64,000 bases of DNA from an uncultured bacterium (GTDB lineage Bacteria > Nitrospirota > Thermodesulfovibrionia > Thermodesulfovibrionales > Thermodesulfovibrionaceae): contig CALLBR010000011.1 of NCBI GenBank assembly GCA_937998865.1, forward strand, positions 20,684-84,683, read 5' to 3'. Below the pieces are notes generated by a model, which was not told the DNA's origin, ran no database searches, and worked only from the letters and a program-made list of their open reading frames with translations. Shown here one piece after another: positions 1-64,000 of the stretch; the stretch's first letter is position 1; each line of letters begins with the position of its first letter. Position numbers and translations under genes: made by a program.

Positions 1-85
1 ATCTCTCACCTAACAGATGAAGGCATTCGTTATCAATTAGAATTTCATAACTTCGCTCACCGAGCTCTACTCTTGTTTTATCCAT
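1..85 (-). CDS. aroB: 3-dehydroquinate synthase, N-terminal fragment (cut by window edge)
   Basis: Only the first 28 codons lie in the window, read leftward from ATG at 85. The peptide begins MDKTRVELGERSYEILI, and VELGERSYEI is the typical first strand of AroB, the second enzyme of the shikimate pathway (DAHP to 3-dehydroquinate). The start overlaps the last 8 nt of aroK, so the two genes are translationally coupled. The identification rests on this short N-terminus plus the aroK neighbour. Confidence 0.8.
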   Translation of the reverse strand, partial: MDKTRVELGERSYEILIDNECLHLLGER

Positions 86-599
86 CTTTAACCCCTAAAA
101 TTTCAATTATTTCCTTTGCAACCTCGTGAGGACTTTTATTATCAGTAATTACCCTGTAATCTGCCTTTTCATAAAAAGGCATTCTCTCCTTCATAAGCTC
201 TTTAATTTTTTCTAAGGGATTTTCAACCATTAATAAAGGCCTGTCTTTACAATTTTTTAATCTTTCAAAGATAGTCTCTTCTGAGGCAACTAAACAGAAA
301 ATTTTACCAGCCTTTTTAAAATTTGTAAAATTTTCCTCTCTCAAGATAGCTCCACCTCCAGCTGAAATAACTTGACCTTTGCTCTTAGTAACTATTTTGA
401 TTATTTCACTCTCTATATCTCTAAAAAGACTTTCTCCAAATTTATTAAAAATTTGAGAAATTTTCATACCTAAAGTCTTCTCGATAAGCTCATCAATATC
501 GATAAATTTCATACATAACTTCTTCGATAGAATTTTACCTACCGTTGTTTTTCCTGTTCCCATAAAACCAACTAATATTAAATTGGGTGATCCATTCAT
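78..599 (-). CDS. aroK: shikimate kinase
   Basis: Phosphorylates shikimate at the 3-hydroxyl in aromatic amino acid synthesis. The N-terminus carries a P-loop GFMGTGKTTVG followed by the DID motif (FIDIDELIE) for metal and shikimate binding, then SAGGGA and the lid arginines in CKDRPLL. The ORF track starts at a TTG (617), but ATG at 599 (MNGSPNLILVG) is the better start and gives about 173 aa, usual for the family. A TATAAT ends 6 nt before this ATG and there is no Shine-Dalgarno sequence, so the mRNA may be leaderless. It overlaps aroB. Confidence 0.93.
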   Translation of the reverse strand: MNGSPNLILVGFMGTGKTTVGKILSKKLCMKFIDIDELIEKTLGMKISQIFNKFGESLFRDIESEIIKIVTKSKGQVISAGGGAILREENFTNFKKAGKIFCLVASEETIFERLKNCKDRPLLMVENPLEKIKELMKERMPFYEKADYRVITDNKSPHEVAKEIIEILGVKDG

Positions 600-694
600 A
601 TTGTAATTATAATACAATTTTTATAGTTTCTCCTGCCATTTGCTTATAATGACAGAGTAACAAAAATCCATCAATTGATATAATAAAAAATAAC

Positions 695-1240
695 ATGTCA
701 ATGAGATTGATAAAAAAGAATATTTCTATTTTTTTAATCTTAATTGTATCCTTCAGTCTCTATTTTTGCAAAAAACAAGAAAATACAACATACAAGGTAG
801 TAGAAATAAATGATGGCGATACAGTGACTTTAGTAATGGATAAATTTTTAGGTCTAATTATTAAAACTGAAAGAGTAAGACTAATTGGTATTGATGCTCC
901 GGAATTGGGTCAACAACCATGGGGCAGAAGAGCTAAGAATTATTTACGAAATATTATAAAGGAAAGTGATTGGCAAGTAAGAATTGAGCTTGATGTGCAG
1001 CATAGAGATAAATATGGAAGAATTCTTGCATATCTTTGGGATAAAAAGGGAAATATGATCAATTATCTAATGGTAAGAAATGGATATGCCTTGGTATATA
1101 CAATTCCTCCTAATGTAAAGTACTCTCATTTACTCTTAGAGGCTCAGAGACTCGCTCGACAGGAAAAACTTGGTATTTGGGGGAAAGAAGGACTTAAAGA
1201 GAGCCCTTCTGATTGGCGTAAAGAAACCCTGAGGTATTAA
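695..1240 (+). CDS. exported thermonuclease-like (SNase-fold) protein
   Basis: A hydrophobic N-terminal segment (about residues 9-24) ends in LYFCKK, so it is exported and perhaps lipid-anchored, although the lipobox is not classical. The rest is a staphylococcal nuclease domain: VVEINDGDTV, VRLIGIDAPE, DKYGRILAYLW, NGYALVY and LGIWG. Family members cleave DNA or RNA with Ca2+, and the conserved Asp, Arg and Glu positions appear kept. Two ATGs (695 and 701) compete. The end overlaps the end of pgi by 4 nt (convergent). TATAAT lies 10 nt before ATG without an SD. Confidence 0.85.
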   Translation: MSMRLIKKNISIFLILIVSFSLYFCKKQENTTYKVVEINDGDTVTLVMDKFLGLIIKTERVRLIGIDAPELGQQPWGRRAKNYLRNIIKESDWQVRIELDVQHRDKYGRILAYLWDKKGNMINYLMVRNGYALVYTIPPNVKYSHLLLEAQRLARQEKLGIWGKEGLKESPSDWRKETLRY

Positions 1241-2559
1241 ATTATAATTCTCTCTTTTTTCAAATAGTTTTTCACCTCATCACCTTCACTCTCAAATCCT
1301 CTTTTTCCAAGAGCTCCATAGGTAAGTCTTTTGCCCAATTCAACGCCTGGTTGATTGAAGGGATTTATACTGTAAAGAAAACCAGCCATGGCAGTTGTAA
1401 CTTGAAGAAACTGAAAAATTTGTCCCAATGTATGGGAATCTATTTTAGGCATTATTATTTTCATATTAGGCTTTTTATGAAGAGATAATGCCATTTCTGT
1501 AGCAATCTGTTCAGTATGCATCAATTCTTCAAGAGTATGTCCTCCTAAAAAACGTAATCCTTCTATATGGTAAAATTCTTCAGGGATTTCTTCTTGAACA
1601 TCGTGCCTTTCAACGGAAACAAAAAGTATTACCTTATCCTCAGGACCTTCCATCCATAGTTGGAGTTGAGAATGTTGGTCTGTTGTTCCTAAAGATGGAT
1701 AGGGAGTTGTACCTTTCCCATCTTTACCAAGGCTTTCAGCCCAAAGTTGGCAAAACCATTCAGAGAGACTCCTAAGCCGGTCAGAGTAAGGAAGAAATAC
1801 AATTATTTTCTTATCCTTGGAAACATCCATCAAATAAAGACTTGAAGCCAAATAAGCCATAGGATTTTCAGCAAGATTATTTGCTGTAGCTTTTTCTGTT
1901 ATTTCCTTTGCGCCTTCAAGGAGGTCCTCACTATTTATACCTATTGCTTCAGCTAAAAAGAGTCCCACCGGAGACAATACAGAGTATCTTCCTCCCACCT
2001 TTTTTGGAATTTCAAGTGTAGGAATATCGTATTCTTCAGAAAGTATTCTGAGATTACCTTTTTCAGGATCTGTTGTAAAGACAAAATGTTCTCTCACTTC
2101 CATTTTCTTATCTCTAATCATTCTCCAAAAAATTAAAAAGGAAGCCAAAGTCTCTGAGGTGCTTCCTGACTTGGAAATAACATTTATGAGAGTCTTCTTT
2201 AAATCAATGAGCTCTATTAAATTTCTTAGGGTATAAGGATCTACATTGTCAAATATAAAAACCTTCGGTTTTTTTTGGAAATTATGAAAAGTGCTTAAAC
2301 TCTCTAAGATAACCTTTGGACCTAATGCACTGCCTCCAATTCCAAGTAAAATAAAATATTCATATTCTCTTGCCTTTTGCCCAATCTCTTTAATTTTTTT
2401 CAAATCTTGATAAGGAAGATTTAAAAAATCCAAATCCTCATTTTTTCTTTCCCTTAGGAGATTTACTGCCTTTTCTGCCCTATTCTCTATTTCATCAAAA
2501 TCAAGACCACTCTGTCCTATCCTTTCCTTCAAAATATTCGTTAAGTCAAGCTTTATCAC
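1237..2559 (-). CDS. pgi: glucose-6-phosphate isomerase
   Basis: Interconverts glucose-6-P and fructose-6-P. Signatures in order are GIGGSALGP, SKSGSTSET, the WAESLGK catalytic Glu region, TTDQHSQLQLW with the catalytic His, and FNQPGVELGK with the catalytic Lys. At 440 aa it belongs to the shorter bacterial PGI type. It starts at GTG, with GGAGG 8 nt upstream. The start lies inside the end of the 53-aa membrane ORF (14-nt overlap), making it the last gene of the hemL operon. Confidence 0.96.
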   Translation of the reverse strand: MIKLDLTNILKERIGQSGLDFDEIENRAEKAVNLLRERKNEDLDFLNLPYQDLKKIKEIGQKAREYEYFILLGIGGSALGPKVILESLSTFHNFQKKPKVFIFDNVDPYTLRNLIELIDLKKTLINVISKSGSTSETLASFLIFWRMIRDKKMEVREHFVFTTDPEKGNLRILSEEYDIPTLEIPKKVGGRYSVLSPVGLFLAEAIGINSEDLLEGAKEITEKATANNLAENPMAYLASSLYLMDVSKDKKIIVFLPYSDRLRSLSEWFCQLWAESLGKDGKGTTPYPSLGTTDQHSQLQLWMEGPEDKVILFVSVERHDVQEEIPEEFYHIEGLRFLGGHTLEELMHTEQIATEMALSLHKKPNMKIIMPKIDSHTLGQIFQFLQVTTAMAGFLYSINPFNQPGVELGKRLTYGALGKRGFESEGDEVKNYLKKERIII

Positions 2560-2707
2560 CTTTTTTGCCTCCTTTCTTCGAAAAATAAGCCATTAAAAAA
2601 ACAATGAAAACCAACAAGAGAATTATAATAGCAAGAATCTTCGTAATCTTAAATGCCATAATTACAAGAAGAGCTAAAGCTAAAAGAAAATATATCTGCC
2701 AGCTCAA
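2546..2707 (-). CDS. small membrane protein, 53 aa, unknown function (not in ORF track)
   Basis: The frame TTG AGC TGG CAG reads through 53 codons to TGA at 2546. The start has a strong SD, AAGGAG, 7 nt upstream of TTG. The product has a membrane-spanning stretch (LLALALLVIMAF), a short KITK turn, a second long hydrophobic helix (ILAIIILLLVFIVFLMA) and a basic tail SKKGGKKGDKA. It sits 11 nt after atpI and overlaps the pgi start by 14 nt. Function unknown; the place beside atpZI hints at a membrane or ATP-synthase-linked role, which is only inference. Confidence 0.65.
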   Translation of the reverse strand: MSWQIYFLLALALLVIMAFKITKILAIIILLLVFIVFLMAYFSKKGGKKGDKA

Positions 2708-2718
2708 GATTCTTCTCC

Positions 2719-3126
2719 TTATTTATCTTCTCTTTCATTCTGATTTTGAGTTGATAAATTTTCTAATTTCTGCTTTTTTATGAAAGCATAAGCCTCCTTT
2801 ACTGATACTACAAGTATTGCTATAAAGCCCATTAACAATCCTTTAATATTAAATAGTCCCTTTATAGCTATGAACCATAAAAACAAAAAAATTGCTCCTA
2901 ATTTTAAATAACTAAGGCCTATTACAGTAAGTTGAAACATTGGTTTCCCAAAAAATTTCTTCACTGCCCAAGCAAGCTCCCTTAAGCTCAACCAACTTAT
3001 AAATCCGCCAAGTATAACATTAAATGCTACAATTTTATCCTCCCAAAACAAATAACTTCCTGCTGCCAAGATAGGAATTAAGATAATTGCTCCTTTATTT
3101 ATTCTCTTGATTGTCTCTTTGTCCAT
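2719..3126 (-). CDS. atpI: ATP synthase subunit I-like membrane protein
   Basis: 135 aa with about four predicted transmembrane helices (for example GAIILIPILAAGSYLF, VAFNVILGGFISWLSL, LTVIGLSYLKLGAIFLFLWF and KGLLMGFIAILVVSV), the layout of AtpI, which assists c-ring assembly of F1Fo synthases. It overlaps the upstream atpZ by 32 nt. No a, b or c subunit genes follow, so the pair is separated from the main atp genes. No SD is evident at ATG 3126; translation probably depends on coupling to atpZ. Confidence 0.75.
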   Translation of the reverse strand: MDKETIKRINKGAIILIPILAAGSYLFWEDKIVAFNVILGGFISWLSLRELAWAVKKFFGKPMFQLTVIGLSYLKLGAIFLFLWFIAIKGLFNIKGLLMGFIAILVVSVKEAYAFIKKQKLENLSTQNQNEREDK

Positions 3127-3349
3127 TTGTCTTATTAACCTTCCTTATAAATCTAAAAATTTCTTTAACTCCTGCGGCAAAGCCTGCCATAAGAAAAATT
3201 ATAGATAAAAAAGGGAATGTATTTAAAGCCTTGTCAATTAAATATCCTAAAATAATACCAATAACTACGCATAAAACAAAGTTTATGCCAAGGGCTGATG
3301 CTTCGAGGATTACCTTGAAAATTGATTTTTTTGCTCCTTCATCACTCAT
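3095..3349 (-). CDS. atpZ: AtpZ/AtpI family protein
   Basis: 84 aa with two transmembrane helices (ALGINFVLCVVIGIILGYLID and FPFLSIIFLMAGFAAGVKEIF) and a basic C-terminus, the pattern of the AtpZ half of the AtpZI pair. The family is linked to F-type ATP synthase assembly and, in some bacteria, Mg/Ca transport. ATG overlaps the torD-like stop by 4 nt (ATGA). The following gene is the AtpI-like protein, which supports the call. Confidence 0.75.
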   Translation of the reverse strand: MSDEGAKKSIFKVILEASALGINFVLCVVIGIILGYLIDKALNTFPFLSIIFLMAGFAAGVKEIFRFIRKVNKTNGQRDNQENK

Positions 3350-3870
3350 ACTATTCCCTCACTCTCTGATAATACAAACTCTTTCAACGAAGTTGCAACC
3401 TCTTTATAGAAATCTGTTTTAGCTTTTTCATACACATTATCGCAAAACAAAGGGAGCCATTCCCTCAATCTTTTTAAAAATTCTATTTGTAACTCTAAAA
3501 GATTTTGCTCCACCAGATAACTCATGAAGATAAGTTCCATTGAAACATGATCTGGTGGTAAGTCAAATTCTTCCTCAATAGCTACTCCTGCAGCCCAGTA
3601 GAAGTGCTGAACATGGAGCAAATCTACTGCAATGGGAATTTCTTTGTAGATAAGCTCTCTGTAATAACTTTCATAATTGGGTACCTGACCCTCATTAAAT
3701 AAATTAATAAAGTCCTCACATATATCTTCATAACTATCTGCTATTGAGAATCCAATGAAATTTTCAAATTCCTCTATAAGTTGAAATTCAGGGATGTTAA
3801 GGAATAGTAAACCAAAAAGCCTGTATGTTTCAGCTCTTTCTTGTTGTTCTAAGGGATCAAAAAGGCTCAT
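3346..3870 (-). CDS. TorD/DmsD/NarJ-type redox enzyme maturation chaperone
   Basis: 174 aa, all-alpha, starting with [16 protein letters not shown]. The motif [27 protein letters not shown] and the [17 protein letters not shown] segment match the conserved region of TorD-family chaperones, which bind twin-arginine signal peptides of molybdenum enzymes. No molybdoenzyme gene is adjacent, so its client is elsewhere. It overlaps hemL and atpZ by 4 nt each. The subfamily cannot be settled by eye. Confidence 0.8.
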
Positions 3871-5150
3871 AATTCTTTAAAGGTATTATAAGCAGCTTCT
3901 ATGGTTTTGTCTATGTCCTTTGTATTATGGCTAAGAGAGATAAAGCCTGCTTCAAATTGGGAAGGTGCTATATATATACCTTTTTGAAGCATTCCCCAGA
4001 AAAATTTCTTAAACTTTTCTGTATCTGAAGTTTTAGCAGTTTTTGCATCGATTACTTCCATCTCTGTAAAATAAGTGCAAAACATAGTACCAGCCCTATA
4101 AAATTTAACCTTTATCCCAGCCCTTTTAGCAGCATCTCTTAAGCCTTCTTCAAGATGAACCATTGTTTTTTCAAGTTTTTTATAAGTTGAAGTCTTTTTT
4201 AATATTTTCAATGTTTCAATTCCTGCAGTCATTGCAAGAGGATTACCTGATAAAGTACCAGCTTGATAAACAGCGCCCTCTGGAGCAACAATCTGCATTA
4301 CTTCTCTTTTGCCTCCATAGGCACCTACAGGTAATCCCCCTCCAATTACCTTACCAAGACATGTAAGATCAGGTTTAATTTTGTAGTGAGCCTGAGCTCC
4401 ACCAAAGGAGACTCTAAAGCCTGTCATAACTTCATCAAAAATCAAAAGTATACCATATTTTTCTGTCTCCTCCCTCAGGGTAATTAAAAAATCCTCTTTT
4501 GGTAAAATACAACCCATATTCCCTACCACAGGCTCTACAATGACACAAGCAACATCACGCCAATGCTCTTTCACTGTAGATTTAAAGACTTCTTTATCAT
4601 TGAAGGGAAGAACTATTGTTTCAGCTGCATAGGAGTTAGGAACTCCTAAACTATCTGGAATACCTAAGGTTGCTCCTCCTGAACCAGCTGACACAAGAAG
4701 GCCATCTACATGACCATGATAACAACCTTCAAACTTTATTACTTTTGATCGATTTGTATAACCTCTTGCCACCCTTATGGCAGACATAGTAGCCTCGGTA
4801 CCAGAATTTACCATACGAATTTTTTCCATGGAAGGAAAAGCAGCCTTTAGGAGCTCAACAAGTTCTATTTCAAGCTTAGTAGGAGCCCCATAGCTTGTTC
4901 CTTTCTCAATGGACCTTTTTAAAGCCTTTACCACTGGTGGATAAGCATGTCCTAAAATAAGAGGTCCCCAAGACAAAACATAATCTATGTATTGGTTACC
5001 ATCTACATCGTACAACTTTGAACCTTTTGCCCTTTCTATGAAAATAGGATTACCACCCACTGCTTTAAAAGCTCTAACTGGACTGTTAACTCCGCCAGGC
5101 ATGCTTTTTAAAGCTCTTTTATAAAGCTTTTGAGATTTTTTTATCTTCAC
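3867..5150 (-). CDS. hemL: glutamate-1-semialdehyde 2,1-aminomutase
   Basis: PLP enzyme making 5-aminolevulinate in the C5 tetrapyrrole route. Seen are [12 protein letters not shown], the [16 protein letters not shown] region, [22 protein letters not shown] with the cofactor Asp, and [16 protein letters not shown] with the Schiff-base Lys. 427 aa is normal. The start is GTG with GGAGG 7 nt upstream. First gene of the six-gene run hemL-torD-atpZ-atpI-smORF-pgi, so haem supply is co-transcribed with a redox chaperone. Confidence 0.97.
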
Positions 5151-5356
5151 TTTAAACCTCCTGTTGAATATTTTTTCTTTTCAAATTTAATAAAAATAAC
5201 AAAAAAATTTGGAAAATCTCAAATCTTATAAAAATCTCTTCTTTAGGTTCCTAAGAAATAGCAATCCTGCTTTTGAGAAGAATCATAGTAAGAATTGGAG
5301 GCAATTAAATTTGGAAAAAACAAGAAGGAAGATAAAAATCTTTTAATAAAAAAAAA

Positions 5357-5476
<120 letters not shown>

Positions 5477-5481
5477 TTTTT

Positions 5482-5511
5482 ATGCTAACACACTCTCTTA
5501 AAAAATTGCAA
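5482..5511 (-). promoter_or_regulatory. probable promoter of the lone 5S rRNA
   Basis: On the (-) strand TTGCAA and TAGCAT are separated by 18 nt, and a start 7 nt after the -10 box falls at the mature 5S 5' end. Each hexamer matches the sigma-70 consensus at 4 of 6 positions. The placement makes it plausible that this 5S copy is transcribed on its own. Confidence 0.45.
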
Positions 5512-5794
5512 GCATTAATTTTGCCCATTGGTTAATATTTTAAAATGTCAAATTTTTCATAATTTTCATCCTAAACCCTATCGATCAGCTGGTAAAGACA
5601 GATTGCTTCAACCTCTAAAAGCTCGGAGTGGAAATTACAATGGAGGAGTTATTGCTAGACTCACAAAGTAAGCCGTGGACATCCCTTTGTAGGCGTTTAC
5701 AAAAAGAGCTAATAAAGATAAGATTCCTTGGCTGCATGCGGATGCTCCTATTGACATAAAGAGGTATTGCCTAGTCGCTAAGGCTCCTGGCAAT

Positions 5795-5825
5795 TAAAGA
5801 AAAAAGCCCTCGCATTGCGAGATTT
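5795..5825 (-). terminator. rho-independent terminator after the trp/unknown operon
   Basis: On the (-) strand the hairpin CTCGC-AAT-GCGAG is followed by GGCTTTTTTC. It lies about 45 nt after the stop of the 5869-6480 gene, so it would end the trpEGD run. The stem is short (5 bp plus a wobble) but GC-rich for this genome. A weaker T-run (ATTTTT) on the other side could let it work in both directions. Confidence 0.6.
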
Positions 5826-5868
5826 TTAAATTTTACTTCAATTTATGCCTTTATTTGCTTAATGACAA

Positions 5869-6480
5869 TCAAGAATTAAAATACTTCTGCCTAATATAAC
5901 GTATAATATCATCATAAACTGTGGGAACCACAAGAAATATCTCAATGTCATTAGGCAATGAAAGTTTAATTCTGTCTTGATCCTTAAGAATAAGTATTCC
6001 TGATTCTCCTTCTTGAAGGGAATCATTTATTTTTGTTGAAATTTCAGAAAGTCGTTTTTGATATACTTCGTTAAAATGATTGAATATTTCCTCCAGTACA
6101 GAAGCTGTTTTTACAATTCTCAGACAATTACCCCAGTCTATATAGGCTCCAAAAGTTTCCGGATTTTCAATTCCTATGACCTCTGCCCCTTCAGCCACTT
6201 TTTTCTCTATCAATAAAGAGAGGAAGGGATTCGTCTCTTTAATAACATTCAATGCTTCTTGTCCTTCAATAAAAATTGACTCAACAAAAATTTTAGTAAC
6301 AAAACCTAATTTTTCAAGCTTTTCTATGTGTGAAATAGCCTCATTCCAATACTTTTCTATCAAATTTTCTAAAGTTTCATCTTGAGAATCAGTAATAAAA
6401 ACATTAGGCACACAAAAAAGTCTTCTTTTTCCCTTAAATTCATCAACACTCAACCTTTGAATTTTCCCTAATTCAGCCAT
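5869..6480 (-). CDS. conserved-looking protein of unknown function, 203 aa
   Basis: I do not recognise it. It is soluble, with no signal peptide or membrane span, and alternates charged helices (LENLIEKYWNEAISHIEKLEKLG) with hydrophobic strands (ESGILILKD, DIEIFLVVP). C97 or C118-type cysteines are isolated, so no metal site is evident. It lies 31 nt after trpD on the same strand and just before a terminator, so it is probably the last gene of the trp transcript. A role in tryptophan metabolism is not shown by its sequence. Confidence 0.75.
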   Translation of the reverse strand: MAELGKIQRLSVDEFKGKRRLFCVPNVFITDSQDETLENLIEKYWNEAISHIEKLEKLGFVTKIFVESIFIEGQEALNVIKETNPFLSLLIEKKVAEGAEVIGIENPETFGAYIDWGNCLRIVKTASVLEEIFNHFNEVYQKRLSEISTKINDSLQEGESGILILKDQDRIKLSLPNDIEIFLVVPTVYDDIIRYIRQKYFNS

Positions 6481-6511
6481 CTTTGTTACCTTTAAAAGTT
6501 TCGTTTCTTTA

Positions 6512-7522
6512 TTAGAATGTATGTGAAAGTTTGATCAATGTTTCTAATTTCCTGTAAGCGTTGCCACTGTCAATGCTAACCTTTGCCATTTCGAAGCCTT
6601 CCATAAAATCTTTAGCTTTTCCTGCAACAGTAAGGGCAATTGCAGCATTCATAAGAACCATATCTCTTATTTCGTTTTTACATCCTTGCAACAGCGAAAG
6701 AATTATTCTTGCATTACTTTTTTTGTCTCCCCCTTTAATTTTATCAATATTTGCCCTTTTTAATCCAAAATCTTCGGGAGATATGGTTAACCATTCAAAT
6801 TTATTATTGTGATATCTAATTAAAAAACTCTTACCTGTAATTGATATTTCATCTAAGCCATCTTCACTGTGCACTACAGCTACATCCTCACAGTCAAGGA
6901 GGGCAAGCACTTTTGAAATAGGTTCCATATAATCTTTTGAAAATACTCCAATTAGTTGTCTCTTTACAGAAGCTGGATTAAGCATGGGACCTAAAATGTT
7001 AAAGATGGTTCTAATCTTCAGCTCTTTTCTTATGGGCACCACTCTTTTCATGGCAGGATGATAAATGGGTGCAAATAGTATAGTTATGCCACACTCAAAA
7101 AGACACTTTTCTGCTACATCTGGTGACATATCTACCTTTATACCTAATTCCTCTAAAACATCTATACTGCCGCATTGGCTTGAAGCAGAACGATTTCCAT
7201 GCTTTGCCACAGGCACTCCAGCGCCAGCTACTACAAAACTTGTAGCTGTTGATACATTAAAAGTACCCGCCATGTCTCCACCTGTGCCTACTATATCAAT
7301 TGTTCCAGGAGGACATTTTATTTTTATTGCGTGATCTCTAAATACTTGAACGGTAGCTAAAATTTCCTCTAAGGTTTCTCCTTTTACTGATAAACCCATT
7401 AGAAATGCGGAAATTTGTATTTCTGAAGCTTTTCCTTCTATTATTTCTAAAAAGCTCTTTTTTATTAAGTCAGAAGAAAGATTCCTTTTTAATGATAATT
7501 GTTTAATTGCCTCTTCAATCAT
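6512..7522 (-). CDS. trpD: anthranilate phosphoribosyltransferase
   Basis: Joins anthranilate with PRPP. The glycine-rich PRPP loop GTGGDMAGTFNVSTATSFV, KHGNRSASSQCGS and the metal-binding VHSEDGLDEIS are all present. 336 aa is the standard length. ATG overlaps trpG's stop by 4 nt. trpC, F, A and B are not in this window, so the pathway is split across loci. Confidence 0.96.
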   Translation of the reverse strand: MIEEAIKQLSLKRNLSSDLIKKSFLEIIEGKASEIQISAFLMGLSVKGETLEEILATVQVFRDHAIKIKCPPGTIDIVGTGGDMAGTFNVSTATSFVVAGAGVPVAKHGNRSASSQCGSIDVLEELGIKVDMSPDVAEKCLFECGITILFAPIYHPAMKRVVPIRKELKIRTIFNILGPMLNPASVKRQLIGVFSKDYMEPISKVLALLDCEDVAVVHSEDGLDEISITGKSFLIRYHNNKFEWLTISPEDFGLKRANIDKIKGGDKKSNARIILSLLQGCKNEIRDMVLMNAAIALTVAGKAKDFMEGFEMAKVSIDSGNAYRKLETLIKLSHTF

Positions 7523-8082
7523 AGTTTTAGAAAGTTACGTAATATATCTTTACCTACCTTTGTTAGTATACTCTCAGGATGAAATTGTACTCCTTCAACA
7601 ATGTATTCCTTATGTCTTACTCCCATAATAATTCCCCTTGATGTCCAGGCTGAAATTTCAAGACATTCAGGTAAACTCTCCTTTTCTATTATAAGGGAAT
7701 GATATCTTGTTGCTTCAAAGGGATTCTGAATGTCTTTAAAAATTGTTTTATTATCATGATATATTAGTGAAGTTTTTCCATGCATGATTTCAGGAGATTT
7801 AATTACCTTGCCACCAAAGGCTACTCCTATTGATTGATGACCTAAACATACACCGAGTATGGGTATTTTACCAGCAAAGTGTCTTATCAACTCTATAGAA
7901 ATACCTGCTTGCTGAGGAGTACAAGGTCCTGGAGAAATTATTATCTTTTCAGGGTTCATTTCCTCTATTTCTGAAATTGTTAATTTATCATTTCTATAGA
8001 CTTTAACCTCTTTATGAATCTCACCAATGTATTGATAGAGATTATAGGTAAAGGAGTCATAATTGTCTATTATTAAAATCAT
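7519..8082 (-). CDS. trpG: anthranilate synthase glutamine amidotransferase subunit
   Basis: Class I glutamine amidotransferase: oxyanion GPGPCTP region (SPGPCTPQQAG), nucleophile Cys in GVCLGHQSIG, and His-Glu in VQFHPES. 187 aa means a stand-alone domain. With trpE it supplies ammonia for anthranilate; the same subunit often also serves PabB for folate, which cannot be judged here. 8-nt gap after trpE. Confidence 0.95.
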   Translation of the reverse strand: MILIIDNYDSFTYNLYQYIGEIHKEVKVYRNDKLTISEIEEMNPEKIIISPGPCTPQQAGISIELIRHFAGKIPILGVCLGHQSIGVAFGGKVIKSPEIMHGKTSLIYHDNKTIFKDIQNPFEATRYHSLIIEKESLPECLEISAWTSRGIIMGVRHKEYIVEGVQFHPESILTKVGKDILRNFLKL

Positions 8083-8090
8083 AATGTTTT

Positions 8091-9566
8091 CTAACCCTCT
8101 AAAAAATTAACAGATTTTAGCATTGCCATAGCCTTATTTAATGTTTCCTGATACTCATTCTCTGGTATTGAGTCAGCCACTATCCCAGCACCTGCTTGAA
8201 CATAAACTTTTTTTCCTTTGACTGTAAGCATTCTTATTCCTATACACATATCCATGTTATTATTAAAACCAAAATAACCAACTGCTCCAGCATAGGGACC
8301 TCTTTGGGTAGGTTCCAATTCCTCAATTATTTGCATAGCTCTAACTTTAGGAGCTCCTGTTACTGTTCCTGCTGGAAAACAGGATAGAAAAACATCAAAC
8401 ATATCTAAACCTTTTTTAAGTTTGCCTTCTACATTACTTACTATATGCATTACATGACTGTACCTTTCCACAGCCATTAATTCTGTTACATTTACCGAAC
8501 CTATTTCTGCAACCCTACCTACATCATTTCTGCCAAGATCTACAAGCATTATGTGTTCTGCTATTTCTTTTTCATCAGTTAAAAGTTCCTTTTCAAGGGC
8601 TAAATCTTCTTCATCCGTTTTTCCTCTCCTTCTTGTACCTGCTATGGGTCTTACAGTAATCTTTTCATCTTCTAATCTTACAAGAATTTCTGGAGAAGAA
8701 CCTATAAGTTGTAGGTCTTCAGTGTTAATGTAAAACATGTATGGAGAGGGATTTATTATTCTTAGTGCTCTATAAATATCAAGGGAGTTACAATTTTTCT
8801 CTGTCTCAAATCTTTGAGATAGTACTACCTGCACAACATCACCAGAGACAACATACTCTTTTGCTTTCTCGACAGCCTGAAGAAAACCTTCTTTAGGAAA
8901 ATTAGAAGTGAATTTTTCTATAAAAATATCTTTTTGAGAAGGTATTAGAAAGTAATTAATTGATCTATTCCTTTTTGGTCCCTTAAGAGATCCTATGATA
9001 CTCTCTATCCTTTTTTTTGCCCTTTCATAAACTTCTTTATAATCTCCTTCCACAAAGGCATTATAGACAATTCTAACACTTTGCTTTAAATTATCAAAAA
9101 CAAGGAGAATTTCTGGAATCATAAGAAAAATATCGGGAACATTGAGAGATTTTTTATTTAAATTTGGAATTTTTTCATATAATTTCACTATATCATAAGA
9201 TATATAGCCTACCATTCCTCCAAAAAATCTTGGTAATTGAGGATCTAGGTAGGCATTATACTTTCTAAAAAAATTTCTTAAAAATTCAAAGGGTTTATCA
9301 TGCATAAATTGTTGGGTTTTGGAGTTTTCCTCTGTTCTAATTTGATTCTTATGGAATGTTATCGTAATTTTAGGATCAATTCCTACGAAAGAATATCTAC
9401 CCCATTTCTCACCTCCTAAAACGCTTTCAAGAAGGAAAGAAGGCTTTTTATTTAGTTTAGAGTATACTCCGATAGGTGTATCAAAATCAGCTACTAATTC
9501 CTTATAAAGGGGTATAACATTATATGTTTTTGCAAGTTCTATAAAGTTTTCCAAAGATAAATTCAT
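8091..9566 (-). CDS. trpE: anthranilate synthase component I
   Basis: Chorismate-binding enzyme of 491 aa. The tryptophan feedback motif LLES occurs at FLLESVLGGEKWGRYSF. Catalytic blocks include GTVTGAPKVRAMQIIEELEP, PIAGTRRRG, DLGRNDVGRV and QAGAGIVADS. First gene of trpEGD. There is no SD before ATG; a promoter ends 6 nt upstream, so the mRNA may start at or next to the AUG. I found no Trp-rich leader peptide or attenuator. Confidence 0.96.
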   Translation of the reverse strand: MNLSLENFIELAKTYNVIPLYKELVADFDTPIGVYSKLNKKPSFLLESVLGGEKWGRYSFVGIDPKITITFHKNQIRTEENSKTQQFMHDKPFEFLRNFFRKYNAYLDPQLPRFFGGMVGYISYDIVKLYEKIPNLNKKSLNVPDIFLMIPEILLVFDNLKQSVRIVYNAFVEGDYKEVYERAKKRIESIIGSLKGPKRNRSINYFLIPSQKDIFIEKFTSNFPKEGFLQAVEKAKEYVVSGDVVQVVLSQRFETEKNCNSLDIYRALRIINPSPYMFYINTEDLQLIGSSPEILVRLEDEKITVRPIAGTRRRGKTDEEDLALEKELLTDEKEIAEHIMLVDLGRNDVGRVAEIGSVNVTELMAVERYSHVMHIVSNVEGKLKKGLDMFDVFLSCFPAGTVTGAPKVRAMQIIEELEPTQRGPYAGAVGYFGFNNNMDMCIGIRMLTVKGKKVYVQAGAGIVADSIPENEYQETLNKAMAMLKSVNFLEG

Positions 9567-9572
9567 TAGTTT

Positions 9573-9601
9573 ATTTTATAGGATTTACCCAAAAAAGGCA
9601 A
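9573..9601 (-). promoter_or_regulatory. trpE promoter, start point predicted at the ATG
   Basis: TTGCCT and TAAAAT are exactly 17 nt apart on the (-) strand, and the -10 box ends 6 nt before trpE's ATG. A normal 6-7 nt spacing puts transcription start on the A of ATG. There is no purine-rich SD in between. Inferred from sequence only. Confidence 0.5.
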
Positions 9602-10086
9602 AATTTTAATTTGGCTCTCTTTGAGGAAAAAGTCTCAAAAATCTATTTTCTCCTTTAAATATTTTTTAACGACATTTAGGAAATGAATTAATAAAAGACT
9701 ACAAAAAATTTCAAAGAGTAAAAATCCATAAAATTAATGATATTAAATTCTCTGCCTATCCCACTTTCTGCTATTTTTTAGAGATAAGCTAGGATTTAGG
9801 AGATACATCAATTTATATATAAAGATGATGTTCTGAACTTCTTGCAAATTCCAAAAAGTAAACAAAAACAATAAAAAATTAAACTTAATGCTCTAAGTTA
9901 ATATCTTAAAATGTCACTTTTGTAAGTGCCTCCTTTTTAAGGATATTTAAATCTCAAGATGGAAGCTATTGCAGGTAAAGACTCATTTTTTTTCTTATCC
10001 AAAAAAAGGATTACGGAGATTGCTTCAGTTTCTCAAACACCATTGCAATAACCAATAAGAGTAAGGGGAGGATATAAAATATTATT
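9602..10086. other. about 485-bp gene-free AT-rich gap between trpE and tRNA-Sec
   Basis: No ORF of more than about 30 codons with an SD was seen on either strand. A small inverted repeat CACTT-TTGT-AAGTG occurs near 9918. Near 10014-10060 there are GAGATTGCTTC and CATTGCAAT words that recall the short repeat relics at other gaps in this window. No terminator for an upstream + gene is needed, as the flanking genes diverge. The ORF at 10011-10253 is a shadow of the tRNA. Confidence 0.5.
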
Positions 10087-10115
10087 TTGAAAAATATTTG
10101 AAAATTATTTAAAAT
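10087..10115 (+). promoter_or_regulatory. promoter of tRNA-Sec and the downstream operon
   Basis: TTGAAA (10087-10092) and TAAAAT (10110-10115) are separated by 17 nt. Transcription would begin around 10122-10123, one or two bases before the mature tRNA 5' end at 10124. Both hexamers are 5 of 6 to consensus. Confidence 0.6.
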
Positions 10116-10123
10116 TCTATATT

Positions 10124-10221
10124 GGGAGTGTATGGGGCTCTGGTGTCCCCCTTGGACTTCAAATCCAATGTTGCCTGTTAGAAGCAGGCAAGGTGGGTTC
10201 GATTCCCACACGCTCCCGCCA
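10124..10221 (+). tRNA. selC: selenocysteine tRNA (anticodon UCA)
   Basis: 98 nt including encoded CCA. An 8-bp acceptor stem (GGGAGTGT with ACGCTCCC) is followed by a 5-bp T stem (GTGGG/CCCAC), giving the 13-bp coaxial arm of bacterial tRNA-Sec. The D arm is long (GGGG...CCCC). The anticodon loop CTTCAAA carries UCA within TTGGA/TCCAA. A long variable arm is formed by TTGCCTG/CAGGCAA. This decodes UGA as selenocysteine with SelB. The next genes follow in the same direction after an SD, so a shared transcript is possible. Confidence 0.97.
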
Positions 10222-10238
10222 TACAGAAGGAGGTAACT

Positions 10239-10583
10239 ATGAAGATTACCCATTATTCTTTTGGAAAAATAATTGTTGATGAAAAAGAATATACTTCGGA
10301 TCTTATCGTATTTCCTGACAGTCTTTTACCTTCTTGGTGGAGAAAAGAAGGTCACTCCCTTTGTATGGAAGATTTAACTGAAGTGTTAAAGAGAGACATA
10401 AAATATCTGGTTGTAGGCACAGGAGCATATGGAAGAATGATAGTACCTGAGAGTCTTATGAGAGAATTGAAGTCTAAGGGCATAGAAGTCTATGTTATGG
10501 ATACCGACAAAGCAGTTACTCTATTTAATAAAATGAAGCAGGAAGATAAAAGAGTAGCTGGAGCCTTTCATCTAACATGTTAA
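10239..10583 (+). CDS. Mth938-like domain protein
   Basis: 114 aa, with FGKIIVDEKEYTSDLIVFPD, WWRKEGHSLCMEDL and VVGTGAYGRMIVPESLMRELKSKGIEVYVMDTDKAV, which is the alpha/beta pattern of the Mth938/NDUFAF3-like (DUF498) family. Its role in bacteria is unknown; eukaryotic relatives help complex I assembly. A strong SD (AGAAGGAGG) precedes ATG. It lies 18 nt after tRNA-Sec and upstream of fhs. Confidence 0.8.
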   Translation: MKITHYSFGKIIVDEKEYTSDLIVFPDSLLPSWWRKEGHSLCMEDLTEVLKRDIKYLVVGTGAYGRMIVPESLMRELKSKGIEVYVMDTDKAVTLFNKMKQEDKRVAGAFHLTC

Positions 10584-10596
10584 AAAGGAGAGAACT

Positions 10597-10779
10597 ATGA
10601 GCGAAGAGAGAAAACCTGATCCAACGAGGGTAGCGATTGTTAAAATGCTACCAAGAGACATTAAAGAAAAATTAACCATTGAAGAAATGAACTCTTTACT
10701 TTTTGATGAAGTTTTGCCTGATTCTTTAATGGAAAAATTAAAGGATTATTTATCAGATCTTGACAATCCAACAGAGTAA
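10597..10779 (+). CDS. small acidic protein of unknown function, 60 aa
   Basis: A clear SD (AAAAGGAG) precedes ATG, and it lies between the Mth938-like gene and fhs with gaps of 13 and 22 nt, so it is a real member of the operon. The sequence is helical and charged (MLPRDIKEKLTIEEMNSLLFDEVLPDSLMEKL) with an acidic tail. There are no cysteines, signal peptide or membrane span. I recognise no family. Its place before fhs makes a role in C1 metabolism possible but unproven. Confidence 0.75.
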   Translation: MSEERKPDPTRVAIVKMLPRDIKEKLTIEEMNSLLFDEVLPDSLMEKLKDYLSDLDNPTE

Positions 10780-10801
10780 AAACTTTTAAAAGGAGTTTTC
10801 A

Positions 10802-12571
10802 ATGCTATCTCCTGCTGGGAAATACCCAGATTGGTTAATTGCGCAAGAAGCTGAAAAGAGAATGAAATCAATATATGAGCTTGCTGAGGAAGCAGGAATA
10901 AGAAAAGAAGAACTTATTGCCTTTGGAAATTACATAGGAAAAGTTGATTATATAAAAATCTATGAAAGGCTAAAAGAAAAAAAGCAGGGTAAATATGTAG
11001 TTGTAACAGCTCTAACTCCAACTCCCTTTGGTGAGGGTAAAACAACTGCCACACTTGGAATCGTTCAAGGATTAGCAAAAAGAGGAATAAAGGTTGGTTG
11101 TGCTATAAGACAACCCTCAGCAGGTCCCCTCATGAATGTTAAAGGTACAGCTGCTGGAGGAGGACTATCCCAGTGTATTCCAAGAACGGAATTTTCATTA
11201 GGCTTTACAGGTGATATAAACGCTGTTATGAATGCTCACAATCTTGCAATGGTTGCTCTTACCTCGAGAATCCTTCATGAGTCTAATTATTCTGATGATA
11301 TTTTAAGTAAAAAAGGGCTTAAAAGGCTTGATATAGACATAAAAAACATTCAAATGGGTTGGGTCATAGATTTTTGTGCCCAAGCATTAAGAAAAATAGT
11401 TATTGGCTTGGGGACTAAAAAAGATGGCATCCCCATGGAATCCCGTTTTGATATAGCAACCTCTTCTGAGATAATGGCTATCTTAAGTTTGGTTAAGGAT
11501 GTAAGAGAATTAAGAGATAAAATAGGTAAGATTGTTGTTGCTTATTCCAAAAAAGGAATTCCTATTACCACAGAAGACTTAGAAGTGGCTGGTGCAATGA
11601 CTGCCTTAGTACTGCCTGCAATAAATCCCAATCTAATTCAAACCATTGAAGGACAACCGGTTTTGGTTCATGCTGCACCCTTTGCTAATATTGCTATAGG
11701 TCAATCATCAGTTATTGCCGATCTTATAGGAACTAAGCTTTTTGATTATCACATTACGGAAAGTGGATTCGGTGCTGACATAGGCTTTGAAAAATTTTGG
11801 AACATAAAATGTAGACATTCAGAACTCAAACCCCATTCAGCTGTTATTGTCACCACCTTGAGAGCTTTAAAATACCATGGAGCTGATGAAACTGCCCCTA
11901 AGATTATTACTGGGAATTCTATCCCAAAGGAGTATTATGAAAAAAATAATAGATGGCTTGAAAGAGGAATGGAAAATCTCCTTCATCATGTTGAAATAAT
12001 CAGAAAATCTGGAATAACTCCTGTTGTATGTATAAACAGATTCACCTATGATACTGAAGAAGAATTAATTTTAGTACAAAAATTATGCGATGAGCAAGGA
12101 ATTTTAGCTTCTGTATCAGAACACTGGAGTAAAGGTGGAGAAGGTGCCTTAGATCTGGCTGATAAAATTATAGAAGCCAGCAGTAGACAATCAAATTTTC
12201 AATATTTATATGATATGGAACTTCCTCTTTTATCGAAGATTGAACTCATCGCAAGAAGTATTTATGGTGCCGATTCAGTTGAATTTTCCTCTATTGCGCT
12301 TGAAAACATTAATAGAATTAATTCTAAAAAGGAATTCTCAGATTTCTACATTTGTATTGCCAAAACTCATCAAAGTTTATCTGATAACCCTCAATTAAGA
12401 GGTGTACCAAAAGGATGGCAACTTTGTGTAAAAGACATATTGATTTTTCATGGGGCAAAAATTATAGTTCCTGTTGCTGGTAATATTAGTTTAATGCCTG
12501 GAACTGCTTCAAATCCTAATTTCAGGAACATAGATATAGATTTGGAAACTCTTAAAGTTAAGGGCATTTAA
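10802..12571 (+). CDS. fhs: formate-tetrahydrofolate ligase
   Basis: ATP-dependent formation of 10-formyl-THF from formate, part of the Wood-Ljungdahl methyl branch or of purine C1 supply. The P-loop TPTPFGEGKTTATLGI, RQPSAGPLMNVKGTAAGGG, FTGDINAVMNAHNLA and SVIADLIGTKLFDYHITESGFGADIGFEKFWNIKCR are hallmark blocks. 589 aa is slightly longer than usual. SD AAAAGGAG precedes ATG. Formate handling next to tRNA-Sec fits a selenocysteine formate dehydrogenase elsewhere, though none is in the window. Confidence 0.97.
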   Translation: MLSPAGKYPDWLIAQEAEKRMKSIYELAEEAGIRKEELIAFGNYIGKVDYIKIYERLKEKKQGKYVVVTALTPTPFGEGKTTATLGIVQGLAKRGIKVGCAIRQPSAGPLMNVKGTAAGGGLSQCIPRTEFSLGFTGDINAVMNAHNLAMVALTSRILHESNYSDDILSKKGLKRLDIDIKNIQMGWVIDFCAQALRKIVIGLGTKKDGIPMESRFDIATSSEIMAILSLVKDVRELRDKIGKIVVAYSKKGIPITTEDLEVAGAMTALVLPAINPNLIQTIEGQPVLVHAAPFANIAIGQSSVIADLIGTKLFDYHITESGFGADIGFEKFWNIKCRHSELKPHSAVIVTTLRALKYHGADETAPKIITGNSIPKEYYEKNNRWLERGMENLLHHVEIIRKSGITPVVCINRFTYDTEEELILVQKLCDEQGILASVSEHWSKGGEGALDLADKIIEASSRQSNFQYLYDMELPLLSKIELIARSIYGADSVEFSSIALENINRINSKKEFSDFYICIAKTHQSLSDNPQLRGVPKGWQLCVKDILIFHGAKIIVPVAGNISLMPGTASNPNFRNIDIDLETLKVKGI

Positions 12572-12578
12572 AAATATA

Positions 12579-12608
12579 TTGACAAAGTCATATTTTTTTT
12601 CATATTTT
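12579..12608 (+). promoter_or_regulatory. probable promoter of the chemoreceptor gene
   Basis: TTGACA (12579-12584) is a perfect -35 box. TATTTT follows 18 nt later as a weak -10. It sits in the 69-bp gap between fhs and the receptor gene. The same bases contain a short TGAC-AAA-GTCA hairpin before TATTTTTTTT that could weakly end the fhs transcript. Confidence 0.4.
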
Positions 12609-12640
12609 ATTAAACCAATAGCCTGAAAGAGGAGGAGAAT

Positions 12641-14068
12641 ATGCCTAAAAGAATAGAATCAGAGAAAAAAATTCTTTCTATATCTCTCTACAGAAAGTTT
12701 TTAATTGTTTTTAATGCCTCTGTAATATTGTCAACCCTAATTCTTTTAGCGGGGTTAATCTTGACAGGATACAATATTTATGGTGAAGAATTTATAACAA
12801 AAAGAATAGGAATTCTAAACACTTTAATTAAATTCGCTCCTACCATAATAATTTTTGCATTAGCTTTAATCGGAATCTCGACAGCAAATGTTCTTTGGTT
12901 TAGAAAACAAATTATATTGCCTATATCAATAATTCAAGAAGTTTTAGAGTCAATCAAAGAAGGTGACTTTGACAAAAGAATTAAATTAAAAACTGGTGAT
13001 GAATTTCAAAAAATAGCTCAAGCCTTTAATGAAATGATGGATAAACTTTCAAAACTCATTCAAACGGAAGAAGAAAAAAGAGAAATGCAAAAAAACATAA
13101 TAAACTTCTTACAAATCATGACAGCTGCATCGGAAGGTGACCTTACAAAAAGAGCAGAAGTAACCCCTGATGTCTTTGGTTCTTTAGCTGATGCATTTAA
13201 TCTTATGGCAGATGGACTCAGTCAGTTAGTAGAGGAAGTTCAGTCCTCTGCCGGTGAAGTAGGACAAAAAACATTAATCATAAATGAAATTATAAATAAA
13301 TTGAAAGAGGGTGCTCAAATACAAAGAAAGGAAATAGATAAAATAGCGACTTTGATTGCTGAATCATCAGAAATTGCCACATCTACTTCTGAAAAAACTA
13401 TGATTGCCACAGATGTTTCTAATGATGCTTTAAATGCTATAAACAAAGGTAATGAGATAATTACTGACACGATGAGCAGCATACAGCTTATAAGAGCAGC
13501 CGTTCAAGTTATAAACAGAAGAATGAAACTACTATCTGAAAAACTCATGGAAATTGGTACCATATCAACTATCATAAGTGAAATTGCTAATAGAACAAAT
13601 TTACTTGCTTTAAACGCCTCCTTAGAGGCTGCAAGAGCCGGAGAAGAGGGAAAAGGATTTATTGTCATTGCTGAAGAAATAAGAACATTGGCAGACAAAA
13701 CAGCTAAATCATCGAAGAATATATCTGAAATCATCTCATCTATCCAGGAAGAAGCAAGTTTAGTAACAAAACATCTTGAGGAAGAGACTAATTATGTTGA
13801 AGAGGGAACAAGGATGGTTAATGAAACTACCTCTGTATTCGAAAAAATAAACACAGTAATTAGAAAAATAGGGGATATAATCACAGAGATCAATGAATTT
13901 GCTAAAAAACAAAAAGAAATAACCTTAGGAGAGGTTGAATCTATAAATGAAGTTAAAGAAGTTACTGAAAATGTAATGAAAATCACAGAAGAACTTACCG
14001 ATGTCTCTAAAACACTATCTAAAACTTCGGAAGAACTTGTGGAGATAACTGGAAGATTTAAGGTCTAG
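12641..14068 (+). CDS. methyl-accepting chemotaxis protein without a periplasmic sensor domain (PilJ-like)
   Basis: 475 aa. Two transmembrane helices (about residues 20-46 and 66-87) are joined by only about 20 residues, so there is no ligand-binding domain. A HAMP domain follows (about 87-140) and a second HAMP-like stretch (about 150-205). The signalling domain holds the canonical tip [19 protein letters not shown] and [20 protein letters not shown]. It faces the (-) chemosensory genes and overlaps the CheA hybrid by 4 nt at their ends. Probable receptor for that CheA; a SD (GAGGAG) precedes ATG. Confidence 0.9.
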
Positions 14069-16305
14069 AAGATTAGATTTTCTATAATATTAAATCTCTC
14101 TAATAATTCCGTTATTGTTTTTTCATCAAAAGGTTTAACTAAAAAACCATCAGCACCTAAGTCTATAGCCTTTTCTTGATGCTTTTTAGTCCCTCGAGAT
14201 GTTAAAACAACAATGGGCAAATCATTAAATCTCTCATCTTTTCTTATTCGACTAATAAACTCGTATCCATGCATAACTGGCATTTCAAGATCTGTAATTA
14301 TCAAATCTACATTTTTCTCCTCGAGAATACTTAATGCTTCTAAACCATCTTTAGCTGTATAGACTTTTAAATTTTTTGCCTCCAATAATGCTTGTAAGGA
14401 CTTCCTAACGCTTATTGAATCGTCTACTATAAGAACTCTACCACTATATACAACATTTTCACGATAAAGATGAAGGGGAAGATTAAAGCTAAAATCTTCT
14501 TCAAATATTTTTACAGGATCAATAACAAAACGAGGATTACCCTTTGATGATATAACGTAACCTAAATACTGGTTTAACCCTTCTAAAAATTTTCCAAGAG
14601 AATATATAGTGGCTTCTTCCTGTCCTAAAATATCATCTACTAATAAAGCCTTACGAATACCTGAAAAATTAAAAACTATAATATATCCCTTCTCTAAGGG
14701 TTTACCATTAGAAGAGAGATATATTTCAGAAAAAATCTTCACTGGAATCACTCTACTTTTATGATTTATTACTCTTTCATCTTTTACATTGGGGAAATCA
14801 TCAATAGTTAAAATCTCTTCTATATAGTTTATTGGAACGGCAAATTCTAAACTGGAAGACATAAAAATTAAAAGATTTGTAATACTGAGAGATTGTGGTA
14901 TTTTTATTATAAATGTGGTATTCTTATGGATTTCTGAATATACTTCTATTGTACCTTTGAGCTTGGCAATAACTGTTTTAACAATATCAAGCCCCATACC
15001 TCTTCCACTTTGAAAGTCTACATCTTCTGAAGTAGAAAATCCTGGTACAAATATATAGGACAAAATTTCGTCCTTTGACATTTGAATAGCTTGCTGGGGA
15101 TTTAATAAACCCTTTTCTATGGCTCTTTGTTTAACCTTTTCAGTGTCTATACCTCTTCCATCGTCGGCAATTGATATTACTACATATTTACCTTCTTTTT
15201 TTGCATTTAGTTTTATGTTACCTTTTTGGGGTTTTCCAAGTGCTAATCTTTCCTGTGGTGTCTCTATTCCGTGATCTATAGCATTTCTTAAAACATGGAT
15301 CAAAGGTTCGTGTAATAAATCTAAAACAGGTTTATCAATTTTTATATCACCACCTTTTATTTCAATACTTATATCTTTACCTAAAGTATTTGCAATATCT
15401 TTTATTGCTTCAGAAATCTTACTAAGTAGCCTACCTATTGGTAACATTCTCAAAGAAAGTAAATTATCTTTAAGATTTGTTATTTCCTTGTTTAAAGTCT
15501 TAAAATTAGAGGAAAGATTCTCAGAAAATGAAATTAATTCACTTAAACCTTCGTTTATATCGTTTGTTATTTCACTTATCTTTCTTGTAAATATGTGATA
15601 TTCATCGTATCTGTCGAATTCTAAATCACTAAAATCAGTAAAAAACGTATCTAAAACTCTAGATTTATCACTTATTGGTGTAAGCCAATATCTCTCTGAA
15701 AAAGATACTATCTCGTTAAATAGTTTTTTGCCACCTTGCAAAATTACTTCTACCAAATTTGTTAGTTCCTTTTCTCTGTCAATTAATATATTTTTTTGAA
15801 CTATTATCTCTGATAAGATACCAAGAATACTATCAATTAAATTAAGATCCACTCTCACAGAGTTGATTGTAGGTAAAGGAGAATAAGTCTCTGAAACTTC
15901 TTCTACCTTTGTAATTGTCTTTTTGTTTACTATCTCATCAATCAATGCAATAAGTTTTTCATCTATTTCTGACTTTTCTTCATTATATTGAACGATTTCA
16001 TTTATAAGGCTAATAATTATATTAACAACTTTTCTTATAATGTTAAGTAGTGACAGATCATCAGGAATTTCCTTTTTTATTAAAGCTTCGAAGAGGTCTT
16101 CTAATTTATGGGCTAAACTTGCTATTTTGTTGAATTTAACTATAGAGGCAGAACCTTTAAGAGTATGAGTTGTCCTGTATAAAACTTCTAATGTTTCGTA
16201 ATTAAAACCTTTGTTTTCTAATTCTTCAATTCCTTCAATTAAGGTATTTACATAATCTTCAGACTCTAAAAGGAAATACTTTATAAGTTCAGCTTGTTCT
16301 ATCAT
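14065..16305 (-). CDS. hybrid chemosensory histidine kinase (CheA with C-terminal receiver; ChpA/PilL/FrzE type)
   Basis: 746 aa. N-terminal Hpt domain with phospho-acceptor H47 in THTLKGSA. Then a variable helical region (about 140-280), HATPase with [17 protein letters not shown] and DDGRGID, and a CheW-like domain (about 480-610). The C-terminal receiver (about 622-746) keeps DDS, the phospho-Asp in LIITDLEMP and the Lys in LVKPFD. Such hybrids usually run type IV pilus or gliding motility rather than flagella. CheR and CheB genes are not nearby. 2-nt gap after CheW. Confidence 0.93.
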
Positions 16306-16307
16306 CC

Positions 16308-16718
16308 TTAGAGTATGTTTTCATTATTTTTATTGGAGGAGGGTTGTTTTACCTTTAATTCTTCATAAAGTTTTTTAGGATCGAGATAATCCTCTACAAC
16401 AATCTCTTTATCAAAACTTACAAAAAAGGGAGTTATATCTGACAATATGCCTATTTTATCACCCTCTACCTCTAAGACTAAAAGCTTATTTTCTGAATAG
16501 TTAATTCTCTCAATATTGTATACCTTGGCAAGATCGATAGCAGGAACAATTTTCCCTCTTACAGGCAATGCTCCTACTATGTAATCTGGAGAACCGGGAA
16601 TTGGAAATATTTTTGTTATATCTAATATCTGCACTACAGATTCCTTAGGTATAAGAAATTCTCTTTCTCCAACTCCAAAAACACAAAAGTGTCTCTCTTG
16701 TCTTATTTCTTCATCCAT
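16308..16718 (-). CDS. CheW-like adaptor (PilI type)
   Basis: 136 aa single CheW domain: FCVFGVGEREFLIPKESVVQILD, PIPGSPDYIVGALPVRGKIVPAIDLAKV and a C-terminal IGILSDIT. It bridges the receptor to the CheA hybrid encoded next. It overlaps the PilH-like gene by 16 nt. PVRG is kept where classical CheW has NLRG. Confidence 0.9.
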   Translation of the reverse strand: MDEEIRQERHFCVFGVGEREFLIPKESVVQILDITKIFPIPGSPDYIVGALPVRGKIVPAIDLAKVYNIERINYSENKLLVLEVEGDKIGILSDITPFFVSFDKEIVVEDYLDPKKLYEELKVKQPSSNKNNENIL

Positions 16719-17068
16719 TTTTTAATCACCGCTAAAAGATCAATGGGTTCAAAGGGTTTAGTTATATATTCGTCAGCGCCTTGCATTTTACCCCAATACT
16801 TATCTGCTTCCTCCTTTTTAGAAGTAACAAGAACAACTGGTATATGCTTTGTTTTATCATTTTTTTTTATCTCTCTACAAAGCTGGAAACCATTTTTTTT
16901 AGGCATTACAACATCAAGAAGTATTAAATCAAAATTCTCTGAATTAATTAAAGCCTCTGCTTCTTCTCCATCTTTAGCAAAAAAAAGTTCATATCCCTTG
17001 CCTTCTAAAATAGCTTCAATATATTTAGAATCTGTGATAGAATCTTCAGCAATCAGTATTTTTGCCAT
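16703..17068 (-). CDS. pilH: single-domain response regulator, PilH-like
   Basis: 121 aa receiver only. Acidic pocket AEDS, phospho-Asp in LILLDVVMPKKNG, Thr/Ser in LVTSKKEE and Lys in YITKPFEP. The segment ADKYWGKMQGADEYITKPF closely follows the PilH pattern, so the assignment is better than generic CheY. Its own promoter lies 40 nt upstream, so the pilH-cheW-cheA part can be transcribed apart from the genes before it. Confidence 0.85.
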   Translation of the reverse strand: MAKILIAEDSITDSKYIEAILEGKGYELFFAKDGEEAEALINSENFDLILLDVVMPKKNGFQLCREIKKNDKTKHIPVVLVTSKKEEADKYWGKMQGADEYITKPFEPIDLLAVIKKWMKK

Positions 17069-17107
17069 TTAATACTCCCCATATCATGAAGCAATAACTT
17101 TAAGTGT

Positions 17108-17137
17108 ATTATAGTTTTTAAACTTTTATTAAGTCAA
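17108..17137 (-). promoter_or_regulatory. promoter of the pilH-cheW-cheA segment
   Basis: TTGACT (5 of 6) and TATAAT (6 of 6) are separated by 18 nt on the (-) strand, in the only clear gap (76 bp) inside this chemosensory run. A GGGGAG SD lies between it and the ATG at 17068. Confidence 0.65.
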
Positions 17138-17144
17138 TACTGAC

Positions 17145-18449
17145 CTAATCAAATTCCTTTATAAGTTCATTAATATCATAACGAGGCAGAGTATCCAAAT
17201 AGGTTTCTGACTTAACCCTATCTTCAAGAATAAAATTATCAATTTTAGTTTTCATGAGTAAGTTAAGACTTTGAATTGTAAATTTTTTTATCTCTTCGGA
17301 AGTAAAATCTTTCAAAAATTTGTTACCTAATTCTAATTTCAGCGAGCTTGCTATACCATAAACAATTTCACCTTCAATAAATAGAAATTCAAAAATTAGG
17401 TCATTACTAAATAAATTAAAAAATCCTGTTAATTTTGAATTAACTATGAATTCTAAAAGCACCTTTCCATCAAACTTAAAAGATTTGCCTTTTAAAATTA
17501 TTCTATCTTCAGGTATTATACCAAATTTTTTAAAAGCTCCCTCTAGAGCCATTGAGAGTGAATTATTTATCTTACTGTAAAAATCTTGAAGCTTATCTTC
17601 TATTATTTTCTCTATAGCCTCTAATTTTATTTCTGATAACTCTTCCTTCAATAGATATGGCTCCTGTACATGAAGTTCTTCCAAGGGAAACTTTACTTCC
17701 TCTTCCTTACTGGCAGAAAGAATTTCTTCAGGAATACTCATGATTTCATCTTTTTTCTCTTCTAATAAGGGTTCGTGAGGAATTTCAATTTCTTCTTCCC
17801 TCTCAGGAACTGATATTTCTTCTTGTTCCTTAGAGAATTCTTCTGGTTTTATCTCAGCAATCTCCTCAATTTCTTCTAGAGGCGGAAACTCAATAGGTTC
17901 TTCCTCACTTATTTGTGGTGGAGTCTCTTCGGAGGTAAATTTAATTATTTCTTGTGCCTCTTCTGGTAAAACTATCTCTTCCTCCGGAGTTAATTTCATT
18001 TCCTCTTCTACTATTTCTGGAATTTGCTCTTCAATAAAAGATTCCCTTGTAAACTCTTCTACCTTTTCTTCTGGCTTAACTTTTCCAAGTATAGATTCAA
18101 TTTTCTCAATAAGATCTTCAGATTTAAAGGGTTTTGTAAAATAATCCATAACTCCATATTTTTCAATAAAGGCTTGTCCTACAGCTTCTCCTTTTCCTGT
18201 TATTAAAATGATAGGGATATCTTTCAATTTTTCATTCTCTTTTAGCATTAAACAAAATTGAGAGCCAGTCATCTTAGGCATTATAAAATCCACCAATATT
18301 AAATCAGGCAATTCTTTCTCTGCGATTTTTAACCCATCTTCTCCATTGTCCGCAGTAAAAACCTCATAACCTGATTCTTGTAAGGAAACTTCTGCCAGTT
18401 TTCTTACAAGAGGGCTGTCATCAACTACTAAAATTTTACCTTTTGACAT
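17145..18449 (-). CDS. response regulator with long Glu/Pro-rich linker and C-terminal domain of unknown type
   Basis: 434 aa. Residues 1-120 are a receiver (VVDDSP, LILVDFIMPKMTG, LITGKG, YFTKPFKS). Residues about 125-275 are low-complexity and acidic, full of EEIPE/PEEI repeats. The rest includes a predicted helix (AIEKIIEDKLQDFYSKINNSL) and a beta-rich part (FKFDGKVLLEFIVNSKLTGFFNLFS). The layout recalls PilG-type or gliding regulators whose output is protein contact, not DNA binding. It starts 9 nt after the HAMP sensor. Confidence 0.8.
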   Translation of the reverse strand: MSKGKILVVDDSPLVRKLAEVSLQESGYEVFTADNGEDGLKIAEKELPDLILVDFIMPKMTGSQFCLMLKENEKLKDIPIILITGKGEAVGQAFIEKYGVMDYFTKPFKSEDLIEKIESILGKVKPEEKVEEFTRESFIEEQIPEIVEEEMKLTPEEEIVLPEEAQEIIKFTSEETPPQISEEEPIEFPPLEEIEEIAEIKPEEFSKEQEEISVPEREEEIEIPHEPLLEEKKDEIMSIPEEILSASKEEEVKFPLEELHVQEPYLLKEELSEIKLEAIEKIIEDKLQDFYSKINNSLSMALEGAFKKFGIIPEDRIILKGKSFKFDGKVLLEFIVNSKLTGFFNLFSNDLIFEFLFIEGEIVYGIASSLKLELGNKFLKDFTSEEIKKFTIQSLNLLMKTKIDNFILEDRVKSETYLDTLPRYDINELIKEFD

Positions 18450-18458
18450 ATTTTGCTC

Positions 18459-19286
18459 CTATTCAAGCAATTTTTTCATGGTAATTCTCATTCTTTCAAT
18501 GGATTTAGCAAGTATGGCTATTTCACCTCTTGCATTTTTAATATTTACCTTTTCTCCAATGTTTCCCATAGAAATATTGTCCGCAACTTTGGTGAGGGCT
18601 AGGATTGGATCAATAACATATTTATGCATTCCATAACCTATGAGTAAAGATATTAAAATAAGAATTACTACATATGCTAAAATATTAACTCCAAGAATTT
18701 TTATTATTGCTAAATTGGAAAGAATTCTCTCTTTCGTAATATATATATAGCCTAAATTTTTACCTGTCTGGGTTTGAATAGGCACATAAATAACATAATA
18801 ATCACCCTCATTTATTGAGGTTTCATATAAATAATATTTATCTTTTGCTTGATTAATTTTAGTGATAGATTTTTCCGATATAAATTGTTTCGGATCCTTA
18901 CCCGTATAATAAATTGAAACCCATTGTCCGAAGGTATTCTTCGATAAATTTTCAGAAATACTGGCAGGTAATATTTCTTTATTAGTTATAAATCCTACAT
19001 CAGAATTAATTGCCTTTTTAAGTTTATTTAGAAATTTTTCTAAATCTGAAAAACGCTCAAAAAAATTGTAAATCTCGTTAGTATTAGTAAATTCTTGAGA
19101 TAAAGGTGAAATATCCCATAATACATTTGTAGTATTTATAGCAAATTGAACCTCTCTGATTTCCTGTTCCTTCATGACATTTACTTGTGAAAAATAATTA
19201 AAGATAACTAATACACTCATTCCAACTATCAAAGTTGCAAGTAGAGGTAAAGCGATGCCTGCTCTTAAGCCTAATTGTATCTTCAT
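18459..19286 (-). CDS. membrane sensor with HAMP domain but no signalling domain
   Basis: 275 aa. An N-terminal transmembrane helix (about 9-30), a periplasmic sensor region (about 31-195, with YYVIYVPIQTQTGKNLGYIYI like a Cache fold), a second helix (about 200-222) and a HAMP segment with DPILALTKVADNISMGNIGEKV. It stops after about 50 HAMP residues with no kinase or MCP domain. ATG overlaps the previous stop by 4 nt. It may signal through the chemosensory proteins encoded around it; this is inference. Confidence 0.8.
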   Translation of the reverse strand: MKIQLGLRAGIALPLLATLIVGMSVLVIFNYFSQVNVMKEQEIREVQFAINTTNVLWDISPLSQEFTNTNEIYNFFERFSDLEKFLNKLKKAINSDVGFITNKEILPASISENLSKNTFGQWVSIYYTGKDPKQFISEKSITKINQAKDKYYLYETSINEGDYYVIYVPIQTQTGKNLGYIYITKERILSNLAIIKILGVNILAYVVILILISLLIGYGMHKYVIDPILALTKVADNISMGNIGEKVNIKNARGEIAILAKSIERMRITMKKLLE

Positions 19287-19840
19287 TTATAAACCTCCTG
19301 AATGTATTGTTCTAATTCTTTTTGAAACTCCTTTTTACCCTCAGGATCTTCAATTTCCTCTACAAGCAATCCTATTAATTTAATCAAATCTTCTTTTGTA
19401 TTATGTATAGTAGCATTCCATTTTTCTTTAATGACTCTGTCAATAACCTTATTGCCTATCGGTCCTATTTGTTTTATTAGAGCCAAGGTTATTTTTTCTT
19501 TTATCTTTTTGAATTCTAATGGAGAAAAATTTGATTGTTCTAAAGAAAGATATAAATTTAATTTTTTAACTTCTTCTATGATTTCTTTAGTATTGGGAAG
19601 CCCTTTATTTTCAATATCAATTGTTACATCGGGAATAAAATTAATCATTTTTATCTCTTTTTCAAATAATTCCCTTAAGCTATCCATACCCTTTTTTATT
19701 TTATATGAAATGTGATATATTTCGCCTTCTTTAAAATAAAATTTAAATAAATTTTTTTCAAAAGCCAAAATTATGTTAAGAATACCTGTTTTCTTATCTA
19801 TGTGTAATTGTTCCAAATAATTCTCTAAGGAAGATCTCAT
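19283..19840 (-). CDS. PATAN/DUF4388-like protein of the chemosensory cluster
   Basis: 185 aa, no membrane span. The first 60 residues (KTGILNIILAFEKNLFKFYFKEGEIYHISY) resemble the PATAN/DUF4388 fold found beside receivers in gliding and pilus systems. The second half is helical with LIKQIGPIGNKVIDRVIKEKW, a segment type found in similar regulators. It overlaps thiE and the HAMP sensor gene by 4 nt each. Family call is by pattern only; the function is not known. Confidence 0.7.
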   Translation of the reverse strand: MRSSLENYLEQLHIDKKTGILNIILAFEKNLFKFYFKEGEIYHISYKIKKGMDSLRELFEKEIKMINFIPDVTIDIENKGLPNTKEIIEEVKKLNLYLSLEQSNFSPLEFKKIKEKITLALIKQIGPIGNKVIDRVIKEKWNATIHNTKEDLIKLIGLLVEEIEDPEGKKEFQKELEQYIQEVYK

Positions 19841-20454
19841 TTTTTCTTTAGTTTATCGAATACTTTGGTAAACTTTTCTATATTGCCCTCTACATCACCT
19901 GATAAAATCCCCGAAGAAAGAGCAATATGGGTACAACCACATTCTATTATCTTTTCAATATTTTCCAAATTAATGCCTCCTATAGCAAATACCGGTATTT
20001 GGATTTTTTTTTGTATCAAAGATAACATATCGCAACCTCTGGGTTCAAGAGCATCTTTTTTTGTTAAAGTTCTGAATATGGGACCAAATCCTATATAGTG
20101 AGCCCCTTTTTTTTGAGCTTTTAATGCCTCCTGTAAATTATGAGTTGAAATTCCAATTATTCCAGAAAAAATTTTTTTTGCCGCCTCCAAAGGTAAATCA
20201 TCCTGCCCTAAATGAACTCCATCAGCTTGACAGGCTATTGCAATATCTAAGTAATCATTTATTGTAAGAAGAGCATTATATTGAAAGGTTAAATCTCTTA
20301 ATTTTAAGGCAAAGTAAAAAATTTCTTTTCTCGACAATTCTTTCTCCCGAAATTGGATCCATTTTATTCCTGCTTTTAAGGCTATCTCTACTTTACTGAA
20401 AATTTCATTGGAAGAAACTATGAGGCAAATGGAGGGAAGTCTATTGGGTGTCAT
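19837..20454 (-). CDS. thiE: thiamine-phosphate synthase
   Basis: Couples HMP-PP with the thiazole phosphate. TIM-barrel motifs: IQFREKELS for pyrophosphate, LLTINDYLDIAIACQADGVHLGQDDLP, GISTHN, YIGFGPIFRTLTKK and VFAIGGI. 205 aa is typical. It overlaps accC by 14 nt and the next gene by 4 nt, so it joins the housekeeping run to the chemosensory genes. No TPP riboswitch is seen, as expected inside an operon. Confidence 0.95.
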   Translation of the reverse strand: MTPNRLPSICLIVSSNEIFSKVEIALKAGIKWIQFREKELSRKEIFYFALKLRDLTFQYNALLTINDYLDIAIACQADGVHLGQDDLPLEAAKKIFSGIIGISTHNLQEALKAQKKGAHYIGFGPIFRTLTKKDALEPRGCDMLSLIQKKIQIPVFAIGGINLENIEKIIECGCTHIALSSGILSGDVEGNIEKFTKVFDKLKKK

Positions 20455-21796
20455 TACTGTTAATTATATGAACAAAATCTGTGTAATACTTACCTTTAAT
20501 AAAATCAGGATGCTGTAAAACTTTTAATAGGAAAGGAACATTCGTTTTAATTCCTCTTATGATAAGTTCTTCCAAAGCTCTTTTCATTCTGTCAATAGCC
20601 TCTTGTCTGTTTGCTCCTTTGGCAATAATTTTAGCAATAAGAGAGTCGTAATAGGGAGAAACTTTACAATCTTGATATAGGTAACTATCAACTCTTATAC
20701 CAGGCCCTCCTGGAAAATGGAGAAAATCTATAATTCCTGGAAATGGTGTAAATTTTTCAGGATCTTCTGCATTTACTCTGCACTCAATGGCATGTCCTTT
20801 GAGTTTAATTTGAGATTGTTTAATAGACAAGGGATACCCTTTTGCAATCTTAATCTGTTCTTTTATTATATCAATATCAGAAATTTCTTCAGTTACTGGA
20901 TGTTCTACTTGTACCCTTGTGTTTATCTCTATAAAATAGGGATTTAGCTCATTGTCTAAGATAAATTCAAAAGTTCCTGCATTCTTATACTTTAAAGCCT
21001 TTGCAGCTTTAATAGCATATTCACCTATTTTCTTTCTTAACTTTTCAGTTAACACAGGTGATGGAGCTTCTTCAATTACTTTCTGATGCCTTCTTTGCAC
21101 AGTACAGTCTCTCTCTCCAAGATGTACAATATTTCCTTGTTTATCTGCAATTATTTGTATTTCTATATGTCTTATTTTAGGAAAGAATTTCTCAATATAT
21201 AATTCTCCATTTCCAAAAGCAGCCAAGGCTTCTCTTTGAGCCATAAAAAAAGTTTGTTCTATTTCTTTTTCATCATACACAATTCTCATTCCTCTTCCAC
21301 CACCACCAGCAGAAGCCTTAAAAATAACCGGCAGTCCGATCTTTTTAATTACCTTTATAACTGCTTCCTCTGAGTTTACTGGACCATCACTTCCTGGAAC
21401 TACAGGTATTCCTTTTCTTTTTAAAATTTGTCTTGCCTTTGCTTTGTCTCCTCCAATTCGAATATTCTCAGGACTAGGTCCTATAAAGGTTATTCCTGAA
21501 TTTATGCAAGCTTCAGCAAATTGTGCATTTTCAGATAAAAAACCATATCCAGGATGAATCGCTTCAGAGTCAGTTATATCAGCAGCAGATAAAATTGCAG
21601 TGATATTTAGATAACTTTGAGTTGGATTAGCTGGGCCAATACATATAGCCTCGTCAGCAAGTTTTACATGAAGAGAATCTTTATCAGCTTCTGAATAGAC
21701 TGCCACTGTTTTTATTCCCAGCTCTTTACAGGCACGAATTATTCTTACAGCAATCTCCCCTCTATTGGCAATTAAAATTTTCTTGAAAAGCTCCAT
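20441..21796 (-). CDS. accC: biotin carboxylase subunit of acetyl-CoA carboxylase
   Basis: ATP-grasp enzyme that carboxylates biotin on AccB. Seen: ILIANRGEIAVRIIRACKELGI, the HPGYGFLSEN motif, ASAGGGGRGMRIV glycine loop, ERDCTVQRRHQKVIEEAPSP, EINTRVQVEHPVTE and ECRVNAEDP. 451 aa is normal. It abuts accB. The carboxyltransferase genes accA and accD are not in the window. Confidence 0.97.
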   Translation of the reverse strand: MELFKKILIANRGEIAVRIIRACKELGIKTVAVYSEADKDSLHVKLADEAICIGPANPTQSYLNITAILSAADITDSEAIHPGYGFLSENAQFAEACINSGITFIGPSPENIRIGGDKAKARQILKRKGIPVVPGSDGPVNSEEAVIKVIKKIGLPVIFKASAGGGGRGMRIVYDEKEIEQTFFMAQREALAAFGNGELYIEKFFPKIRHIEIQIIADKQGNIVHLGERDCTVQRRHQKVIEEAPSPVLTEKLRKKIGEYAIKAAKALKYKNAGTFEFILDNELNPYFIEINTRVQVEHPVTEEISDIDIIKEQIKIAKGYPLSIKQSQIKLKGHAIECRVNAEDPEKFTPFPGIIDFLHFPGGPGIRVDSYLYQDCKVSPYYDSLIAKIIAKGANRQEAIDRMKRALEELIIRGIKTNVPFLLKVLQHPDFIKGKYYTDFVHIINSNDTQ

Positions 21797-22243
21797 TTAT
21801 GAAACCTCAATTAGAAATAAAGGTTCTCCGTATTCCACAGGTTGGCCATTTTCTACTAAAACTTTTTTTACAACACCAGAAACATCACTCTCTATTTCGT
21901 TCATTATTTTCATAGCCTCAATGATGCATAAGACCTGTCCCTTTTCTACCCTTGTACCAACCTCAACAAAGGGAGGTGAATCAGGTGAAGGGCTTCTGTA
22001 GAAAGTACCAACTAGGGGTGAAGTAATTGTATGAAGAGTCTCTTCTTCTTCTTTTAAAGGCTCAACCACGGAAGAGATTTTCTCTGTTTCTGCTTCCCTT
22101 TTTACAGTTTTCGTTATTTCAATTGGTCCATAGATGTACCCTCTTTTTATCTTTATTTTAAAACCTTCTCTTTCAATATTTAATTCTGTTACATCTGTAT
22201 CCTTCAGAAAGGATATAATATCTTTTATTTCCTCAAGTTCCAT
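21797..22243 (-). CDS. accB: biotin carboxyl carrier protein
   Basis: 148 aa. A charged N-terminal region and a linker (about 45-72) lead to the biotinyl domain, with biotinylated Lys in [10 protein letters not shown] and the usual thumb segment [23 protein letters not shown]. It lies 3 nt after efp and directly before accC, a common efp-accB-accC arrangement. Confidence 0.96.
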
Positions 22244-22246
22244 TGT

Positions 22247-22810
22247 TTACTCCTTTACTTTTTCAATGTACTCACCAGTTCTTGTGTCAATTTTCAATAG
22301 ATCACCAGTCTGGATATGAAAAGGTACCTTTACAACAAGACCTGTTTCAAGTTTCGCAGGTTTTGTACCTCCAGAAGCTGTATCTCCTCGAAAAGCAGGA
22401 TCTGTCTCTGCAACTCTTAACTCAACAAACATAGGTGGTTGAATAAGAAGTGGTTCTCCTTTGTAATAAAGAACATCCACTAACATTTCCTCTTTTATGT
22501 AATAGATAGCATCTCCTATTCTGTCTTTCTGAATTGAAATTTGGTCGTAAGTTTCCATGTCCATAAAAACATATGAGTCTCCTTGAGAGTATAAAAACTG
22601 CATTTGTTTTTCCTCAAGTTGAGGCTTTTCAAATTTCTCTCCCGCAGGAAAATTCTCTTCAAGCACTCTACCTGTTTTTAAATTTTTTATCTTTGTTCTA
22701 ACTATAGGAGCCCTTTGTTGCATTTTTACATGCTGAAAATCAATAATTTCATATGGCTCTCCTTTGTATTCAATTTTCAACCCCTTTTTGAAGTCTGTTG
22801 TTGATATCAA
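22247..22810 (-). CDS. efp: translation elongation factor P with glutamine at the tip
   Basis: 187 aa, three beta-barrel domains; relieves ribosome stalling at polyproline. N-terminal KOW-like domain with GLKIEYKGEPYEIIDFQHVK, and C-terminal TKPAKLETGLVVKVPFHIQTGDLLKIDTRTGEY. The tip loop reads VKMQQRAPIVR. By alignment with E. coli (VKPGKGQAFAR) the position of modified K34 is Q32 here, so neither lysine nor arginine modification is expected. See findings. Confidence 0.95.
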   Translation of the reverse strand: MISTTDFKKGLKIEYKGEPYEIIDFQHVKMQQRAPIVRTKIKNLKTGRVLEENFPAGEKFEKPQLEEKQMQFLYSQGDSYVFMDMETYDQISIQKDRIGDAIYYIKEEMLVDVLYYKGEPLLIQPPMFVELRVAETDPAFRGDTASGGTKPAKLETGLVVKVPFHIQTGDLLKIDTRTGEYIEKVKE

Positions 22811-22821
22811 CTGTACACCTC

Positions 22822-23889
22822 CTATAAAATTTCTAAATCTGTTGAAAGATGAGTTAGTACTTCAAAGGAATCATCCTTTATTAAGACCATATCTTCTATC
22901 CTTACTCCTCCAAACCCTTCAATATAAATTCCTGGTTCAATAGTAAATACCATCCCATTTTTAATAATTTCCTCTGCATCAGGACCTATTTTGGGTATCT
23001 CATGAATATCCATGCCAACTCCATGACCTGTGGCATGCCCAAAATATTTTTCATAATCCCATTTTTTTATCAAATTTCTTGCCTTTCCGTCAATTTCTTT
23101 TGATATAATTCCTGCTCTAATAATTTCTATGGCTCCTTGGCGAGCTTTATTTACTATGTTGTAAATCTCAACTTGCTTTTCTGAAGGCTTTCCCACTATA
23201 AAAGTTCTTGTCATATCAGAGAAATATCCATCACATTCTGCTCCCCAATCAATTATAACAAAATCTCCCTTTTGCAATTTTCGATTTGAATTTTTCCAAT
23301 GTGGCATTGAAGAATTGGGCCCAGAAGCTACAATGACAGGAAATGGTAATTGCACCGCACCCTGTTTTTTTATTTCATACTCAAGCATTAAAGTAATGTC
23401 TCTTTCACTAGATCCCTCTTTTATGTGGGGCTTTATTTTTAAGAAGGCCTCTTCTGCTCTTCTTATAGATTCTCTTATGTTTTTTATCTCTTCTTCATCT
23501 TTTATAGCCCTCATATTTTCAATAATATTATGTTGAGGTATGAGCCTGATTTCTAAATTTTTAACTAATATTGAATAATTCTCAAAAGATAAAGTAGATT
23601 CGAAACTAAGTGTTTTAATTTTTTCTTCTATTAAAATATCCTTCAAAGTCTTATACCACTTTTCTGCTACTTCCACAATTTCTATTTGTACTTCCCTTTT
23701 TGCCTGCTCTAAATAACGAAAATCAATAAGTAAAAAGCTATTTTTTTCTGTACACAATAGAACTGCAGAACTACCAGAAAATCCAGTTAAGTATCTGATA
23801 TTTTTAATATTTGTAACTAAGAAGGCTTCTGAATGATGGGAGAAAATGTCCATTAATTTTTTAATTCTTTTAGAGAAATTACCCTTCAA
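22822..23889 (-). CDS. pepQ: Xaa-Pro aminopeptidase / M24 family peptidase
   Basis: 355 aa. The N-terminal creatinase-like domain (about 1-130) is followed by the pita-bread catalytic domain. Metal ligands appear as the two Asp in DWGAECDGYFSDMTRTF, His in GHATGHGVGMDIHE, Glu in FTIEPGIY and Glu in GVRIEDM. It removes N-terminal residues before proline, or splits Xaa-Pro dipeptides. The neighbour efp deals with proline-rich synthesis, a frequent gene pair. It overlaps coaBC by 11 nt. Confidence 0.92.
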   Translation of the reverse strand: MKGNFSKRIKKLMDIFSHHSEAFLVTNIKNIRYLTGFSGSSAVLLCTEKNSFLLIDFRYLEQAKREVQIEIVEVAEKWYKTLKDILIEEKIKTLSFESTLSFENYSILVKNLEIRLIPQHNIIENMRAIKDEEEIKNIRESIRRAEEAFLKIKPHIKEGSSERDITLMLEYEIKKQGAVQLPFPVIVASGPNSSMPHWKNSNRKLQKGDFVIIDWGAECDGYFSDMTRTFIVGKPSEKQVEIYNIVNKARQGAIEIIRAGIISKEIDGKARNLIKKWDYEKYFGHATGHGVGMDIHEIPKIGPDAEEIIKNGMVFTIEPGIYIEGFGGVRIEDMVLIKDDSFEVLTHLSTDLEIL

Positions 23890-25069
23890 TCTTCAACTCC
23901 CTTATCTTTGAAAGAATAAAATTGGCAATTTCTTCTTTATGCAACAGAGGAGTTTTTTCTTCTACAAATTTACCTTCTTTTTTGTAAATCATTACAACTT
24001 GGTTATAATCAGATCCCATCTCACTTTGCTCAGCACTTATATCATTCAGCACTATCATTTTAAGATCTTTTTCTTGAAATTTTTTCTTCGCTCTGTCTAT
24101 GTTTAAACCCCATTCAGCTGAAAAACCTACTTTGAAAGTTTTTGAAGGGATTTTAGAAATTTCTTTAAGAATATCAGGACAAAGTTTCAATTGTATTGAT
24201 TTTATTGAATTTTTAGGAAGCTTTCTGTTAAAAGTTTCCACTGGCTCAAAATCCAATGGTGCTGCTGCCATGATTAAAATGCTTGCAGAATTCAAATTGT
24301 CCATTACAGCTTTTAACATATCTTCAGTGGTCTCTACCTTGATTAATTCATCTACAAAAGGATGATTAATATTTACAGGTCCACTTATAAGTTTCACATG
24401 GGCTCCTCTTCTACTCGCCATCTTGGCAAGAGCATATCCCATTTTACCAGATGATTTGTTGGTAATAAATCTGATAGGATCTAAATACTGTCTTGTTGGT
24501 CCAGCTGTTATCAAAATCCTCTCATCCTTCAAATCTTTTTCTGTCAAAGCATTAACAGTTATTTCAAAAATTTTATTCGATTCAGCAAGCCTTCCTCTGC
24601 CTTCTTCACCACAAGCCAGAGAACCTTTTTCAGGACCAACAAATATAACTCCTATACTTCTAAGATACTCAATACTTTTCTGCACTTGAGGCGATTCATA
24701 CATTCTCCAATTCATGGCAGGAGCAATAATAAAAGGTCCTCTGTAGGCAAGAGCTGCTGTTGTAAGAAGATCATCTGCAATCCCTGTTGCGTATTTATTA
24801 ATGAAATTTGCCGTGGCAGGTGCAATTAAAAAAAGATCAGCTTTCTTCGCTAATTCAATGTGCCCTAAGGGAGAGTCAAACATATCAATCAAAACTTTAT
24901 TACCACAGGCAATCTCTACGCTTAAAGGTGTTAAAAAATAGGTTGCCTTTTGAGTCATTACAGGATATATGCAAGCACCTGCTTCCCTAAAAAGCTTTAT
25001 CAACTCGAATATTTTATAAGCAGCTATGCTTCCTGTAATTCCTAATATTATTTTTTTATCTTTAAGCAA
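23879..25069 (-). CDS. coaBC: bifunctional phosphopantothenoylcysteine decarboxylase / synthetase
   Basis: Two steps of coenzyme A synthesis. CoaC half (about 1-185): GITGSIAAYK flavin site, PAMNWRMYESP and LACGEEGRGRLAE with the catalytic Cys. CoaB half: ITAGPTRQYLDPIRFITNKSSGKMGYALA for CTP and dimer contacts, and KVGFSAEWG where KxxGFAAE is usual. 396 aa is normal. Gap of 16 nt after rpoZ, matching the common gmk-rpoZ-coaBC order. Confidence 0.95.
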   Translation of the reverse strand: MLKDKKIILGITGSIAAYKIFELIKLFREAGACIYPVMTQKATYFLTPLSVEIACGNKVLIDMFDSPLGHIELAKKADLFLIAPATANFINKYATGIADDLLTTAALAYRGPFIIAPAMNWRMYESPQVQKSIEYLRSIGVIFVGPEKGSLACGEEGRGRLAESNKIFEITVNALTEKDLKDERILITAGPTRQYLDPIRFITNKSSGKMGYALAKMASRRGAHVKLISGPVNINHPFVDELIKVETTEDMLKAVMDNLNSASILIMAAAPLDFEPVETFNRKLPKNSIKSIQLKLCPDILKEISKIPSKTFKVGFSAEWGLNIDRAKKKFQEKDLKMIVLNDISAEQSEMGSDYNQVVMIYKKEGKFVEEKTPLLHKEEIANFILSKIRELKIEG

Positions 25070-25085
25070 TATTCAATCCCTGAAA

Positions 25086-25493
25086 CTATTCTTCATGCTG
25101 TTCATAATTTTCAGTAAAAAGGTCTTCTAGCATTTTTTCTGCTGATTCTTTACCGTGTAAATAAACCTTTAGATCCTTTTCAAGTTCAGAAAGATCAGGG
25201 ATTGCCTTTCTCTTTTCCTCAAGAAGCTTTTTAACATCTATTTTTTCTATTTTCCCTTTTGCTTTAAGAGCTTCTTCGCCGGTTATGTAGTCTATTTTAT
25301 CGTATAAAATCTCCAAAAGAGCTGTGGTTGTTACTTTTTTTGCTTTTTTCTCAATTTTTGGCGTAGCTCCTAAAGAAAGTTCTGAAGCCCTCTGAGCAGC
25401 AATTATTGCAAGGCGATATCTACTGTCAATCTTACTTCTGTCGATCTCTATCGGTAGAGAAACCATGTCCATTATTTTTTCCTTTTTCTCCAT
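25086..25493 (-). CDS. rpoZ: RNA polymerase omega subunit
   Basis: 135 aa, longer than the roughly 80-90 aa of many omegas. The core is SRYRLAIIAAQRASELSLGATP followed by KKVTTTALLEILYDKIDYI. An extra charged C-terminal helix (about 85-135) follows. Helps fold the beta-prime subunit. It lies 2 nt after gmk. Confidence 0.93.
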   Translation of the reverse strand: MEKKEKIMDMVSLPIEIDRSKIDSRYRLAIIAAQRASELSLGATPKIEKKAKKVTTTALLEILYDKIDYITGEEALKAKGKIEKIDVKKLLEEKRKAIPDLSELEKDLKVYLHGKESAEKMLEDLFTENYEQHEE

Positions 25494-25495
25494 GC

Positions 25496-26116
25496 TTACC
25501 TCCCTTTATTAAGAATTTTTTCTAAAATATTATCCCTTATTCTATTTATTTTTTGCCTTTCTGCTTGAATTATACATTTTATTTTTTCTGTGGCTTCATC
25601 AAGATTATCATTTATCACTAAATAATCATAATTCAAATATTGTTCTATTTCTTCGAGGGCTTTATTTATTCTTTTCTTTATAATCTCATTCTCTTCTTTT
25701 CTTTGCAGCAATCTCCTCTCTAATTCTTCCAGAGAAGGTGGCAAAAGAAAAATAAGAACACTATTTTTGTAAATTTTTTTTATATTTTTCGCTCCTTGTA
25801 TATCAATGTCAAGAAGAATGTCATTGCCACTCATGTATATCTCATTAATCATTTTCTTTAAAGTACCATAATAATTTCCGTAAACTTCTGCCCATTCTAC
25901 AAAATCATCATTTTGGATCATCTGAATAAAAGTGGTTTTATCAACAAAAAAATAATCTACTCCATTTTCCTCACCAGGGCGAGGATTTCTCGTTGTGTGG
26001 GATACGCTCATTTTTAAATCACTAAAGCTACTTATTAATCTCTCGCAAATAGTGGTTTTGCCAGTCCCTGAAGGAGCAGATATAACAAAAATAATGCCTT
26101 CTCTACGGATTTCCAT
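25496..26116 (-). CDS. gmk: guanylate kinase
   Basis: GMP to GDP. P-loop [15 protein letters not shown]; the GMP-binding [49 protein letters not shown]; and [15 protein letters not shown]. 206 aa. It overlaps remA by 14 nt. Confidence 0.97.
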
Positions 26117-26360
26117 TCTCTATCCTCTTCATTTCATTAATTCTCTGCAGTATAGTCTCCACTTGTAAGGCACTCAGAATAATGTGGTCACTGTCGGTGA
26201 CTATTATTGCCCGAGTTTTTCTTCCCTCTGTAGCATCAATTAGTTTTCCTTGCTTTTTGGCTTCGTCCTTCATCCTTTTCATAGGAGAAGATCCCGGATT
26301 AACTATCGCTACTATCCTTGAAAGGGCTATTAAATTACCAAATCCTATATTCACAAGCAT
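26103..26360 (-). CDS. remA: RemA-family (DUF370) regulator
   Basis: 85 aa with [28 protein letters not shown] and [32 protein letters not shown], the complete DUF370 pattern. In Bacillus RemA is a ring-forming DNA-binding activator of matrix genes. In most phyla it lies, as here, between yicC and gmk. The function in this organism is not established. Confidence 0.93.
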
Positions 26361-26362
26361 GG

Positions 26363-27214
26363 CTATTGAATATTCTGAATCTGTTCTTTCAGTCTCTCTG
26401 TTTGAGCTTTTATCTCTATGGAGAGATTCTTAATATTTATATTTTCTGTTTTAGAGAGAATAGTAGTCGTTTCTCGTAGAACCTCTTGAAGTAAAAAATC
26501 AAGCTTTTTACCAACCACTCCGCCCCTTTGTATAATTTCTCTAAATTGAGTTATGTGACTTTTCAACCTATCTACTTCCTCTTTAATATCTATTTTTTGA
26601 GCAAAAATTATAATGTGTTCTAAAATTTTATTTTCGTCTAAATTATTTTGACTTATGAATTCTCTTACTCTATTTTTTAAATTGTTTATAAAATTATTAT
26701 AACTAATATCTACTAAGCCTTCTATCTTTATTAAATCTGTTTCAATTTTCTGTAGAATTTCCATGATAGAGTCTTTTATAATTTCTCCCTCTCTTCTTCT
26801 CATGGAATGGAGCTTGTCTAAGGCTTCTAAAAAAGTATCCTTTAAATCATTTATATCTGGTTCTTCTTCTTGATAAATAAAAAGTTCTCTGAAATTAGAA
26901 AACATAGAAATGTCAATGGAACCCAAAATGCTCAATTCTTTTTTAAGATCAATAAAGGCAGAAAAAAGTTGTATGGCAAGGTTTTTATTCAGAAAAATTT
27001 TCCCACTTCTTTCACTCTCTTTTAAAGATACAATAATATCAAATTTTCCCCTTTGAAATTTTTGTTTTACTAAATTGCGAAGTTCTATATCGTATTTTGA
27101 AAGAATATTTGGCAATTTAATATTGATCTCCAAAAATCTATGATTAAGCGATTTTGCCTCTACTCTGAAAATACCTTTTTCTGAACTGCCATATCCTGTT
27201 AGGCTTTCAATCAT
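26363..27214 (-). CDS. yicC: YicC-family endoribonuclease
   Basis: 283 aa. N-terminus [34 protein letters not shown] and C-terminus [41 protein letters not shown] are diagnostic. YicC proteins act as RNases, with evidence from E. coli and Bacillus. Gap of 2 nt to remA. Confidence 0.94.
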
Positions 27215-27215
27215 T

Positions 27216-27473
27216 TTATTTCCTTTTTATTCTGATAAATTTATTTTTTGATGTTAGACCCTTTATTATCTCCATCTTTGATTTTGGCTCCTTAAGAAAT
27301 TCTGACAATATCTCTAATAATTCTATATTAGCTGCTCCATCATGAGGTTGGGATCTAACTCTTATTCTGATTATATCTTCATCTATTCCTTCAATGCCTG
27401 CTTTCTTTGATCCTGTTTTTACGCTTACTTTCAAAATATATCCGTCTTTATCTTTTATTAAGGGTATTTCCAT
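27216..27473 (-). CDS. DUF167 (YggU-type) protein
   Basis: 85 aa: ILKVSVKTGSKKAGIEGIDEDIIRIRVRSQPHDGAANIELLEILSEFLKEPKSKMEIIKGLTSKNKFIRI. This is the compact alpha/beta DUF167 fold with the conserved GAAN (pattern P-x-DGAAN). Function unknown. The 5' end overlaps the PAP2 gene by 26 nt. Confidence 0.92.
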   Translation of the reverse strand: MEIPLIKDKDGYILKVSVKTGSKKAGIEGIDEDIIRIRVRSQPHDGAANIELLEILSEFLKEPKSKMEIIKGLTSKNKFIRIKRK

Positions 27474-28332
27474 TTTTCATTAACCAAAAATTATAGTATA
27501 AATTACCAATTAATAAAGTTACAACTGTTAAAATTAATCCACCCAAAACATCAACAAAATAGTGGTATCTGCAATAAATAGTGGAGATCATGAGTAGTAA
27601 GACAGGGAAAAGTGTTAACCAAAAAATTTTTTTATTGTATCTATAAAACATTAACAGTATAAGAAAGGATATTCCTACATGTCCACTAGGGAAAGCATCT
27701 CTCTTTAAACCCTCTAATGAATTTAAAAGACTATTAATTTTGTCTGCTAAGAATAAACCTTTTAGTTCCTGTTTAAAAACCGAGGCAAGACTGAAGCGGG
27801 GACCTAATGCAGGAAAAATAAGATAGCCGATGTAGGAAATATAAAAACAAAGAATAACAAAAAATAGAGCTTTCTGGAATTCCTCCTGAGAGCCCTTTTT
27901 TATCAGGTAAAAACCTAATAGGAAAGGTAAAAAATAGTAGAAACAATAAGAAATTTGCATTATTTCTGTAAGTAAGGGATTATAATATTTTTCTAAATAA
28001 AGATAGGGATAGAAACCCAAGATTTTATAATCTAATGTGAGGAATATAAGATCCATATCTTTTTTTATGTGAGGAATTATATGTCCAATGGTATCAAAGG
28101 CAATTAGTATTGAAAAAAGAGGAAAACCTATATTTTTTAGAAAACTTATAAATTTGTTGTTATTAATCTTATATAGAAAAACCTGAAATAAAGGCAAAGA
28201 TAAATAAATTATAAAGAGATGGAATGCCATAGAAATTTTTGAATAAAAAAATAGTACTATTATACCAAGGATGAGAAAAAAAATAATGTTTAATTGCGCT
28301 GCTGGAGGCAATTTTAGAAATTCTCTCATCAT
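27448..28332 (-). CDS. PAP2-superfamily membrane phosphatase/phosphotransferase
   Basis: 294 aa, about six transmembrane helices. The PAP2 motifs are partly kept: FPALGPRFS, DAFPSGHVGISFLILL (phosphate-binding SGH) and YCRYHYFVDVLGG (catalytic His). The arrangement is like PAP2_3 / inositol-phosphoryl transferase-type enzymes that work on lipid phosphates. The substrate cannot be told. It overlaps yacP by 4 nt and DUF167 by 26 nt. Confidence 0.85.
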   Translation of the reverse strand: MMREFLKLPPAAQLNIIFFLILGIIVLFFYSKISMAFHLFIIYLSLPLFQVFLYKINNNKFISFLKNIGFPLFSILIAFDTIGHIIPHIKKDMDLIFLTLDYKILGFYPYLYLEKYYNPLLTEIMQISYCFYYFLPFLLGFYLIKKGSQEEFQKALFFVILCFYISYIGYLIFPALGPRFSLASVFKQELKGLFLADKINSLLNSLEGLKRDAFPSGHVGISFLILLMFYRYNKKIFWLTLFPVLLLMISTIYCRYHYFVDVLGGLILTVVTLLIGNLYYNFWLMKNGNTLNKR

Positions 28333-28778
28333 GTAAGTTTTTCAATTGTTCTTATTATGGCTTTCTCTTTTTTTGAAAGATTTAGCCCCTTGGGTCTTTC
28401 AATAAATATTTTCTCTCCATTAAGAATCTCAAAAAAAATAGAAGACTCTAGAGGGACGCATTTTTCTCTCCAGGCAGTTTTTTCTATTTCTCTGTCTGAA
28501 GAGATAACAATCCAAGAAGCCCTCTCATTTTTAATAATTCTTTTTATAATATCATCAGCCTTTTCATTGACACCAGAGTATATTATTCTTATTCCACCTT
28601 TAATCTCACAGGTTTCTTTACCTGGGCCATGCTTATAACCATCGAATACTAAAGTTATTTCATGTTTTTTATTCTTTGAGTAATTTATAAGACTTTCAAT
28701 AAGATTTTCTCTTGCTTTTCTGAGATCTTTATGATAGATTCCAATTAAATTGTAACCATCAATGATTATTTTACTCAT
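28329..28778 (-). CDS. NYN-domain (YacP-like) ribonuclease family protein
   Basis: The frame in the track opens at a TTG (28799), but ATG at 28778 has GAGGTGG about 10 nt upstream and gives MSKIIIDGYNLIG, the normal NYN start. About 149 aa. Acidic active-site residues appear as IIDGYN, LVFDGYK, KADDIIKRII and ISSDREI. YacP (Rae1) cleaves mRNA on the ribosome in Bacillus. It lies 33 nt after the candidate selenoprotein. Confidence 0.87.
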   Translation of the reverse strand: MSKIIIDGYNLIGIYHKDLRKARENLIESLINYSKNKKHEITLVFDGYKHGPGKETCEIKGGIRIIYSGVNEKADDIIKRIIKNERASWIVISSDREIEKTAWREKCVPLESSIFFEILNGEKIFIERPKGLNLSKKEKAIIRTIEKLT

Positions 28779-28811
28779 AAAAAATTTTCCCCACCTCAAT
28801 TTTTTATCTCT

Positions 28812-29003
28812 TTATACTTTGTCACAAGACCTTCGGGAGATTAATTCCCAAGTTTCTTCATCAATTTCATCAAGATATTGAGATACCTTAAATTCTGCTC
28901 CGCATTCAGTACAGCAGAGCACAACACGCCTTCAGTAAAAATAGATCATTATATTATTTTTACAGAATTTACATTTGAGGTTTTTTAAAAGCTTTTTTTT
29001 CAA
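28812..29003 (-). CDS. candidate selenoprotein: small dual-CXXC protein with in-frame TGA (Sec24)
   Basis: Not in the ORF track because TGA (28932-28934) interrupts it. TTG at 29003 has AAGG 8 nt upstream. Read with TGA as U the 63-aa product has KCKFCKN (CXXC, 11-14), MIYFYURRVVLCC (U24), CTEC (31-34), EFKVSQYLDEIDEE and ends RRSCDKV. The frame stays open on both sides of TGA and keeps paired cysteines, so it is not random. A SECIS-like hairpin follows. From memory the pattern resembles the RefSeq type called dual CXXC motif small (seleno)protein. A nonsense-mutated pseudogene is the alternative. Confidence 0.7.
28896..28921 (-). promoter_or_regulatory. bacterial SECIS-like hairpin after the TGA codon
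   Basis: Beginning 10 nt after TGA, TGCTCTGC pairs with GCGGAGCA over 8 bp (one U-G), closing a 10-nt loop UGUACUGAAU. The loop has G at its second place followed by U, and that G is 20 nt after the UGA, inside the 16-37 nt range used for bacterial SECIS elements. Outside one G-G mismatch, two further A-U pairs extend the stem. SelB binding is inferred. Confidence 0.6.
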
Positions 29004-29041
29004 CTTCGATGCCTTTTATTTCAGAAAATTAAAATCTGTTT

Positions 29042-29047
29042 TATAAT
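29042..29047 (+). promoter_or_regulatory. -10 box very close to the start of the cysteine-cluster gene
   Basis: A perfect TATAAT ends 9 nt before ATG 29057 and no SD lies between. The predicted mRNA leader would be only 1-4 nt. No good -35 box is seen. This 53-bp gap also separates the divergent candidate selenoprotein. Confidence 0.4.
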
Positions 29048-29056
29048 ATATTTTAA

Positions 29057-29593
29057 ATGGAGAGATTTTCTTTAATCAACAAAGGTGAAATACTTTTATG
29101 GCATAATATCCCTGAATTAGTTAAATTGATCAATAAAATAGATAGTATCTTTAGAGACTTCTCTGATGTTTTTGAAGAATCTAAAAGATTAGCACAACAA
29201 ATTAAAAGCTACTTATTGGAAATTGATCCTTTTATTGATGCTTATGCAAAAAAAGTTTGCTCTGCATGCACAAATATTTGCTGTCTTAATAAAAATAGCA
29301 GATACGAATATGATGATATAATTTATATTTTAGCTCTAAGGGAAAAATTTCCAATACCTAAAAGAAATCTCGAAGAAAAGGAGCCTTGTTACCTTCTAAG
29401 TGAAAAAGGATGCATAATTCCTCGGTATATAAGACCTTTCAGGTGTAATTGGTATTTGTGTGATAATCTATTAAAAGAAATGGAATCAGCACCTGCAAGA
29501 GTCTTTAGGGAGTTTTCAAATACCTTTAGTAAAATTCTTCAAGCAAGACAGCAGATGCTGAATTCCTTTTTTCAATCACTTTCCAACATCTAA
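29057..29593 (+). CDS. cysteine-cluster protein, YkgJ-like
   Basis: 178 aa. Helical N-terminus (LVKLINKIDSIFRDF...), then cysteines in KVCSACTNICCLN, EPCYLL, KGCIIPRYIRPFRCNWYLCDN, the spacing of YkgJ-type putative Zn or Fe-S proteins. The PRYIRPFRCNWYLC part matches the typical Y-x-x-RP-x-x-C. Function unknown. A second, longer member is encoded at 31691. It overlaps htrA's end by 18 nt (convergent). Confidence 0.75.
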   Translation: MERFSLINKGEILLWHNIPELVKLINKIDSIFRDFSDVFEESKRLAQQIKSYLLEIDPFIDAYAKKVCSACTNICCLNKNSRYEYDDIIYILALREKFPIPKRNLEEKEPCYLLSEKGCIIPRYIRPFRCNWYLCDNLLKEMESAPARVFREFSNTFSKILQARQQMLNSFFQSLSNI

Positions 29594-31036
29594 GGTTAAA
29601 TAATACACCATACCATTTCGATAATACCAAATTATAGCTCTTCCTCTTGTTTGACTAGCAACTTTGTTAAAATCTTTTACATTATTTATTTTTTGATTGT
29701 TGATTTCAATGATCACATCACCTTGTCTTAAATATCCTTGAGCCGGAGCATCCTCCTCAATAGAGGATATGATCACACCTGTAATTCTATTTGGAATTTT
29801 AAGCTGATTTCTTAACTTTGGTGTCAAATCCTCTACGTATATCCCAGCAAGGGGAGATTGAATCTCTGAAAATTGTTCCTCTGATGGTTTCTCAACAATG
29901 GTAGCTGTTAGAGTGTAAAGCTTGCCATTTCTTATTATCTCTAATTTTACAACCTTTCCAGGAGGTGTACTAACTACAAGATTTCTCAAATGTGCAGAAT
30001 CCTCCACATCTTTTCCGTCAAAACTAATTATTATGTCTTTCATTTTCAATCCAGCTTTATCTGCAGGGCTCCCTTCCTTCACATCAGTTACAACAGCACC
30101 TTTAAGTTCTTTCATATTGTTTTCTTTTGCCAATTGGGTATCTAAATCCATTACACCTACTCCAAGCCATCCACGAATCACCTTTTTATGTTTTATTAAA
30201 TTATCCATTACAACTTTTGCCATATTACTTGGTATTGCAAAACCTATTCCTTGATATCCTCCTGTAGTGCTAAATATAGCAGTGTTTATTCCTACAAGTT
30301 CTCCTCTAACGTTTACCAAAGGACCACCGGAGTTTCCAGGGTTTATGGCTGCATCTGTTTGTATAAAATCTTCGTAATCAGCAATTCCTACATTAGCTCT
30401 ACCCGTAGCACTTACAATGCCGCTTGTTACGGTAAGATTTAAACCATAAGGATTACCAACTGCAATGACAGTCTCTCCCACTTTGAGTTTATCTGAATCA
30501 CCCCACTTTATTGCTCTTAATACTTCTGCTTTAATTTTTAGCACTGCTAAATCTGTTTTTGCATCAAAGCCCACTATAGTACCGTCAAAGACTCTTTTGT
30601 CATAAAGCTTTACCTTAATCTCATCAGCACCCTTTATGACATGATAATTAGTTAAAATATAACCATTGGCACCATCTACAATTACTCCTGAGCCCAGAGA
30701 GGTTTGAGTATACTCTCTTGGTCTATCAAAAAATCCTCTGAATTCTTCATCAAAAAATCTCCTAAAGAAAGGATCACTGAAAGGAAAAGGAATAGTAGGT
30801 CTTTTAATTTTTTTTGTTGTGTAAATATTTACTACCGAAGGTCTGATTGCTTGGACAACTTCTGCCATGGCATTACCGATTTTTGATAGAGTCTCTTGAG
30901 ATTCTTTTGAAATCTGATAGTCCTCAGAAAATCCCTTGCTTTGAAATTCGAAGTTTGAGGCTATTATTAAGCCTATAGCTACGCCAATTAAGATTAGTAA
31001 TGCTGATGAAATAATGAATTTTTTATTTTTAAACAT
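29576..31036 (-). CDS. htrA: periplasmic serine protease, DegP/HtrA family
   Basis: 486 aa. N-terminal signal anchor (IISSALLILIGVAIGLII). Trypsin-like triad: His in ILTNYHVI, Asp in KTDLAVLKI, Ser in NPGNSGGPL. Two PDZ domains follow (about 280-375 with KEGSPADKAGL, and 395-480 with IEEDAPAQGYLRQGDVIIEI). Degrades or refolds misfolded envelope proteins. A short FFRRFFDEEF loop precedes the catalytic core. 10 nt after the aldolase gene. Confidence 0.95.
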   Translation of the reverse strand: MFKNKKFIISSALLILIGVAIGLIIASNFEFQSKGFSEDYQISKESQETLSKIGNAMAEVVQAIRPSVVNIYTTKKIKRPTIPFPFSDPFFRRFFDEEFRGFFDRPREYTQTSLGSGVIVDGANGYILTNYHVIKGADEIKVKLYDKRVFDGTIVGFDAKTDLAVLKIKAEVLRAIKWGDSDKLKVGETVIAVGNPYGLNLTVTSGIVSATGRANVGIADYEDFIQTDAAINPGNSGGPLVNVRGELVGINTAIFSTTGGYQGIGFAIPSNMAKVVMDNLIKHKKVIRGWLGVGVMDLDTQLAKENNMKELKGAVVTDVKEGSPADKAGLKMKDIIISFDGKDVEDSAHLRNLVVSTPPGKVVKLEIIRNGKLYTLTATIVEKPSEEQFSEIQSPLAGIYVEDLTPKLRNQLKIPNRITGVIISSIEEDAPAQGYLRQGDVIIEINNQKINNVKDFNKVASQTRGRAIIWYYRNGMVYYLTLDVGK

Positions 31037-31046
31037 TTTTAACCTC

Positions 31047-31691
31047 CTATTTTTGAAGCTTTTGCCAATCTTTTAAAAATTTTTCAATTCCTATATCTGT
31101 TAGAGGATGTTTTATTAATTGCTGTATGACTGAAAAGGGAATTGTGGCAATATCTGCGCCGATTCTTGCTGCTTCAACAACATGAATAGGATTTCGGATG
31201 CTGGCAACAATTACTTCTGTTTCAAAGGCATAATTTTCAAAAATTATCTGAATATCCCTTATAAGATCCATACCAAAATGACTTATATCATCCAGTCTAC
31301 CAACAAAAGGACTAACATAAGTAGCACCAGCTTTTGCAGCAAGTAATGCCTGTGAAGGAGAGAAAACCAAAGTTACATTTGTCTTTATTCCTTCCTGAGA
31401 AAGCTTCTTAACAGCCTTTAATCCTTCCTCTGTCAAGGGAATTTTTATCACTATGTTGGGAGCAATCTTACTAAGCTGAATAGCCTCTTTAATCATTTCT
31501 TCATACTTAACAGATACTGCCTCAGCACTTACGGGACCATCAACAATTTCACATATTTCCTTTAATAGACTAATAGGTTCCTTACCTTCCTTTGAAAGTA
31601 AGGAGGGATTAGTTGTTACTCCATCAATAACTCCCAGTTCCCAAGCTTTCTTAATCTCTTCAATATTAGCCGTATCAATGAAAAATTTCAT
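31047..31691 (-). CDS. fsa: fructose-6-phosphate aldolase / transaldolase (TalC/FSA type)
   Basis: 214 aa short transaldolase: [32 protein letters not shown], the Schiff-base Lys in [45 protein letters not shown], and IVASIRNP. Whether it acts as a transaldolase or FSA is not clear from this length class. ATG shares a base with the previous stop. Confidence 0.93.
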
Positions 31692-32485
31692 TATTCTTCC
31701 TCCTCTATAACTTTTATTACAAAATTTTCTCCTTCTCTCTCTATGATTAAACCAAAAAAAGGTGCTATATCAAGAAAACTTCTCCCTAAAATAAGAGGCA
31801 AAACATCATCTGAAATAGATAACTTTTCTTTAAGCCAATCTCTTAGGTATAAATCATATAAGATCATTTCAGCAATTTTATCAGTATTTTCACTCTTATC
31901 TTTTTTTAATTCCTCTATTAAATCCTGAAATCTATAAAGAGAGCACTTTTCCTCTTGTTTTTTTATTACTTCCTTTAGCAACTCTATTTTACCAAATAAA
32001 TCAGACCTTGTTAGTCTTGACCTTTCAATACCTGTTAAGGTAATATTTTGCGACCAGCATTCATAAATTCTGCATACTGAAGGCCTTTTTTCATATATAG
32101 TACATCCTTCCTCTGGATCATAAAACAAACAAGTATAGGTTCCAAATATAGGCTTTATTTTTATCAATTCCATGGAGGTATAATAAATCTCTCCATCTAT
32201 AGAAGAACGTATCGTCTCTCCTTCTCTTATGGTGTAGATGTCTCTTTCAGAGATAATTCCTTCTATAAGAAGTGGCATATCCTCTTTAAGAATTATTGGA
32301 GTATCTCTTCTACAACATTCTCCACAGCGTTCACAGTCCTTTTTTGTGGAAAACTTCATTTTTTTTGATTTTCCATCGGGATCATAGCCAGTTATATAAT
32401 GAGTATTTTTTGTCTCTTTTTTTTCAGGTCTATAGACAGTCCCATCGGGTAATAATATCTCAAATTTGGAATTTTCTTCTGACAT
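31691..32485 (-). CDS. YkgJ-family cysteine-cluster protein, 264 aa
   Basis: [14 protein letters not shown] motif near residue 54 and [28 protein letters not shown] near 118-145 make up the eight-cysteine YkgJ pattern, a putative Zn/Fe-S site. N-terminal part [20 protein letters not shown] is charged. Lies between fsa and the Fe-S reductase-like gene (1-nt gap), so a redox role is possible but unproven. Confidence 0.85.
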
Positions 32486-32486
32486 T

Positions 32487-33626
32487 TTATTCTCCTTTCA
32501 ATAGATTTTTTTGAATAAATTCAATATAGTGCATTACTTTCTTATTTTCCATCATATATTTAAACTGAATTATACAGTTAGGACAAGAGCTTATTAACAT
32601 ATCTGCTTTTTCATATTCTAAAACTTTTTTTTTGAGAATATCCATAGATTCTTTTTCAAAGAGAAAGGAAAAAAGTCCAGCAAAACCACAACACCCTTCT
32701 TTTTTTTCTAAGGAGACACCTTGCTTTTTTATAATTTCCATAATCTTATTGGTATCTTTAATATAATTTGATGAATGGCATGATACATGAAAATATACTT
32801 GGAGGTGACTTTTTATGTCTTGAAAAATATTATCACTATTCTCAAGCAAATCTGCAAAATTTAAAATTTTTACATTTTCACCTGTAAGGTCTTTATACTG
32901 AGAACTCAAAAAATGCGCGCACGTGGAACAGGGGGTTATAACTCCATCAATTTGAAAAGATTTATAGATATTTATATTTTTCAAAGCTAAAGACAAAATC
33001 TCCTCTTTAAATCCTGCCGCTAAGAGAGGTGCACCACAACAACTTTGTTTAGGAATTATAATCTCAAAATTGGCTTTAGATAAAAGATCTATCATTGCTT
33101 CCCTTAAGGAAGGCATGAGATAATTAACAGAGCAACCTAAAAAAAGAGCTACTCTTCCTTTAGGTTTAATTTTATTAAAAATCTTTAAATTTTTTGTAAA
33201 TTCATGGCTTTTGTCAAAAACCCTTAGTTTATCAATTAATTTTAAAGGAAAAATCTTTATTTTTTGTAAAAAAGAACTTAAAGGGCTTATTTTCTCTAAA
33301 ATTTTAAGTCCTGTAAATGCTAGATGAGGATAGAGGGAGAAATATTTAAAAAGATAAAGTTTAGAATCTTTGGTAATTTTTTGCCTTGCCTCATACATAA
33401 AATCTGGAACATTTATCCCTAGAGGGCATTTAGAAAAACAACTTCCACATAAAAGACAGCTAAAAATTCGCTCTTTCAAAGCATTGCTGTCTGGCACAAG
33501 GCCTTCCTGAAAAAGATAAAAAAGATGAAGTCGTCCCCTTGGACAAAAAGCTTCACTCATAAAGACTTTATAACTGGGGCAAATTTCTTTACATTTTCCA
33601 CATCTATTACAATCTATTGATTCCAT
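32487..33626 (-). CDS. Fe-S binding protein of the GlcF/HdrD type
   Basis: 379 aa. Two [4Fe-4S] sites: CNRCGKCKEICP and CLLCGSCFSKCP. Two CCG domains: QSCCGAPLLAAGF and EGCCGFAGLFSF, with the usual preceding CS/CSTC and SCPNC. Electron-transfer subunit resembling the Fe-S subunit of glycolate or lactate oxidases. No flavin partner (GlcD/E) is adjacent, so the partner and substrate are unknown. Confidence 0.9.
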   Translation of the reverse strand: MESIDCNRCGKCKEICPSYKVFMSEAFCPRGRLHLFYLFQEGLVPDSNALKERIFSCLLCGSCFSKCPLGINVPDFMYEARQKITKDSKLYLFKYFSLYPHLAFTGLKILEKISPLSSFLQKIKIFPLKLIDKLRVFDKSHEFTKNLKIFNKIKPKGRVALFLGCSVNYLMPSLREAMIDLLSKANFEIIIPKQSCCGAPLLAAGFKEEILSLALKNINIYKSFQIDGVITPCSTCAHFLSSQYKDLTGENVKILNFADLLENSDNIFQDIKSHLQVYFHVSCHSSNYIKDTNKIMEIIKKQGVSLEKKEGCCGFAGLFSFLFEKESMDILKKKVLEYEKADMLISSCPNCIIQFKYMMENKKVMHYIEFIQKNLLKGE

Positions 33627-33631
33627 TTAGT

Positions 33632-35143
33632 CTAATTAAAAGATAGTTTATCTTGATGGATATGATAATTTTCTTGATGGACAGTGAAGTCTTTTTTGAT
33701 TGTAATTCTAACTCTTTTGGCATTTTCAATTTCTTCTAAAGAATCCCTCTCTTCATCAGTAAGTAAATCAGCCACCTGAGGATGAACAACAACAGTTATC
33801 TCTGTTCCTTCTTTGGGAGTTAAAAATTTTAGCTTTCTGAGTATCTCATAAGCAATTGATCTTATACTCATTACTCTTCCCTTGCCTTCACAATAAGGAC
33901 AAGTATCGCAAAGTATATGTTCAAGACTCTCCCTGGTTCTTTTTCGAGTCATTTGAACTATCCCCAGTTCAGTGATATTATATATGGTTGTTTTAGCTCT
34001 ATCTTTTTTCATCGCCTCTGCCATAGCATTAATAACTTTTTGTTTGTTTTCATCTTTTTCCATATCAATAAAATCTATAAGTATTATTCCACCCAGATTG
34101 CGAAGTCTTATCTGATAAGCAATCTCTTTTACTGCTTCAAGATTCGTTCTTAATATAGTATCTTCTAAGTTCTCTTTCCCAACGAATTTACCCGTATTTA
34201 CATCAATAACAGTCATTGCCTCTGTTTGATCAATTACAATATATCCACCTGATTTCAACCAAATCTTTCTCTCAAGAGCTCTATCTATGTCTACTTCAAC
34301 GCCAAAAGCATCAAAAATTGGCTCATCCCCTTCATAAAGTTCTATCTTATCTGCAATCCTAGGAAAATAAACATGGGCAAATTCCTTCAATCTATTCCAC
34401 TCCACATAGCTATCAATTATTAATCTGTCTACATTCTGATTCATAAAATCTCTTAAACTTCTTAAAATGAGATCAAATTCACTATGAACTAATGCTGGTG
34501 CAGGAACTTTATCTTTCTTTTTTTGAATATTATCCCAAAGAAGCAAGAGAAAATCAATATCTCTCAGAATTTCCTCTTCCGAGGCATCTTCACTTACAGT
34601 TCTCATAATTATTCCAAAACCCTGAGGCTTTACTTTTGTTGCTAGATCCTTTAATTCTTTTCTCTTTTCTTCATCTTCTATCTTTCTGGATATACCTACA
34701 TGTTCCATTCCAGGCATTAAAACCACATATCTTCCTGGAAGAGTAATCCTTGATGTAACTCTGGCACCTTTTGTTCCTATAGGATCCTTCGCCACTTGCA
34801 CAAGAATTTCCTGTCCCTGCTGGACAAGTTCTTCAATAGAGGTCTCTTTGAAATCAATTTTCGATAAAAATTCTGTTTCTTCTTCGGTTTCTAAAAAAGG
34901 ATAAAGATCTTTAATACCTCCCCTTATGTCATCTATGTAAAGAAAGGCTGCTTTATCTAATCCGATATCAACAAAGCATGCTTGCATACCTTTTAATACC
35001 TTTATTACCCTTCCCTTGTAAATATTACCTACAAAGCTGGAGTCTCCTTTTCTTTCAATATAAAACTCCACAACTTGTCCTCCTTCAAGAAGAGCAACTC
35101 GGTATTCCTGTTTTGTTACATTTATTAATAGTTCATTACTCAA
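33632..35143 (-). CDS. rng: ribonuclease G/E family
   Basis: 503 aa. N-terminal S1 domain (YRVALLEGGQVVEFYIERK... SFVGNIYKGRVIKVLKGMQACFVDIG), the catalytic Asp pair in TVIDVNTGKF and LIDFIDME, and the zinc-link CDTCPYCEGKG. It lacks the long C-terminal scaffold of RNase E, so the RNase G form. It processes rRNA and mRNA. It overlaps the radical SAM gene by 4 nt, a frequent pair. Confidence 0.94.
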   Translation of the reverse strand: MSNELLINVTKQEYRVALLEGGQVVEFYIERKGDSSFVGNIYKGRVIKVLKGMQACFVDIGLDKAAFLYIDDIRGGIKDLYPFLETEEETEFLSKIDFKETSIEELVQQGQEILVQVAKDPIGTKGARVTSRITLPGRYVVLMPGMEHVGISRKIEDEEKRKELKDLATKVKPQGFGIIMRTVSEDASEEEILRDIDFLLLLWDNIQKKKDKVPAPALVHSEFDLILRSLRDFMNQNVDRLIIDSYVEWNRLKEFAHVYFPRIADKIELYEGDEPIFDAFGVEVDIDRALERKIWLKSGGYIVIDQTEAMTVIDVNTGKFVGKENLEDTILRTNLEAVKEIAYQIRLRNLGGIILIDFIDMEKDENKQKVINAMAEAMKKDRAKTTIYNITELGIVQMTRKRTRESLEHILCDTCPYCEGKGRVMSIRSIAYEILRKLKFLTPKEGTEITVVVHPQVADLLTDEERDSLEEIENAKRVRITIKKDFTVHQENYHIHQDKLSFN

Positions 35144-37548
35144 GGTTCAACCAACCTCCCATCATATCCGTACATGCCTAATCTTTTTATTTGAAACTCT
35201 TTAGAGGAAACACCCCAAAGGGCTTCAACAATTTCATTAATTCTGGCTTTTACTTCACTATCCTTAACTATTATACATATATCATTATCATAAATTTGAA
35301 ACTCTAAAACAAAATCTCTCAAAGAATAGCTCTTTCCATCCCTTACTATTTCTATACTTTCAATAGGAAGATGGGGCACAGAAGGGACATTGACAATTTT
35401 ATATTTATAGGCTTTTATAAAAGCACTTAGCGATGGACTCTGGGGTGGAACTAACTTGGCATCCTTTATTTTAATGCCTTCTGGAAGAAGGTTGTTTAAT
35501 TGATGAAGATATTGTACTTTAAAGGAGCCATATATTTTTAGATCAAAATATTCGCATTCACTCTCTATACCTACAGGGAGGGAAGGGCAAAAGGATATTT
35601 CAATTTTTGGATGAAATCCCTTTGACAGTACAAAAGGAATGTTTGCTCTTCTTATAGCTCTTATAAGAACACTAGAAAGTTCAAGCTGAGAGAGATATTT
35701 CATGAGTCCTAATTTGGTATGACAAAATCTGATAGTATTTATTTTGCTATCCTGAATATTTGCCTGGGATTTTGAAGGTTCATCAATTGAAGGTGAAAAT
35801 TCAGTGTCTATTCTATTATTTGATTTACAACCTAATCCACAGCCTTCACATTTTATAGTACAATCATTACTTTTTTGTTCTTTTAAAGCTCTCTCGAATT
35901 CTTTAATTAGAAATTCTTTTCTAACTCCCACATCTATAAAATCCCAAGGAAGCGCTTCTTGAAAGGAAAAACTTTTTGAGGCTTTTTCAAATAGATCAAT
36001 GCCTGTTTCCTCCATAGCTGAGAGCCATCTATTAAAATCAAAAAATTCTGTCCATGCTGAAAGTATCTCTCCCCTACACCATACTTTGTATATTACTTCA
36101 CCAACACTTTTATCAGCCCTTGACAAAGCTCCTTCAAGAATACTCATTTTAGGATTGTGTCCCTTGTAATGAATTTTACCTCTATGGAAGCTTTCTCTTA
36201 AAAAATCAAGTTTTTGCTTCATCTCTTCAAAAGAAATCTGGCCAAGCCATTGAAAAGGTGTATGAGGTTTTGGTACAAAAGGTGAGACAGTAATATTGAT
36301 ATCTACAAACTTTTTTGTAAAATTTTTTGCCATTTTTAAAATACTCTTTGATAACTTCACGATTTCTTCAATATCCTCTTGTGTTTCAGTGGGTAGACCT
36401 ATCATGAAGTAAAGTTTTATTGTATGCCAACCTTCTTCAAAAAGAAGTCTGCAAGCTCTCTCAATATCTTCATTCGATATATTCTTATTTATCAAAAATC
36501 TCAACCTTTCTGTGGCTGCTTCAGGTGCAATGGTAAAGCCTGTTTTTCGTGTAATTTTTATCTTTTTAAGAAGCTGTCCAGTTACTTTGTCTGCTCTTAT
36601 AGAAGGCAGGGAAAGGGCGATGCCTTTTGAAGAGAAATTATTATTTAAAGCATCGATTAATTCCATCAAATAGGGATAATGTCCAATACTAAAAGAAAGA
36701 AGAGAGATTTCTTCGTACCCCGTATTTTCTATGGATTTTTTTGCTATATCTAAGATTTTCTCAGGCTTTCTAATTCTAAGAGGTCTATAAATCATTCCAG
36801 CCTGACAGAACCTACAACCAGAAGGACAACCTCGTGAAACCTCAATAGAGAGGCGATCATGGACAATTCTCATATAAGGTACTATGGTTGATAGGGGGAA
36901 ATCGGCTTCCTCTAAGTTTGAAATGAATCTTCTTTTTACGATTTTTTCTCCCTCGTAGGGAACATAAAAACCCTTTATTTGGCTGATACCTTTTAGAAGA
37001 GTTTCTTTTTCACTGCCTGATTCTTTCCATTCCTTGTAGAGATTTACCAATTCCACTACAGCTTCCTCTCCCTCCCCAATGAGAAAAGCATCTATAAAGG
37101 AAGACATGGCTAAGGGATTAGCTGTACAAGGACCACCAGCTACTACAAGAGGATATTCTCTTTTAAGTCTGTCTTGCCATTTTAAGGGAATACCTCCAAG
37201 ACTAAGCATATTTAAAACAGTAGGATAGGAAAGCTCATACTGAAGACTAAAACCTACAATATCAAATTTACAGAGAGGAGTTTTTGTCTCCAGCGACAGT
37301 AAAGGCAACTTATTTCTTCTCATGTAATCCTGTAGATCAACCCAAGGGGAAAAAACTCTTTCTGCCCTAACAAAAGGTATCTTATTTAAAATATGATAAA
37401 GAATTTTTAAACCCAGATGAGACATTCCAATTTCATAGACATCAGGAAAACAAAGGGCAAAACTTATAAGATTTTTTCCTTCCTTTGAAATACAATTAAT
37501 CTCACTGTTTATGTATCTTGTGGGTTTTTCAAAATATAGAAGATTCAT
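35140..37548 (-). CDS. B12-binding radical SAM protein fused to a DUF2344 domain (TIGR03960 + TIGR03936)
   Basis: 802 aa. B12-binding-like N-terminus (SFALCFPDVYEIGMSHLGLKILYHILN), the radical SAM cluster CPSGCRFCQAGMIYRPLRIRKPE, then a zinc-like CEGCGLGC, and from about 610 on a DUF2344 domain (TIRFCHTKLGLMKYLSQLELSSVLIRAIRRANIPFVLSKGFHPK). Its reaction is unknown; the rng neighbour suggests RNA modification or ribosome maturation. Start ATG 37548; separated from flgE by a large hairpin. Confidence 0.9.
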   Translation of the reverse strand: MNLLYFEKPTRYINSEINCISKEGKNLISFALCFPDVYEIGMSHLGLKILYHILNKIPFVRAERVFSPWVDLQDYMRRNKLPLLSLETKTPLCKFDIVGFSLQYELSYPTVLNMLSLGGIPLKWQDRLKREYPLVVAGGPCTANPLAMSSFIDAFLIGEGEEAVVELVNLYKEWKESGSEKETLLKGISQIKGFYVPYEGEKIVKRRFISNLEEADFPLSTIVPYMRIVHDRLSIEVSRGCPSGCRFCQAGMIYRPLRIRKPEKILDIAKKSIENTGYEEISLLSFSIGHYPYLMELIDALNNNFSSKGIALSLPSIRADKVTGQLLKKIKITRKTGFTIAPEAATERLRFLINKNISNEDIERACRLLFEEGWHTIKLYFMIGLPTETQEDIEEIVKLSKSILKMAKNFTKKFVDINITVSPFVPKPHTPFQWLGQISFEEMKQKLDFLRESFHRGKIHYKGHNPKMSILEGALSRADKSVGEVIYKVWCRGEILSAWTEFFDFNRWLSAMEETGIDLFEKASKSFSFQEALPWDFIDVGVRKEFLIKEFERALKEQKSNDCTIKCEGCGLGCKSNNRIDTEFSPSIDEPSKSQANIQDSKINTIRFCHTKLGLMKYLSQLELSSVLIRAIRRANIPFVLSKGFHPKIEISFCPSLPVGIESECEYFDLKIYGSFKVQYLHQLNNLLPEGIKIKDAKLVPPQSPSLSAFIKAYKYKIVNVPSVPHLPIESIEIVRDGKSYSLRDFVLEFQIYDNDICIIVKDSEVKARINEIVEALWGVSSKEFQIKRLGMYGYDGRLVEP

Positions 37549-37607
37549 AACTTAATTAAAACAGAGTGAGGGCTTTTTAAGCAATTTTTTGAGAGAGAAT
37601 ATTTTAG

Positions 37608-37646
37608 TAGCTATATTGGGGGCTACAACCCCCTGTTATATAGCTA
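37608..37646 (-). terminator. large hairpin ending the flagellar operon
   Basis: TAGCTATAT pairs with ATATAGCTA and, inside, GGGGG pairs with CCCCC around CTACAA, giving about 14 bp with a small internal bulge. The flgE stop codon TAG lies within the stem. The bases after it are AT-rich (CTAAAATATTCTCT) without a true U-run, so it may be a terminator, an RNA end-protector or a barrier between flgE and the radical SAM gene. Confidence 0.6.
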
Positions 37647-38915
37647 TCTTACAATGTTCATTAATTCATTAAGCATATTATCAGTTGTTGTAATGACTCT
37701 AACATTTGCCTGATAAGCTCTTTGGGCAGCAATCATACGAATAAATTCTTCTGCTAAGTCCACGTTGCTTGATTCAAGAGAATTTGCATAAATGGTTCCC
37801 ACTCCCACTGTCCCTGGCGCTCCATAGGTGGGATTTCCTGAAGAATAGGATTCGAGAAAGAGGTTCTTCCCTACTTTTGTTAGGTTATAGGGTGCTACAA
37901 ATTTGGAAAGCACCACTTGAGCTACATTCTTTACCTGGCCATTAGTAAAAACTCCTGAAATCACTCCGTTCTGATCTACGGTAACAGCTATTAAATTTCC
38001 AGAAGAGTATCCATTCTGAGTCTGAAACACAACAGCGTTGGGAGAGCCATATTGGGTTGTGTCTTGGAAATTAATTGTTATGGTGGCAGTCTGTGCTCCC
38101 CAGGGTGTGAAATCAAAATTAAAGGAAGTATAAGGTGGAGTGTTAGTAAGAGCTCCCGTATTATTAAAATTTAATGTATAGGGAACCAAACTCACCTCTG
38201 CATAAATTGGATTATTTGGATTATTACTGGTATCGTATACCACATGGGCATCCCAAGTATTTACACCAGTTTTATTAAAATACATGTAGACAAGATGGGG
38301 ATTACCTAAGCTGTCGTAGACAGTTATTGCTGTAGAGTAGTTATAGTTGTTATTAGTAGGCAGACTACTATTTCCTGTAACAGGGTATGTCCAAGTTTTA
38401 GTTGCCTCTCTTGAGTCCAGGTTTAGTTGAGCCCTTATTTCACTTGTTGCTCTTGGATCACTCATTAATCCAGCTAAATAAACATCACCTATACCACCAG
38501 TTATATTTCCCATAGCATCCATTAAATAAGCCTGAAGTCTGTAGCCATTTGGATCAACAACATATCCCTCTTTGTCCAATCTAAATTGGCCTGCTCTTGT
38601 GTAGTAGGTTGGACCATTTGGTTGTCTTACAACAAAAAATCCATCTCCTTCTATTGCCAAATCAAGTGGATTTGCTGTGGTCTCAAGAGTACCTTGAGTA
38701 AACATTTTCTGAATATCAATAATCATGGTACCACGCCCCACTTGCATAGCCGATGTACCACTTAGTGTTTGACTTATTATGTCTCCAAAATTAGCTCTAC
38801 TTGACTTAAATCCTACAGTATTAGCATTGGCAATATTATCTCCAATGACTGATAGAGCAAGTCCATTAGCATTGAGACCGCTTATCCCAGTGAATAAGGA
38901 TGTTAACATACCCAT
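37644..38915 (-). CDS. flgE: flagellar hook protein
   Basis: 423 aa. N-terminal rod motif LFTGISGLNANGLALSVIGDNIANANTVGFKSSR, then the flagellar basal-body signature DLAIEGDGFFVV and YTRAGQFRLDKEGYVVDPNGYRLQ. The C-terminus NVDLAEEFIRMIAAQRAYQANVRVI is the coiled-coil. The middle region is the hook surface domain. SD AGGAGG precedes ATG. It is the last gene of the flagellar run and its stop is in a hairpin. Confidence 0.96.
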   Translation of the reverse strand: MGMLTSLFTGISGLNANGLALSVIGDNIANANTVGFKSSRANFGDIISQTLSGTSAMQVGRGTMIIDIQKMFTQGTLETTANPLDLAIEGDGFFVVRQPNGPTYYTRAGQFRLDKEGYVVDPNGYRLQAYLMDAMGNITGGIGDVYLAGLMSDPRATSEIRAQLNLDSREATKTWTYPVTGNSSLPTNNNYNYSTAITVYDSLGNPHLVYMYFNKTGVNTWDAHVVYDTSNNPNNPIYAEVSLVPYTLNFNNTGALTNTPPYTSFNFDFTPWGAQTATITINFQDTTQYGSPNAVVFQTQNGYSSGNLIAVTVDQNGVISGVFTNGQVKNVAQVVLSKFVAPYNLTKVGKNLFLESYSSGNPTYGAPGTVGVGTIYANSLESSNVDLAEEFIRMIAAQRAYQANVRVITTTDNMLNELMNIVR

Positions 38916-38926
38916 TTTATTACCTC

Positions 38927-39340
38927 CTAAGCTTTGATTTCTCTAATTTGACTCATAGAAAGATAGTTATCACCCACATCAATCTTTAACTTTCCATCTT
39001 CCAATGCAATACCTTGCGCCACATATTCTTTCCCATCAGTAGTGATTATGGTTTTACCAATTATGTTTGATCCAATCATTAAAGCATTTGAATAAATCTG
39101 ATAAGTTGTCAATTCTTCTAAAGTTTTATTCATATTAATAATTTGTTCAAGTGTTGTCATGGCAGTTAATTGTCCCATAAACTCCGTATCCTTTAGTGGG
39201 TTTAAAGGGTCTTGATACTTAAGTTGAGCAGTAAGAAGCTTAAGAAACGCTTCTTTATCAAGTTTATTATTACCTGATACCTTTTTGCCTTCCTGAAACA
39301 TATAGATAGGGTTTTCAAAGATAGATGTTATTTCTGACAT
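38927..39340 (-). CDS. flgD: flagellar hook cap / scaffold protein, short form
   Basis: 137 aa: LDKEAFLKLLTAQLKYQDPLNPLKDTEFMGQLTAMTTLEQI is the conserved FlgD N-domain. After about residue 90 only one small beta segment (GKTIITTDGKEYVAQGIALEDGKLKI) remains, so most of the FlgD Ig and Tudor-like domains of longer homologues (about 220 aa) are lacking. Short versions occur in other bacteria. 12 nt after fliK. Confidence 0.92.
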   Translation of the reverse strand: MSEITSIFENPIYMFQEGKKVSGNNKLDKEAFLKLLTAQLKYQDPLNPLKDTEFMGQLTAMTTLEQIINMNKTLEELTTYQIYSNALMIGSNIIGKTIITTDGKEYVAQGIALEDGKLKIDVGDNYLSMSQIREIKA

Positions 39341-39352
39341 AGTTTAGTCCTC

Positions 39353-40411
39353 CTAAGCAAAATATTCTAAAAATTTTTGTTCTCTTTTATTCTTTTTCTG
39401 ACCTGATGAGGTATCGTAATAACCTTTGTATTCTCGATTAGAATCAAGAAGAAAATCAGAAACTTTTACTCCTGAAGATTGAAGATTACTTTTAATCTCT
39501 GGTATTAGATTTGTTATCATCTCTTTCACCTGAGGGTAATCAACTCTCATCTCTGCTTTTATACCTGAAGTCTCCATAGATAGTTTAATTAAAATTTTCC
39601 CAAGTTCTGGTGGTTCAAGATGGACAACAAGAGTTTTTTGTGAATTGAAAAATCCTTTAAAAATAATGTCTGAAATCTCATGAAGTCTTGTTATAGGTAA
39701 TGCAACTTTTTGTGAATTATCTATTTGTGTAATGTTGGTGTGAGAGCTACTCAGGTGCGAAAATGTATTATTATTTGTCTTTTGCTCTCTTGCCTTCACT
39801 GTATCAATGAGGGATTCTTTCTCGGTATTTAAGTACTCCAAATTAATGAAATTGCTCTTTTGTTTATTGTCTAAAAGAGGTTCACTTTCTAATTTAAATA
39901 GGGACTTTATTGAAGAGTTTTCTTCTTTAAAAATTTGTGTGTTTTTTATAACCTCTTCTAAATTATCAAGAGAATTTATTGAAAGTCTTTCATCCTTTCT
40001 GTTTGAGGGGATTAAAGAGGGATTAATCTCGCCTCTTAATTTCATAGTATTTGTAATATCTATGTTTTCACCTTTGTCTATGGTAATTATTCTATAGAGA
40101 GGGATTAATTCTTCTTTCAGATTTTCAAAATTTTTCATCAAGTTTTCAAGGTGAGAGAAATTTTGCAACTCTAAGGGCGTAAAAGGCATAAAAGGTACAA
40201 ATAGGAGTGATCCTAAATTTGCTGATTTTTCTCCTTCAGAAAGGAGGTTCAAAAAATCTTTTAAAAAGCTCTCTATTTCTGCCTTTGTTTCATTTTGATT
40301 TAGAGAGTTTTCCTTTATCAGATTTATCTGGCTTAACTTTATATTTACTCCGTTTATCATGCAAAAAAGAAAATCAAAATAAATGCCATAAAAAAACTGG
40401 CTTTTTTCCAA
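39353..40411 (-). CDS. fliK: flagellar hook-length control protein
   Basis: Up to 352 aa. The N-terminal two thirds is a low-conservation ruler with Asn/Ser/Glu runs. The C-terminus (about 245-330) is the Flg_hook domain with LVVHLEPPELGKILIKLSMETSGIKAEMRVDYPQVKEMI. Start unclear: TTG 40411 and ATG 40360 (MINGVNIKLSQ) both lack a good SD. The position between a MotE-like gene and flgD is typical. Confidence 0.9.
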   Translation of the reverse strand: MEKSQFFYGIYFDFLFCMINGVNIKLSQINLIKENSLNQNETKAEIESFLKDFLNLLSEGEKSANLGSLLFVPFMPFTPLELQNFSHLENLMKNFENLKEELIPLYRIITIDKGENIDITNTMKLRGEINPSLIPSNRKDERLSINSLDNLEEVIKNTQIFKEENSSIKSLFKLESEPLLDNKQKSNFINLEYLNTEKESLIDTVKAREQKTNNNTFSHLSSSHTNITQIDNSQKVALPITRLHEISDIIFKGFFNSQKTLVVHLEPPELGKILIKLSMETSGIKAEMRVDYPQVKEMITNLIPEIKSNLQSSGVKVSDFLLDSNREYKGYYDTSSGQKKNKREQKFLEYFA

Positions 40412-40444
40412 AATTTTAGCAGTACAAAAGGAGGAAAATTTTTC

Positions 40445-40903
40445 CTATTTGGAAAGCTTTTCCCTTACACTTACTATTTTTTTCGATAAAATAGCTGCTT
40501 TTTCAGGATTCACATTAGCTAAAATCTTAGCAGCTTGACGAGGCTTTATAGCCAGAATCAGTATAGTTGCTGTATCATCATCAAGCTTCTCAAGACGAGC
40601 TGCTGCTTCTTCCGGAGGCATGGATTCGTATATCTTTGCTAATCGCTGATAATTCTCACTTTGTGCTTTTTCCAACTGAGCTTTTAATTCCCCTTGTTCT
40701 TTAATTTTTTTATTTATCTCTTCTTTAAGTTTTTTTAATTCATCAATTTTTTTTGAGAGATCTTCTTGAAGTATCCTATTCCTTTCTTCTTCTATGGAAG
40801 GATTTATCTTCTCCTTGGGTATAGTTTGTTGTCCGATGATTGTTCCCGCAGCTATACCAAAAAAAGTAAGAAAAATTCCTAACAAAAAAGATTTTTTTAA
40901 CAT
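40445..40903 (-). CDS. MotE-like flagellar protein with MgtE-N-type domain
   Basis: 152 aa. N-terminal membrane anchor (FLLGIFLTFFGIAAGTIIG), a coiled coil (about 40-85, KKIDELKKLKEEINKKIKEQGELKAQ) and a C-terminal YESMPPEEAAARLEKLDDDTATILILAIKPRQAAKILANVNPEKAA like MgtE-N/MotE. In some bacteria MotE works as a chaperone for motor or hook proteins. Lies between fliJ (1-nt overlap) and fliK. Confidence 0.85.
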   Translation of the reverse strand: MLKKSFLLGIFLTFFGIAAGTIIGQQTIPKEKINPSIEEERNRILQEDLSKKIDELKKLKEEINKKIKEQGELKAQLEKAQSENYQRLAKIYESMPPEEAAARLEKLDDDTATILILAIKPRQAAKILANVNPEKAAILSKKIVSVREKLSK

Positions 40904-41325
40904 TAGATGCTCCTTTGTCTTACAGAGAGTAAATTTGAAATTATTTTCTCTTCTGTTTTTTCTCTTTCCTTTCTCAAGTTAATCTCTAATTTCTCCTTGA
41001 GTTTTTCAATTTTCTTTCTCTCTTTTATGGATTCTTCATAAATTTCTCTCTGTTTTTCCAGTTCTTCTTCAATTTTATTTAAAAGATCTCTTGATTCTTC
41101 AATTTTTCTGAATAAATACTGAATTTCACTGTATAGATAGTGGAGCTCCTCAGGAGTGAAAACTTCTTTTTTTTCATCGCTAATTTTTTGGAGTCTTTTT
41201 TCCATGTAATTAATTTGATCTTCTAGAGTTTTCATATTCGATAGAATATATATATATCTCTGTTTCTCTAGTTCTTCATCCCATTCTCTGATCTTTAAAA
41301 TCATTTTCAAAGTAAGGTTATTCAT
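40903..41325 (-). CDS. fliJ: flagellar export chaperone FliJ
   Basis: 140 aa, almost entirely coiled coil (EELEKQRYIYILSNMKTLEDQINYMEKRL, then EEELEKQREIYEESIKERKKIEKLKEKLE). FliJ is weakly conserved; the call rests on its place between fliI and the MotE-like gene, its length and its helix pattern. It activates the export ATPase. Confidence 0.85.
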   Translation of the reverse strand: MNNLTLKMILKIREWDEELEKQRYIYILSNMKTLEDQINYMEKRLQKISDEKKEVFTPEELHYLYSEIQYLFRKIEESRDLLNKIEEELEKQREIYEESIKERKKIEKLKEKLEINLRKEREKTEEKIISNLLSVRQRSI

Positions 41326-41327
41326 AT

Positions 41328-42641
41328 TTATTCAAAAATTTTATAGAGTTCTTCTATGCTTTCTTGGAAGCTTGCTTTTGTATTTATGTCCTGTTTTAAA
41401 AAATCATTTATTTTATCAATCATTTTGATGGCATAGTCTAATTGAGGATTAGTTCCCTCTTTATAAGCTCCAATATTAATTATATCTTCATATTTTTCAT
41501 AAGTAGCTAAAATATCAAGTAGCTTCCCAGCGATTTGCACATGTTTTTCCTCTACTATCTCCTTCATTAATCTACTTATACTCTTTAATACATCTATAGC
41601 TGGATAGTGATTTCTATTTGCTAAATCTCTGGAAAGGACAATATGTCCGTCAAGAATAGATCTAGCCGCATCAGTTACTGGATCAGCAAGATCATCTCCT
41701 TCCACTAAAATTGTATATATTCCTGTTATTGAACCTCCAGACTTAACTGCTCCAACTCTCTCAAGAAGTTTAGGCATTAATTTAAAAACTGAAGGAGGGT
41801 ATCCTTTCATGGTAGGTGGTTCTCCAGCAGCAAGACCTATTTCTCTTTGCGCCATGGCAAATCTTGTAAGAGAATCCATAAGCAGCAATACATCTTTACC
41901 TTTTTCCCTAAAATACTCAGCAATAGCAGTAGCAATAAAAGCACCTCTTATTCTTGCCAAAGCAGGAGTATCAGAAGTGGACACAACAACAACAGATTTT
42001 TTTAAACCTTCTTTACCTAAATCTCTCTCAATAAACTCCCTTACCTCTCGACCTCTCTCACCTATTAAGGCTATAACATTTACATCAGCAGAAGTATAGC
42101 GGGCTATCATACCAAGAAGAACACTTTTACCAACTCCGCTTCCTGCCATAATTCCAATTTTTTGACCTTTTCCACAAGTAAGTAATGCATTGATTGCTCT
42201 TATACCAAGGTCAAGGGGCTCTTTTATGATTTCCCTTTCCAAAGGATTAATAGCTTCTCTATAAATAGGATAAGGAGTGCCAGTGAGAGCTAAAGGGCTG
42301 TCAATGGGATTTCCAATGCCGTCTATTATTCTACCTAAAATAGATTCGTCAATTTTTATATAACTTTGTTTTCCCTTTAGGAAGATCTTATCTCCGGGTT
42401 TTATTCCGTAAATTTCTCCTAAGGGTGAAAGTAATGTTACATTATCTCTAAATCCCACTACTTCTGCTTCAATGGAATGTTCATGGGAGATAATCTCACA
42501 AATATCTCCAATGCTTGCGTTTAAACCTTTTGCCTCTACTATGAGCCCTAAAGCCTTTATTACCTTTCCGTAAATCTTAAAGGGCTTTATCTCATGAAGA
42601 ACTTCTTCAGTCTTTTGAATAAAGGACTGAATGGATTGCAT
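41328..42641 (-). CDS. fliI: flagellum-specific export ATPase
   Basis: 437 aa, F1-beta-like. Walker A GIMAGSGVGKSVLLGMIAR, then ALIGERGREVREFIE, Walker B DVLLLMDSLTRFAMAQREIGLAAGEPP and YPPSVFKLMPKLLERVG are diagnostic. Energises flagellar type III export with FliH and FliJ. It overlaps fliH by 35 nt. Confidence 0.97.
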   Translation of the reverse strand: MQSIQSFIQKTEEVLHEIKPFKIYGKVIKALGLIVEAKGLNASIGDICEIISHEHSIEAEVVGFRDNVTLLSPLGEIYGIKPGDKIFLKGKQSYIKIDESILGRIIDGIGNPIDSPLALTGTPYPIYREAINPLEREIIKEPLDLGIRAINALLTCGKGQKIGIMAGSGVGKSVLLGMIARYTSADVNVIALIGERGREVREFIERDLGKEGLKKSVVVVSTSDTPALARIRGAFIATAIAEYFREKGKDVLLLMDSLTRFAMAQREIGLAAGEPPTMKGYPPSVFKLMPKLLERVGAVKSGGSITGIYTILVEGDDLADPVTDAARSILDGHIVLSRDLANRNHYPAIDVLKSISRLMKEIVEEKHVQIAGKLLDILATYEKYEDIINIGAYKEGTNPQLDYAIKMIDKINDFLKQDINTKASFQESIEELYKIFE

Positions 42642-43266
42642 TTTCTAACTCCCGGAATTTCTCCTCCACTTTTGAATCAATAATATTATCCTCTGTTTCT
42701 ATGTAACAACTTCCTTGACTAATTTCATTGGTGGGAATAATTTTTATTGAGGAATTTTCACCGGTTATTTGATCAATTTCTTCCTTTATAGTCGCAAAAT
42801 CCTCAGGGTTTATCTTTATTATTATTTTTTCAGCAACTGAAATCTCCTTTAAAGCTTCTTTTATGATATTTAGCAATATTTTTTTATTGATGGATAATTC
42901 AGTAGAGACAATTTTTTTTGCTATTTTAATAGAAAGTCCTAAGATTTCTGGTAAAAAGCTCTTTATTTGCTCCTCTTTAAAGCTAACAAGATGGTGAATT
43001 ATTTTATCTAAGTCTGATATTTTGCTCTTTAATTTTTTTTGCTCTATTAAAATATCCTCTGAAGCCTTCTTAAATCCTTCCTCATATCCTTTTTCAAAGC
43101 CTTTTTCAAAGCCTTCTTTAAATCCTGAATTGTATCCCTCTTTCTTCGACTCTTCATAAATTTTGAGTATTTCAGAGGAGTCTTTCAGATTTGATTGTTT
43201 ATCCTTTTTTTCATCAAAAGCCGATGGTATATAGGGTTTAATATTAGACGACAAGAGTCTCACCAC
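42607..43266 (-). CDS. fliH: flagellar assembly protein FliH
   Basis: 219 aa. Contains the glycine-repeat helix GYNSGFKEGFEKGFEKGYEEGF typical of FliH, then a coiled coil and the C-terminal FliI-binding domain (EIIIKINPEDFATIKEEI region). Negative regulator and dimeric stator-like partner of FliI. Overlaps fliG by 23 nt and fliI by 35 nt. Confidence 0.93.
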   Translation of the reverse strand: MVRLLSSNIKPYIPSAFDEKKDKQSNLKDSSEILKIYEESKKEGYNSGFKEGFEKGFEKGYEEGFKKASEDILIEQKKLKSKISDLDKIIHHLVSFKEEQIKSFLPEILGLSIKIAKKIVSTELSINKKILLNIIKEALKEISVAEKIIIKINPEDFATIKEEIDQITGENSSIKIIPTNEISQGSCYIETEDNIIDSKVEEKFRELENAIHSVLYSKD

Positions 43267-44224
43267 CCTTTCCGCCTATAACAATTTTACCTTCTTCTTC
43301 TAACCTTCTTGCTACTCTTACTATGTTCATCTGGGCTTTCTCTACATCAGAAACCCTCACAGGACCTTTTGTCTCCATTTCCTCTTTTAGGATTTCTACA
43401 GCTCTACTGGACATATTTTTAAATATTTTCTCCTTTAATTCTTCTGAAGCCATCTTTAAGGCTAAAGCAAGATCATCTGTGGAGATCTCTTTAAGAATCG
43501 TCTGAATTCCTCTATCATCAATATTTATAATATCTTCAAAGGTAAACATGAGTTTTCTAATTTCCTCTGCTAAAATAGGATCTTTTTCCTCAATATTTTT
43601 TAGAATTAACTCTTCTGATGTCCTATCCATTTGATTAAGGATCTCAGCTACAGTTTTGATACCTCCAATTCTTCTTGATTGTGTATATGAACGAAGTTGA
43701 CTCTGAAGCACATCCTCCAATTCAGTTAATATGGTGGGAGATATTTGATCAAGGCTTGCAATTCTTTGAGATACCTCTATTTTTAATTGTTCCGGAAATT
43801 TACTAAGTACCTCTGCTGCTTGAGTGGGATCTAAATGAGCTAATACTATTGCTATTGTCTGAGGATGCTCTCTCTGAAGCATTGTAGCAATGGCAGAAGA
43901 GTCAAGCCATCTAAGAATGTCAAATGCACTAGCACCGCTTTCAATTTTTGATATAAGTTTTGCTGCCTGCTCTTCTCCGAAAGCTTTTTTAAGTATAGTT
44001 TTAATGTATTCCTCATCAACGGTCACAGGAGTATTACCTATTTTTTCAGAAAATTCTTGGATTATGCTCTCTGCCTCTTCTGGTGTGAGTTTTATTCTTG
44101 ACATCATGGGGATTATTCTGGCAAGCTCTATAGGATCAAAGTGTTTAAATAGTTCTGTAGCCGCCTCTTCACCGATTATAGATAGAAAGGCAGCAACTTT
44201 CTCTATGCCACTTAATTTCTTCAT
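43244..44224 (-). CDS. fliG: flagellar motor switch protein
   Basis: 326 aa. LSGIEKVAAFLSIIGEEAATELFKHFDP, the middle EHPQTIAIVLAHLDPTQAAEVLSKFPE (EHPQ patch) and the C-terminal DDRGIQTILKEISTDDLALALKMASEELKEKIFKNMSSRA with conserved charges for MotA contact. Shares a base with the fliF stop. Confidence 0.97.
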   Translation of the reverse strand: MKKLSGIEKVAAFLSIIGEEAATELFKHFDPIELARIIPMMSRIKLTPEEAESIIQEFSEKIGNTPVTVDEEYIKTILKKAFGEEQAAKLISKIESGASAFDILRWLDSSAIATMLQREHPQTIAIVLAHLDPTQAAEVLSKFPEQLKIEVSQRIASLDQISPTILTELEDVLQSQLRSYTQSRRIGGIKTVAEILNQMDRTSEELILKNIEEKDPILAEEIRKLMFTFEDIINIDDRGIQTILKEISTDDLALALKMASEELKEKIFKNMSSRAVEILKEEMETKGPVRVSDVEKAQMNIVRVARRLEEEGKIVIGGKGGETLVV

Positions 44225-45747
44225 TATTCAGCCATCCATTCTCTTAAAATTGAAACTACTTTTTTAGGGTTGTTTCTAACTAATTCGTTTATTTCTTGCT
44301 TAATGTCTCTCTCTTCTGGTACTTTGGTAATAAGTTCAGGAGGTATCTTTTCTGAGATGATTACTTCTTTTGCTCTTCTTTCTTCAGCTGGTTTTCTAAA
44401 TATTTCAAGTAGAGGTTTAATGACAAAAAATATAATAAGAAGTGTAATGATAAGCGGTAATAAGTATTTTAATACAGTCATGGCTAAAGCCACATAGTCA
44501 ATGCCTGGTTTTTCTTCTGGTACTATTTCAAAGGGCATACTCTCTACAATTATTAAGTCACCCCTCTCCTTATTGTATCCTACAGCAGCTTGAACAAGTT
44601 CCTGATACTTTTTTAACTCCTCTTCACTTCTTGGCACATAGACTTTTTTACCTTTTTCCTCTCTATAATTTCCATCAACTAGCACAGCAACCGATATTTT
44701 CTTTATTTGACCTGTTTGTTGCATTATTTTACTTATACTTTTTGAAACTTCATAGTTTATACTTTCCTGCTGTTTTTGAGACTGAATATTCTGAGTAGTA
44801 GTTGGTGGAACTTGTCCAGGCTGATTTGACAATACTCCGGGAATTCCTCCTGTTTGAGGTGCCATTGTTTTTTCTTGGCTTCTCTGTTCACTTCTAATGG
44901 CAATAGTGTCAGGATCGTATTTTTCCTCAAGTTTTTCTACTTTGGAAAAATCAATATCTGCCGATACTCTTACTACTGCTTTTCCTTTTCCCACTATGTT
45001 TTCAAGCATACTTTGAATATTTTTTTCATAGGCTCTTTCAATATTTTTCTTGTACTCCATCTGTTCATTCTGAACAACTTGAGTAAATTCCTTTGGAGAA
45101 GAAAGGAGATTGCCATATTGATCAACTATAGTTACATGCTGAGGTGAAAGCCCTTCAACACTACTTGATACAAGATGAACTATACTTGCCACTTGCTCTT
45201 TAGTAAGATTTCTGCCTGGTTTAAGTTTAAGAACAACAGAAGCTGTTGGATGGTCTTCCTTATCAGCAAAAATTGTTTTTTCTGGTAGGGCAATATGAAC
45301 TCTTGCCTGATCAACTTCTTGTATTTGTTTAATTGTCCTTGCAAGTTCACCCTGCAAAGCTCTTATATAATTTACTCTTTGAGAAAATTCCGTCAATCCA
45401 ATGGATGTCTTATCAAATATCTCAAAACCCACTCCACCACCACTGGGTATTCCTAGGGAGGCAAGTTCAAGCCTTAGTTCATGAACTTTTCCGGATGGAA
45501 CATAAATAGCATTATCTTTTACACTGTAAGGTATTTTTTTCTCCTTTAATTTAGCTATAACATTACCAGCATCTTCTGGAGATAAATTTGAATAGAGTAC
45601 CTGATAATCTTGTTTTGGTAACCATAGAAAAAGAGTGGCAATAAGTCCAATAACTAATACTAAGACAGCAGCAAGAGCAATTTTTTTGTTATTTGGCAAA
45701 TTTTTAAAATTATCTACTATTAACTTTAATCTATCTGCTAGAGCCAT
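44224..45747 (-). CDS. fliF: flagellar MS-ring protein
   Basis: 507 aa. Two transmembrane spans (about 22-44 and 425-446), YQVLYSNLSPEDAGNVIAKLKEKKIPY, the ring-building RARVHIALP (QARVHIALPEKTIF) and GLSPQHVTIVDQYGNLLS. The C-terminus is for FliG binding. Length is normal. Confidence 0.97.
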   Translation of the reverse strand: MALADRLKLIVDNFKNLPNNKKIALAAVLVLVIGLIATLFLWLPKQDYQVLYSNLSPEDAGNVIAKLKEKKIPYSVKDNAIYVPSGKVHELRLELASLGIPSGGGVGFEIFDKTSIGLTEFSQRVNYIRALQGELARTIKQIQEVDQARVHIALPEKTIFADKEDHPTASVVLKLKPGRNLTKEQVASIVHLVSSSVEGLSPQHVTIVDQYGNLLSSPKEFTQVVQNEQMEYKKNIERAYEKNIQSMLENIVGKGKAVVRVSADIDFSKVEKLEEKYDPDTIAIRSEQRSQEKTMAPQTGGIPGVLSNQPGQVPPTTTQNIQSQKQQESINYEVSKSISKIMQQTGQIKKISVAVLVDGNYREEKGKKVYVPRSEEELKKYQELVQAAVGYNKERGDLIIVESMPFEIVPEEKPGIDYVALAMTVLKYLLPLIITLLIIFFVIKPLLEIFRKPAEERRAKEVIISEKIPPELITKVPEERDIKQEINELVRNNPKKVVSILREWMAE

Positions 45748-45749
45748 TA

Positions 45750-46043
45750 TTAAACCTGCATACGGGAAATTTCTTCGTAAGCAGTAAGAACTTTATTTCT
45801 AACCTGTATAAGGGTTTGTAGAGTCATGTCTGCCTTTTCCATGGCGAGAACAACTTGATGAATACTTATTTCTCCCTTGGAAAAGGCTTCAATTGCCTTT
45901 TGAGCTTCTTGTTCCACTTGAGAGGCTTCCTTGATAGCCTCTTTTAAGGCTTTCTCAAAAGAATCCTTTGGTGTTCCTTTTAAATCTTGAACATTTTCTA
46001 AATTTCGATTCAAGAGTTCATTTATAATCTTTATTTCTGACAT
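45750..46043 (-). CDS. fliE: flagellar hook-basal body complex protein FliE
   Basis: 97 aa: SFEKALKEAIKEASQVEQEAQKAIEAFSKGEISIHQVVLAMEKADMTLQTLIQVRNKVLTAYEEISRMQV, the complete FliE domain. Joins the MS ring and rod. 2 nt before fliF, 9 nt after flgC. Confidence 0.95.
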   Translation of the reverse strand: MSEIKIINELLNRNLENVQDLKGTPKDSFEKALKEAIKEASQVEQEAQKAIEAFSKGEISIHQVVLAMEKADMTLQTLIQVRNKVLTAYEEISRMQV

Positions 46044-46052
46044 AAAAGCCTC

Positions 46053-46460
46053 CTAAATTTTTAATAAATCAATGGTCCTTAAAAACATCTCCTTATATGA
46101 GTTTATCATAGTTAAATTGGCTTCGTATGCTCGAGAGGCAGATATAAGATTAACCATTTCTTCCATGGGATTTACATTCGAATATCTAACGTAGCCCTCT
46201 TTGTCTGCATCTGGATGAGAGGGATCAAAGACAACCCTAAAAGGTCTTTGATCCTCAATAATTTCCTTTATATCAACTCCAATAGCTGTAGAGTCATACA
46301 TGTAACTCATAAACAATACATCTTTTCTTCGATAAGGTCCTCCTTCAGGAGTTCTTGTAGAGTTAATATTTGCTAAATTGGAAGCTATAGTGTTAATCCT
46401 TATTTTTTGAGCCTCTAAACCTGTAGCAGATACTTTTAAAGGTAAAAATAAATCTTTCAT
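46053..46460 (-). CDS. flgC: flagellar rod protein FlgC
   Basis: 135 aa. LPLKVSATGLEAQKIRINTIASNLANINSTRTPEGGPYRRKDVLF and C-terminal VNPMEEMVNLISASRAYEANLTMINSYKEMF are canonical. Proximal rod. Shares a base with flgB. Confidence 0.96.
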   Translation of the reverse strand: MKDLFLPLKVSATGLEAQKIRINTIASNLANINSTRTPEGGPYRRKDVLFMSYMYDSTAIGVDIKEIIEDQRPFRVVFDPSHPDADKEGYVRYSNVNPMEEMVNLISASRAYEANLTMINSYKEMFLRTIDLLKI

Positions 46461-46795
46461 TATCTACCTCCCTTAATAGCATCCTTTAACATCCTTATTC
46501 GTGTAGAAAGGAGTTGAACGGCTGTATTGTACATCAAGTGCGTCTCCGTAAGCTTTGTCATTTCAATTTCTATGTTTACGGTATTTCCATCTCTATTAGG
46601 CATTGTTGTCGGTGACTCAATAATAGAATAGGATATATCCTTTGACTCCAAAGCTTTTTTGAGTGTAGCTTGAAAATCTATGTCTTTTGCTTTATAGTTT
46701 GGAGTGTCCACGTTAGCTATATTGGAGGCTAGAATTTTCTGCCTATAGGCACAAATATCCATTATTTTCTGCAATAAATCCATTGATCTATCCAT
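46460..46795 (-). CDS. flgB: flagellar rod protein FlgB
   Basis: 111 aa with QKIMDICAYRQKILASNIANVDTPNYKAKDIDF and MTKLTETHLMYNTAVQLLSTRIRMLKDAIKG. First structural gene of the run. SD GGAGG lies 8-9 nt before ATG. A sigma-54 element lies in the 41-nt gap upstream. Confidence 0.95.
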   Translation of the reverse strand: MDRSMDLLQKIMDICAYRQKILASNIANVDTPNYKAKDIDFQATLKKALESKDISYSIIESPTTMPNRDGNTVNIEIEMTKLTETHLMYNTAVQLLSTRIRMLKDAIKGGR

Positions 46796-46820
46796 TTTTT
46801 AAACCTCCAAAAATTTAATA

Positions 46821-46836
46821 AACAAATTTCATGCCA
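46821..46836 (-). promoter_or_regulatory. sigma-54 (-24/-12) promoter of the flgB operon
   Basis: On the (-) strand TGGCATGAAATTTGTT fits the RpoN consensus TGGCAC-G-R-NNN-TTGC-W with correct GG-N10-G spacing; the differences are T for C at the sixth base and T for C after TTG. It directly follows the TAA of the sigma-54 response regulator. Transcription would start near 46810, just before the flgB SD. Confidence 0.7.
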
Positions 46837-48111
46837 TTATAATTCTTTAAGTCCGTAATCTCTTATTTTATTCCTAAGAGTTCTTACGCTGATGCCCAAA
46901 ATTTTCGCTGCTTGTGTTCTATTGCCCTTAGTTTTCTTTAAAGCATCAATTATCATGTCTTTTTCCACATCCTTTAATTTTCCAGCCTTTGGAACCTCAA
47001 AATCCTCTAATTCTATATCCAAGTTTTGAGGTGAATGTATTTCTGATTCCTGACTTAAAACAGCAATCCTGTATATAAAGTTTTCTAACTCTCTTACATT
47101 ACCATTCCAAGGCTTTTTAATTAGGTATTGCTTCATTTCCTCTGATAGATATAGATTTTTTGAAATTTTATGGGATAGTCTCCTTAGGAAAAATTCAGCT
47201 AAAGGTATTATATCCTCCTTTCTCTCTCTTAAAGGTGGAATTCTTATGGGAAAAACATTTATTCTATAGTAAAGATCTTCTCTGAAATTACCCTTTTTAA
47301 CCTCTTCCCATAGATCTCTATTTGTTGTGGCAATAATCCTCACATCAACAGGTATAGGCTTTGTTCCACCCACTCTATCAACTTCTTTTTCTTGAATTAC
47401 TCTCAATAGTTTTGCCTGAAGTTTATATGCCATTTCACTTATTTCATCTAATAAAAGTGTTCCTTTATCAGCCAACTCAAATTTACCTGGTTTTCTCTCA
47501 GTGGCACCAGTGAAAGCGCCTTTTTCGTAACCGAACAATTCTGCTTCAAGAAGTGTTTCAGTTATGGCAGCACAGTTTATTGCTACAAAAGAATTATTAG
47601 CTCTATTGCTATGTTTATGAATATATTTTGCGATTACTTCTTTGCCTACTCCGCTTTCACCAGTGAGTAAAATCGTAATGTCTGTCTTAGCTATTTGTCT
47701 CGAAATTTCAAGAATTCTTTTCATCTCAGGAGACTCTGCCACTATTTCATCATTCTGGGGAATTAATCTTGATACTAATTTTTTTAGATCATCAAGAGAA
47801 AAAGGTTTAGTAAGATAATCAACAGCACCAAGCTTCATAGCTTTAACAGCATCCTGAACATTGGCATATCCCGTCACTACAATTACAGGTATATATATTC
47901 CTCTTTGACGAATTTCTGACAAAAATTGTATACCATCCATTTTAGGCATTTTTACATCTGTTATGATAAGAGAAAAATCTCTGATGTTTACATTGGAAAG
48001 CACATAAAGAGGATCCCTATAGAATTCACAATTAAATCCTATACGCCATAAGGCTTCCTTTAGAGCAAAGCCCATATCTGGTTCATCATCTATAATTAAA
48101 ACTGACCTCAT
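46837..48111 (-). CDS. sigma-54-dependent response regulator (FlrC/FlgR type)
   Basis: 424 aa NtrC type. Receiver (DDEPDMG, phospho-Asp in LIITDVKMPKMDG, VTGYA, LTKPFS), AAA+ domain with GESGVGKEVIAK, the sigma-54 contact loop YEKGAFTGAT, and Fis-type HTH GNRTQAAKILGISVRTLRNKIRDYGL. Overlaps the histidine kinase by 4 nt. A sigma-54 promoter directly follows its stop, so it very likely activates flgB onward. Confidence 0.94.
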   Translation of the reverse strand: MRSVLIIDDEPDMGFALKEALWRIGFNCEFYRDPLYVLSNVNIRDFSLIITDVKMPKMDGIQFLSEIRQRGIYIPVIVVTGYANVQDAVKAMKLGAVDYLTKPFSLDDLKKLVSRLIPQNDEIVAESPEMKRILEISRQIAKTDITILLTGESGVGKEVIAKYIHKHSNRANNSFVAINCAAITETLLEAELFGYEKGAFTGATERKPGKFELADKGTLLLDEISEMAYKLQAKLLRVIQEKEVDRVGGTKPIPVDVRIIATTNRDLWEEVKKGNFREDLYYRINVFPIRIPPLRERKEDIIPLAEFFLRRLSHKISKNLYLSEEMKQYLIKKPWNGNVRELENFIYRIAVLSQESEIHSPQNLDIELEDFEVPKAGKLKDVEKDMIIDALKKTKGNRTQAAKILGISVRTLRNKIRDYGLKEL

Positions 48112-49199
48112 TCTAAAGGCAAGTATATTGCAAATTCTGTGCCTTTATTAGGTGTGCTCGTTACTTTAATTTTACCACCATGGGAAGAGATTATACTATT
48201 GGTTATACTAAGTCCTAATCCTGAACCTCTGTCTTTTGTGGAGAAGAAAGGCTCAAAAATTTTGTCAAGTATTTCTTCATCAATTCCATGTCCTGTATCT
48301 CTTAAGTTAATCCTCAAAAATTTTTCTTCCTTTAATAATTCTACAGTTAATGAGCCTCCTTCTGGCATTGCCTGATAGGCATTAACAATGAGGTTTATAA
48401 GGGCTTGTCTAAATAAAGGTGGGTCTATTAGAATTTCAAAGTTACCTTCAGACTGAAAGTCTATTTTAATTCCTACTCTTTGCAATATTCCTTCAAATTC
48501 AGCAATTATCTCTCTAATTAAAATATTAATATTAGTTTTCTCTCTCTTGGGAGTAATTCCTTTTGTAAAGCTTAACATGTTTTCAAGGGTATTTCTAAGC
48601 ATGCTCACAGCACCAGATATTCTCCTTGCATACTCTCCATGTATAGTATCTGAAAGATCCTCGGCAATCATATTGGCAAAAAGTTCTATACTTCCAAGCG
48701 GATTTCTTATTTCATGGGCTATTTTCATAAGAAGAGATCCCATGGCAGTAAGCCTTCGGTTCCTCTCATTCTCTGCTTCTAACTCCTTTATTCTGGAAAT
48801 GTCTTTACAAATAAAAACTATACCAATGCTATTTCCTTCGGAGTCTAAAACCTGAGAAGAGGAAACTATGGCATAGAAAGGCTTAATGGAATTAGCAGGA
48901 TATACAAGTTCACCTTCAATTTTTATAGGAAGATCTCTCTTCCCAAGGACTTCTTCAGAACTTATACCAAAAAGCCTCTCTGCTGATTTATTGACTAATC
49001 TTATGACATGATCCCTGTCAAAAAAAACAACAGCAATGTCTATACTGTCAATTATACTGCTTAAAAGTCTTTTCTTCTCGTCAACTTCCTCTGTTAAAAG
49101 CTTTATCTTTTCTTCCAGTACTTTATAGTATTTTACTAATGCCTCAGAAGCTGTATTTATTTTTAAAATTGCCTCGTTTAAAAGTTCTTTCTGCATCAT
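48108..49199 (-). CDS. PAS-domain sensor histidine kinase (FlrB type)
   Basis: 363 aa, soluble (no transmembrane span). N-terminal coiled coil, PAS domain (about 45-150, IIDSIDIAVVFFDRDHVIRLVNKSAERLFG), HisKA with phospho-His in KIAHEIRNPLGSIELF, and HATPase with INLIVNAYQAMPEGG and GSGLGLSI. Likely phosphorylates the next-encoded regulator and reads flagellar assembly state, as in FlrB/FlgS. Confidence 0.93.
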   Translation of the reverse strand: MMQKELLNEAILKINTASEALVKYYKVLEEKIKLLTEEVDEKKRLLSSIIDSIDIAVVFFDRDHVIRLVNKSAERLFGISSEEVLGKRDLPIKIEGELVYPANSIKPFYAIVSSSQVLDSEGNSIGIVFICKDISRIKELEAENERNRRLTAMGSLLMKIAHEIRNPLGSIELFANMIAEDLSDTIHGEYARRISGAVSMLRNTLENMLSFTKGITPKREKTNINILIREIIAEFEGILQRVGIKIDFQSEGNFEILIDPPLFRQALINLIVNAYQAMPEGGSLTVELLKEEKFLRINLRDTGHGIDEEILDKIFEPFFSTKDRGSGLGLSITNSIISSHGGKIKVTSTPNKGTEFAIYLPLE

Positions 49200-50806
49200 A
49201 ATTTTTCAAGTAATTCTTGAGCTGCCTTTGCCAATTCTCCACCAGAATTAGCTACTTTTTCAAGATAAGATTTATCTTTATTGATTTTTCCATATTGATA
49301 GTAAGCCCAAAGGAGGGACTTATTGTGGAGATTTCCTAATTCAATGGCTTTTTTATAGAATTTTGAAGCTTCCTCTATTTTCTTTGACAAATAGTAAAAA
49401 TCAGCCACTTTTAGTAAAGCCTCAGCATTTCCCAATTCCCCTGATTTTGTCCAAAGCCTTAACGCCGCTTTTTTATCTCCCACTGAATATTCTAAATCTC
49501 CAGCTATTAATATCATCTGGGGGTCATCAATGTTTTTAATTGCTTTTCTCATATAATTTAGAGCATTTTTGAGATCACCCTCTTTATATAGGATCTGGGC
49601 ATATAATCCTGCTGCTTGCGGTTTTTTTTCTTTAATTCCCTCAAGCATTTTTTTTGCCTCACTTAATTTCCCCTCAAATATCAATATTTTAGCATAGGGT
49701 ATAAGTGCCTCTCCTTTTCTTGGTCCTGATAAAACTTTCTTTAGCACATTTTTTGCTTCTATTATTTTGCCTTGGTTTATTAGAAACTCTCCATAATAAA
49801 TTAAAACAGAGGCGTCAGAACTGAAAAAGGGATAAAGCTTAACTATATACTCTGCAGCTTTTTGTGGATTTTCACTTTCTAAAATCTTTATTGTCTCTTC
49901 CATTTTTTTCATTTTTATTTGAGGATCTCTGAAAGTTACAAGTAATTTTAGAGCCTCATCGTAATTTTTTTGAGTTAAATAAGCTGACAGGAGTTTTATC
50001 TTGAACTCATCAGTGGGTACATATAAATAGATTTCTTTTCCAATTTTTATTGCCTCCTCTACCTTTCCTTGTTGTAAATGTAAATCAAAGAGCATATTCT
50101 TTGCTTTAATCTTGTTCAATAATTTGTCATCTTGAGCTATTATTTTTGATAAAATTTTTTCTGCTTCTTGAAATTTTTTTGCCCTTATCAATAACTCAGC
50201 TCTTTCAATTAGAAAATTTTTGCCTTTAAGTTTCGGATTCTTTTCAAATTCTTTTAAAGCCTCCTCTAATTTACCTGTTGATGCAAGATATTTTATCTTT
50301 AAAAGGTGCGCATCAATATTTTCTTTAAAATCAACGTAGTTCAGCCTATTTAATAAGCTCTCAACAGCCTTCATATCTCCTTTTTCATAGGAAATCCAGC
50401 CTAAACCTATTTGTGCCTCTTTTTCAAAGGGAGGTGTAACTTTTTTAAGATAATACTCTGCGTCTTTAATTTTACCCATTTTCAAATAGCTTAAGCCTAA
50501 GTAAAGACTACCCTCATTGACATAAGGACTATCTTTGAAATCCCTTAAAAGTCTTCTTAAATAAAGGGTTGCTTCTGGGTAATTATTCAAGAAATACTCA
50601 CATTTACCTGTATTAAGAAGAGCTCCATCTGCTATGTTTGGATACTCCATAAATTTTTTGTAATAATCCCTACATTTAAGATATTCACCGGATTTTATAA
50701 ATTTTTCTCCTTCTTTTAGAATATCCTCTGCCAAAGAAGAGAGGGGAAACCAAAGACAAAGAAAAATCAAAAAAAACATAATTTTTTTTATCTCAATTGC
50801 TTTCAT
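49196..50806 (-). CDS. exported TPR-repeat protein in the flagellar regulatory run
   Basis: 536 aa. Signal peptide (IMFFLIFLCLWFPLSSLAE) then TPR-like helix pairs throughout (for example SPYVNEGSLYLGLSYLKMGKIKDAEYYLKKV, AEALLKVADFYYLSKKIEEASKFYKKAIELG). Probably periplasmic. Placed between the upstream sigma-54 regulator (14-nt overlap) and the histidine kinase (4-nt overlap), so it may act in flagellar or envelope signalling. No close family recognised. Confidence 0.85.
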   Translation of the reverse strand: MKAIEIKKIMFFLIFLCLWFPLSSLAEDILKEGEKFIKSGEYLKCRDYYKKFMEYPNIADGALLNTGKCEYFLNNYPEATLYLRRLLRDFKDSPYVNEGSLYLGLSYLKMGKIKDAEYYLKKVTPPFEKEAQIGLGWISYEKGDMKAVESLLNRLNYVDFKENIDAHLLKIKYLASTGKLEEALKEFEKNPKLKGKNFLIERAELLIRAKKFQEAEKILSKIIAQDDKLLNKIKAKNMLFDLHLQQGKVEEAIKIGKEIYLYVPTDEFKIKLLSAYLTQKNYDEALKLLVTFRDPQIKMKKMEETIKILESENPQKAAEYIVKLYPFFSSDASVLIYYGEFLINQGKIIEAKNVLKKVLSGPRKGEALIPYAKILIFEGKLSEAKKMLEGIKEKKPQAAGLYAQILYKEGDLKNALNYMRKAIKNIDDPQMILIAGDLEYSVGDKKAALRLWTKSGELGNAEALLKVADFYYLSKKIEEASKFYKKAIELGNLHNKSLLWAYYQYGKINKDKSYLEKVANSGGELAKAAQELLEKL

Positions 50807-51776
50807 AATTAATGCCTAATCTTTTCATTTTTTCAATGAGGGTAGTTCTGTTAATTTTCAAATACTTTGCAGCCTTACTCTTTATTCCTTTATTTACACT
50901 CAAGGCATGAAGAATTAACTTCTTTTCATAATCCATTACAAGGGCATTGAAGTCCATTTCTTTGGCAAAGGGATTAAAATCCTCATGGATTAAATCTCTG
51001 GGGATAGAATTCTCTTGAAATCTAATCCTCTCTGGAATATCCTCTAAACTTACCTTTCCATTTTCACTAAATACATAAAGCCTCTCAATTAAATTCTCCA
51101 GTTCTCTAACATTGCCAGGCCAGTTATATTTAAAGAACAAGTTCATAACTTCGCTGTTAAGATTAAGTTTGTAGCCAAATTTCTCTGAAAACTTTTCTAT
51201 AAAGTAATCACAAAGAAGAGGTATATCCTCCTTTCTTTCTCTTAATGGTGGAAGCAGAAGGGGTACTACATTGAGCCGCCAAAATAGATCTTCTCTAAAC
51301 TCTCCTCTCTTAACTTCCTCTTCTAAATTCTTATTAGTAGCTGCAATAATTCTAACATTCACGTTTATAGGTTTGGTAGAACCAATCCTTTCAAAGCTTC
51401 TCTCTTGAAGAACTCTTAGAATTTTCACCTGTAAATTTATTGGCATATCTCCTATTTCATCAAGAAAAATAGTCCCCTCATTGGCAAGCTCAAATCTACC
51501 AGGTCTTGAAAAAACAGCTCCTGTAAAAGCTCCTTTTTCATAGCCAAATAACTCTGCTTCAAGAAGTTCTGAAGGAATTGCTGCACAATTAACTGGAATA
51601 AAAGATTTCTCAGCTCTGGGGCTAAGCTCATGAATGAGCTTAGCTACAAGTTCTTTTCCTGTTCCACTCTCTCCTGTAATAAGAACTGTACTATCACTTT
51701 TGGAAATCTTATCTATTAGTTTAAGAATCCTCTGAATTGCCAGAGATTTTCCAATTATTTTTACACTCTTTTTCAT
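50793..51776 (-). CDS. sigma-54-dependent activator without receiver domain (flagellar regulator, FlrA-like position)
   Basis: The track starts at TTG 51827, but MKKSVKIIGKSLAIQRIL from ATG 51776 fits the family; neither start has an SD. About 327 aa: AAA+ with GESGTGKELVAKLIHE, YEKGAFTGAV loop and FREDLFWRLNVVPLLLPPLRERKED, then Fis-type HTH SKAAKYLKINRTTLIEKMKRLG. It lacks a receiver, so it is controlled by expression or a partner. First gene of the run, preceded by two inverted repeats. Confidence 0.9.
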   Translation of the reverse strand: MKKSVKIIGKSLAIQRILKLIDKISKSDSTVLITGESGTGKELVAKLIHELSPRAEKSFIPVNCAAIPSELLEAELFGYEKGAFTGAVFSRPGRFELANEGTIFLDEIGDMPINLQVKILRVLQERSFERIGSTKPINVNVRIIAATNKNLEEEVKRGEFREDLFWRLNVVPLLLPPLRERKEDIPLLCDYFIEKFSEKFGYKLNLNSEVMNLFFKYNWPGNVRELENLIERLYVFSENGKVSLEDIPERIRFQENSIPRDLIHEDFNPFAKEMDFNALVMDYEKKLILHALSVNKGIKSKAAKYLKINRTTLIEKMKRLGINYESN

Positions 51777-51792
51777 GTCATAAATATGACAT
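51775..51792. promoter_or_regulatory. perfect inverted repeat at the start of the flagellar regulator gene
   Basis: ATGTCATA-TT-TATGACAT is an 8-bp perfect inverted repeat with a 2-nt centre, sharing two bases with the start codon at 51776. It can be read as TGTCA-N6-TGACA, the geometry of CRP/FNR-superfamily operators (CooA prefers TGTCA/CGACA). It could also fold in mRNA over the start codon. Confidence 0.55.
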
Positions 51793-51822
51793 ATGAAAAG
51801 AAATTTTTTCAATCCTTTTTTA

Positions 51823-51842
51823 AACAATGTGCTGCCATTGTT
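51823..51842. promoter_or_regulatory. second inverted repeat upstream of the flagellar regulator
   Basis: AACAATG-TGCTGC-CATTGTT has 7-bp perfect arms around a 6-nt centre. It lies 49 bp centre to centre from the repeat at 51775. A possible operator for the same promoter region; protein unknown. Confidence 0.45.
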
Positions 51843-52194
51843 CTGACCTTTGCTCTTATTTCAAGCCAGATACTAAACAAAAAGAAGTGAAAAGGGCGAG
51901 ATTTCCACCTCCTGACCATCTCTCTCCTTCAAAGTGGCTGTTACAACGACACTCCCTAAAGTCATTGCGAGCACCCCTAAGGGTGCGAATCAATTCCATT
52001 AAGACTCTTTCAGAAAAAAGTGGACGATGTGATTGCTTCGTCCCTAAGGCTTCTCCTAATGATAGGATCAGCAGACTCTTCAAAAGGACGGAGAAAAGAA
52101 GACTCCTCAAAATAAAACTCCTCATGCCTCATTTCAACCCCAAGCATTGCAAAAAAGCTGTACAAAACTTTTATAGAACCAAAACTATAAATTT
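51843..52194. repeat. gene-free stretch with a relic of a short dispersed repeat
   Basis: This about 350-bp gap contains GTCATTGCGAGC followed by the hairpin GCACCC-CTAA-GGGTGC (51971-51986), and about 60 bp later GTGATTGCTTCGTCCC in reverse sense. GTCATTGCGAGC and its partner GATTGCTTCGTC are typical ends of small dispersed repeats in many genomes. The + ORF 51827-52234 has no SD and reads through this repeat, so I do not accept it as a gene. Confidence 0.4.
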
Positions 52195-52752
52195 CTATTT
52201 AGTAGCAAATCCTTCTAAGGCATCCTTATTTTGAAATAATAAATCTCTATAAAGATTCCGGGCAAGATTAAAAATTTTTATATACTCTTTATCAGCATAA
52301 TCTCTGTATGTGAATTCATGAGGTTGAAAAGAATCTCTTTTAAAGTAGAGAGTAACTTCTCCATAGATACCATGAGCAATATAAATTCTATGACAGTAAT
52401 CCTTTGTTGTGGCAAGGACTAGTTTAGCTAAACTTATATAACCAGGATCCAGATTTATATTTCTTTTGTCATTTTTTGATAGTTTTCTTTCAATTTCATT
52501 TGTCTTTATCTTAATGGAAGCAAGCTCTTCTTCCGAGATTAATTTTTTAAAGAATATAAACCTCCTAAAAAGAGGGCTTCCCATTTCAGGTTCATAATAG
52601 CTTGAATATCTCCAGATCTTAAAGGAAGATTCAAATAAAATTTCACCATATAAATTTTCCAAAATTTTTAAAGCATCATAGTAATAACTCATATCTCGAA
52701 AAAGAGTGCCTACAAAGAGCAAAACATTTTTTGGTTTGCCAGGAATACCCAT
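52195..52752 (-). CDS. DUF4416 family protein
   Basis: 185 aa. VLLFVGTLFRDMSYYYDALKILENLYGEILFES, YYEPEMGSPLFRRFIFFKKLISEEELASIKIKTNEIE and INLDPGYISLAKLVLATTKDYCHRIYIAHGIYGEVTLYF match DUF4416 well. Function unknown. It starts immediately after the TlpA-like gene's stop. Confidence 0.88.
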   Translation of the reverse strand: MGIPGKPKNVLLFVGTLFRDMSYYYDALKILENLYGEILFESSFKIWRYSSYYEPEMGSPLFRRFIFFKKLISEEELASIKIKTNEIERKLSKNDKRNINLDPGYISLAKLVLATTKDYCHRIYIAHGIYGEVTLYFKRDSFQPHEFTYRDYADKEYIKIFNLARNLYRDLLFQNKDALEGFATK

Positions 52753-53280
52753 TTAGGATAAAACTTGTTTCAGATGAGGAATTATGTGAGGATCATCCCA
52801 TTGTATAGGTCCTATTATTTTATGTCTTAAAATACCATTCTTGTCTATTAAAAAGGTCTCAGGAACTCCTTTTATGCCATAGATTTTGGAGACCTCTCCA
52901 TCATCCACAAGCACTGGAAAGGTAAATCCCTCCTTCTTAATCATTTCCTTTACTTTCTCAGGGTTATCCTTATAGAGCACTGTAATGAAAACCAAATCAT
53001 CAGATTTATTATTTTTGTTTAGATAAGCTTGAATAGACCTTTTTTCTGCCTTGCATTCATTACACCAAGATGCCCAGAAATTAAGAATAACTATTTTCCC
53101 CCTTAGGCTATCTAATGTTAAATTAGAGCCGTTTATATCTTTTAATGTAAAATTTGGAGCAGACATACCTATCTTAATCATGGAAGATGAAGAGGAAGTT
53201 TTTGATTTTTTAAAAATTACGCTACCCACAATTATAACGCTAAGTAAAATAATGATAATTAAAAATACATTCTTTTTCAT
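52753..53280 (-). CDS. TlpA-type membrane-anchored thioredoxin
   Basis: 175 aa. N-terminal anchor (NVFLIIIILLSVIIVGSVIF), thioredoxin fold with redox-active WCNEC in LNFWASWCNECKAEKRSIQAYL and cis-Pro in GIKGVPETFLIDKNG. Acts in extracytoplasmic thiol reduction, often for cytochrome c maturation. The middle residues NE differ from the common PPC/PTC of TlpA. 14 nt after clpC. Confidence 0.9.
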   Translation of the reverse strand: MKKNVFLIIIILLSVIIVGSVIFKKSKTSSSSSMIKIGMSAPNFTLKDINGSNLTLDSLRGKIVILNFWASWCNECKAEKRSIQAYLNKNNKSDDLVFITVLYKDNPEKVKEMIKKEGFTFPVLVDDGEVSKIYGIKGVPETFLIDKNGILRHKIIGPIQWDDPHIIPHLKQVLS

Positions 53281-53294
53281 CTTATTACCCTCAC

Positions 53295-55745
53295 TTAATT
53301 GACAGATGTAGTTACTTCTTCATGAACCTCTTCGAATGCAATATTATTACTCCTTAGTAACACCTTAATATTAGTAGCGCCTTTAAATCTGCCTTTCAAT
53401 ATCTCTTCTGAGAGAGGATCTTCTATTTCCCTTGCAATTGCTCTTCTCATTGGTCTTGCACCATAGGCAGGTTGATAATATTTATTCAAAATCCATTTTT
53501 TTACCTCTTCAGAGACAGAGAGGGTAAAACCAAAATCTGATAATTTTTTATTAGTTTCTTCAATTAATAGATCAATTATTGCCAAAAGATGAGGCTCCTC
53601 TAAAGGATGAAATACAACAATATCATCTACTCTGTTAAGGAATTCTGGATTGAATGTTTTTTTCAATTCGTCAAAAACATTGTCTTTAATCTTTGAGTAA
53701 ACTTCCTGGGAATCTTGCTTTCTAAATCCAAGAGGGGTAGACTTCTCTATCAATCTTGCTCCAATATTAGAGGTCATTATTATAATGGTATTTTTAAAGT
53801 CTACTTTTCTACCAAAACTATCTGTCAAAATACCCTCATCAAGAATTTGAAGGAGTAAATTAAAAACATCAGGATGAGCCTTCTCAATTTCATCAAATAA
53901 AACAACTGAATAGGGTCTCTTCCGGATCTTTTCTGTTAACTGTCCTCCCTCTTCATATCCTACATAGCCAGGAGGAGCTCCAATAAGTTTTGATACATTA
54001 AATTTTTCCATATATTCAGACATATCAAATTTTATTAAAGCATTTTCATCATTAAACATAAACTCTGCTAAGGCTTTTGCAAGCTCTGTTTTGCCAACAC
54101 CTGTTGGTCCTAGAAAGAAGAAGGAACCTATTGGTCTGTTTTTTGTTTTCAATCCTGCACGAGATCTTCTAATAGCCTTACACACGCTTTTTATTGCTTC
54201 ATCCTGTCCCACAATTCTCTTGTGTAAGGACTCCTCCATGTGTAAAAGTTTTTCCTTTTCTGTTTGTTCTATCTTAAATAGAGGTATGCCAGTCATTTTA
54301 GAAACAGTATAGGACACATCTTCAGCAGTAACAATGGGAACTTCTTTATAAATAGAGTCTTTCCATTTTTTATAATTTGATTCGTATATCCTTCTTAATT
54401 TATCTTCTTCATATTTTGTTTTTTGGGCTGCTAGTAAATCATGAAGTTTGATATATAGAGCTTTTTCTTTTGAGAGTTTTGTTAATTCAAATTCCATGTC
54501 TTTCAATTCCTGAGGAATTGTAGCTTTCTTGAGCTTTATTCTTGAAGCTGTTTCATCTATTACATCAATTGCTTTGTCAGGTAAATATCTATCTGTTATA
54601 TATCTATCTGAAAGTTTCACAGCCATTTCAATGGCTTCATCTGTTATTTTAACTTTGTGATGAACTTCATATTTCTCTTTTATTCCCTTCAAAATCTCTA
54701 TTGTTGTCTCAACTGTTGTAGGTTGAATATATACAGGTTGAAATCTCCTCTCTAAAGCCCCATCCTTTTCAATATATTTTCTATATTCTTGAGGAGTAGT
54801 AGCACCAATACACTGCAATTCTCCTCGAGAAAGAGCTGGTTTAAGCATATTTGAAGCATCAACTGAACCTTCTGCAGCACCAGCTCCTATTATTGTATGA
54901 AGTTCATCAATAAAGAGGATTATATTATCTGATTGCGTTGCTTCTCGCATAACTGCTTTAAGCCTTTCTTCAAATTGTCCACGATATTTTGTTCCAGCGA
55001 TTAAAGCTCCTAAGTCAAGGGCTATTATTCTTTTACCAATAAGTATATCAGGCACATCCCCTTCAACTATCTTTTGAGCAAGACCCTCTACAATAGCTGT
55101 TTTACCCACACCTGGTTCACCAATTATGACAGGGTTGTTCTTTATTCTTCTTCCTAAGATTTGAATTACTCTCTCTATTTCGTCTTCTCTTCCAATGACA
55201 GGATCAAGTTTTCCCTCTAATGCTAATGATGTTAAATCCCTTCCAAACTCATCAAGAGCTGGAGTATTTGTCCTCTTTTTCTCTCTTTGTTGATTAGATT
55301 GAAAATGGGGTCTTATTGAAAAATTTATTGTAAGCTGTCTAACTCCTAATAGGTTTACTCCTAAACTTCTTAATACTTTTCCAGCAGTACCCTCTTCTTC
55401 TTTTATAAGTCCCAAAAAAAGATGTTCGCTTCCTATGTAAGGATGCCCTAAAAGTCTTGCTTCTTCTACAGCATACTCCAACACTTTTTTTGCCCTGGGC
55501 GAGAAGGGTATTTCGCCATAGGTAAGGAGATTGCTCTCTGTGGATATTTTCTTCTCAATTTCATATCTAACATTTTCTGGTTGGATGCCGATTTTCCTTA
55601 ATATTGCTACTGGAATAGATTCTTCATCTCTTAAAATTGCCAACAATATATGCTCAGTATCGAGAAATTCACTATTTCTTTTTTCAGCCTCTTCTCTTGC
55701 ATATAATATAACTTTTCGACCTTTTTCTGTAAATTTTTCAAACAT
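53295..55745 (-). CDS. clpC: ATP-dependent Clp protease ATPase subunit ClpC
   Basis: 816 aa. Clp-N repeats ([47 protein letters not shown] and [36 protein letters not shown]), AAA1 [18 protein letters not shown]-like middle region, AAA2 [15 protein letters not shown] and PLGFRK as the ClpP-binding loop. Unfolds substrates for ClpP. Preceded by a good promoter and an SD (GAAGGAG). Confidence 0.95.
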
Positions 55746-55781
55746 GATAAATACTCCTTCAGGATTTTTATCTCTTTATCA

Positions 55782-55811
55782 ATATTAATTATTTTTCATA
55801 AATCCTGTCAA
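55782..55811 (-). promoter_or_regulatory. clpC promoter
   Basis: TTGACA (55806-55811, 6 of 6) and TAATAT (55782-55787) are 18 nt apart on the (-) strand. A leader of about 30 nt with an SD follows to ATG 55745. No CtsR-like or CIRCE operator seen. Confidence 0.65.
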
Positions 55812-55994
55812 ATTTATGTATTTTTTTTAAAACACTATAAAATAACAATCGCCGTAAATCATTGATAATTAAACATTGAGACGCTTTGTCTTTATGGCTC
55901 CTCTTTACGATGGATTACATGGAGAGTCTGAAGGCATCCTAGCGATGAAAACCATTTCTTTTTTTATCAAAATTATGTATAATTAAACATAAAA
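55812..55994. other. short gap between clpC and the exported-protein cluster
   Basis: A TATAAT at 55978-55983 lies 11 nt before ATG 55995 with no SD. A 31-codon + frame beginning ATGGCTCCTC near 55895 has no SD and no recognisable content, so I do not call it. Confidence 0.4.
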
Positions 55995-56924
55995 ATGAAA
56001 AAAGTTGTTCTCCATTGTATAATTTTTCTCCTAATCTTTTTAACTATTAATTATGCCTGGAGCTTTTTAATTCCCAAGACCCTACTAATTTTGCCAGAAA
56101 ATAGTGCTGTAAAAATTAAATGGCTTTTAATTTCTGAAGAGAGAGATAAATATAAATCATCATACAAAGAAGCAAGTAATATACACTTTTTTTTAAACCA
56201 TAAAGATGAACCAATAATTATTTATAACTCCCAGATACTTTTTAATCCTAAAAGTGGATACTTAGCAAAATTTAAAAATCCTTTGAAGGCTGTAATATCT
56301 TTTGAAAATGGAGTTTCCTTTTTCTTTGATGGCAAAAATATGGGTTTTCTTGAAATTGAAAATAAAGACGAATTCCCTCCTCTTCTTTATGTAAAACCTT
56401 TCATAAAGATACCCTTCTCTAATGTAGAATTCTTTACTGGTGAGAATACCCTTTATGCCATGACAAGGAATCCAAAAACCAAAAAACAGGAGATATATCT
56501 TTTTGATCTAAATTCAAAAAACTTTAAAAAAATTGCCTCTCTTAATGAGTTCTTTCAAGTAATAAGTGGAAAAGGTGAACATTTATATTTGGTAAAGGGC
56601 AGATTAATTAAGGAGTTAAGGCAAGGAAAAATTACAAATGTATACGAACACCCAAGGGAAGAAATAACTGAAATTCAATATAATGAAAAAGTTGGACTTA
56701 TCTATAAAACATCAAATGGAGTAGGACTAATAAACAATAACTCTGCTATTGAATTTCTTCAGACAGAAAACCCGAAAATATATCTAAAAAATACAAGCCT
56801 CTATGTATTATTTAGCTACTTATCAGCAATTATGGAAATTAAAAACCTGGATGACCTAAAAAATTATAACTTTAAAGTAGAAAAAATCATCGATATTCAG
56901 CAAACTTTTAAGGAGGATGAGTAA
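55995..56924 (+). CDS. exported protein of unknown function, possibly beta-propeller-like
   Basis: 309 aa. N-terminal hydrophobic signal or anchor (VVLHCIIFLLIFLTINYAW). The rest is a run of beta-strand phrases: GVSFFFDGKNMGFLEI, NTLYAMTRNPKTKKQEIYLFDLNSKNFKKIASL, GEHLYLVKGRLIKELRQGKITNVYEHPREEI, VGLIYKTSNGVGLINNN, reminiscent of a beta-propeller, but without blade motifs I can name. No cysteine pairs. First of four co-directed exported proteins, ATGs joined by overlap to the next gene. Confidence 0.7.
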   Translation: MKKVVLHCIIFLLIFLTINYAWSFLIPKTLLILPENSAVKIKWLLISEERDKYKSSYKEASNIHFFLNHKDEPIIIYNSQILFNPKSGYLAKFKNPLKAVISFENGVSFFFDGKNMGFLEIENKDEFPPLLYVKPFIKIPFSNVEFFTGENTLYAMTRNPKTKKQEIYLFDLNSKNFKKIASLNEFFQVISGKGEHLYLVKGRLIKELRQGKITNVYEHPREEITEIQYNEKVGLIYKTSNGVGLINNNSAIEFLQTENPKIYLKNTSLYVLFSYLSAIMEIKNLDDLKNYNFKVEKIIDIQQTFKEDE

Positions 56925-58036
56925 TGAATAAGCTTTTAAGTTTTTTAATAATTCTTTTATTAATTATGGAATCTTCCTTATCCTATGGAGGAAATATACC
57001 AATGCCTACTGGTAGGACATGTGATGGATCTCAGTTGTTTGATGGTACTTTTATCCCAGCTGGACAAGTAAGGGAAATAACCTATGGAGGCGTAAGATAC
57101 AGATGCGTTGGATGTGGAGATTGCACTCCTATAAGTAGTGGTTCATCAGGTAGCTCTTCATCATCTACTCCCTCCATCCCTTCTTATGGAACTACTTCAC
57201 AGCAAATAGCAATAGGACTCATGGGTGCTTTTTTAAGCGGATTCTTTAGCTCTCTTATGAGTGGAATTTTTGATGATGACTCCGCTTACACTGCCCAAAA
57301 ACAGAGAGAGTATGAAGAACAGCAAAGGAAAAAGTACGAAGAGGAAAAAAGAAAACAAGAAGAACATAAAAAACAACTACTCTCTCAATACAACACTCTC
57401 TTAGTTCAGGCAAAAAATCAATTGCCCTCTACTTCATTACAAAGTTCATCTCCCTTTTCATTTCAAACTCTTGGCAGTCAACTTACTGCCTTTCAGTGGC
57501 AATCCCCATCAAGTAGTCCTTCAGTTAGTGATAGTCTAAACAGCAAAGAGGAATATCTAAGAAGTACCGCTCATATTAATAAAATTGATATTAATAGTAT
57601 TCTTGGCAATGTAATACAAGAGAAAATAACTGAAAAAATAGAAGAAAAAATCGAAGATTATGGTGGTAAACTTATGGAAAAACTTGATAAGAAATATGGA
57701 AAAGAGTGGGGCTCCAAATTTTATGAAAAGGGATTGCCAATCATAAAAATTGCAGTTACAGCTAAAACCGAGGGAATTCCCGCTGCTGGAGCAGAAACGA
57801 TAAATTATGGTATTTCTCTCCTCCCCATGCCCACAATTCAATCAGAAATCTCTGACATAGGAAGAAAAATATACACAAAAATTGCCTTTTCAGCGATAGA
57901 TATGTTTCTTACAGAGACTGAAAGAGCCGCTGAAATTCATGGATTAAATTTCAATAAAGAGGAGTTCCTTGAGAATTTAGAAAACGATATGAACATAGCA
58001 CAGAAAATAATATATAAATGGCTTAGAGGAGACTAA
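56924..58036 (+). CDS. exported protein with Ser-rich segment, hydrophobic helix and coiled coil
   Basis: 370 aa. Signal peptide (LLSFLIILLLIMESSLSYGG). The mature start has CDGSQLFDGTFIPAGQVREITYGGVRYRCVGCGDC, a small four-cysteine domain, then a poly-Ser segment, a hydrophobic/glycine stretch (IALGLMGAFLSGFFSSLMSGIF-like) that may insert in a membrane, a Glu/Lys/Gln coiled coil (about 122-160) and a helical end. No family recognised. Shares one base with the upstream stop. Confidence 0.7.
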   Translation: MNKLLSFLIILLLIMESSLSYGGNIPMPTGRTCDGSQLFDGTFIPAGQVREITYGGVRYRCVGCGDCTPISSGSSGSSSSSTPSIPSYGTTSQQIAIGLMGAFLSGFFSSLMSGIFDDDSAYTAQKQREYEEQQRKKYEEEKRKQEEHKKQLLSQYNTLLVQAKNQLPSTSLQSSSPFSFQTLGSQLTAFQWQSPSSSPSVSDSLNSKEEYLRSTAHINKIDINSILGNVIQEKITEKIEEKIEDYGGKLMEKLDKKYGKEWGSKFYEKGLPIIKIAVTAKTEGIPAAGAETINYGISLLPMPTIQSEISDIGRKIYTKIAFSAIDMFLTETERAAEIHGLNFNKEEFLENLENDMNIAQKIIYKWLRGD

Positions 58037-58037
58037 T

Positions 58038-60170
58038 ATGAAAACCTTAAAAATTTTATTGACTCTATATCTTTTTACTCTCCTCATTAGTTGTGAACCT
58101 ATTAGATACACCACCAAATTAGAACCCTTTAACATAGAACCACCGAAGGAATCACCACAGGTTAAAAAACTTAACTACAATGCCATAATTCTCATTGATG
58201 AAGAACAAATTTTAAGAAATACTGAGCATGATTATGATTTTGGCATTATCCATACCATAGAATTTCCTGTGGGTAATATACTTAAACAGATTCTTCCCCT
58301 TTACTTTAACCAAATGTTTTTAGAAACAAGATATGAAAAAAATCTCCCTCTCTTATTTCCTCCTAAAACTCTTATAATTACGGCAGAAGGAGACAATATT
58401 TATTTCAAAGAAAAAAGAAGTTATCCCATAGCTTTCAATTTAGAAGCCAGGACAAAATTTTTCATCTATGACAATGATTTGTTACCTATCTCTACACCTT
58501 TATTAGGCAATGGCTCTGGAAGAATTGAAAAACCAGGACTTTTCTCCTATCTAAGTGAAAAAGACTACAGTAATACTGCCTATCAAGCCTTGCTTAAATC
58601 TGTAAATGATGCTATCGAAAAAATTCATAAGGCAATACAAAATCCTAATGCTCAGATTTCAGAAGCTAAAAAAATCATAAATAATGATCCCACAAGTGTT
58701 TTTGCCTACAAAGTAATTGCTAATTTGTCACTAAAAATTAATGACATTCCAGAGGCTTTAGCAGCTTCCCAGATGATAGAAAAACTTTCTCCAAATGATA
58801 AAGATGCCTATGTACTTCTTCATAAATGTTACTTAGCAAGCAAAAGATATAAAGAGGCTTTGATTCATCTTGAAAAAGCAATCTCCTTGGCACCTCAAAA
58901 TAGAAATTTGATACTAAAACTCAATGAATTTTATATTGAAAGAGGTAAATATAATAAGGCCATTGAGTCTCTTGAAAGATACTTAGAAAAAAACCCAGAT
59001 GACAACTATATGCCCTTTTATTTGGCAAAGCTTTACTATAAAATGGGCAAATACAATGAAGCACGAAGAATTGCAGAGAAATCCGGTGAAAGCCTATCTT
59101 CTTCAGGCATTGGAGTAACTATAGTAAAAATTGAAGATCAATATCCTAAAATTAAACAAATTCTACCAAATAGTCCTTCCCAAAAAGCAGGTCTTCAGGT
59201 AAATTATGAAATAACTGAAATTGATGGGAAATCAACACTTCCACTAAAATTAATGGATATCATTGAAATGTTAAGAGGAAAAGAAGGAAGTGATGTGAAG
59301 CTAAAAATTAAAAAACCTGAATCAGAGGAGGCTTTTGCAGTAACATTGACCCGTCAAAAATTCTATAAAGACTCTTACGCTGCCTCTTACTTAGGACTTT
59401 TAGCATTAGTCTATCTTGAAGAAAAAGAAAAGAGCAAAGCTAAAGAATATATTGAAGAAGCTGAAAGGTTTTTCCCCACAGATACCTTAATTAGCTATGC
59501 AAAAGCAAGATATTATTTACAGGAAAAAGAATTCAAAAAAGCTTTATCTATAGCATCTTCTTTGGAAGACAATGACTTGGCTATGGTTATAAATACAATA
59601 GCTTATGCAAAATTAGGAAAAGCAGATGAAAGTGTCAAATTTTTTAAAAAAATTGCACAATCTAAAAATTTTTTCATAACAGAAAAAGTAAGGGATGAAT
59701 TACTCTCAAGCCTCTCTTCTTATGCAGAGGGAATCGAGAAAAAAGCTTATGAGTATGAAAAAACAGGACACCATGCATTAGCCTTAAAAGAATATGCTAA
59801 TCTTCTTGAAATATCCAATCCTCAGAAAGCTCAATGGATAAGAAGTAGAGTAGCAAAAATAATCTCTCAAAATCCCTCACTGGCGGATATAAAAGACGAA
59901 GCAAGAAAACATTTCCTCCATGCAGAAGTTTTATTTTCCAATAACAAATTAGAAGAAGCTATGGAAGAATTAGAAAAAGCCTCGAAGCTTCAGCCATTTA
60001 ATCCTCAAATTTACTTTAATAAGGCAATTATCTATGAAAAAATGTCAGATTATGCAAATGCTATTGAGAACATGGAAATCTATCTACAGCTTAATCCACT
60101 AGACCCAAAGGCACAGACAATAAAAGATCAGATTTATAAATGGAGATTCATCCTTGAAAAAGAAACTTAG
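58038..60170 (+). CDS. lipoprotein with TPR repeats and an embedded PDZ domain
   Basis: 710 aa. Lipobox LISC (C19). N-terminal beta-rich region (about 40-190), TPR repeats (about 210-350: KRYKEALIHLEKAISLAPQNRNLILKLNEFYIERGKYNKAIESLERYLEKNPDD), a PDZ-like domain (about 360-440: KIKQILPNSPSQKAGLQVNYEITEIDGKS) and more TPRs to the end (LEEAMEELEKASKLQPFNPQIYFNKAIIYEKM). SD GAGGAG precedes ATG. Probably an outer-membrane scaffold; function unknown. Confidence 0.75.
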   Translation: MKTLKILLTLYLFTLLISCEPIRYTTKLEPFNIEPPKESPQVKKLNYNAIILIDEEQILRNTEHDYDFGIIHTIEFPVGNILKQILPLYFNQMFLETRYEKNLPLLFPPKTLIITAEGDNIYFKEKRSYPIAFNLEARTKFFIYDNDLLPISTPLLGNGSGRIEKPGLFSYLSEKDYSNTAYQALLKSVNDAIEKIHKAIQNPNAQISEAKKIINNDPTSVFAYKVIANLSLKINDIPEALAASQMIEKLSPNDKDAYVLLHKCYLASKRYKEALIHLEKAISLAPQNRNLILKLNEFYIERGKYNKAIESLERYLEKNPDDNYMPFYLAKLYYKMGKYNEARRIAEKSGESLSSSGIGVTIVKIEDQYPKIKQILPNSPSQKAGLQVNYEITEIDGKSTLPLKLMDIIEMLRGKEGSDVKLKIKKPESEEAFAVTLTRQKFYKDSYAASYLGLLALVYLEEKEKSKAKEYIEEAERFFPTDTLISYAKARYYLQEKEFKKALSIASSLEDNDLAMVINTIAYAKLGKADESVKFFKKIAQSKNFFITEKVRDELLSSLSSYAEGIEKKAYEYEKTGHHALALKEYANLLEISNPQKAQWIRSRVAKIISQNPSLADIKDEARKHFLHAEVLFSNNKLEEAMEELEKASKLQPFNPQIYFNKAIIYEKMSDYANAIENMEIYLQLNPLDPKAQTIKDQIYKWRFILEKET

Positions 60171-60651
60171 TATAATAATTCTACTTTTTTTCTTGATAGG
60201 ATGTGCCTCTCAAACAAGTGTTAAACCTGATTCTCTTTTTCAAATTAAGGAGGTAAAAAGTGTTTCGGTAATAGTAGACACAATTATTCCTTCCTCTGAA
60301 AAAGAGATTGAGGCTATTGAGCAAAAGCTAATTGAAAAATTAAGAGAAGCAAATATTTTTAGTAAAGTCTCCATAAAAAACCAAAAATCTGATTTGATAA
60401 TTAAGGTTCAGATAGAAGAGCTTGTTAAAGTCTCAAAATCTGATCGTTTCTGGTTCGGTTCCCTGGCAGGAAGAGCAAAAGTGGCAGGTAAAGTAACTCT
60501 AATTGAGAGTTTTTCAGGGAAAGTCTTAGGAAGTTTTGATTTGGAGGCAATCTCTTCAGGAGGAACAATTTTTGCTGGAACAACTGAACAGGCAATAGAT
60601 AATTTTGTTGAAAAGTTAACTGACTTCATCCTCACTCATGTGGTAATTTAG
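60154..60651 (+). CDS. lipoprotein, DUF4410-like
   Basis: 165 aa. Lipobox LIGC (C17). Mature part EVKSVSVIVDTIIPSSEKEIEAIEQKLIEKLREANIFSKV, DLIIKVQIEELVKVSKSDRFWFGSLAGRAKVAGKVTLIESFSGKVLGSFDLEAISSGG, resembling DUF4410. It overlaps the TPR-PDZ lipoprotein by 17 nt, so both are made together. Function unknown. Confidence 0.8.
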   Translation: MKKKLSIIILLFFLIGCASQTSVKPDSLFQIKEVKSVSVIVDTIIPSSEKEIEAIEQKLIEKLREANIFSKVSIKNQKSDLIIKVQIEELVKVSKSDRFWFGSLAGRAKVAGKVTLIESFSGKVLGSFDLEAISSGGTIFAGTTEQAIDNFVEKLTDFILTHVVI

Positions 60652-60725
60652 TAAAACAAGATATTGCATTATTTTCCATAATTTAATCTATAATAAATAT
60701 CAATCTTTGAAGCTGGAGGAATGCT

Positions 60726-61943
60726 ATGTTGATTGTTCAGAAATATGGAGGTACTTCTGTTGCAAACATTGAAAGAATAAAAGCTGTGGCTGAAAGAGTC
60801 TCTCAAACAGCAAAAGAAGGACACAAGGTAGTTGTGGTAGTATCAGCTATGGCAGGAGAAACAGACAAGCTAATAGGACTTGCCCATCAGGTTTGCCCAA
60901 ATCCTCCTGAAAGAGAAATGGACCTTCTTTTATCATCAGGTGAAAGAGTAACATCAGCCCTTACAGCTATGGCGCTCCATGGATTAGGACATAAAGCAAT
61001 AGCCCTTACAGGAAGACAAATGGGAATAATTACAGACGCTGTTCATACCAAAGCAAAAATTGAAAAAATTATAGCCACAAGAGCTGTAAAAGCCTTGGAA
61101 GAGGGATACATAGTTGTTGTAGCAGGTTTTCAAGGAATTACAGAGGAAGAGGACGTAACAACCTTAGGAAGAGGTGGTTCTGATCTAACAGCCGTTGCAA
61201 TTGCTGCTGCTTTGAATGCGGACATATGTGAGATTTATACTGATGTTGATGGCGTGTATACTGCAGATCCAAACATAGTGCCTAATGCGATAAAACTTGA
61301 TAAAATTTCTTATGAAGAAATGCTTGAGCTTGCATCTCTTGGCGCAAAAGTATTACAAACTCGCTCTGTTGAGTTTGCAATGAAGTATAGTGTACCTGTC
61401 GTTGTGCGCTCAAGTTTTAACAATAACCCAGGAACCTTAGTTACAAAGGAGGATAAAGACATGGAAAAAGTAGTTGTATCAGGTATTGCTCACGATAAAA
61501 ATCAGGCAAAAATTACAATCGTAAAAGTGCCTGATAGACCTGGTATTGCCGGCAAACTATTTAGAACTATTGCAGATGCAAACATTGTAGTGGACATGAT
61601 TGTACAAAACATAAGCAGCGACGGCAAAGCTACAGATATCTCCTTCACAGTACCAAAAACCGATGCTAAAAAAGCTTTTGATATAGCCGAAAAAATATGT
61701 AAAGAATTGGGAGCAGAAAAAGTTTTACTTAATGATTCCATCGCTAAAGTTTCCATTGTTGGTGTAGGAATGAGAACTCATTCAGGAGTTGCTGCTCAAA
61801 TGTTTGAAACTCTTGCCAGTCATGGAATAAACATAATGGCTATAAGTACCTCTGAAATAAAAATATCTTGTCTCATTGATTCAAAATACACTGAGCTTGC
61901 AGTAAGAGTGCTTCATGATACTTTTAAATTAGGTGGGCAATAG
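60726..61943 (+). CDS. lysC: aspartate kinase
   Basis: 405 aa. [55 protein letters not shown] and two ACT domains (from about 265: [17 protein letters not shown]; and [35 protein letters not shown]) for allosteric control by Lys or Thr. First step to Lys, Thr and Met. SD GGAGGA precedes ATG. A -10-like TATAAT lies 34 nt upstream, with a TTGCAT at non-ideal 19-nt spacing. Confidence 0.97.
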
Positions 61944-63127
61944 TGGAAATTGCTAAACCTAAGGGATTTGAATACGCTGTTGCTAAAGCAGGGATAAAGT
62001 ATCCCCATAGATATGATTTGGCTCTAATCTACTCAAAAAAACCAGCACATGCAGCAGCCTTATTTACCACCAATAGAATCAAAGCTGCACCAGTAAAACT
62101 TTGTATGAAAAGAATTAAAACAGGTATAGCTCAAGCAATAATAGCCAACAGCGGAAATGCTAATGCATGCACAGGCAAAAGAGGGTTCCAAGATGCCCTT
62201 GAAATTACAAAGAAGGTAGGAGAACTTCTGGGAACAGACAAAGAGCTAGTTTTACCTTTATCCACAGGTGTAATAGGAATGCCCATGCCTATGGAGAAAA
62301 TTCTACCAGCAATTAATGAATTAGTTAAAAATCTTGGAAAAATAGAACCTCTCCAAGTAGCTGAAGCTATTATGACTACAGATACTTTTCCAAAGATAGT
62401 GGCAAAACAGATAGAGGCTGAAAATACTGTTATTACTATGCTTGGGTTATGTAAAGGTGCAGGAATGATATGCCCAAACTTGGCAACAATGCTTTCTGTA
62501 ATACTTACCGATGCTTGGATAGATGCCCCTCTTCTTCAAGAAGCCTTAAGATTAGCAGTCTCTGAAAGTTTTAATTCAATCACTGTAGATGGAGATATGT
62601 CAACTAACGATACAGTGTTAATTTTAGCTAACGGTGCCTCAGGATCTCCAAAGATTGATAGAAAAAGCAAGCTATGGAAGTCTTTCAGAAGCTTACTCAA
62701 TGAAATATGTCTTGAGCTTGCCCAAATGATTGTAAAGGATGGTGAAGGTGCTACGAAATTTATCACAATAAATGTTGTAGGTGCCAAAAATTCCTCCGAT
62801 GCAAAGAGAGTAGCAAAAACCGTTGCTAATTCTGCTCTTGTAAAAACTGCTTTTTACGGAGAAGATCCAAACTGGGGTAGAATAATCGCTGCTGTGGGCT
62901 ATAGTGGCGTTCCCCTTAAGGAGGAAAAAATTGATATATACATAAATGGAATATGCCTCTTTGAAAAAGGATTACCTACAATGAAAGAAGATGAACTTAA
63001 AGACTCTCTAAAACAAAAAGAAATAGATGTTTTAATTAACCTAAATGCGGGTAAATCAAGAGCAAGAGTCTTTACAAGTGATCTTACGGAAGAATATGTA
63101 AAAATTAACTCTGCTTATAGAACTTAG
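61943..63127 (+). CDS. argJ: bifunctional glutamate N-acetyltransferase / ornithine acetyltransferase
   Basis: 394 aa. Self-cleaving Ntn-type enzyme of arginine synthesis; cleavage Thr in MICPNLATMLSVILTDA. NSGNANACTG, STGVIGMPMPMEKI and FYGEDPNWGRIIAAVGYSGV also present. Shares one base with the lysC stop (GTG start). Confidence 0.97.
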   Translation: MEIAKPKGFEYAVAKAGIKYPHRYDLALIYSKKPAHAAALFTTNRIKAAPVKLCMKRIKTGIAQAIIANSGNANACTGKRGFQDALEITKKVGELLGTDKELVLPLSTGVIGMPMPMEKILPAINELVKNLGKIEPLQVAEAIMTTDTFPKIVAKQIEAENTVITMLGLCKGAGMICPNLATMLSVILTDAWIDAPLLQEALRLAVSESFNSITVDGDMSTNDTVLILANGASGSPKIDRKSKLWKSFRSLLNEICLELAQMIVKDGEGATKFITINVVGAKNSSDAKRVAKTVANSALVKTAFYGEDPNWGRIIAAVGYSGVPLKEEKIDIYINGICLFEKGLPTMKEDELKDSLKQKEIDVLINLNAGKSRARVFTSDLTEEYVKINSAYRT

Positions 63128-63143
63128 GGATATTTATCTAATC

Positions 63144-63536
63144 ATGATTTGCCTTCGAGGACATCATCTCATATGTCTTAATTTTTTCAATGGTGAAGGT
63201 TATAATAGAGAATTCATTGAAAATCTTAAAGAAATTCTCCTAAGAGCAAGAAAGGAACCTGTTGAACTAGTAGAAAGTGCTGATGATGTTTGTGGGAAAT
63301 GCCCTTTTTTGAAAGATGGAATATGCAAAGACGAAGAGGAAATTAGAGAAATGGACAAAATTGCCCTTGATTTATTGAAAAGAAAAGTAGGGGATATTGT
63401 ATATTGGAGTGAAATAAGCAATATACTACCTGAAATATTCTCTCTTTGGTATAAGCAATATTGCATTCCCTGCGGTTATTTAGAGATTTGTTCAAAAACT
63501 TTTTTATTCAACAGCCTTCTTAGACTTTCTTCCTGA
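63144..63536 (+). CDS. DUF1284 family putative iron-sulfur protein
   Basis: 130 aa. MICLRGHHLICLNFFNGEGYNREFIENLKEI opening and cysteines in VCGKCPFLKDGICKD and QYCIPCGYLEICSK fit the DUF1284 pattern. The function is unknown. 16 nt after argJ; its end overlaps the convergent gene by 33 nt. Confidence 0.85.
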   Translation: MICLRGHHLICLNFFNGEGYNREFIENLKEILLRARKEPVELVESADDVCGKCPFLKDGICKDEEEIREMDKIALDLLKRKVGDIVYWSEISNILPEIFSLWYKQYCIPCGYLEICSKTFLFNSLLRLSS

Positions 63537-63827
63537 CAAAGCTCTCTTTAAATCAATTTTTTCTTTGTAGTTTTTTATTGAATCTTCAACATCTTTGAGT
63601 CCTTCAGCATAGAGGTATCTCAAGTATCCTTCGGTTCTGTAAGGCATAATGCTACGGAATCTTTCTTTTAGAGTTAAAAAGTAGCAGTAATAAAAAAGGT
63701 CTTCATCAGGAGTGTAACCCTCTTTATAAATTGCCTCATCAACTTTGTTAAGGAAAAAGTATTGTTCTGAGGGAGAAAGCTCTTTAAGAAATCTTTTTGC
63801 CAGTATTTTGTCAAAACTCTCATTCAT
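63504..63827 (-). CDS. protein of unknown function, 107 aa
   Basis: Charged, helical, no membrane span or metal site: RFLKELSPSEQYFFLNKVDEAIYKEGYTPDEDLFYYCYFLTLKERFRSIMPYRTEGYLRYLYAEGLKDVEDSIKN. I recognise no family. TATAAT ends 10 nt before ATG with no SD, as at several other starts here. Overlaps the DUF1284 end by 33 nt. Confidence 0.65.
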   Translation of the reverse strand: MNESFDKILAKRFLKELSPSEQYFFLNKVDEAIYKEGYTPDEDLFYYCYFLTLKERFRSIMPYRTEGYLRYLYAEGLKDVEDSIKNYKEKIDLKRALSGRKSKKAVE

Positions 63828-63952
63828 TCTGTTTTTTATTATATCTTAGATAGCTGTAACAAAAAAATCAAATAAAAACCCCTTAAGCAACATGATCTTT
63901 TGATTGTTTAGAGTAAGGACAAGTATTAATTAATAATCAAATAATTTTTTTC

Positions 63953-64000
63953 TTACCAGGTAAGTACTTTACCACAAACGCTACATTTAGACCCTTTTTT
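63953..64000 (-). CDS. C-terminal end of a zinc-ribbon protein (cut by window edge)
   Basis: The last 15 codons and TAA (63953) of a (-) frame that continues past the window: KKGSKCSVCGKVLTW. A CXXC pair near the end suggests a small zinc ribbon. Too short to name. Confidence 0.45.
   Translation of the reverse strand, partial: KKGSKCSVCGKVLTW

Follow-up and report, generated by a model that had tools for sequence, protein, structure and literature searches.

The window (the whole stretch of 64,000 nucleotides that was analysed) carries on its minus strand a regulator cluster followed by a long run of flagellar genes. It comes from a draft genome of 1.75 Mb, and among named organisms the heat-loving Thermodesulfovibrio are its closest relatives. 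The cluster is ordered EBP2-TPR-kinase-RR. The response regulator RR (46837..48111) is composed of a receiver, a sigma-54 AAA+ domain with GAFTGA and a Fis HTH, the domain set of the FlrC/FleR type, and resembles FlrC, FleR and FlbD: FlbD ranks first among the NCBIfam models, under its cut-off, and the PDB matches include the FlrC and FleR structures. The histidine kinase (48108..49199) has PAS, HisKA and HATPase domains and is FlrB/FleS/FlgS-like, and a TPR protein (49196..50806) separates it from EBP2 (50793..51776), a FleQ/FlrA-like protein with a sigma-54 AAA+ domain and a Fis HTH and without a receiver. The best PDB match of EBP2 is FleQ (8p53, 2.5e-93), extending across the AAA+ and HTH domains. 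Families f1 and f12 and two genomes of f3 have no N-terminal regulatory domain in EBP2, and we call the protein FleQ-like rather than FleQ for this reason. These labels are anonymous; f1 is the Thermodesulfovibrio lineage, and f12 is termed its sister family because its proteins rank next in similarity, a placement made without a tree. Elsewhere in the window are a 5S rRNA (5358-5474) and a selenocysteine tRNA (10124-10217; Rfam RF01852, 75.6 bits).

The flagellar run, also on the minus strand, opens with the rod gene flgB (46460..46795; NCBIfam TIGR01396, 109.7 bits, above cut-off). It continues with flgC-fliE-fliF-fliG-fliH-fliI-fliJ and a motE-like gene (40445..46460), which are closely spaced or overlapping and keep the same order in relatives, and with fliK, flgD and flgE (37644..40360), which are syntenic in relatives. 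Names other than flgB were assigned by sequence reading and gene order, not in all cases by family-model scans. The genes fliF and fliG thus sit inside the flgB block.

Between RR and flgB lies a sigma-54 promoter motif, TGGCATGAAATTTGTT (minus strand, 46836-46821), with TGGCAT as the -24 and TTGTT as the -12 element. It is located directly 3' of the RR stop codon TAA (46839-46837) and 25 nt upstream of flgB, and is followed on the minus strand by TATTAAATTTTT, a ribosome-binding site read from the sequence as GGAGG (46808-46804) and the flgB ATG at 46795. Compared with the published consensus TGGCACG-N4-TTGCW (as quoted in PMC2725144), the GG of the -24 element and the spacing are correct, and the site departs at two positions: a T replaces C in the -24 element, and likewise in the GC dinucleotide of the -12 element. 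The initial annotation had described this motif, its proper -24/-12 spacing and its position right after the regulator's stop codon, all of which are borne out here, and had left the substitution in the -12 element unmentioned. GC at -12 is the majority dinucleotide in known sigma-54 promoters and not a strict requirement; the GT of the window copy weakens its sigma-54 membership without excluding it. From the consensus geometry, transcription is predicted to start at 46810, 12 nt past the -12 base, giving a predicted leader about 15 nt long, in which the Shine-Dalgarno sequence would begin near +3. No sigma-70-like site on the flgB strand and no terminator were found in the RR-flgB spacer of the window. 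The host genome has a single rpoN match (E = 1.9e-60) with the RpoN box ARRTVAKYRE intact.

The pattern TGGCAY-N5-TTGYW occurs 17 times in the 1.75 Mb host genome, and therefore about 1e-4 chance copies are expected in the 41-nt RR-flgB spacer. Across the order, GG[CA]A[CT]-N5-TTG is present in 30/30 RR-flgB spacers, drawn from 13 species of the genus (including the window's own), four f12 genomes and 13 genomes of more distant families, and RR precedes flgB in every one of them. For the genus, all 13 species have the site beginning 0-4 nt past the stop codon of RR, whereas anything from 33 to 135 nt separates it from flgB; spacer length and flanks differ among relatives while the core stays, so that the conservation reads as a phylogenetic footprint. 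In one genome, G002 (L006), the spacer is 139 nt long and seems to contain an inserted repeat between promoter and flgB, and there too the core adjoins the RR stop. The -12 dinucleotide at flgB is GC in seven of the 13 species and GT in the other six, including that of the window. A species-wide shift from GC to GT is ruled out by the sister species G009, which has GC at flgF and GT at flgB.

One could still suppose that the match at flgB is fortuitous and that flgB is transcribed solely by read-through from the regulator operon, as the close gene spacing, the imperfect -12 element and the spacer lacking a terminator might suggest. Dinucleotide shuffles, however, predict 0.49 of the 30 spacers to carry the site, and the same motif recurs upstream of flgF, fliK and fliL, which makes coincidence highly improbable. 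Since none of the 30 genomes compared has lost the site from its position, we take it as almost certainly a genuine sigma-54 start and, leaving the activator aside, hold its assignment as a sigma-54 promoter with high confidence. The conserved site and the synteny throughout the order support the earlier proposal that flgB has a sigma-54 promoter, placed after a kinase-regulator pair.

A genome-wide scan for further sites before flagellar genes, which the initial annotation had suggested, finds them at flgF, fliK and fliL, conserved in place and of the same type as the flgB site; the flagellum would thus have at least four sigma-54 switches, at flgB, fliK-flgDE, flgF and fliL. The second promoter within the window, TGGCATTTATTTTGAT (40373..40388, minus), lies before fliK-flgD-flgE and is kept in congeners. 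These sites mostly read TGGCAY-N5-TTGA[AT], with TGGTAT as the -24 element in L167 and TTGTA as the -12 element in L161. Given this promoter, the fliK start is probably the ATG at 40360. The site lies nearly at that codon (40360-40388), a spacing that recurs in congeners, and the predicted fliK transcript would accordingly be leaderless or almost so. A single promoter had originally been proposed for the whole run from flgBC to flgDE; the promoter proposed at flgB stands, but fliK, flgD and flgE also have a conserved sigma-54 site and palindrome of their own.

This palindrome, AGGAAAAATTTTCCT (40432..40446, minus), is located in the 3' end of the motE-like gene as a candidate RR enhancer, and a weaker second one, GGGAAAAGCTTTCCA (40450..40464, minus), lies 18 nt upstream of it; the tandem arrangement is also seen in f12. 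A palindrome near to AGGAAAAATTTTCCT, followed at 58-92 nt (start to start) by a sigma-54-like site, is found in the motE-like/fliK gap of 12/13 genomes of the genus including the window, the exception being L168. The same pairing occurs upstream of flgF in 10 of 11 congeners. Exact AGGAAAAATTTTCCT has only two copies in the host genome, at fliK and flgF, and among the sigma-54-like sites listed genome-wide a strong AGGAA palindrome lies upstream only of these two genes. The only listed site with a strong GTCA box upstream is that of fliL, where the promoter TGGCATATTATATGCT is preceded at 77 nt by GTCAAAAAATTGTC; this operon extends to fliM, fliN, fliP, fliR, flhB, flhA, flhF, flhG and fliA. 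A further box of this kind, GTCATATTTATGAC (51777..51790, minus), is found at the EBP2 start codon as a candidate autoregulatory site, and is unchanged in every congener whose EBP2-start stretch was covered. Since it abuts the start codon, EBP2 may have a very short translation leader. From their distribution, the FleQ-box-like GTCA-N6-TGAC at fliL and at the EBP2 start is probably the binding site of EBP2, and AGGAAAAATTTTCCT at fliK and flgF is probably that of RR.

Several other matches were set aside. Two GTCA-N6-TGAC copies (C17:112558, C17:129854) and, in flgA, the sigma-54-like TGGCAAGGAAATTGCA lie inside coding sequence and are likely due to chance. One-mismatch copies of AGGAAWWWWWTTCCT were dropped, being about as frequent as the reversed control and having a sigma-54-like site within 250 nt at only one of 13 loci checked. 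A tentative sigma-54-like site, AGGCACAGAATTTGCA (48129..48144, minus), lies upstream of RR in the 3' end of the kinase gene; its codons GGC ACA GAA TTT GCA rank 10 of 3671 windows in codon conservation, and it could be a hidden RR promoter or just coding sequence. Over the class outside the order, the combination of palindrome and -24 pattern is sparse. Sigma-54-like sites were also seen at L115, L119, L121 and L124, before genes for a type IV pilin-like protein, a small secreted protein, a small protein encoded after an NtrC-type regulator, and one other, which lies upstream of a probable acetate permease.

In families other than f1 and f12, the position of EBP2 could be established in 13 stretches. 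It has an N-terminal extension of receiver length in 11 of them (a receiver by Pfam in both stretches scanned), and 11/13 have a sigma-54 site just 3' of EBP2. At eight of these 11 sites a GTCA-type box scoring 12 bits or higher lies 55-66 nt upstream, and 10 of the 13 stretches have, upstream of flgB, an AGGAA-type palindrome that scores 16 bits or higher. The palindrome models were built partly from sites that were later scored, so the scores of those sites are not independent; the post-EBP2 boxes were not among them. The pattern fits a cascade in which EBP2 would control the kinase and RR, and RR in turn flgB. In f1 and the three f12 genomes with EBP2 covered, EBP2 is without the receiver, the flgB palindrome is missing, no post-EBP2 promoter was found and a GTCA box lies at the EBP2 start. 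The coupling is imperfect: G025 has no sigma-54 site after EBP2, two f3 genomes without the receiver keep the flgB palindrome, and an f10 genome without that palindrome keeps the EBP2 extension. A strict coupling of receiver loss to palindrome loss is contradicted by these f3 and f10 genomes.

We propose that RpoN-RNA polymerase would be poised at the flgB site until opened by an ATP-using activator, and that transcription of the flgBC-fliEFGHIJ block would begin about 15 nt upstream of flgB. The kinase would phosphorylate the adjacent RR, which would then activate the flgB promoter and, from AGGAAAAATTTTCCT, those of fliK-flgDE and of flgFG with the genes after them. EBP2 would act on the promoters with GTCA-N6-TGAC, i.e. 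on the fliL operon with its export genes, flhF, flhG and fliA, and on its own start. RR seems to be the most likely activator of flgB because its gene always precedes the flgB promoter and because most of the more distant families have an RR-type palindrome upstream of that promoter. RR control of flgB in Thermodesulfovibrio is thus plausible, and a sigma-54 promoter with RR as its activator, taken jointly, is a reading we favour by a little over an even chance. Against this combination are the GT at -12, the very short predicted leader and the fact that neither candidate enhancer is near flgB; for the palindrome, the latter comparison depends on its presumed assignment to RR. In the genus, no strong AGGAA palindrome was found within -450 to +300 of flgB, and RR would therefore need a degenerate or distant site there, or EBP2 has taken over. 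The earlier claim that the kinase-regulator pair turns on flgB accordingly stays a proposal here, since in the genus the likely RR palindrome accompanies fliK and flgF, with none near flgB.

A variant of RR control would place the enhancer downstream, inside flgB itself, in the manner of V. cholerae FlrC, which uses downstream sites (PMC6504787). Palindrome-like constrained codons, AGGCAAAAAATTCTT, lie at about +51 of the gene (46731-46745); AGG CAA AAA ATT CTT rank 4 of 3671 five-codon windows in codon conservation, and 11/13 species of the genus have a palindrome-like version. These versions nevertheless score 9.2-9.4 bits against at least 13.4 for the model-building sites, and the copy in the window species, AGGCAGAAAATTCTA, is degraded to 1.8 bits, so we consider such an enhancer improbable.

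The position of fliF and fliG bears on the alternative that EBP2 rather than RR activates the flgB promoter in Thermodesulfovibrio and the sister family. FliF and FliG are a prerequisite for the corresponding kinase-regulator pairs of V. cholerae, P. aeruginosa and C. jejuni (PMC7064773), and with both genes inside the flgB block, control by RR only would need basal read-through to start. Were flgBC-fliEFGHIJ an operon of the EBP2 tier, with RR driving only fliK-flgDE and flgF, this conflict with the checkpoint would be removed (PMC7064773), and the position of fliF and fliG one level higher than RR would agree with that of the FlrA class II genes (PMC6504787). The GTCA box at the EBP2 start in f1 and f12, together with the missing RR-type palindrome near flgB and the missing post-EBP2 promoter, points in the same direction. 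However, the window species has no GTCA-N6-TGAC in the interval from -500 to +300 around flgB, and among congeners none recurs at one position there. The missing RR-type site and the inclusion of fliF and fliG in the block thus speak for EBP2, and adjacency and the state of most distant families for RR; activation by EBP2 is, in our estimate, rather unlikely, and RR remains the preferred activator. Regardless of this choice, the initial view of the regulators as an upper tier needs extension: the pair is present, but the cluster holds a second sigma-54 activator, EBP2 (50793-51776), whose best solved relative is FleQ, and the upper tier is therefore more than the kinase-regulator pair.

With the receiver, the post-EBP2 promoter and the RR enhancer at flgB gone, and with a FleQ-like box at the EBP2 start, the cascade of f1 and f12 may have been rewired, flgB, fliF and fliG having moved from RR to EBP2 while RR kept fliK-flgDE and flgF. 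We regard this as a tentative and fairly unlikely scenario.

As a sigma-54 promoter the flgB site belongs to a known kind, represented at flgB of Geobacter, Vibrio and Pseudomonas. Sigma-54 control of flgB is known in these genera and in Campylobacter (PMC2725144, PMC7064773). In Geobacter sulfurreducens, sites with the consensus TTGGCACGGTTTTTGCT are predicted before flgB (GSU0407) and fliL (GSU0420) (PMC2725144); the present genome likewise has sites before flgB and the fliL operon, but its flgB site has TTGTT at -12 and a kinase-regulator pair directly upstream. The cluster resembles FlrA-FlrBC of V. cholerae in combining a FleQ/FlrA-type activator with a kinase (FlrB) and a regulator (FlrC), and the cascades FlrA-FlrBC and FleQ-FleSR parallel the order EBP2, kinase/RR and flgB (PMC6504787, PMC7064773). 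FlrC drives the sigma-54 promoters at flgB and flgF, whereas fliF and fliG of V. cholerae are FlrA-dependent and apart from the flgB operon, here being within the flgB block (PMC6504787, PMC7064773). Unlike FlrA, EBP2 lacks the N-terminal domain in this genus. In P. aeruginosa flgB requires sigma-54 and FleSR (PMC7064773). The boxes at fliL and the EBP2 start are similar to the FleQ box published for that organism, GTCAAT-N2-ATTGAC (PMC10723142); FleQ boxes are also given as GTCaNTAAAtTGAC or GTCAaAAAAtTGAC, and in one ChIP-seq study no robust consensus was definable (PMC10723142, PMC6120874). The second palindrome class, AGGAAAAATTTTCCT, which we infer to belong to RR, sets the present system apart from FleQ-FleSR, and our literature search for its core string together with flagella found no paper. 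The FlgSR pair of C. jejuni activates the sigma-54 rod and hook genes (PMC7064773), a similar association of kinase-regulator pair and sigma-54 flagellar genes, but RR scores 381 bits, far below the 750-bit cut-off of the FlgR model, and the cluster adds a FleQ-like activator. The literature search found no paper on sigma-54 control of flgB in Thermodesulfovibrio, and the main text of two sigma-54 surveys of 2011 and 2025 (PMC3162934, PMC12316311) gives no flgB promoter for this group.

The comparative evidence extends the sigma-54 flagellar hierarchy, described so far mainly in Proteobacteria and Campylobacter, to Nitrospirota, and candidate DNA sites are proposed for two classes of activator. 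Thermodesulfovibrio, without an RR-type enhancer at flgB, can be compared with most other families, which retain one, and fliF and fliG inside the flgB block offer a direct test of the FliF-FliG checkpoint described in polar flagellates. If the rewiring is true, the lineage would provide a natural case of a promoter switching its activator while the sigma-54 core stays.
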